From a virus, in the IMG/VR virus record IMGVR_UViG_3300044641_000049, positions 1-21,233 of that record: a stretch of 21,233 nucleotides of DNA. One strand, 5' to 3'. Positions 1-21,233 of the stretch are shown in pieces. Position 1 is the first letter of the stretch. Each line of letters opens with the position of its first letter. Below the pieces are notes generated by a model. It saw nothing but the letters and a program-made list of their open reading frames with translations. It was not told where the DNA came from and did not search any database. A program made the position numbers and the translations under genes.

Positions 1-273
1 TGGGATCATTCCAGACACACGAATATCTGCTGCCGTACCGTGGCAATGTTGACTGGTCTTCGACCCCTTGATTGCCGCATTAACCTGCGGGCTGCGGTAA
101 GCAGAGTTGATGCTAATTGGCTTACCCAGCAATGCTCGCAACGATTCCAAAAAAACTGCCAAGCGCTTGAGATTGAGCAGGTGCTCGTTCTGCGGAGTAT
201 TGTCTAGCTCGTGCCGTGCCGCATAGTCGCTGACGGTCATTTCCTCCAGCGTAAAATTCGGCGAGAGCTTCAT
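1..273 (-). CDS. M15-family peptidase endolysin (3' end beyond window)
   Basis: This is an open frame from ATG at 273 running off the left edge, with 91 residues visible. Residues 58-62 (SAYRS) and 74-83 (SQHCHGTAAD) match the peptidase M15A pattern SxHxxGxAxD, which in that family supplies the zinc ligands, here H76 and D83. The third ligand would lie outside the window. M15 peptidases of phages cut peptide cross-links in peptidoglycan. The start overlaps the stop of the preceding holin-like gene (ATGA), which places it in a lysis cassette. No signal peptide is seen, so export would depend on a holin. The family call is firm; the cleavage specificity is not determined. Confidence 0.85.
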   Translation of the reverse strand, partial: MKLSPNFTLEEMTVSDYAARHELDNTPQNEHLLNLKRLAVFLESLRALLGKPISINSAYRSPQVNAAIKGSKTSQHCHGTAADIRVSGMIP

Positions 274-764
274 TTCTTCATCAACTCCTTGGTCTTGTCC
301 TTGCTGCTTTGGCTAGAACCAAAGAAGAAGTTCAGGATGGTAGCTACCACCGTGCCAAGGATGAAGCCAAGAACAGTATCCACAAACCGGATGTTCTTTT
401 CTGGGATGTCGGCTACCGTGATAAGAATGATGTAGCTCGTAGCAAACAGAGACCAAAAACCGGCAAGGATGTACACGTACCGACGCACCCACGGATCAGC
501 ATTGTCCATAGCCTTTTCCTGCATATCCCGCGCATCTTGCGTGTTCTTCAGGTCAATCTCTGCCATGAACTCTGCGTGCTTCATGGCTGCCATCTGAATC
601 TCTGCCAACTTACCGTCGTCCAGCACGCCGTTCTCGTTAGGCTCCAGCTTAATGCCGAGCTTTTGCTCAACGTGCTGCAAGCCTTTATCCAGAACTGAGT
701 CGGCAACTTTCTGCAAGCCAGCGCCTGCAAGCTGCGTCAGAATCGGTGCAAGTAATGGAATCAT
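270..764 (-). CDS. holin-like membrane protein (GTA holin 3TM type)
   Basis: The protein has 164 residues. It starts MIPLLAPI, has a charged helical middle (about 50-90), two clear hydrophobic segments (about 97-117 and 127-148), and ends FFFGSSQSSKDKTKELMKK. The amphipathic N-terminus, the paired membrane segments and the FGSSxSSKDK tail agree with the family described as 'holin of 3TMs, for gene-transfer release'. Its likely role is to form lesions in the inner membrane that release the endolysin encoded by the next gene. Its ATG overlaps the stop of the upstream membrane protein by 4 nt (ATGA), and its own stop overlaps the endolysin start. The family call comes from recall of its pattern, not from a search. 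Confidence 0.75.
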   Translation of the reverse strand: MIPLLAPILTQLAGAGLQKVADSVLDKGLQHVEQKLGIKLEPNENGVLDDGKLAEIQMAAMKHAEFMAEIDLKNTQDARDMQEKAMDNADPWVRRYVYILAGFWSLFATSYIILITVADIPEKNIRFVDTVLGFILGTVVATILNFFFGSSQSSKDKTKELMKK

Positions 765-1171
765 TTAGTCTCCGCAACAACCTTGTCATCGCCACGCTTA
801 ACGGTAACTTTTCCATCTTCCACATCCACCTGCATAGATGGTTCTTTGCGGTCGAGGCGGTCTAGCTTGTCAATCAACTGTTTCATTACCTCAAACTCTG
901 GTTTGTCTTGCTTTGGCGCAGATCCAGCGATGCCGTTTAACATCTGAATTAACGCAGTCAACGAAGCGCCTAGCAGTCCCATTACAGCCGCCATCTTGGA
1001 CTCTTCCAACCACAAGCTTGCCACGACGCCGATAACCACAATAGACACAATCGCAGCCAGCCCAAACTTGCCGATAGCTTTACCGGCCACCTCTTTGGCA
1101 GGAGACGTGGCTTCTAGCTTGGCAAGCTCAACCTCTGCTTCCAGCTTTACCTTTTGCAGTTCAGCATCCAT
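761..1171 (-). CDS. two-TM membrane protein of the lysis cassette
   Basis: The protein has 136 residues. An N-terminal charged helix (1-30, rich in E, K and A) is followed by hydrophobic segments at about 36-54 and 59-83. A soluble C-terminus includes a short heptad-like stretch (about 93-110). GAGG lies 6 nt before the ATG. The gene is translationally coupled to the 3TM holin-like gene. Size, two membrane segments and position suggest a second holin, an antiholin or a pinholin-like partner. I do not recognise a named family, and a structural membrane role is also possible. Confidence 0.55.
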   Translation of the reverse strand: MDAELQKVKLEAEVELAKLEATSPAKEVAGKAIGKFGLAAIVSIVVIGVVASLWLEESKMAAVMGLLGASLTALIQMLNGIAGSAPKQDKPEFEVMKQLIDKLDRLDRKEPSMQVDVEDGKVTVKRGDDKVVAETK

Positions 1172-1179
1172 GATTTACC

Positions 1180-1548
1180 TCAAGCAGTTTCTTGTGTTTT
1201 CCACGAAGTCGTAGCTTCATCCCATGAATACATCTGGCCGTCGTTGGGCGCATCCACAGGCGCTTTCCACTGGCAGGTTTCTTCAATCAACACCCAGCTT
1301 GCAAACGGCTTGGGCGGGATGAACGCATCACGTTGCTCGTCAAATATGTAACCCTGACCGGCGTAGTTCTTGCGCTTGTTCCCGTTGTAGCTGGTCTGTA
1401 CCCAGCGGCCACCCAAGAGACGCTCGCAGAAAGCAGCGCCGATATGTTCTTTCTCAATGCCGCTTGCATCAGAGGTGTCGCGATTGTCAACGACGATGAC
1501 GCGCAGAACCTCATTGTTTGGGCCAAGTTCACAGAAGTGAGCCATCAT
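1180..1548 (-). CDS. conserved phage protein of unknown function
   Basis: The protein has 122 residues and starts MMAHFCELGPNN. It shares a pattern I know from many marine and freshwater phages: an MAHFxELxxNNxVLRVIVV beginning, a central GAAFCERLLGGRW segment, a KNYAGxGY segment, and a Trp-rich end (CQWKAP, MYSWDE, TSWK). No function is established for the family as far as I know; it often lies near tail genes. Two consecutive ATG codons (1548 and 1545) are possible. The second has better spacing from the GGAG sequence and gives the usual MAHF start. The stop of the oxygenase gene overlaps the start (ATGATG). Confidence 0.7.
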   Translation of the reverse strand: MMAHFCELGPNNEVLRVIVVDNRDTSDASGIEKEHIGAAFCERLLGGRWVQTSYNGNKRKNYAGQGYIFDEQRDAFIPPKPFASWVLIEETCQWKAPVDAPNDGQMYSWDEATTSWKTQETA

Positions 1549-2153
1549 TCTTCTCCTAATTGCAGTCCAGTTAAGCTCTCATCGACACCGATGTGTCCCT
1601 TGAGAAAGGTATTAAATGCGATGCTGACACGGGTTTCGTCGCCCACCTTCGTTTGCACCATGTGCTCAAGATGAGATGGGAACAGAATCAAATCACCTGC
1701 GCCAACTTCATACCACCAGCTTTCAGAGTTCCAGTGGTTCCATGTCTCTGGCTGTAGCTTGATACGCTCGTAGCCGCTTTTGTAAAAGTAAATCTTGTCT
1801 ACCAGCCTGTCAGCCTGCGGGTAAAACACACCGCTGATAAAGCTGTTCGGGTGCGCGTGCTTGTGGTGATACTGTCCCGGCTCTGTGTAGTTCGACCACG
1901 ACTGCGTGATGTACAGGGATACGTCACCTTTAGGATCATGCACCGTCTTAAAGTATTCCAACATCGCGTCTTCGATAAAGTCGCGGATGTCTGTCAATTC
2001 TTTGCCAACCAGTATTTTGCGGTCGGCGCTGGTGGTGTTGCCTTCGTTAGCGTAGCGCTCTTGGCCGAGGATAAAGTCCAGCTCTGTCTTGGTCAGATCA
2101 CGACCGAGTCGGGCGAACCCGATAGGCAGGGGAAAAAGGTTCTGGATATTCAT
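1545..2153 (-). CDS. putative 2OG-Fe(II) oxygenase
   Basis: The protein has 202 residues. Residues 97-103 (HKHAHPN), followed by SFISGVFYP, and residues 154-165 (DLILFPSHLEHM), followed by TRVSIAFN, match a double-stranded beta-helix 2OG-Fe(II) oxygenase of the type common in cyanophages and other environmental phages. Candidate metal ligands are H99 or H101 and H164, with R175 as the candidate 2-oxoglutarate contact. The substrate is unknown. Such enzymes hydroxylate proteins, nucleic acids or small molecules. It overlaps both neighbours by 4 nt (ATGA) and so is expressed with late tail and lysis genes, which leans slightly towards a virion or host-envelope target. Confidence 0.75.
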   Translation of the reverse strand: MNIQNLFPLPIGFARLGRDLTKTELDFILGQERYANEGNTTSADRKILVGKELTDIRDFIEDAMLEYFKTVHDPKGDVSLYITQSWSNYTEPGQYHHKHAHPNSFISGVFYPQADRLVDKIYFYKSGYERIKLQPETWNHWNSESWWYEVGAGDLILFPSHLEHMVQTKVGDETRVSIAFNTFLKGHIGVDESLTGLQLGEE

Positions 2154-2407
2154 CCGTTCACCGCCTTGTCGTACTCGCGCTGCTGACCTGTGATCTGGGC
2201 AACCTGCTCGTCAGTCCAGATGGTGTTGATGCTGTCTTCGAAAGCTTTAATCTTTTCCATGGTGTCATGCACTTCTTCCATCGTTGGGCAAGAACGTGGG
2301 TCATCCCATACGCTGAAGAAGTTGTTGGTGATCTCCCAACGAGCGCCCGGACGTAGCAAGTGCATCGCTGTATCAATCCCTACCATCATGTAGATTTTGC
2401 TGTCCAT
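2150..2407 (-). CDS. small conserved phage protein, unknown function
   Basis: The protein has 85 residues and starts MDSKIYMMVGIDTAMHLLRPGA. It contains a conserved-looking WDDPRSCPTMEEV segment (about 34-46) followed by a predicted amphipathic helix (MEKIKAFEDSINTIW). There is no signal peptide or membrane segment. It sits directly downstream of the two glycine-rich adhesin genes and overlaps the oxygenase gene by ATGA. Position immediately behind receptor-binding genes is typical of tail-fibre assembly factors, but I have no motif to support that role. Confidence 0.6.
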   Translation of the reverse strand: MDSKIYMMVGIDTAMHLLRPGARWEITNNFFSVWDDPRSCPTMEEVHDTMEKIKAFEDSINTIWTDEQVAQITGQQREYDKAVNG

Positions 2408-2415
2408 AAGTCCTT

Positions 2416-4050
2416 TTATGTGTTTAGTTTTAGGATAACAACACCTGAAGCACCAGCACCACCAGTACCTGACGGATCGCCGCCGCCACCACCGCCACCA
2501 CTGCCTGTGTTTACCACACCAGCACTTGCGGTTGCGCTTCCGTTGGTTCCATTTCCTCCGATGCTAGAACCGCCAATTCCTGCTGCACCGCCTGAAAAAG
2601 AGCCACCACCGCCGCCGCCAGCATACGTGGCTGACACTCCACTCATTGAGGAAGTACTGCCAGCGCCGCCGTTGCCACCTGCTGTTGAAGTTCCACCACC
2701 GCCACTAGCAGACGCTCCGCCGCCTCCGCCAGCGCCAAAATTAGGCCCTGAACCAAAGTTGTCGCCGCCATTATTTCCTTGGGATGGAGACGTTAACGGT
2801 GTATTTCCTGCGCCACCCGGAGATAGAGCAGCCCCTATAATTCCTCCGCCACCGCCAGAACCACCAGATGCAGATAGTGGGCTATTATTCCTGCCGCCAC
2901 CTCTGCCACCACCATTAGATGTAAGTCCGCCAAAAATAGAATTGCTGCCAGAAGTTTGGGCAGCGCCACCTGCTCCAACGGTAATCGTATATTGAGCGCC
3001 ACTTGATACTGGCAGACCAGCGCCAGTTCTAAAACCGCCAGCACCACCGCCACCACCACCATTTCCACCACCACCGCCACCTGCTACTACTAGGTAGTCC
3101 ACGCTTGTCACACCGGGTGGAGCAGTCCATGTGCCAGAAGCTTGGAATGTCACTGCGCCTGTCTGTGGGGCTAGGTATCTAATAATGACAATGCCGCTGC
3201 CGCCGCTATAGCCGCCTAAAGTTCCACTTCCACCACCGCCGCCTCCACCAAGATTGGTAGAGCCATTAGAGCCAGCAGACGTTCCTGCTCCATTACCGCC
3301 ACCGCCTGTTCCGCCTAAACCACGATTGTTGGCATTAAAGTCTGCCCCACCACCGCCGCCAGCATAAGTAATACTAGAACCAGCAATAGTAGATATTGTT
3401 CCATTCCCACCGTTGCCAGCAAGACTTGAGACGGCAGCAACTCCTACTGCCCCACTTCCTCCGCCACCGCCGCCTAAAAAAAGACTGGGAGCAGTTGCAA
3501 AACCAGCGCCACCATTATTTCCCTGCGATGGAGAAATTGATGGCGTATTTCCATTACCGCCAGCAAAAGTACCAGAACCGCCACCACCAGAACCACCTGG
3601 TATGCCAACGCTGTTTCCACCACCGCCGCCGCCGCCATTAGATGTAATCGCGCTAAATATAGAGTTGCCGCCGTTTGAGCCAACCCCAGCAGTTCCTGTG
3701 GTTGTATTTCCAGCGCCACCTGCTCCAACAGTAATTTGATATGTTGTGCCGGGCACCACAGGAAAACCTGTGCCAGTTATAAGCCCGCCTGCCCCTCCGC
3801 CGCCACCGTAACGAGAACCACCACCGCCGCCACCTGCCACCACTAGGTAGTTCACCTGCGACACACCGTCAGGGCATGTCCATGTGCCGGAGCTTGTGAA
3901 TGACAGCACCACCGTGTTGGTGGGTATGCCCGGCCACACGCCTGCTTTTATAGCCTGTAATGCCTGCTGTAGCGTCCAGATGCCAGATGCCTGCGTCGTG
4001 CTCGGTATGACCGGCGCACGCGTCATTATTCTGCCGGGATAATCACTCAT
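2416..4050 (-). CDS. glycine-rich tail adhesin, copy B (two modules)
   Basis: The protein has 544 residues. An N-terminal anchor (1-46, YPGRI and ASGIWTL) is followed by two glycine-rich modules (about 47-293 and 294-544). Each module opens with a beta segment of the SGTWTxPxGV/DYLVVAGGGGGG type, contains one invariant GNTPxxSPSQGNNGG peptide (codons at 3508-3552 and 2764-2808), and closes with SGIVI- or SGVVI-type strands. The pattern agrees with glycine-rich phage domains such as the polyglycine-II sandwich of Salmonella phage S16 gp38, a receptor-binding adhesin. It is a paralogue of the gene immediately upstream. A role in host binding at the tail tip is inferred. AAGG precedes the ATG. 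Confidence 0.75.
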   Translation of the reverse strand: MSDYPGRIMTRAPVIPSTTQASGIWTLQQALQAIKAGVWPGIPTNTVVLSFTSSGTWTCPDGVSQVNYLVVAGGGGGGSRYGGGGGAGGLITGTGFPVVPGTTYQITVGAGGAGNTTTGTAGVGSNGGNSIFSAITSNGGGGGGGNSVGIPGGSGGGGSGTFAGGNGNTPSISPSQGNNGGAGFATAPSLFLGGGGGGSGAVGVAAVSSLAGNGGNGTISTIAGSSITYAGGGGGADFNANNRGLGGTGGGGNGAGTSAGSNGSTNLGGGGGGGSGTLGGYSGGSGIVIIRYLAPQTGAVTFQASGTWTAPPGVTSVDYLVVAGGGGGGNGGGGGGAGGFRTGAGLPVSSGAQYTITVGAGGAAQTSGSNSIFGGLTSNGGGRGGGRNNSPLSASGGSGGGGGIIGAALSPGGAGNTPLTSPSQGNNGGDNFGSGPNFGAGGGGGASASGGGGTSTAGGNGGAGSTSSMSGVSATYAGGGGGGSFSGGAAGIGGSSIGGNGTNGSATASAGVVNTGSGGGGGGGDPSGTGGAGASGVVILKLNT

Positions 4051-4058
4051 GTCTTACC

Positions 4059-5750
4059 TTATTGATTGCACTTGATGATGACAATACCAGAGCCGCCAGA
4101 GCCGCCGTTTGCTTGAGTAGGCACTGAAAATCCGCCACCACCCCCACCGCCGCCAGTATTTGCAACTCCGTTTGAGCCCAAAGAAGATGTTGCCACTCCG
4201 TCGCCACCCTTGCCTCCACCACCATTTCCGCCATTTCCACCTAAATTTCCATTTGGATTGGTTGATTGACCGCCACCGCCGCCACCTCCAGCATAGGTGA
4301 AAGATGAGCCTGTAATTGACGAGGCCGTGCCAGCGCCGCCAGCAGTAGAAGCGCCAGCGCCACCTCCTGCGGCATTTGCCGCCGCAGCCGAAGCGCCGCC
4401 TCCGCCAGCAGCAACACCCCAAGATGCGCCTCGACTAGCATTACCACCGTTGTTGCCTTGCGATGGACTAAAATTAGGCGTGTTGCCAGCGCCACCTGTT
4501 CCGGCACTAGGATCGTTGTTTGATGCTCCTCCTCCAGAGCCACCAGCACTACCGTTATTTGCTGCATTTGGGGCAGAAGTATAAGATCCACCTCCCCCGC
4601 CAGCCGTTGATGTAATTGTGCTAAAAATTGAATCCGCGCCGTTTGATCCTCTAACTCCAGCACTACTTCCAGCACCACCAGCACCAACTGTAATGGTGTA
4701 TTGTGTTCCAGCAGTTATAGCTAATGCGGTTCCAGTCCTAAATCCACCAGCGCCACCACCGCCGCCAGTTGCACCACCACCGCCACCACCAGCCACAACC
4801 AGATAGTCCACGCTGGTCACGCCGACAGGAGCAACCCAGTTGGCAGTAGAGTTGAACACAAAGATAGACTGATTAGGTGCTGTGTAGCGTAGGATGACAA
4901 TACCAGAGCCGCCGGGACTTGCTGGAATTAACGTCGGGCTAACCGAAGTTCCTCCTGCCCCGCCACCGCCGCCGCCAGTGTTTGCTGTTCCGGGCCAACC
5001 ACCACCTTGACCAGGTTGATAACCTCCGTTACCACCCCCGCCTGTACCACCAGGACCGCCCGGCTGACCGCCATCATCTCTTCCGCCGCCACCACCGCCA
5101 GCGTAAATTACAGATGACCCAGAAATAGATGATGCTGTACCGTTACCACCACCACCAGGACTTGCGCCAGCATTTTTTCCAGCCTCGCCTGCTCCGCCGC
5201 CACCACCACCTTTGGATGTAACTGATCCATTGCCGCCATTATTTCCTTGCGATGGGGATGTAGCAGGAGTATTTCCAATCGATCCAGAACTAGCCCCTGC
5301 TGTTCCAGCTCCGCCACCACCACCAGAAGCTCCATTACTTCCAGCGCTAGAACCAGAGCCAAAACCACCACCGTTTGATGTGATTAGTGAGAATACTGAG
5401 TTACCACCAAGAGCAGATGCGGCTCCACCGCTTCCAACGGTAATTGCGTAAGTTGCGCCTGGGGTTACATTAAAAGCAGTACCAGTCCTAAATCCACCAG
5501 CGCCACCACCGCCGCATCCAAGACTTCCTCCGTTTATATTCGATCCACCACCGCCACCACCAGCAACCACAAGGTAATCAACAGCCGTCACACCCGCAGG
5601 CGCAGTCCACGTACCTGACGCTAGGAACGTCTGGATAATAGTTACCCCTCTAGGCCACGAGCCAAGATTCCAAATGCCGGACGCAAAGCCGGGCGTGTAC
5701 AGCGGCGAAGTCGCGCTGATAATGTTGCCGGGATACCCGTGAATCGCCAT
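4059..5750 (-). CDS. glycine-rich tail adhesin, copy A (two modules)
   Basis: The protein has 563 residues. An N-terminal anchor (1-40, GYPGNI and ASGIWNLGSW) precedes two glycine-rich modules (about 41-291 and 292-563). The modules are headed by SGTWTAPAGV and NWVAPVGV and each contains a VDYLVVAGGGGGG stretch. The invariant GNTPxxSPSQGNNGG peptide is encoded at 5232-5276 and 4443-4487. Between the conserved glycine blocks lie variable linkers, as expected for hypervariable loops of polyglycine adhesins. AAGGAG lies close before the ATG. It differs from copy B mainly in the loops and the anchor, consistent with duplication followed by divergence for receptor recognition. No catalytic motif is seen. 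Confidence 0.75.
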   Translation of the reverse strand: MAIHGYPGNIISATSPLYTPGFASGIWNLGSWPRGVTIIQTFLASGTWTAPAGVTAVDYLVVAGGGGGGSNINGGSLGCGGGGAGGFRTGTAFNVTPGATYAITVGSGGAASALGGNSVFSLITSNGGGFGSGSSAGSNGASGGGGGAGTAGASSGSIGNTPATSPSQGNNGGNGSVTSKGGGGGGAGEAGKNAGASPGGGGNGTASSISGSSVIYAGGGGGGRDDGGQPGGPGGTGGGGNGGYQPGQGGGWPGTANTGGGGGGAGGTSVSPTLIPASPGGSGIVILRYTAPNQSIFVFNSTANWVAPVGVTSVDYLVVAGGGGGGATGGGGGAGGFRTGTALAITAGTQYTITVGAGGAGSSAGVRGSNGADSIFSTITSTAGGGGGSYTSAPNAANNGSAGGSGGGASNNDPSAGTGGAGNTPNFSPSQGNNGGNASRGASWGVAAGGGGASAAAANAAGGGAGASTAGGAGTASSITGSSFTYAGGGGGGGQSTNPNGNLGGNGGNGGGGKGGDGVATSSLGSNGVANTGGGGGGGGFSVPTQANGGSGGSGIVIIKCNQ

Positions 5751-5759
5751 CGCCGCTCC

Positions 5760-6161
5760 TTACGAGCTGATCTGTTCGTAGCTTACCGAGAAGGATATTG
5801 CGTTGTTCGTGCCGCTGGCAACGATGACAGCCTTATCCTCCAGCAGATAAGTGGCCGTCGTCTTGTCCATCACAATCAGCGACGCAAACGCAGGAACAGA
5901 AATGTTTGATGCAATCGGGAACGCGTTAGCCGATGTCACCACCACAGCGTTACCCGCCACGACGCCGCCGCTGGTGTAAATCATCACCGTGCAGTTGGCC
6001 GCCGTGTTGGTCTGGTTCGCAGCCACAATCTGATCCAGCTTGAAAACGTTGCCAGAGTTGACCGCGTTGGTAACGAGTACAAAGTTAGACGTGTTTGCAG
6101 GCGTCAGATATGTGGTCTGACCGTAGATCTGCGTGACGTTAACAATATTAGGGTTTGCCAT
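5760..6161 (-). CDS. beta-rich virion protein, probably tail-associated
   Basis: The protein has 133 residues and starts MANPNIVNVTQIYGQTT. It consists of alternating Val, Thr, Asn and Ala strands without charged clusters, membrane segments or Cys pairs (one Cys). The MANPNIVNVTxI opening recurs in small structural proteins of environmental podoviruses and siphoviruses. It lies between a fibre-like gene and the glycine-rich adhesins, so a tail-tip or fibre-connecting role is likely. AAGGAG is found 8 nt before the ATG. The molecular function is not known. Confidence 0.6.
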   Translation of the reverse strand: MANPNIVNVTQIYGQTTYLTPANTSNFVLVTNAVNSGNVFKLDQIVAANQTNTAANCTVMIYTSGGVVAGNAVVVTSANAFPIASNISVPAFASLIVMDKTTATYLLEDKAVIVASGTNNAISFSVSYEQISS

Positions 6162-6173
6162 TTTAATAACTCC

Positions 6174-6842
6174 TTAAAATCCGAAGATCATAGCCATAGC
6201 GATGGCTTTGCCCGTGGTGATGCCAGACGCAGCAGGAGTCTGGCTGACCCAGTGCGTTCCGTTACTTGTTAGCACATTGTTTGCCGTACCAGGCGCAACC
6301 AGCGTCACCGTGCCGGTGTTGTTGCCAACCACCACACTGCCCAGTGTCAGGTTTGCCCTGCCCGTGCCGCCGCTAGAAACAGTCAGCGGGTTGGTAATCG
6401 TGACGTTGGAAGCAGCAAACTCTGTGACGTAGGTAACAGTTTCGGTAATACTGGTGCCGTTATTGAATACCGACATCGACCGGCCTGCTGGCACAGTCAC
6501 CGTCGTGCCCGTCGGTGCTGCGTTCGACCCGTTGGAAATCACCACCGGATTCGACAGGTTGTTCGTTACCAGATACTGCTTGGTAATCGCAGGCACAAAC
6601 AAGGTCTGCGTCCCAGCAGTCGTGCCGCCTAGAATCAACCGCAGGTTACGAGCAGTCTGCGTCGCATTCGTATCTATCAGTGCAATCGCAGCGTTCGAGC
6701 TAACAAACGTTACCGTCGCGTTGCCGGTAATCGCTTCTTCCAGAGCCGTGCCCAAGTTGACGTTCGTGGTTGCACCCCACGTACCCGCCTGGTCGCCAGT
6801 GCCGATCAGCTCGATCTTTAGCTGGGAATATGTACTTGCCAT
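6174..6842 (-). CDS. tail fibre-like protein
   Basis: The protein has 222 residues. The first 40 (ASTYSQLKIELIGTGDQAG, then TWGATTNVNLGTALEEAI) form a widespread N-terminal tail-appendage sequence of podovirus and siphovirus fibres. The middle is beta-rich. Residues about 156-202 (SSGGTGRANLTLGSVVVGNN, then NNVLTSNGTHW) resemble the shaft or trimerisation repeats of phage fibres. The end (GKAIAMAMIFGF) is also characteristic. At 222 residues it is short for a fibre and lacks a large receptor-binding C-terminus. It probably acts as a base or adaptor onto which the separate glycine-rich adhesins are placed. Confidence 0.7.
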   Translation of the reverse strand: MASTYSQLKIELIGTGDQAGTWGATTNVNLGTALEEAITGNATVTFVSSNAAIALIDTNATQTARNLRLILGGTTAGTQTLFVPAITKQYLVTNNLSNPVVISNGSNAAPTGTTVTVPAGRSMSVFNNGTSITETVTYVTEFAASNVTITNPLTVSSGGTGRANLTLGSVVVGNNTGTVTLVAPGTANNVLTSNGTHWVSQTPAASGITTGKAIAMAMIFGF

Positions 6843-6854
6843 GATCTTTCCTTA

Positions 6855-7826
6855 CTAAATGGTGTTTATGAGCGTCCAGCTTGTGTTGTCTGTCGTGCTC
6901 AAACTTCCCCAGCCAGGCGACTGCGGATTGTTAATCTCGACCCAATCAGCCGTCTGACTATCATTTATTAGTTCCCACAGGTATCTGCAACTAATAACAT
7001 CCGAAGCTTTTGCGCCTTCCGTTACAGCAACTTGAGATATAAACCGTGTTTGATCCTCATCTGCTGCTGCAACGTCTTCTGTAATCTTGACCATGAACTG
7101 AGCTAACGCGCTGAACATGTCCTCGGTAGCTACAGATTCAACAATTTCTCCTACCGTAATTCTTGTGACATTTGCTGTGTCTGCTATTTGTAGCGTTTCA
7201 GACACCCTTGCTGCAATTCCAAAACCCGACCTAATTGGATCCGCTATATTTGCCGTTTCACTTGCAACACTTGTAAATACAACGCCGCTTGAAACTGTGT
7301 CAGCTACGTTGCCGCTTTCACCAATATTCCTAAATGCCGTTGCAAACACACGAACCGTATCGCTTGCGCTTGCCGTTTCGCGCACTGCTACGCCAAAATC
7401 TGCCTTCGCTGCTACCGCATCTACCGCCGCTGCCGACTCGGATACCGAGTTTGTAAACACCACCAGACTGCTAACTGTATCGGTAATTGATGCCGATTCA
7501 GACACCAAGCCGGGCAGCGCAACCCTGCGTACCACTTGATCTGCTGCGTTTACCGCTTCTGTTACCGCTACCGCCATCGTTAAGTTGGCAGCAACTACAT
7601 CTACAGTTCGAACCGACTCCGATATGAAAACCGCTACCGGAGCCGAACCTACTGTGTTGACACTATCCGATGCGGTAATTAAACCGCCATTACCTAGCCC
7701 CCAACCGTCTGATCCCCACGGGCCGTTACCCCAGCCGCCGTTCGAAATGACAGGGTAGTAGACGGAGCAACCCCAACCGGCCTCGCCCCATGTTCCACTA
7801 CTAAATCCGCCCTCAACGATTGCCAC
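6855..7826 (-). CDS. modular repeat protein, probably tail fibre/spike
   Basis: The protein has 323 residues in three parts. (a) Residues 1-48 are Trp/Gly-rich (GTWGEAGWG, NGPWGSDGWG). (b) Residues 70-269 are ten perfect 20-residue units, plus the start of an eleventh at 270. Every unit has Glu at position 1 and Asp at position 7. (c) Residues 284-323 have Trp at 284, 295, 306 and 317, an exact 11-residue period. The regular length and lack of Cys suggest an elongated beta-solenoid or beta-rod. The start is GTG at 7826 with GGAG 6 nt upstream (7833-7836). An ATG two bases earlier is in another frame. Position among fibre genes supports a tail role; no enzyme motif is seen. Confidence 0.7.
   Translation of the reverse strand: MAIVEGGFSSGTWGEAGWGCSVYYPVISNGGWGNGPWGSDGWGLGNGGLITASDSVNTVGSAPVAVFISESVRTVDVVAANLTMAVAVTEAVNAADQVVRRVALPGLVSESASITDTVSSLVVFTNSVSESAAAVDAVAAKADFGVAVRETASASDTVRVFATAFRNIGESGNVADTVSSGVVFTSVASETANIADPIRSGFGIAARVSETLQIADTANVTRITVGEIVESVATEDMFSALAQFMVKITEDVAAADEDQTRFISQVAVTEGAKASDVISCRYLWELINDSQTADWVEINNPQSPGWGSLSTTDNTSWTLINTI
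6858..6977 (-). repeat. four 11-codon Trp repeats
   Basis: In residues 284-323 of the repeat protein, units begin WELIN, WVEIN, WGSLS and WTLIN at exactly 11-residue spacing, and the last unit is cut short by the stop codon. Each unit has Ile or Leu at about position 4. This C-terminal block is distinct in period from the 20-residue repeats before it. Confidence 0.85.
7020..7619 (-). repeat. ten tandem 20-codon repeats
   Basis: This is a 60-nt period at protein level. Unit consensus is E-(S/T)-x-x-x-x-D-x-(V), with mixed small and hydrophobic residues to position 20, usually S, T or V. E1 and D7 are invariant in all ten units and in the partial eleventh. The units are diverged in DNA, so this is an old repeat kept by protein selection rather than a recent slippage product. 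Confidence 0.9.
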
Positions 7827-7829
7827 ATA

Positions 7830-8003
7830 TTACTCCGCAGACTCCAAATCTTCATCCCTAAACCAGCGTGAATGAACCTGACCATTGTCACCAGTCCACT
7901 CCAGCAGGCACCATACAGTGCCGTCTTCGTCCATACGCATGGATGCAACAGGACCTTGCGGAACGACTCCCTTGAGCCTTACAACATCACCCTTCTTGTG
8001 CAT
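7830..8003 (-). CDS. 57-aa SH3-like small protein (YodC/DUF2158-like)
   Basis: This short gene starts ATG at 8003 and stops TAA at 7830-7832. The protein begins MHKKGDVVRLKG, continues with a central VWCLLEWTGDNG segment, and ends HSRWFRDEDLESAE. The GDVVRLK start, the central WxxLEW-like strand and the terminal F-x-x-E-x-L element resemble the YodC/DUF2158 small beta-barrel family. That family has no firm biochemical role to my knowledge. GGAG lies 6 nt before the ATG, and the gene fills exactly the space between its neighbours, which supports it being real. A nucleic-acid- or protein-binding accessory role is possible. Confidence 0.7.
   Translation of the reverse strand: MHKKGDVVRLKGVVPQGPVASMRMDEDGTVWCLLEWTGDNGQVHSRWFRDEDLESAE
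7833..7836 (-). promoter_or_regulatory. Shine-Dalgarno deciding a GTG start
   Basis: GGAG lies 6 nt before GTG 7826. It is formed by the last codons of the 57-aa gene (GCG GAG TAA), so the repeat-protein gene borrows its ribosome site from the upstream coding end. Confidence 0.7.
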
Positions 8004-8015
8004 ATTTGGCTCCTA

Positions 8016-8591
8016 TTAGGTCGCGTCAAGGTTGAAAGAGTAGGTAACGTTCAGAACGTCACCGCTCACCACCGTACGGTCGCCAGGCGCTTGGAAGTCA
8101 GACACCGAGAACAGTAGGCCAGATGTGCCGGTCGCTACGTTAGCCAGGAACGCGCCAGCAATCGTCGCATTTGCGTTCATGGTAAATGACGCAACAGAAG
8201 ACGCATTGTTGATGTTTGATGGATCTGCCAACGTTGCCGCACCAAACGCAGCCGCCTTTCGGTTGCCCGTGTAATCTGTGTTCTCATCCCAGCCCGGATG
8301 GGTTGGCAGAGTATCGCCGCCAGAGAACGTGGTACTAGCTGATGTGCCGTTAACCAGACCAACATACCAAGCAGCCGTGTAGGTACTGCCGGTGAAGTAC
8401 TTGTTGTTCATGTCTTGCAAGCCGACATTCACAACGAGGTTCGGGCAAATATCTACCCACTTTTCGTTACCCTCGCTGTCATAGCAAGTGACGGTAAACA
8501 CACCGCCTGCCGACAGCTTCTCATCAAAGCCTGTTTTACGGGCGAGAGCGCCGTTGACGGTTTCGCTTGACTTAGAAGTTTCAATGCTCAT
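8016..8591 (-). CDS. beta-rich tail structural protein
   Basis: The protein has 191 residues. A short charged N-terminus (1-27) leads into VFTVTCYDSEGNEKWVDICP and a predominantly beta sequence rich in Asn, Ala, Thr and Gly. A YVGLVNGTSAST segment (about 75-87) and a terminal LNVTYSFNLDAT strand are present. GAGGAG stands 5 nt before the ATG. I recognise the general pattern from environmental podovirus structural proteins lying between adaptor and fibre genes, but no named domain. It is probably part of the tail or an appendage base. Confidence 0.6.
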   Translation of the reverse strand: MSIETSKSSETVNGALARKTGFDEKLSAGGVFTVTCYDSEGNEKWVDICPNLVVNVGLQDMNNKYFTGSTYTAAWYVGLVNGTSASTTFSGGDTLPTHPGWDENTDYTGNRKAAAFGAATLADPSNINNASSVASFTMNANATIAGAFLANVATGTSGLLFSVSDFQAPGDRTVVSGDVLNVTYSFNLDAT

Positions 8592-8600
8592 AGCTACTCC

Positions 8601-9026
8601 TCAATTAATACGTATCAGCGCACTCGACGCCGTGTCAGGTGGCAACACTACAGAAAACGTGCCGTTGCCAGCCTGCGTCTTGTCACTACCAAAATCCAAA
8701 GTGGCTACCGACGCATTTGCTCGAGTGAAGTTGTATATCAACGCCCCTCTAGTTACAAACTGTGCCGGGTTCCACACCACATTATCAAAGCTCACATACA
8801 CAATACCGTTACTGGTCGAGTTGACGGTAACGTTTGCCAACGTCTGACCACCAGCCACGTACCCAGCACCAGTAATCTCGTTGGTCGGAGTGTATTCATT
8901 TGTGTTCTGATCTAGCTCTACATACCCGTCGTACAAAGCCATCTTCAAAGTGTCCGACGCAATGTTCTGGCGGCCATTCAGAATGTCCACCTTGAACTTA
9001 GTAGTCAGACCTTGGTAAATCGTCAT
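8601..9026 (-). CDS. beta-rich tail protein
   Basis: The protein has 141 residues and starts MTIYQGLTTKFKVDILNG. It contains TLKMALYDG (about 26-34), a TNEITGAGYVAGG turn, a WNPAQFVTRGALIYN strand pair (about 86-100) and ATLDFG near the end. This order is common among small phage virion proteins that follow the head-tail adaptor. Its ATG overlaps the stop of the adaptor-like gene (ATGA at 9023-9026), so the two are probably made in linked amounts. A tail or neck function is inferred from neighbours. Confidence 0.6.
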   Translation of the reverse strand: MTIYQGLTTKFKVDILNGRQNIASDTLKMALYDGYVELDQNTNEYTPTNEITGAGYVAGGQTLANVTVNSTSNGIVYVSFDNVVWNPAQFVTRGALIYNFTRANASVATLDFGSDKTQAGNGTFSVVLPPDTASSALIRIN

Positions 9027-9706
9027 GTAACCCTCACCCTAACCTGACCACTACGGTATGCGTCCTGACGCTCCATACCATCGCCCAGACGTTTCAGTTG
9101 ACCCATAGCCTCGTTGTACTTGGCCTCGACGTTGGCAATCAAATCCTGCTCACCCTTCATGTACAAGTACGCCTCGCGCAAGCTGCCATATAGCAGTATC
9201 GGATCGTAGTTGTCACCCAGCCATGTGCGTCCGTCTGGCGCAGTCGTGATTGACTCTGGGTAATAGTAGTAGTGCAGCTCTACCGTGTATGCAGCATCCG
9301 GCGTCGGACCCAAGATAAACGTCAGCTCGTCTGTCACCACATTGCTGGTGGTCGACGGACCAAAGATTGCGTAGTACTGCGGCAATCCTGTATCCGCTGG
9401 CGTAGGGTAAGCAGCCCGAATGTAGTTCACATCCTTGTTCAGCAGGTAGTAATACTCCTCGGTCGCAGTGCCGTAGTTCTCAACCACAGCCAACGAGTAC
9501 ACCGCTAGGAAATCACTTGGCGCAGACAGGTACTTGTTGTTGGTCGACAGAATGCCGGTCTTGTTTGCACGCAGCGCAGGAACCTGCACCGTGTTGTAGA
9601 CACGAGTCTCCGTCTGACGGATAAACGTCGGAATGTAGGAGATAAACTCCTGTTCGTAGTTTTCCGTGTACGACTGAATAGCCGCGACCAACTCCGTGTA
9701 CGTCAT
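9023..9706 (-). CDS. head-tail adaptor-like protein
   Basis: The protein has 227 residues. The N-terminus (MTYTELVAAIQSYTENYEQE) and the IPTFIRQTETRVYNTVQVPALR segment (about 25-46) are helical, followed by a Tyr-rich beta region (EEYYYLL, ELHYYYYPE). A C-terminal helix ends in REAYLYMKGEQDL and a basic tail. This fits the adaptor family exemplified by phage SU10-type podoviruses, which dock below the portal. Coupling by ATGA to genes on both sides and position after the other adaptor candidate agree. The call rests on pattern recall. Confidence 0.65.
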   Translation of the reverse strand: MTYTELVAAIQSYTENYEQEFISYIPTFIRQTETRVYNTVQVPALRANKTGILSTNNKYLSAPSDFLAVYSLAVVENYGTATEEYYYLLNKDVNYIRAAYPTPADTGLPQYYAIFGPSTTSNVVTDELTFILGPTPDAAYTVELHYYYYPESITTAPDGRTWLGDNYDPILLYGSLREAYLYMKGEQDLIANVEAKYNEAMGQLKRLGDGMERQDAYRSGQVRVRVT

Positions 9707-9978
9707 GCCATCGGACCCCTAGCCATTACACCCTTGGTAGCCGCGCCCGTGCCGCGAATCTTGATGCCGGTAGTCTTGGTGTCTTCCCGACCAGGATCGC
9801 CCGCAGACACGCGCTGCACAGCCGTGCGTGGACCCAGCTTGTCAACAGCGATGTTGTTGGGATCTACCATCTTCTTCAGCTTGGCAGACACAGACTTGCC
9901 AGTCATCGTGTGAGGAGGCGCATAAACCGAAGCGGGACCAACCTCTTTCCCACCCTTTTTCATTGAGTACTTTGCCAT
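9703..9978 (-). CDS. small basic Lys/Gly protein with RGTGAATKG tail
   Basis: The protein has 91 residues and starts MAKYSMKKGGKEVGPASVYA. A middle segment is SAKLKKMVDPNNIAVDKLGP, and the C-terminus is GIKIRGTGAATKGVMARGPMA. It is strongly basic, has no Cys or membrane segment, and its C-terminus recurs in other phages in my recollection. It belongs to the set of Lys/Gly-rich small proteins of this region but carries a different C-terminal peptide from the RADG group. Function is unknown. GAGG lies 5 nt before the ATG. Confidence 0.65.
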   Translation of the reverse strand: MAKYSMKKGGKEVGPASVYAPPHTMTGKSVSAKLKKMVDPNNIAVDKLGPRTAVQRVSAGDPGREDTKTTGIKIRGTGAATKGVMARGPMA

Positions 9979-9985
9979 GTCAGCC

Positions 9986-10144
9986 TCACTTGGTTTTTTG
10001 GTTCTGAATGCGAGCCTCGTTGCGCCCGTATTTTTTCAGATCAGCGGTGGTTACGCCACCCTTTTTCATGCCTTTGTGCATACGCTTCTCGTGCCCTCTG
10101 ACTGCTTTGTCAGCTACCGTCTGCATTGACTTCTTGTCCATCAT
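9986..10144 (-). CDS. 52-aa Lys-rich small protein
   Basis: This short gene runs from ATG at 10144 (or the adjacent ATG at 10141) to TGA at 9986-9988. It encodes MMDKKSMQTVADKAVRGHEK, then RMHKGMKKGGVTTADLKKYG and a basic RNEARIQNQKTK end. TAGGAG precedes the start. It shares the MKKGG motif with the 91-aa gene that follows. The fit into a gap between genes, the ribosome site and the related motif support it being coding. No function is known; nucleic-acid binding or virion packaging is possible from charge alone. Confidence 0.65.
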   Translation of the reverse strand: MMDKKSMQTVADKAVRGHEKRMHKGMKKGGVTTADLKKYGRNEARIQNQKTK

Positions 10145-10150
10145 TCACTC

Positions 10151-10573
10151 CTAGTTGATAGTCACGTTTGCTACCGTCGTTTGCGCCACCAAGTTGTTCG
10201 GTGTCAACCCTGCATCATTCGCCCTAGACCCACCTATCGGTGCCCAACCCCACTGCAAGATCCGGCTACCACCACCGGGGAATCCATCCTGCAAGATGTT
10301 TGTGCCAGAGTTGTAGTCTGCCTGCAACCCCGTCATACCAGACTGCCAGTACGACAAATCCGGCCTTGGCTCCCGTACCGCTTGGGGGTCTGAAACCGGG
10401 TAAAGACCTAAACTTAGCTGCGGCTGGTCAGGTTCCCAGCAAGTCGGACACACCTTGATCTTGACGTTCTTCGTCTTGATCGTCAGCGTCTTCAACACTT
10501 TGAGCTGATACCGGAAACCACACCGGTCACACTCTGAAATACTCTTTTTACCACTAGCGTACTTGCTAGGCAT
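10151..10573 (-). CDS. zinc-ribbon phage structural protein
   Basis: The protein has 140 residues. C15-x2-C18 and C42-x2-C45 form a zinc-ribbon-type pair of knuckles (CDRC, CPTC) around a basic strand region. After this come PQLSLGLYPVSDPQAVREPRPD, a Gly-rich linker, and an Asn/Thr/Val C-terminus (NNLVAQTTVANVTIN). The N-terminal MPSKYASGKK and the DPQAxREPRPD segment recur in phages in my recollection. It sits between two adaptor-like genes, which is unusual for a nucleic-acid enzyme and suggests a structural ribbon at the neck. Function is unproven. Confidence 0.65.
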   Translation of the reverse strand: MPSKYASGKKSISECDRCGFRYQLKVLKTLTIKTKNVKIKVCPTCWEPDQPQLSLGLYPVSDPQAVREPRPDLSYWQSGMTGLQADYNSGTNILQDGFPGGGSRILQWGWAPIGGSRANDAGLTPNNLVAQTTVANVTIN

Positions 10574-10576
10574 ACA

Positions 10577-11317
10577 TCACCTATATGTGATCATGCGCGG
10601 CACCAGTCTATCCGGTGCCTTTTCCCGATCCTCGCCAGCCGCCATCTCCCACGCCTCGTCATACTGCGCCTTCAGAAACTGAATGCGCTCCAGACCACCA
10701 GGAACCTTCATCGCCAACCGGTATGCCAACCCGCAGATGATGGCCTCCTGAAAGCGGAATGGGATGTCCTCAACGTTTACACCGTTGCCTGCGTCAAACA
10801 TTCTGCGCAGCCGCCAGTACACGAAGTAGTAGTACGGAGTCTGTGCCGTTCCCTGATCTGGTGACGGCCAAACGTTGATCTGCGGATTCTGCGGTGTTGC
10901 GCCCGGCACGTCTGTTGTCTGGCCGCTACGACGGTTTATCCAGACTTGGATCGGACGCCCTTGCGTGAGCTTGTTCGGGATCGTCGCGTAGGTCGAGACA
11001 GAGATTCGGTTGATGTTGATGTCTGACTGGGTGCCAATCTGACCGGGATTAGTTCGAATAACATGTTCCAGAAGATCCACGGTGTCAATAGGTAGATCAT
11101 AGGTAATCTGCCCTTGTACAAGCGGAATCGTTGCCGACTCGATAGTCCATAAATTGATGCCACGGTTTGCCCACTCCGTCAGCAACAAGTTCAAGCTGCG
11201 CCGAGCGGTACGAAAATCGTAGCCCGTACGCATCTCAAGACCGCAACGCTCGAAAGCTTCTTCGAAGATTTCGTTGACGGTTGGATTGAACGTCGTTGTA
11301 GAAGTGGTGTATGCCAT
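10577..11317 (-). CDS. connector/tail accessory protein, candidate gp4-like adaptor
   Basis: The protein has 246 residues. The N-terminal third is helical (NPTVNEIFEEAFERCGLEMR, GYDFRTARRSLNLLLTEWAN, RGINLWTIE), followed by a beta-containing middle (ITYDLPID, QVWINRRS, INVWPSPD) and a helical C-terminus with LAYRLAMKVPGGLERI. The helical RTARRSLNLLLTEW segment is typical of phage proteins annotated as head-tail connector or tail accessory (P22 gp4-like role). Its ATG overlaps the stop of the previous gene by one base (TAATG). The structural class is fairly sure, the exact homologue is not. Confidence 0.6.
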   Translation of the reverse strand: MAYTTSTTTFNPTVNEIFEEAFERCGLEMRTGYDFRTARRSLNLLLTEWANRGINLWTIESATIPLVQGQITYDLPIDTVDLLEHVIRTNPGQIGTQSDININRISVSTYATIPNKLTQGRPIQVWINRRSGQTTDVPGATPQNPQINVWPSPDQGTAQTPYYYFVYWRLRRMFDAGNGVNVEDIPFRFQEAIICGLAYRLAMKVPGGLERIQFLKAQYDEAWEMAAGEDREKAPDRLVPRMITYR

Positions 11318-11550
11318 TACCTAAATCTCGCAGTCTTCTGTGCTATACCCTTGGGCTGTTTAACAAACTGCTTTCCTGCTTTCTTCCCTGCCCGCTTTGC
11401 CTTCGTCGTGGCGGCATACTCGGCTGGGCTTAGAGCTTTGATAGCGCCTTCTGGCAGGTACCTTTCGCCAGTCTTCGAAGATGGCTTGCCACTCTTTGTG
11501 CGCCATTTCTGGTCTCCCCAGTTTTTAAGCGACTGTTGTGGGGCTTTCAT
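11317..11550 (-). CDS. 77-aa basic protein of a phage-widespread family
   Basis: The start is taken at ATG 11550 (MKAPQQSLKNWGDQKWRTKS), one base after the stop of the upstream gene, rather than the in-frame ATG at 11640 that would overlap that gene by 89 nt. The sequence continues GKPSSKTGERYLPEGAIKAL, SPAEYAATTKAKRAGKKAG and KQFVKQPKGIAQKTARFR. The SLKxWxxQKWRTKSGKPS and GERYLP patterns are common in small proteins of pelagic and freshwater phages. It is strongly basic, with no Cys and no membrane segment. Function is unknown. Confidence 0.7.
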   Translation of the reverse strand: MKAPQQSLKNWGDQKWRTKSGKPSSKTGERYLPEGAIKALSPAEYAATTKAKRAGKKAGKQFVKQPKGIAQKTARFR

Positions 11551-11551
11551 A

Positions 11552-11887
11552 CTAGTCTCTGTACCCGCCGCCAGCGGCTTTGTACTTCTTAGCCACCAAC
11601 TGCGCTTTACGGGCTGACCACTGGCCTGCACGGGTGCCATGCGTTGCTGCGGCCTTTACCTGAGACACAATCTTCTTACGCAGCCCGGGCTTGGTGTAGT
11701 TGCCAGCAGCGTTGACCTTTGACCGCTTGGCAGCGCCACGCACAGCATCCTCCACCGACGGCTTACCTAACCGCACGGAACCGCCCTTGGCATATTCCGT
11801 AAAGTCAGTATTGTCCCGACGAGGTTTTACCCTCGCTTTTGGCATCTTGCTGGGGTTGATATCCCCCATGCCGCGAGATGGTCTCAT
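11552..11887 (-). CDS. basic small protein, DUF5872-like
   Basis: The protein has 111 residues. After a basic N-terminus with YAKGGSVRLG (32-41), the C-terminal part has NYTKPGLRKKI (63-73) and the hallmark AGQWSARKAQLVAKKYKAAG, ending GGYRD (87-111). I associate this with the DUF5872-type family of phage proteins; the number is from recall. It starts with an ATG overlapping the preceding stop by one base (TGATG), the typical linkage in this cassette. No function is known. High positive charge suggests contact with nucleic acid or acidic virion surfaces. Confidence 0.65.
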   Translation of the reverse strand: MRPSRGMGDINPSKMPKARVKPRRDNTDFTEYAKGGSVRLGKPSVEDAVRGAAKRSKVNAAGNYTKPGLRKKIVSQVKAAATHGTRAGQWSARKAQLVAKKYKAAGGGYRD

Positions 11888-12273
11888 CAGACCATCCTAC
11901 CTTTTGTCTTACCTTTTTGGGCAATACCGTCAGCACGAGAAGAAGCGGACTTTACTGCGCCACCCTTCTTCATTATGGATTTCAATCCTGATTTAACTTT
12001 TTGAAGGCCGGAAACGTTTCCAAGAGATGCGTTTTGCATTCCGGGCACAAACTGCTTGAGCGCTGCCTGTGAACCAGCACCAAGACCGCCAAGAGATTGG
12101 CCCAGCCTAGTAGGGGCGGCTATCTGTTGTGTGGGTTGTGGAGAAACTTGCATCGCACGGTTCGGTAGAGTTTTTGCCTGTGTTGGCCTAAATCCTCTGC
12201 CGCCCTTGGTAGCGGCTCCGCCAAATAAGCCCAACGAAGAACCACCTAAAGCCATTTTCTTAACCTTCTTCAT
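11887..12273 (-). CDS. Lys/Gly small protein with RADG C-terminal tag (1)
   Basis: The protein has 128 residues and starts MKKVKKMALGG, followed by a low-complexity Gly/Gln/Pro middle (about 11-80), a short helix (SGLQKVKSGLKSIMKKGG) and the tag SASSRADGIAQKGKTKGRMV (109-128). N- and C-termini resemble those of the three genes upstream while the middle does not. There is no enzyme motif, and the protein is probably disordered and basic. GGAG lies 6 nt before the ATG. The stop overlaps the next start by one base. Function is unknown; an internal head protein or DNA-associated protein is conceivable. Confidence 0.65.
   Translation of the reverse strand: MKKVKKMALGGSSLGLFGGAATKGGRGFRPTQAKTLPNRAMQVSPQPTQQIAAPTRLGQSLGGLGAGSQAALKQFVPGMQNASLGNVSGLQKVKSGLKSIMKKGGAVKSASSRADGIAQKGKTKGRMV
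11890..11949 (-). repeat. C-terminal RADG/GKT tag, copy 4
   Basis: This encodes SASSRADGIAQKGKTKGRMV, the last 20 residues of the 128-aa protein, preceded by KKGGAVK. At protein level it is nearly identical to copy 1 although the two genes share nothing else but their short N-terminal motif. Confidence 0.85.
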
Positions 12274-12287
12274 ATCACGCTCCGTAA

Positions 12288-12899
12288 TTAACAGTAGCCG
12301 CCTTTTTTCATGCCCTTGTTGCCAGCCATCTTAACCATGGTGCCCTTGGTTTTGCCGCGCGATGCGACGCCATCTTTGCTAGGAGCAGCAGTTTTAACTG
12401 AACCCATCTTGGATGCAGCCATACCACCCATCGCCATCTTCTTGACCTTGCCGCCGTACTTCATGCCAGCCTCGGCCATCTCGTGCTTGACCATTGACTT
12501 AGGAGCGCCCTTCTTTTTCATGAACGACACTTCCTTCTTGACCATTGCTTTTGACTCTTTCATTTCGCCTCCTTTGGCTTTCTTGGAAAGGCCAGCTTCG
12601 GAAAGACCGATGGCGATGGCCTGCTTGGGGTTGGTTACTTTCTGACCTGACGATGACTTTAACTTGCCAGACTTGAACTCTTTCATCACAGTTTTAACCT
12701 TGGCTTGTCCGCCCTTGGCAAAGCGCTGCGTCATCTGATCGTTCGGGCCAGACATAGCTTGCGGCTGCATGTTGAACGTCTGATTCATCCCACCGCTCTG
12801 ACCGCCAGCCTGCGGTTGGTTGCCATAGAACGGATAGGTGGGCTGCTGCACTTGGCCGCCAGTAACACCACCATCAGCAAACTTCCGACGCTTTCTCAT
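12288..12899 (-). CDS. Lys/Gly protein with DUF6496-like domain and tag (2)
   Basis: The protein has 203 residues. It starts MRKRRKFADGG, has a Gln/Pro/Met-rich linker (17-60), and then KVKTVMKEFKSGKLKSSSGQ with NPKQAIAIGLSEAG (67-103), which matches the DUF6496 pattern. Next comes a Lys-rich part with MKKKGAPKSMVKHEMAEAG (127-145), a diverged tag (PSKDGVASRGKTKGTMV, 173-189), and a 14-residue extension ending MKKGGYC. Repeated GG motifs occur at 10-11, 63-64, 110-111, 149-150 and 158-159. The DUF6496-type segment is frequent in phages without known role. It overlaps the upstream gene by 4 nt. Confidence 0.7.
   Translation of the reverse strand: MRKRRKFADGGVTGGQVQQPTYPFYGNQPQAGGQSGGMNQTFNMQPQAMSGPNDQMTQRFAKGGQAKVKTVMKEFKSGKLKSSSGQKVTNPKQAIAIGLSEAGLSKKAKGGEMKESKAMVKKEVSFMKKKGAPKSMVKHEMAEAGMKYGGKVKKMAMGGMAASKMGSVKTAAPSKDGVASRGKTKGTMVKMAGNKGMKKGGYC
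12333..12383 (-). repeat. C-terminal tag, diverged copy 3
   Basis: This encodes PSKDGVASRGKTKGTMV in the 203-aa protein, 14 residues before its end. The RADG core has become SKDG, while the RGKTKG part is kept. It is the only copy not at the extreme C-terminus. Confidence 0.6.
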
Positions 12900-13279
12900 A
12901 CCATTTTCCCTCTGGTTTTACCGCGTTGAGCGCAGCCATCGGCGCGGGCAGAAGCAGAACTAACTTTGCCGCCAGATTTCATGCCTTTTGATTTCTCATA
13001 CGCCTCATACTCTTCTTTTACCCGTCGGTCTTTCCTAGCGTTCTCGATCTCAAGCTCCATGCCAGACTTTTGAGGCTTTTCTTGTTCAGTTCTCTTCTTC
13101 GCGTCGCTTATTCTTTTCGCCGCATAAATTGGAAGGCTACTTATTCCCGCAAGTGCTAGACCACTTCCAGCAACATCTAAGGCTTTATCCATCTTAGATT
13201 GGTCGGCGATGTCGCTACCTCTTGCGCGGGTGTACTCATCCATCGGCTGCATACCGCGAACTGGATCTCTTTTAGGCAT
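12896..13279 (-). CDS. small protein with hydrophobic segment and RADG tag (3)
   Basis: The protein has 127 residues. A polar N-terminus with PMDEYTRARGSD leads to a hydrophobic stretch at about 34-53 (LDVAGSGLALAGISSLPIYA). This is long enough for one membrane pass or an amphipathic helix. A charged helix follows (about 58-98), and the C-terminus is KSGGKVSSASARADGCAQ then RGKTRGKMV (101-127). It is the only tagged member with a membrane-like segment. Start and stop overlap neighbours by one (TGATG) and four (ATGA) bases. Function is unknown. Confidence 0.65.
   Translation of the reverse strand: MPKRDPVRGMQPMDEYTRARGSDIADQSKMDKALDVAGSGLALAGISSLPIYAAKRISDAKKRTEQEKPQKSGMELEIENARKDRRVKEEYEAYEKSKGMKSGGKVSSASARADGCAQRGKTRGKMV
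12899..12961 (-). repeat. C-terminal RADG/GKT tag, copy 2
   Basis: This encodes SSASARADGCAQ then RGKTRGKMV, the last 21 residues of the 127-aa protein, preceded by KSGGKV. Differences from copy 1 are few: an inserted S, a small swap, Cys for Ile and the final residues. Confidence 0.85.
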
Positions 13280-13956
13280 CAGCAGATCCTCCCACGAGTC
13301 TTGCCGCGCTGGGCAATACCATCAGCACGAGATGATGCGGAAACTTTGCCACCTTTTTTAAACCCTGAAGCGCCGGTGCCAGTTTTTGTTGTGTATTCCA
13401 AATCTTCTCTAACTGGAAATCTAGATGCGCCACTGCCAGTTGCTCTAGTTGCTTCGGAGTTAGCAGCTTTTGCATAGCCTCTGGCCATTCTTCTGGCCAT
13501 TTCATTTTGCACTTGAAGCTTTGACTTCTTGGGTTTAGGTTTTACTTTTCGCTCTTCCTTTGCTTCTTCGGCCACAGGGGATGTATACCCACCCGCACCA
13601 TCCATGCGTCGGATATTTGATCCCGGCGATGCTGTACGCAAACGCTCTGTCAAATCAACAGTTTCAGAAACTTCTTTTGATTTTGGCAGTTCTTTTGTAT
13701 CGCTAAGTGTAGTAGCACCACGACCGCTGTAATCACTACCCATTTCTGGCACAGGCTTTGTGCTTTCTTCAATCATTTTGCCGCGACCAGCGCCATATTT
13801 GTAATAGGCTTCCGAACCGGGCGAATCGATATTGCCCATACGCAGCCGTTCAAAAAATCCAACCTTGTCGCCTTTAGAGGCTGCTAACCCCTCGCGCTTA
13901 TAGTCTGCCTCTGTTTTGCCGCCTTCTTCGTAACGCTTAACCTTGCGTTTCTTCAT
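13279..13956 (-). CDS. Lys/Gly protein with RADG tag (4)
   Basis: The protein has 225 residues. It begins MKKRKVKRYEEGGKTEADYK and has a long, polar, probably disordered middle with charged stretches. A basic region is present (KVKPKPKKSK, 137-146) and a short helical segment (VQNEMARRMARGYAKAANSE). The tag KKGGKVSASSRADGIAQ then RGKTRGRIC occupies 200-225. It is the longest member of the set and first in transcription order. GGAGGG lies just before the ATG, which overlaps the upstream stop (ATGA). No named domain is recognised. Confidence 0.65.
   Translation of the reverse strand: MKKRKVKRYEEGGKTEADYKREGLAASKGDKVGFFERLRMGNIDSPGSEAYYKYGAGRGKMIEESTKPVPEMGSDYSGRGATTLSDTKELPKSKEVSETVDLTERLRTASPGSNIRRMDGAGGYTSPVAEEAKEERKVKPKPKKSKLQVQNEMARRMARGYAKAANSEATRATGSGASRFPVREDLEYTTKTGTGASGFKKGGKVSASSRADGIAQRGKTRGRIC
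13282..13341 (-). repeat. C-terminal RADG/GKT tag, copy 1
   Basis: This encodes SASSRADGIAQRGKTRGRIC, the last 20 residues of the 225-aa protein, preceded by KKGGKV. It is the reference copy for comparison with the three downstream genes. Confidence 0.85.
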
Positions 13957-14210
13957 AACACCCTCCGTTGCGACTCAATCAGTTGATCTATCTTGGTCTC
14001 AAGACGATTAAACCGCTGGTCAATATGATCTGTGATGCGATCTACTTCTGCCTTTGTAACGTTATCCCGCGCAATCTCCTCACGCGTCTTGTTCAACAAG
14101 ATCGTGATGCGTGCCAGCTCGGAAAACTTCTCATGGGCAATGTACGCAAACAAGCCCACGAACAGCGACAGAGCGCCATTCCAAACGAATGCTAAGTCCA
14201 CGGTTAACAC
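13953..14210 (-). CDS. 85-aa membrane-anchored coiled-coil protein
   Basis: The start is taken as GTG at 14210, overlapping the upstream stop (GTGTTAA), with AAGG 5 nt away. The in-frame ATG at 14297 would overlap the DUF6321-like gene by 94 nt and add a polar segment before the membrane part. From 14210 the protein starts (M)LTVDLAFVWNGALSLFVGLF, has one hydrophobic segment (about 5-24), then a long charged helix with heptads ending DQRFNRLETKIDQLIESQ. Topology resembles XhlA-like or spanin-like small phage membrane proteins, but it lies far from the lysis cassette. Function is unknown. Confidence 0.6.
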   Translation of the reverse strand: MLTVDLAFVWNGALSLFVGLFAYIAHEKFSELARITILLNKTREEIARDNVTKAEVDRITDHIDQRFNRLETKIDQLIESQRRVL

Positions 14211-14458
14211 TTCCACCTTTTCAAAGAAGCCGCCTTCCTTGTTGGGCGACCCTTCTCGTCTTTCATAGGTCCCGGCATTCCAGACATCCGAGCGCAAAAG
14301 GAACGCTTGCGAGCGCCACCCTCTGGCTGCGGAGCCTTAAGATTGCTGCCAGTAGCTTTGTTGTACTTCGCCCTGCCTTTGGCAGTCAGACCCGCGCCCT
14401 TGGATACGGGCAGCTTTTCGCCGCGACCGATAGCAAGGGATGGGGTCTTCTTAGCCAT
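14204..14458 (-). CDS. DUF6321-like small basic protein
   Basis: The protein has 84 residues. It contains GAGLTAKGRAKYNKATGSNL (21-40), APQPEGGARKR (42-52), and the C-terminal hallmark SFCARMSGMPGPMKDEKGRP then TRKAASLKRWKC (53-84). I associate this with the DUF6321 family common in environmental phages. The two Cys (C55, C84) and dense Lys/Arg are conserved features in my recollection. The function is unknown. Its ATG overlaps the stop of the 91-aa gene by 8 nt (ATGGCTAA), so translation is probably coupled. Confidence 0.75.
   Translation of the reverse strand: MAKKTPSLAIGRGEKLPVSKGAGLTAKGRAKYNKATGSNLKAPQPEGGARKRSFCARMSGMPGPMKDEKGRPTRKAASLKRWKC
14213..14219 (-). promoter_or_regulatory. Shine-Dalgarno-like site deciding GTG 14210
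   Basis: AAGGTGG differs from AAGGAGG at one base and ends 2 nt before the GTG. Its AAGG part is 5 nt away. It lies in the last codons of the upstream gene and favours the short form of the membrane protein. Confidence 0.5.
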
Positions 14459-14726
14459 AGAACACCGTCACGTTTGCACCAACACTGGTGACAACAGTCA
14501 GGTTGGATCTGCAAATAATGCCCTGATCAGGGATGTTCAGCGGAGTTACACCTGCCACACCGGGCGCTGTAAACACCACCAAGTTGGATGCTCCATCTCT
14601 GATCTGTACCGTAGCCGTCGTGCCGTACTGAATCAGACCGCCCTTTAAACGGGTGCGGCCTTCAAGCACGACAGTCGTGGCGTTGGCAGGGCATATACCT
14701 GGCCGTACGTCTGATTGCATAGCCAT
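14451..14726 (-). CDS. small beta-rich virion protein
   Basis: The protein has 91 residues and starts MAMQSDVRPGICPANATTVV. It consists of alternating beta strands (ATVQIRDGASNLVVFTAPG, LTVVTSVGANVTVFYG) with two Cys (C12, C72). It has no membrane segment or charge cluster. A G-rich Shine-Dalgarno (GGGGG) precedes the ATG. Sequence character and place after the 155-aa beta-rich gene point to a small capsid-decoration, neck or tail component. I do not recognise a named family. Confidence 0.55.
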   Translation of the reverse strand: MAMQSDVRPGICPANATTVVLEGRTRLKGGLIQYGTTATVQIRDGASNLVVFTAPGVAGVTPLNIPDQGIICRSNLTVVTSVGANVTVFYG

Positions 14727-14738
14727 AGCGGCCCCCTA

Positions 14739-15206
14739 TTAGTTGTTCTGCTGACCAAAGAGGGGATCAGTAACGTAGTAGAGGATGATGCCGCCAACGT
14801 TGCCAGCAGCCGAACTCTTGCTCTGAGTTGTGATCTTGACGTTCTGGGTAGCGCTCATCACAAGACCAAGGCCTGCGCCGTTGCCGGTCGAGCCAGGTGT
14901 AATCGTTGCCACAGCAGAAGCGCCATCAGCAAGGTAAGAAGCATTGTTGGTTGCGCCGTCAACTGTCACGTAGCCAACGTTCATGGTGCCCGAAGTCAAA
15001 GCATCGGTAATCATGACGTGCGTTACAACAGCGTTAGCAGGAAGAATGACTTCAGCAGTCTGACCCTGTGCAACGACAACGTTGCCAGAGACTGCCGCGT
15101 TAGCAACGAAAAAGGTTGCTGCCATGACGCCGGTGCCACAATAGGCTTGGCGAGTGTTATCACCGCCGCCCGAACGCCAAATGGATTGGGTAGTAGATAC
15201 AGCCAT
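14739..15206 (-). CDS. beta-rich virion protein after the HNH gene
   Basis: The protein has 155 residues and starts MAVSTTQSIWRSGGGDNTRQ. It continues with AYCGTGVMAATFFVANAAVSG and long Val/Ala/Thr strands (VVVAQGQTAEVILP, VTHVMITDALTSG), ending GGIILYYVTDPLFGQQNN. It is beta-rich with few charges, typical of virion proteins. AAAGGA lies 8 nt before the ATG, after a 91-nt non-coding gap. It is the first structural gene after the capsid terminator and HNH gene. The specific role (head fibre, decoration, tail) cannot be told. Confidence 0.6.
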   Translation of the reverse strand: MAVSTTQSIWRSGGGDNTRQAYCGTGVMAATFFVANAAVSGNVVVAQGQTAEVILPANAVVTHVMITDALTSGTMNVGYVTVDGATNNASYLADGASAVATITPGSTGNGAGLGLVMSATQNVKITTQSKSSAAGNVGGIILYYVTDPLFGQQNN

Positions 15207-15297
15207 CGAATTGTTCCTTTACACACAAAGATTTCTCTACCCATCGGTGTGTCGTCTGCTGGATCAGTTGAGTAGAGCGAAACTCCAGATTGTTTTA
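15207..15297 (-). other. non-coding gap with possible stem
   Basis: This is one of the longest spaces without a gene in the window (91 nt). It holds the ribosome site of the 155-aa gene and a possible 8-bp stem (15235-15242 with 15270-15277, one wobble pair, 27-nt loop). No T-run follows, so it is not an intrinsic terminator. I see no convincing promoter in it. Confidence 0.35.
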
Positions 15298-15801
15298 CTA
15301 CAAAGGAAAGCTTGACATCTCCTCAGTCAAAAACTTATTGCCTTTAATTCTGTTTACCATATGCGGCACCACACGCAAATTTTTTGGCACATGTAATCCG
15401 CATACTACTTTGCTATTAAGTGGAACAATGTAATCAACTTCCCACTTAAACCCAAAAATTTTTTCCCGTTCTTTTGCCAGAGCATAAGCTTCTTGCAAAA
15501 AAAACAACTCACCTTCTCCTACCCATTTTGGAGTCGCCTGCTTTTTTGCGGCGCGACGTTTTGCATATCGTGCATTCGTTTTGTCTGGTGATTTTGTATA
15601 TTGCTTTTTGTTGCTTTGCCTCATCTTTTCTGCATTAGCCTGTGCCCACGCCTGTCCTATGGCTTTTTGGCACTCAATGCAGGCATGTGTAGATACGTAT
15701 CTAGGAGAAAAATGTCCATGCTTGCAAGGTTTGCCGGTGTCATAAGTTTGGCTACCTTTTGCTAAAGCTTCGGCTCTTTCAGCACCTATGATTCGCGCCA
15801 T
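15298..15801 (-). CDS. HNH homing-endonuclease-like protein, catalytic His replaced
   Basis: The protein has 167 residues. An N-terminal Cys/His cluster (C26, H28/H30, C41, C44 in GKPCKHGHFSPRY and CIEC) is of the zinc-finger type common in phage HNH proteins. A basic linker (60-90) and a C-terminal HNH core follow: EVDYIVPL (121-128), VCGLHVPKNLRVVP (133-146), VNRIKGNKF (149-157). In family members the first motif is DH; here it is D123-Y124 (TAC), one base from CAC. The later Asn residues remain. Hand counts of four lines give about 42 % GC, against about 53 % in a capsid-gene line. This indicates a mobile insertion, possibly no longer catalytic. Confidence 0.75.
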   Translation of the reverse strand: MARIIGAERAEALAKGSQTYDTGKPCKHGHFSPRYVSTHACIECQKAIGQAWAQANAEKMRQSNKKQYTKSPDKTNARYAKRRAAKKQATPKWVGEGELFFLQEAYALAKEREKIFGFKWEVDYIVPLNSKVVCGLHVPKNLRVVPHMVNRIKGNKFLTEEMSSFPL

Positions 15802-15823
15802 GCAAACCCCAACAATTTACTGC

Positions 15824-15832
15824 GTTATAGCA
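15824..15832 (-). promoter_or_regulatory. candidate extended -10 promoter before HNH gene
   Basis: On the minus strand TGCTATAAC (TGn plus TATAAC) lies just after the terminator and about 22 nt before the HNH start. No good -35 is present. It could restart transcription of the HNH gene and the genes beyond it. Confidence 0.25.
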
Positions 15833-15841
15833 TAAATCTAT

Positions 15842-15869
15842 AAAAAAAGGGGGGTTTATCACCCCCCTT
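15842..15869 (-). terminator. intrinsic terminator after the capsid gene
   Basis: Read on the minus strand, a 9-bp perfect stem (AAGGGGGGT and ACCCCCCTT) with a 5-nt loop is followed directly by a run of seven or more T. It begins 4 nt after the capsid stop codon. In the plus direction no T-run of that quality follows, so it acts on the minus strand. It can end or attenuate head-gene transcripts or protect the 3' end of capsid mRNA. Confidence 0.9.
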
Positions 15870-15872
15870 CTA

Positions 15873-16781
15873 TTACGCGCCCTGCGATGCGAACATGCCA
15901 AGTGGATCGCTGAATCCAAAGCTGTAACGCTCACGTGATTTGTATCTCACGTTCCCTGTATCAAAATCCCCGTCCATGGAATTGGACATCGGCGTACGAA
16001 CAAAGTGCTTCATGCCGTTTGGAACGTCAGTGGTCAGGAACCATGCGTTGTTATCGGTCAAGTAGTGGTTGATCGTATAGCCTTCTGGGATGGAACCGTT
16101 GTTAACGATCGCGTTCACGTCGTTGTCATTGGTGCCAGGACGCAGTTGCGTTTCCAGCAGTCGGGTTGCCACGAACTGCAATGCTGGAGGCACAACCAGT
16201 TTACGTGGGCGTGCGGCGATCAGCAGACCACGTTCGTCAGTCCAAGCTGCGATCTGGATAACTGCGTTTTCCAACGCGGTTTCCGAGAGGTCAACTTGAG
16301 TCGACGGAGTGTTGCTGTTGGTGCCACCGCTAACCAGCGGGTGTGCTGTGCTGAACAGAGCCACGCCGTCACCACCGGGGTAGTTAGACGAGAAGCCGTT
16401 GTTCAGTACTGCTGCTGCCTTAACCTGCTTGGTGTAAGCCATCGCACGAGCCAGCGCCTTGGTATAACGAGCCGACAGGCTGTCATACAGGTTATCTTCG
16501 ATGGCCTCTTCGGTCAGCGAGAAACCCAGAGCGATGGTTTCGTGGTTGTATCGTGCGGTCCAAGCTTCCTGGCCGTTGTCGTACCGGATCGCAGAACCTT
16601 CGTTCTTGACCGGTGCAGCACTAAAGCCAGAGAGCTTGGTCTCTTCTTCGAAGGAACGCTCAGAGGTCTCAGTTTCGTAGATCTCTTTGTGTTCTTCACC
16701 ATAACGAGCGTACTCCATGCCGAACAAAGCGTTCAGGCCAGGCAGTAGCTCTTTCAATAATTGTGCGCGTGAAATAGCCAT
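15873..16781 (-). CDS. major capsid protein (Mu gpT-like, HK97 fold)
   Basis: The protein has 302 residues. It has an N-terminal helix (SRAQLLKELLPGLNALF), then an extended part with ETETSERSFEEETKLSGFSA (37-56). It continues with HETIALGFSLTEEAIEDNLY (80-99), the spine helix SARYTKALARAMAYTKQVKA (103-122), and GDGVALFSTAHPLVSGG (137-153). The HETIALGFSLTEEAIEDN and ALFSTAHPLV blocks resemble Mu-type gpT major head subunits. The size is usual and no scaffold domain is fused. AAGGAG lies 6 nt before the ATG. It follows the scaffold candidate and a head protein, the expected order. Assembly probably involves the GroES-like protein upstream. Confidence 0.88.
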   Translation of the reverse strand: MAISRAQLLKELLPGLNALFGMEYARYGEEHKEIYETETSERSFEEETKLSGFSAAPVKNEGSAIRYDNGQEAWTARYNHETIALGFSLTEEAIEDNLYDSLSARYTKALARAMAYTKQVKAAAVLNNGFSSNYPGGDGVALFSTAHPLVSGGTNSNTPSTQVDLSETALENAVIQIAAWTDERGLLIAARPRKLVVPPALQFVATRLLETQLRPGTNDNDVNAIVNNGSIPEGYTINHYLTDNNAWFLTTDVPNGMKHFVRTPMSNSMDGDFDTGNVRYKSRERYSFGFSDPLGMFASQGA

Positions 16782-16791
16782 GTCTTACTCC

Positions 16792-17457
16792 TTAAACGCC
16801 GGTCGGGTTCAGATACGCATGACCGCCTGTAACCGTCGAGGTTACCGTGTTTGCGCCAGCCAAGTTAATGGACGCGGTGCTAACAATGTACGGTGCGTTA
16901 AATTTGCAAATGAACTCGCAGAAGCCGTTTGCGCTGTTCGACGTGTCAGGGACAATATCGACAACACGGATCGGCAGAGATGCAGTCGTGGCAAACGAGG
17001 TACCAAGAATTGCAACTTGCGAGTCGCCAGTGGTGTTAGAACCATTGTTCTGTACCAGTGCAGCGTTTAGGCCGATCTGTTCCGAGCTATAGAAAGCAAC
17101 GGTAGTACCGGACGAAACGGCAGCCACTTTGAACAGAACATCCGGGTCATCCACAATGTAAGCCTGGATGTCAGGAGCATTAGTACCGCCAGTGTAAGAC
17201 TGGAAGTTCAGCTTCTGCTGGGTGGACGGGTTCGTGTAAGTGCAGCCAACAAAGATGCCAACCGGAGTCGCAGTCGTCGTACCAGTATCCTTGACGATAG
17301 TGCCGTCACTGTTTAGCTTGACCACATCACCATAGTAAATGCTGGTGTTGTAGGCAGCCGCGATACGGAACAGACGAGTCGAACCGGCGTACACCTGACC
17401 ACCGATCAAATTGATCGGTTGAAGCCCATAAGGCTTCGATACAGTAGGATATGCCAT
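16792..17457 (-). CDS. head-associated beta-rich protein (decoration candidate)
   Basis: The protein has 221 residues and starts MAYPTVSKPYGLQPINLIGG, with beta strands throughout (YYGDVVKLNSDGTIV, ATPVGIFVGCTY, QAYIVDDPDVLFKV). A central QIGLNAALVQ element is followed by more strands and an Asn/Thr-rich end (HAYLNPTGV). The MAYPTVSKPYGLxPxNLIGG opening is familiar from proteins encoded just before the capsid gene in environmental podoviruses. GGAG is 6 nt before the ATG. Its place next to the capsid gene suggests a capsid-stabilising or decoration protein; this role is inferred. Confidence 0.65.
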   Translation of the reverse strand: MAYPTVSKPYGLQPINLIGGQVYAGSTRLFRIAAAYNTSIYYGDVVKLNSDGTIVKDTGTTTATPVGIFVGCTYTNPSTQQKLNFQSYTGGTNAPDIQAYIVDDPDVLFKVAAVSSGTTVAFYSSEQIGLNAALVQNNGSNTTGDSQVAILGTSFATTASLPIRVVDIVPDTSNSANGFCEFICKFNAPYIVSTASINLAGANTVTSTVTGGHAYLNPTGV

Positions 17458-17474
17458 CGTTTACTCCAAAAAGT

Positions 17475-17924
17475 TTAAGTACCGCCACCTCTCGAAGTCG
17501 ATGAATTCGACTCCTTGAAGAGCGGCATACGTGGGTCATTTTGCCGCATAAGGTTGTTGTCCACCGCCTTGATTTGCTGTTCCGACTGTTGCAGGTAATG
17601 GTGATTACGCTGCTCGGCTAACTCCTCTGGCGTCTTGCACAACAACACATCGCCAATTTGAACGCAGTCTTTCCATCTGCCTTCGCCATTGACTAGCAGT
17701 TGATACTGCGGTTGCTCCTCGACCTTGACCGGCTCCCAACCTTCCTTCAACTTCATGGAAACGTTACGAGCGTCAGTTTGCCCCTGAAGCAATACGCGAA
17801 TCCAACGATACTTGTACCCTGGCTGCTTATCTGGTTCTGGCAGAAGCTCCGGTGGCATCCACTGCTTGGGACGCTCCGCTTGAGTACGAGTTTCGATATT
17901 ACGTGGTGTACGGTTCTCAGCCAT
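17475..17924 (-). CDS. conserved head-module protein, unknown function
   Basis: The protein has 149 residues. A polar N-terminus (1-33) is followed by YKYRWIRVLLQGQTDARNVS then MKLKEGWEPV (37-66), GRWKDCVQIGDVLLCKTPEE (82-101) and a Gln-rich helix (AEQRNHHYLQQSEQQIKAVD). The end is Ser/Gly-rich and disordered (SNSSTSRGGGT). The KEGWEPV and GDVLLCKTPEEL segments recur in phages between scaffold and capsid genes. GGAGG in the end of the scaffold gene serves as its ribosome site, and its ATG directly follows that gene's stop. An assembly or minor head role is inferred. Confidence 0.65.
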   Translation of the reverse strand: MAENRTPRNIETRTQAERPKQWMPPELLPEPDKQPGYKYRWIRVLLQGQTDARNVSMKLKEGWEPVKVEEQPQYQLLVNGEGRWKDCVQIGDVLLCKTPEELAEQRNHHYLQQSEQQIKAVDNNLMRQNDPRMPLFKESNSSTSRGGGT

Positions 17925-18863
17925 TTATCTACCCTCCAGTTTCATCATTTCCTTGACGTACATATCCAGTGGAACGCCCAATTTCTTGGCCGCGTTTACC
18001 GCCGACTGCGAAACTTTGACTTTTTTGGAGCCAGTAGTACGCGTCGCTGGAGCTACGACAGGAGCGGGTTTTTCACGCTGGGGTTTTGATTCCGGCGCTT
18101 CGGCTTCTTCCCGTTCTTCAAAATGCTCTGGGAATCGACGACGCATAGTGTCGTCAACCTTCTTCCAGTATTCGTCCGTGGACGGATATGACGCCCCGTA
18201 CTGTGAGACTAGCTTCTGATGCAAGCCCAGAGCTAAGCTAGTCATTTCCTCGTCCTTACCGAACCATTCGTTGCGCTCTTGCCACGCAACTGCCCTGTGG
18301 TCAGGACGAGGCACTGGATTTGGTTGCGTTTGTACCTCAGTTTCAGGATCTTGTCTAGACGGAACAAAATCGTTAACTCGCTGCAACCTAAACTGCGCGG
18401 TGTTCAGCCGTGCTTGGGCTTCGACCAGTTGGTCTCCATCACCAAGATCGTACGCTTCTTTGTACGCTTTCTTGGCCGCATCAAACTCTAGCTCCGCAGC
18501 ATTCTTGGCTGTCTCGACGTAGACCTGTTCGCCTTGGGTCAGTCGACCTTTCAGCGTTTGATTCTCCGCCATCAGCCGCTTGGCATACTCCAATGCCTCC
18601 TGCTGCTCACGTAATGCCGCCTCCTTCTCGCGGCGCTCGTCGTGCCAGACCTTCTTCATCTGCTTCAGACGAAGCTTGACGTTCTCCGAATAATCCTCAA
18701 GCTCATCGTTCTCTAATTCCTCGACAACCTCCTTGGGCATAGGCTCGCGGCCTCTGTCCTGCGGCGGTGTGTCATCTTCAATTTCGAACTCAAATTCCTC
18801 GGAAGTGGAATCGTTGCCACCCTCATCAGGAAACTTGTATTCATCTTGCTGCATAGTTGCCAT
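17925..18863 (-). CDS. scaffold-like protein
   Basis: The protein has 312 residues. The N-terminus is strongly acidic (about 8-60, EEFEFEIEDDTPP, EELENDELEDYSE). A long charged coiled coil follows (about 62-150), and a Pro/Glu/Lys linker (about 253-283) leads to a basic C-terminal helix pair (VKVSQSAVNAAKKLG, YVKEMMKLEGR). Acidic helical bodies with a basic capsid-binding C-terminus are typical of internal scaffolds, and the gene lies between portal and capsid genes where scaffolds are found. AAAGGAG stands 6 nt before the ATG. No protease motif is seen in the window. Family homology is not visible; the call is from architecture and position. Confidence 0.7.
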   Translation of the reverse strand: MATMQQDEYKFPDEGGNDSTSEEFEFEIEDDTPPQDRGREPMPKEVVEELENDELEDYSENVKLRLKQMKKVWHDERREKEAALREQQEALEYAKRLMAENQTLKGRLTQGEQVYVETAKNAAELEFDAAKKAYKEAYDLGDGDQLVEAQARLNTAQFRLQRVNDFVPSRQDPETEVQTQPNPVPRPDHRAVAWQERNEWFGKDEEMTSLALGLHQKLVSQYGASYPSTDEYWKKVDDTMRRRFPEHFEEREEAEAPESKPQREKPAPVVAPATRTTGSKKVKVSQSAVNAAKKLGVPLDMYVKEMMKLEGR

Positions 18864-18877
18864 GTGTTTCTCCTTTG

Positions 18878-19279
18878 TTAAACCCGGCTAATGCCGCGTG
18901 GGTCTTGGACCACGGCCTCTACCACGTCATCATTCAAAAGTCTGAACTCTTGACCGTGAATCTTGAGGCGGGTGCCGGTGTTCGGACGGGCGAGAATGAA
19001 ATCCCCTTCCTTGCACCATGGGCCGTTGGGGAACCGCTTTTCATCTTTGTAGCAGTCTGGTCCCATCTTGATTACAAAGAACACGGTTGCCAGCACCTGC
19101 TCAAAGTGGATGGTTGAATCCGCCTTGACTAAGCCGCTGTCAAACTTTTCCTCGGCAGGCGGAAGCGCTACTAGGATGTGATACCCAGTCGGCTCCGGCA
19201 GTTGCTTTGCTTTCTCCTCGGCTGTTTCTGGCAGCGTCGAAGTCTCGCCATCTTGACTGGCGATTAAAAGTTCACTCAT
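18878..19279 (-). CDS. GroES-like co-chaperonin
   Basis: The protein has 133 residues from ATG 19279, chosen because GGAG lies 7 nt upstream and the start overlaps the previous stop (ATGAGTGA); an in-frame ATG at 19309 lacks such a site. After a 30-residue variable N-terminus comes GYHILVALPP (32-41). The candidate mobile loop FDSGLVKADSTIHFEQVLAT follows (46-65), with SGLVK where GroES has the GroEL-binding GGIVL. KEGDFILARPNTGTRLKIHG and LLNDDVVEAVV complete the beta barrel. It would cap host GroEL for folding of phage head proteins, as phage T4 gp31 does. The third mobile-loop hydrophobic is Lys. Confidence 0.75.
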   Translation of the reverse strand: MSELLIASQDGETSTLPETAEEKAKQLPEPTGYHILVALPPAEEKFDSGLVKADSTIHFEQVLATVFFVIKMGPDCYKDEKRFPNGPWCKEGDFILARPNTGTRLKIHGQEFRLLNDDVVEAVVQDPRGISRV

Positions 19280-19463
19280 CTGAAAACTCCATTTTCTTTG
19301 CGAGGTCAAGGATGTAGCCCTCTGCTAGGGATAAGCCTCGAATCTCCCCGCAAAGTTTTTGATAGTCAGCGAAGTCTTTGGCCGCGTTGTTAGCCACTGC
19401 TTCAACTATCTGATCACGCTTGTCACGTACCTGTTTGATCAGCACCTCAAGCGCTTTATCCAT
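19272..19463 (-). CDS. 63-aa helical protein between portal and GroES-like gene
   Basis: The protein has 63 residues and starts MDKALEVLIKQVRDKRDQIV, with a helix-rich charged sequence and a second helix (DYQKLCGEIRGLSLAEGYIL). It begins 3 nt after the portal stop, uses AAGGG in the portal end as ribosome site, and overlaps the GroES-like gene by 8 nt. Small helical proteins in this place are frequent in environmental podoviruses and have no assigned role. A portal- or packaging-associated function is possible from position. Confidence 0.65.
   Translation of the reverse strand: MDKALEVLIKQVRDKRDQIVEAVANNAAKDFADYQKLCGEIRGLSLAEGYILDLAKKMEFSDE
19287..19290 (-). promoter_or_regulatory. Shine-Dalgarno deciding the GroES-like start
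   Basis: GGAG lies 7 nt before ATG 19279, inside the last codons of the 63-aa gene. It decides for the MSELLIASQ start over the upstream in-frame ATG at 19309. Confidence 0.7.
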
Positions 19464-19466
19464 AAA

Positions 19467-21233
19467 TTACCCTTTCGGTTTTGATGGTGTAGGGCGGAGC
19501 ATCTCTGCGCGATCCTTGGCAATTCGCGAGCCAATTTCCACGCCTTTGACTTCCATCTCCGCTTCCAGTCTGGCCTTCTCTGCCGCTGTTTTGACACCGG
19601 CTTGAACACCTGCGATACGCTCTTGCGCCTCGATCCGAGCCTTCTCGATCTCCATTTGATCTGCTTTTGCCGCAGCATCCATGAATACCTTCTGCTTCTT
19701 GATCTCGACTTCTGCCGCCTTGAGCTGCAACTCCTGTTGTTGCATTTGCACCAGCGGGTCTTGAGCCGCTTGCTGCGCCTGCTGTTGAGCCATCTCTGCC
19801 TGATCTTTCTGCAACAGCTTGGCTGCCGCTGCTGCCATCATGCGAGAAACTTCGACTTCCACTTCTTCCGGCAACTGCTTGTCCATGTCCGGCAGCGGTA
19901 CGCCCAACTGCTTTTCAATCTCAATCCGGTACTGGAAGGCCACATGCTCGTTGATATGCGCCATCGCAGCCGCCATGATCATCTGCGCTTTCGGGTTTTG
20001 ACCGACAAGCTGCGCAACTTTTGGATCCTGCATGGCCGCCTGATGCACGGCGATATGGGCTTCGTGATCCTGATAGATAAACGCCTTGACCGGCTTGCCG
20101 TTCAGCACGTTCATGTTCTCTGTCACCGGATCTTTTGGCTTCTGATCCTCGGCGCTTGGCACCAGCTTGCCGACATTCTTAATACCCAGAACTTCCAGCA
20201 TCTGCCGGTTTAGCTCCACCATGTCGTAAATCTGTGGGTTGGCCTGCGCCATCTGCATCACAGCCTGGTACTGCACAACCTTCTGTGCCATCGTGGCCGA
20301 GTTAGGATCGGACACCGGGATCACATCCACGTCGTCGTAGTCCGACTTCTTGGCACGCGGCGTACCTTCCACCGGCTGATAGTCGTACTCGTCCGGCGTG
20401 TAGTCGCGGATGATGTCCTTCAGCAGCTTCAACTCCTGCTTCATCGCGTAGTGGATACGCGCTTGCACTGCCGACATCACCTTAAGCGTGCGCTCCAGAA
20501 TAGCCAGCGTCGTGCCGACCGGAGAGTTGGCCGACATGTCGGCGATCTTGAGGTCTGCCGCCGCAGCAAATCGGCGACCTTCCTCAACGATCTGATTCAT
20601 CAAGCCTAGAAGAACTTGGCTCGGCTCTTTGTACGGAAGCGGAAGAATGTTGTCGCGGATCGTTCCGGCGGCAACGTCCACATCTCGGAACTCGCCGGGT
20701 GCAATTGGAGTGTCATCTCCTTTGACCCGCATACCTTTGGTTTTAAGACCTCCCGGCAGATTCGATAAAGTCCCAGCATCAACAAGCTGACGAATAATAG
20801 AAGTACCAGACTTAGCGAAAGCACCGATAAGATGAATAAGACCGAAGGCATAGAATCCAAAGCCGGGGATATATGGGTAGTGAACAAAATGGTTCCTCTT
20901 TTGATACGTGTCGTCGTCTGGTCGCCAGTTGCGCCTAATAGATAAAACCTCTTGGGAAGTTTTTTCGATAGTTACAATGTATGGCAGTCCGATCCCTGTC
21001 TTCTCGCCGTCCTCGTCCTCATCCTCGTACCCCGGCAGATCCAGATACACCTGCATTTCAAGAATCTTGTACCGATCATCCGTGGTAGCGCGGAAGCCCA
21101 TCTTCTCCGCAATCTCTTTCTCAATATCATCCAGCGCATTCTCTGGCTCGGGCAGGTCAATATCAAGATAGAAGCCAGCCACCATCAGCCGACGCAGATC
21201 ATTCTTGGTCTTACGCATGACATGCGTCACACG
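19467..21233 (-). CDS. portal protein, P22-like (5' end beyond window)
   Basis: The frame is open to the right edge; the first GTG (21230) and ATG are most likely internal, so about 588 C-terminal residues are seen. The visible part has an acidic EDEDEDGEKTG loop, YIPGFGFYAFGLIHLIGAFA, NLPGGLKTKGMRVKGDD and the GTIRDNILPLPYKEPSQVLL segment. ANSPVGTTLAILERTLKVMS follows, typical of P22-like portals. The last 124 residues are a Gln/Ala/Lys/Glu helix (QQQAQQAAQDPLVQMQQQEL and on), matching the long C-terminal barrel of P22 gp1. The portal is the DNA entry and exit ring at the head vertex. Terminase genes would be expected further right. Confidence 0.88.
   Translation of the reverse strand, partial: RVTHVMRKTKNDLRRLMVAGFYLDIDLPEPENALDDIEKEIAEKMGFRATTDDRYKILEMQVYLDLPGYEDEDEDGEKTGIGLPYIVTIEKTSQEVLSIRRNWRPDDDTYQKRNHFVHYPYIPGFGFYAFGLIHLIGAFAKSGTSIIRQLVDAGTLSNLPGGLKTKGMRVKGDDTPIAPGEFRDVDVAAGTIRDNILPLPYKEPSQVLLGLMNQIVEEGRRFAAAADLKIADMSANSPVGTTLAILERTLKVMSAVQARIHYAMKQELKLLKDIIRDYTPDEYDYQPVEGTPRAKKSDYDDVDVIPVSDPNSATMAQKVVQYQAVMQMAQANPQIYDMVELNRQMLEVLGIKNVGKLVPSAEDQKPKDPVTENMNVLNGKPVKAFIYQDHEAHIAVHQAAMQDPKVAQLVGQNPKAQMIMAAAMAHINEHVAFQYRIEIEKQLGVPLPDMDKQLPEEVEVEVSRMMAAAAAKLLQKDQAEMAQQQAQQAAQDPLVQMQQQELQLKAAEVEIKKQKVFMDAAAKADQMEIEKARIEAQERIAGVQAGVKTAAEKARLEAEMEVKGVEIGSRIAKDRAEMLRPTPSKPKG

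Follow-up and report, generated by a model that had tools for sequence, protein, structure and literature searches.

The viral record analysed here (the window, 21,233 bases), whose source phage is described as uncultured and aquatic, raises the question of what its two adjacent glycine-rich genes do and how such genes change between related phages. The genes lie on the minus strand, 8 bases apart, between tail genes and the endolysin: adhesin A (P0002, 563 residues) at 4059–5750 and adhesin B (P0001, 544 residues) at 2416–4050. Upstream of them is a run of tail genes comprising an adaptor-like gene (9023–9706), several genes of unassigned function, a tail gene at 6174–6842 (minus strand; phrog_31104, to which phrog assigns no function) that served as our synteny anchor, and a gene for a small conserved protein directly ahead of A (5760–6161, minus strand). 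B is directly followed by another small conserved protein (2150–2407, minus strand; phrog_21526), with a gene order that is kept in relatives, and then by a 2OG-Fe(II) oxygenase (1545–2153, minus strand; PF13759, phrog_81), a gene at 1180–1548, two small genes and the endolysin. The portal protein of the window is 27–45% identical to portals of Pelagibacter, Roseobacter, Planktothrix/Synechococcus and other phages. In our judgement, A and B are probably paired tail receptor-binding adhesins, with heads that related phages exchange at fixed anchors.

Each protein consists of a short N-terminal anchor followed by two modules, all encoded on the minus strand. In A, the anchor (residues 1–37, 5640–5750) precedes modules A-N (residues 39–289, 4884–5636) and A-C (residues 296–563, 4062–4865); in B, the anchor (residues 1–46, 3913–4050) precedes modules B-N (residues 48–292, 3175–3909) and B-C (residues 300–544, 2419–3153). 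A YPG...ASGIW anchor is found in both proteins. The Pfam family Gly_rich_2 (PF21722) matches twice in each protein (protein E-values 3.2e-45 for A and 7.8e-51 for B), and all four modules score above the Pfam cut-off (E 4e-33 to 1e-23; 77–108 bits versus 24.3), at 4884–5612 in A-N, 4068–4850 in A-C, 3175–3888 in B-N and 2428–3132 in B-C. Every module contains exactly one copy of the peptide GNTPxxSPSQGNNGG, namely GNTPATSPSQGNNGG in A-N (5232–5276), GNTPNFSPSQGNNGG in A-C (4443–4487), GNTPSISPSQGNNGG in B-N (3508–3552) and GNTPLTSPSQGNNGG in B-C (2764–2808), again on the minus strand. The modules are mutually 55–63% identical at the amino acid level, and 35–44% identical when columns with Gly in both are left out, which makes them true paralogues and not chance glycine runs. 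Chance low complexity as the origin of the modules is ruled out by the PF21722 matches, the paralogy and the confident structure models. The sequence-only reading had described two adjacent paralogues with two glycine-rich modules each, four copies of the peptide, and two fused modules preceded by a short anchor, and the open reading frames, Pfam matches and motif scan agree with it on each of these points. The adhesin pair is real and well formed, and it belongs to a known domain family.

The AF2 models have mean pLDDT values of 88.2 for A and 87.6 for B; the anchors are mostly below 50, with one nine-residue helix in B. We compared folds directly for B-N and A-C, A-N and B-C being assigned through their Pfam match alone. 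Using VIA-align, B-N superimposes on the Pam3 fibre (7ypx) with a Z-score of 16.6 and 2.1 Å over 175 residues, and A-C with a Z-score of 16.4; the corresponding scores against the Bxb1 tail-tip chain Qb (9d93_Qb) are 16.0 and 16.4. ALK/LTK domains score 6.6–9.3, and unrelated entries begin near 3.3. A profile search also finds Pam3 among solved structures (E 4e-4), and a sequence search of solved structures with A alone as query gave weak, mostly unrelated matches only. In a viral structure library there are 255 matches at E ≤0.001, the top ones named as glycine-rich domain proteins. As modelled, the modules have an already known fold, that of the Pam3 gp24 head, with a TNF-like and a glycine-rich part. 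The published descriptions consulted in part report that Pam3 gp24 has a helical shaft, a TNF-like domain and a glycine-rich domain, with angles near β-sheet in its glycine motifs (PMC9608196), that S16 gp38 has polyglycine-II helices on a β-helix (PMC6851490), and that the glycine runs of ALK/LTK are cited as polyproline-II helices (PMC13243192). Judged from these descriptions and the fold matches, polyglycine-II packing of the A and B modules appears likely.

The same comparisons bear on S16 gp38 as a parent type. It is hardly credible that A and B are S16/T2 gp38-type adhesins, in which a polyglycine sandwich on a β-helix caps a long tail fibre. Both proteins do match phrog_863, "tail fiber assembly" (3.4e-15 and 2e-12), and glycine-rich motifs alternate with hypervariable segments in the published description of gp38 (the part of PMC6851490 consulted). 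However, the top solved folds are those of Pam3 gp24 and Bxb1, the match to phrog_2295 is far stronger than that to phrog_863, and a helical bundle is not predicted, at low confidence, for the short anchors. Up to E 0.1, the only Pfam family found in either protein is Gly_rich_2, and Pfam presumably includes a gp38 family. The gp38 structure 6F45 is not among the 33 Foldseek matches, an absence that excludes nothing. With a Pam3 gp24-like fold and this Pfam result, S16 gp38 is not supported as the parent type.

Within the modules, variation is concentrated between the glycine blocks. In an alignment of 66 proteins (A1), the 175 Gly-majority columns have a mean entropy of 0.47 bits and the other 369 columns 1.66 bits, a gap that is partly built in, since glycine content defined the two column classes. 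More telling are the invariant blocks in A1, which have stretches without a majority residue between them. Loops and glycine blocks are not equally conserved in this alignment, and the loops differ much as the sequence-only reading suggested. In Pam3 gp24 the distal tip is described as hypervariable, with diversity rising toward the tip, and is the proposed receptor site (PMC9608196, consulted in part). By analogy with Pam3 gp24 and S16 gp38, the loops of A and B would bind receptors, and the four modules might conceivably differ in receptor specificity, as the sequence-only reading proposed.

Close relatives keep the docking ends of both proteins and have replaced the interiors of all four modules, silent sites included. 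Between the window and two such relatives (L008 and L022), the flanking genes are 86–99% identical in nucleotides, except for the tail gene at 6174–6842 (79–80%), and the anchors are 98–99% identical (98–100% overall in close relatives), while all four modules are only 62–68% identical. Across four close genomes (the window, L008, L022 and L023), 36 of 37 codons of the A anchor and 45 of 46 of the B anchor are the same in all four. So are 34 of 40 codons in a conserved island formed by the end of A-N, the linker and the start of A-C (residues 281–320, 4791–4910, minus strand), 12 of 42 in the linker of B and the start of B-C, and 8 of 12 and 4 of 11 at the ends of A and B, respectively. In the module interiors the counts fall to 11/195 and 8/194 in A, and 7/187 and 8/196 in B. 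Third bases of shared Gly codons are identical at a fraction of 0.29–0.47 in the modules, compared to 0.63–1.00 at four-fold sites in the anchors and flanks of the same genomes. The expectation for Gly codons without common origin, at the usage of the window, is 0.33, and poor alignment of glycine tracts may lower silent-site identity in the modules. Seven of the 210 measured locus pairs have flanks at least 90% identical. Of the 28 module slots in these seven, 26 score below 0.9. Some loci belong to more than one of the seven pairs, which therefore lack independence, and L024/L028 has diverged anchors as well. The two kept slots are both in gene B of L020/L021 (0.94 and 0.96), a pair in which gene A is replaced (0.63). 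Genes A and B thus change independently in this pair. A near-identical contig (L040) has 11 differences from the window in 14,230 bases, none of them in the adhesins.

Fast evolution in place, with vertically inherited heads whose loops diversify by point mutations and indels under selection and with no exchange of cassettes, could account for two features of the data: 89 of 106 A and B modules have their nearest neighbour in their own slot, and the framework amino acids are well conserved. We nevertheless consider it unlikely, because silent Gly positions of the interiors are near random in genomes whose anchors and flanks are not, the boundary at the anchor and the A linker is sharp, L020 and L021 keep one gene and not its neighbour, and the few differences in L040 all lie outside the adhesins. 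Nor is the change at silent Gly positions what a diversity-generating retroelement would give.

Exchange of heads between relatives is therefore our preferred reading, with recombination as the probable route. Since no donor module for a replacement was found among 134 modules (at least 92% identity over at least 70 nt), recombination is deduced from the contrast between anchors and interiors and not from donors. Five matches reach this level and all are between modules of the same slot; four of them come from the two orthologous pairs L020/L021 and L023/L024, and the fifth is an 86-nt stretch at the start of B-C. No cross-slot match of this identity exists among the 134 modules, which argues against recent exchange between slots. 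The modules keep their slot identity, so exchange is not free; with same-slot neighbours and same-slot matches, it looks slot-faithful and would proceed via homologous DNA outside the interiors, in which local BLAST finds no close DNA. The boundaries of replacement are the anchors, the A linker and the gene ends. It had been suggested that the repeated DNA would allow modules to recombine, with the conserved peptide as a possible site. Replacement of heads between relatives is indeed best explained by recombination, given the anchors, interiors and silent sites. The conserved peptide is rejected as the site, with 0–2 of 15 codons kept per copy across the four close genomes compared to the nearly intact anchors. 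Shuffling among the four modules within one genome is not supported either: the longest exact DNA shared between modules of the window is 14–19 nt in five pairs and 34 nt in one, and the 134 modules show no high-identity match across slots. What this analysis adds is a resolved unit of exchange, the module interior behind a fixed anchor, together with natural head-swap pairs.

The fused pair of modules is common among relatives. We fetched 117 loci with B and with the upstream tail gene (6174–6842) as queries and searched them with an HMM built from the four modules of the window. Among their 87 distinct complete module proteins, including the two of the window, 17 have one module, 67 two and 3 three, and a third set, fetched by module profile and sharing a few contigs with the first two sets, holds 54, 34, 5 and 2 viral proteins with one, two, three and four modules, respectively. 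The tandem arrangement of A and B recurs in many contigs. The paired double-module architecture is thus not unique, and the module number is ordinary for the family; a paired double-module adhesin system was not found in the literature searched, the coverage of which is partial. The exact motif is not universal either, occurring in 54 of 160 modules of the fetched loci. A scan of cellular genomes gave 27 relatives of the modules, none indicating a host.

The 67 two-module proteins carry 27 A-type anchors (IHGYPG), 26 B-type anchors (QQALQAIKAGVWP) and 14 others (FAYTKIMQAL). Whole-B BLAST against phage records was blinded by the low-complexity filter; residues 4–40 of the B anchor match, at 59.5%, the start of a LamG protein from Phage DSL-LC04 (its N-terminus). 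In that phage the B-like anchor bears LamG lectin repeats and a two-module protein occupies the A position, which shows that heads can be parted from anchors. Among loci that also include the next tail gene, a relative of the small protein at 5760–6161 accompanies all 55 proteins with a YPG anchor, none of the 16 with a FAYTK anchor and all 3 with neither (counted as proteins, not genomes). Because of this distribution, its product is a possible docking partner for the YPG anchors. The gene at 1180–1548, considered as a chaperone, has no convincing relative by sequence in the PDB and no Pfam match.

The oxygenase is a second possible partner of the adhesins. All 30 two-module loci that extend at least 1.5 kb beyond the adhesins have it downstream; in the same analysis it was present in 2 of the 9 loci with one module and in neither of the 2 with three. 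In the module-profile set it lies nearby for 19 of 26 viral proteins with at least two modules, for 10 of 34 single-module ones and for none of 13 proteins from cellular contigs. Common descent can account for some of this association. The looser motif GNTPxx.PSQG occurs in 96 of 120 modules when the locus has an oxygenase, in 8 of 22 when it lacks one and in 11 of 18 from loci left unclassified. As a mark of oxygenase-bearing phages the motif was rejected; lineage confounds it, and it also occurs without the enzyme. Table 1 of PMC3909814, a source consulted in part, includes both Fe(II)-dependent oxygenases and gp38-like adhesins among the genes of hypervariable islands in marine phages. It is a long shot that the oxygenase acts as a hydroxylase on the glycine-rich heads, with the conserved Asn/Pro of the NTPxxSPSQG turn as one candidate site, within a four-slot cassette of fixed anchor sockets whose heads are traded slot by slot across the lineage. 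If so, the receptor-binding loops would be carried on an enzymatically finished polyglycine body. The locus in any case links double-headed adhesins with a phage 2OG-Fe(II) oxygenase that is so far unexplained.

A further explanation is that A and B have a structural or decorating role in the tail, adhering to mucus, particles or glycans in the environment, and do not set the host range. PF21722-like modules are also found in cellular contigs and in one control archaeal genome, as such a role would allow, but A and B are positioned among tail genes, and replacement within the lineage is confined to the heads, as has been reported for genes of host recognition in islands of marine phages (in the part of PMC3909814 consulted); we find this explanation decidedly unlikely. 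In the receptor-binding reading that we prefer, A and B would be two tail-borne proteins of a podovirus-like aquatic phage, presumably at the tail tip, each docked through its short conserved N-terminal anchor and displaying two tandem heads, in which a TNF-like β-sandwich carries a projecting glycine-rich lattice with variable loops. Related phages would swap heads, the simplest route being homologous recombination in the conserved DNA of the anchor, linker and 3' end, so that a backbone lineage could change its heads and keep its docking ends. The anchors may be fixed because they must fit the virion. With docking ends shared by relatives and heads that differ, the pair looks like a changeable gripping kit of the phage. 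Glycine-rich heads of aquatic phages are abundant and nearly uncharacterised, and natural head-swap pairs on closely related backbones (the window, L008, L022 and L023/L024; L020/L021) make it possible to ask directly how head sequence relates to host, once hosts are known.

Among known systems, Pam3 gp24 (PDB 7ypx, 7yfw) shares with A and B the TNF-like sandwich and glycine-rich head, with a variable distal tip in Pam3, but it has one head, an α-helical trimerisation shaft and a dedicated chaperone, whereas A and B have two tandem heads behind a short anchor and are two genes. The Bxb1 mycobacteriophage tail-tip chains Qa and Qb (PDB 9d93) have the same head fold, but one head per listed chain (229–230 residues), in an unrelated phage. 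The extracellular TG domain of ALK/LTK has a similar TNF-like and glycine-rich arrangement; it belongs to animal receptor kinases that bind cytokines and is distant, with Z-scores close to the level of a common arrangement. Salmonella phage S16 gp38 (PDB 6F45) has, as far as the source consulted in part describes it, glycine-rich motifs with hypervariable segments between them; unlike A and B, it is a single module on a β-helix that caps a separate gp37 fibre. Foldseek aligns 615 columns to an uncharacterised 635-residue protein of Synechococcus phage Bellamy (A0A222YVH7, "Glycine-rich domain-containing" in UniProt). The uncharacterised WJZ48128.1 of Phage DSL-LC04 (561 residues) has two modules like A and B, but that phage has one such gene and places a B-like anchor on its LamG protein. 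Pelagibacter phage HTVC023P, which has a related portal, likewise carries tandem genes for glycine-rich modules (gp59–gp62), but there they are four genes of one module each with a longer N-terminus.

The small protein encoded at 5760-6161, on the tail-gene side of the adhesins, tracks the YPG anchor type. Counted over proteins, not genomes, for which the next tail gene was also seen, it accompanies 55 of 55 YPG-anchored module proteins versus 0 of 16 with the FAYTK anchor. The tail gene at 6174-6842 is conserved at both ends, and the length of its middle varies between close relatives.

The gene order in which a 2OG-Fe(II) oxygenase (1545-2153) lies behind the double-module adhesins is conserved. 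This oxygenase is a possible candidate for an enzyme that modifies the adhesin heads. Eight of the 11 differences between the window and the near-identical contig L040 are concentrated in 665-1085, within the two genes ahead of the endolysin. Elsewhere, four consecutive small ORFs (11887-13956) carry similar basic C-terminal tails resembling SRADGIAQKGKTKGRMV, perhaps a common tag on internal virion proteins.

Phage DSL-LC04 (OR003939.1) has six LamG stretches joined to a docking anchor like that of adhesin B, and also encodes an unannotated two-module glycine-rich protein, WJZ48128.1, which is adjoined by a 2OG oxygenase. In Pelagibacter phage HTVC023P, gp59-gp62, annotated as hypothetical, are four glycine-rich genes in tandem with one module each.
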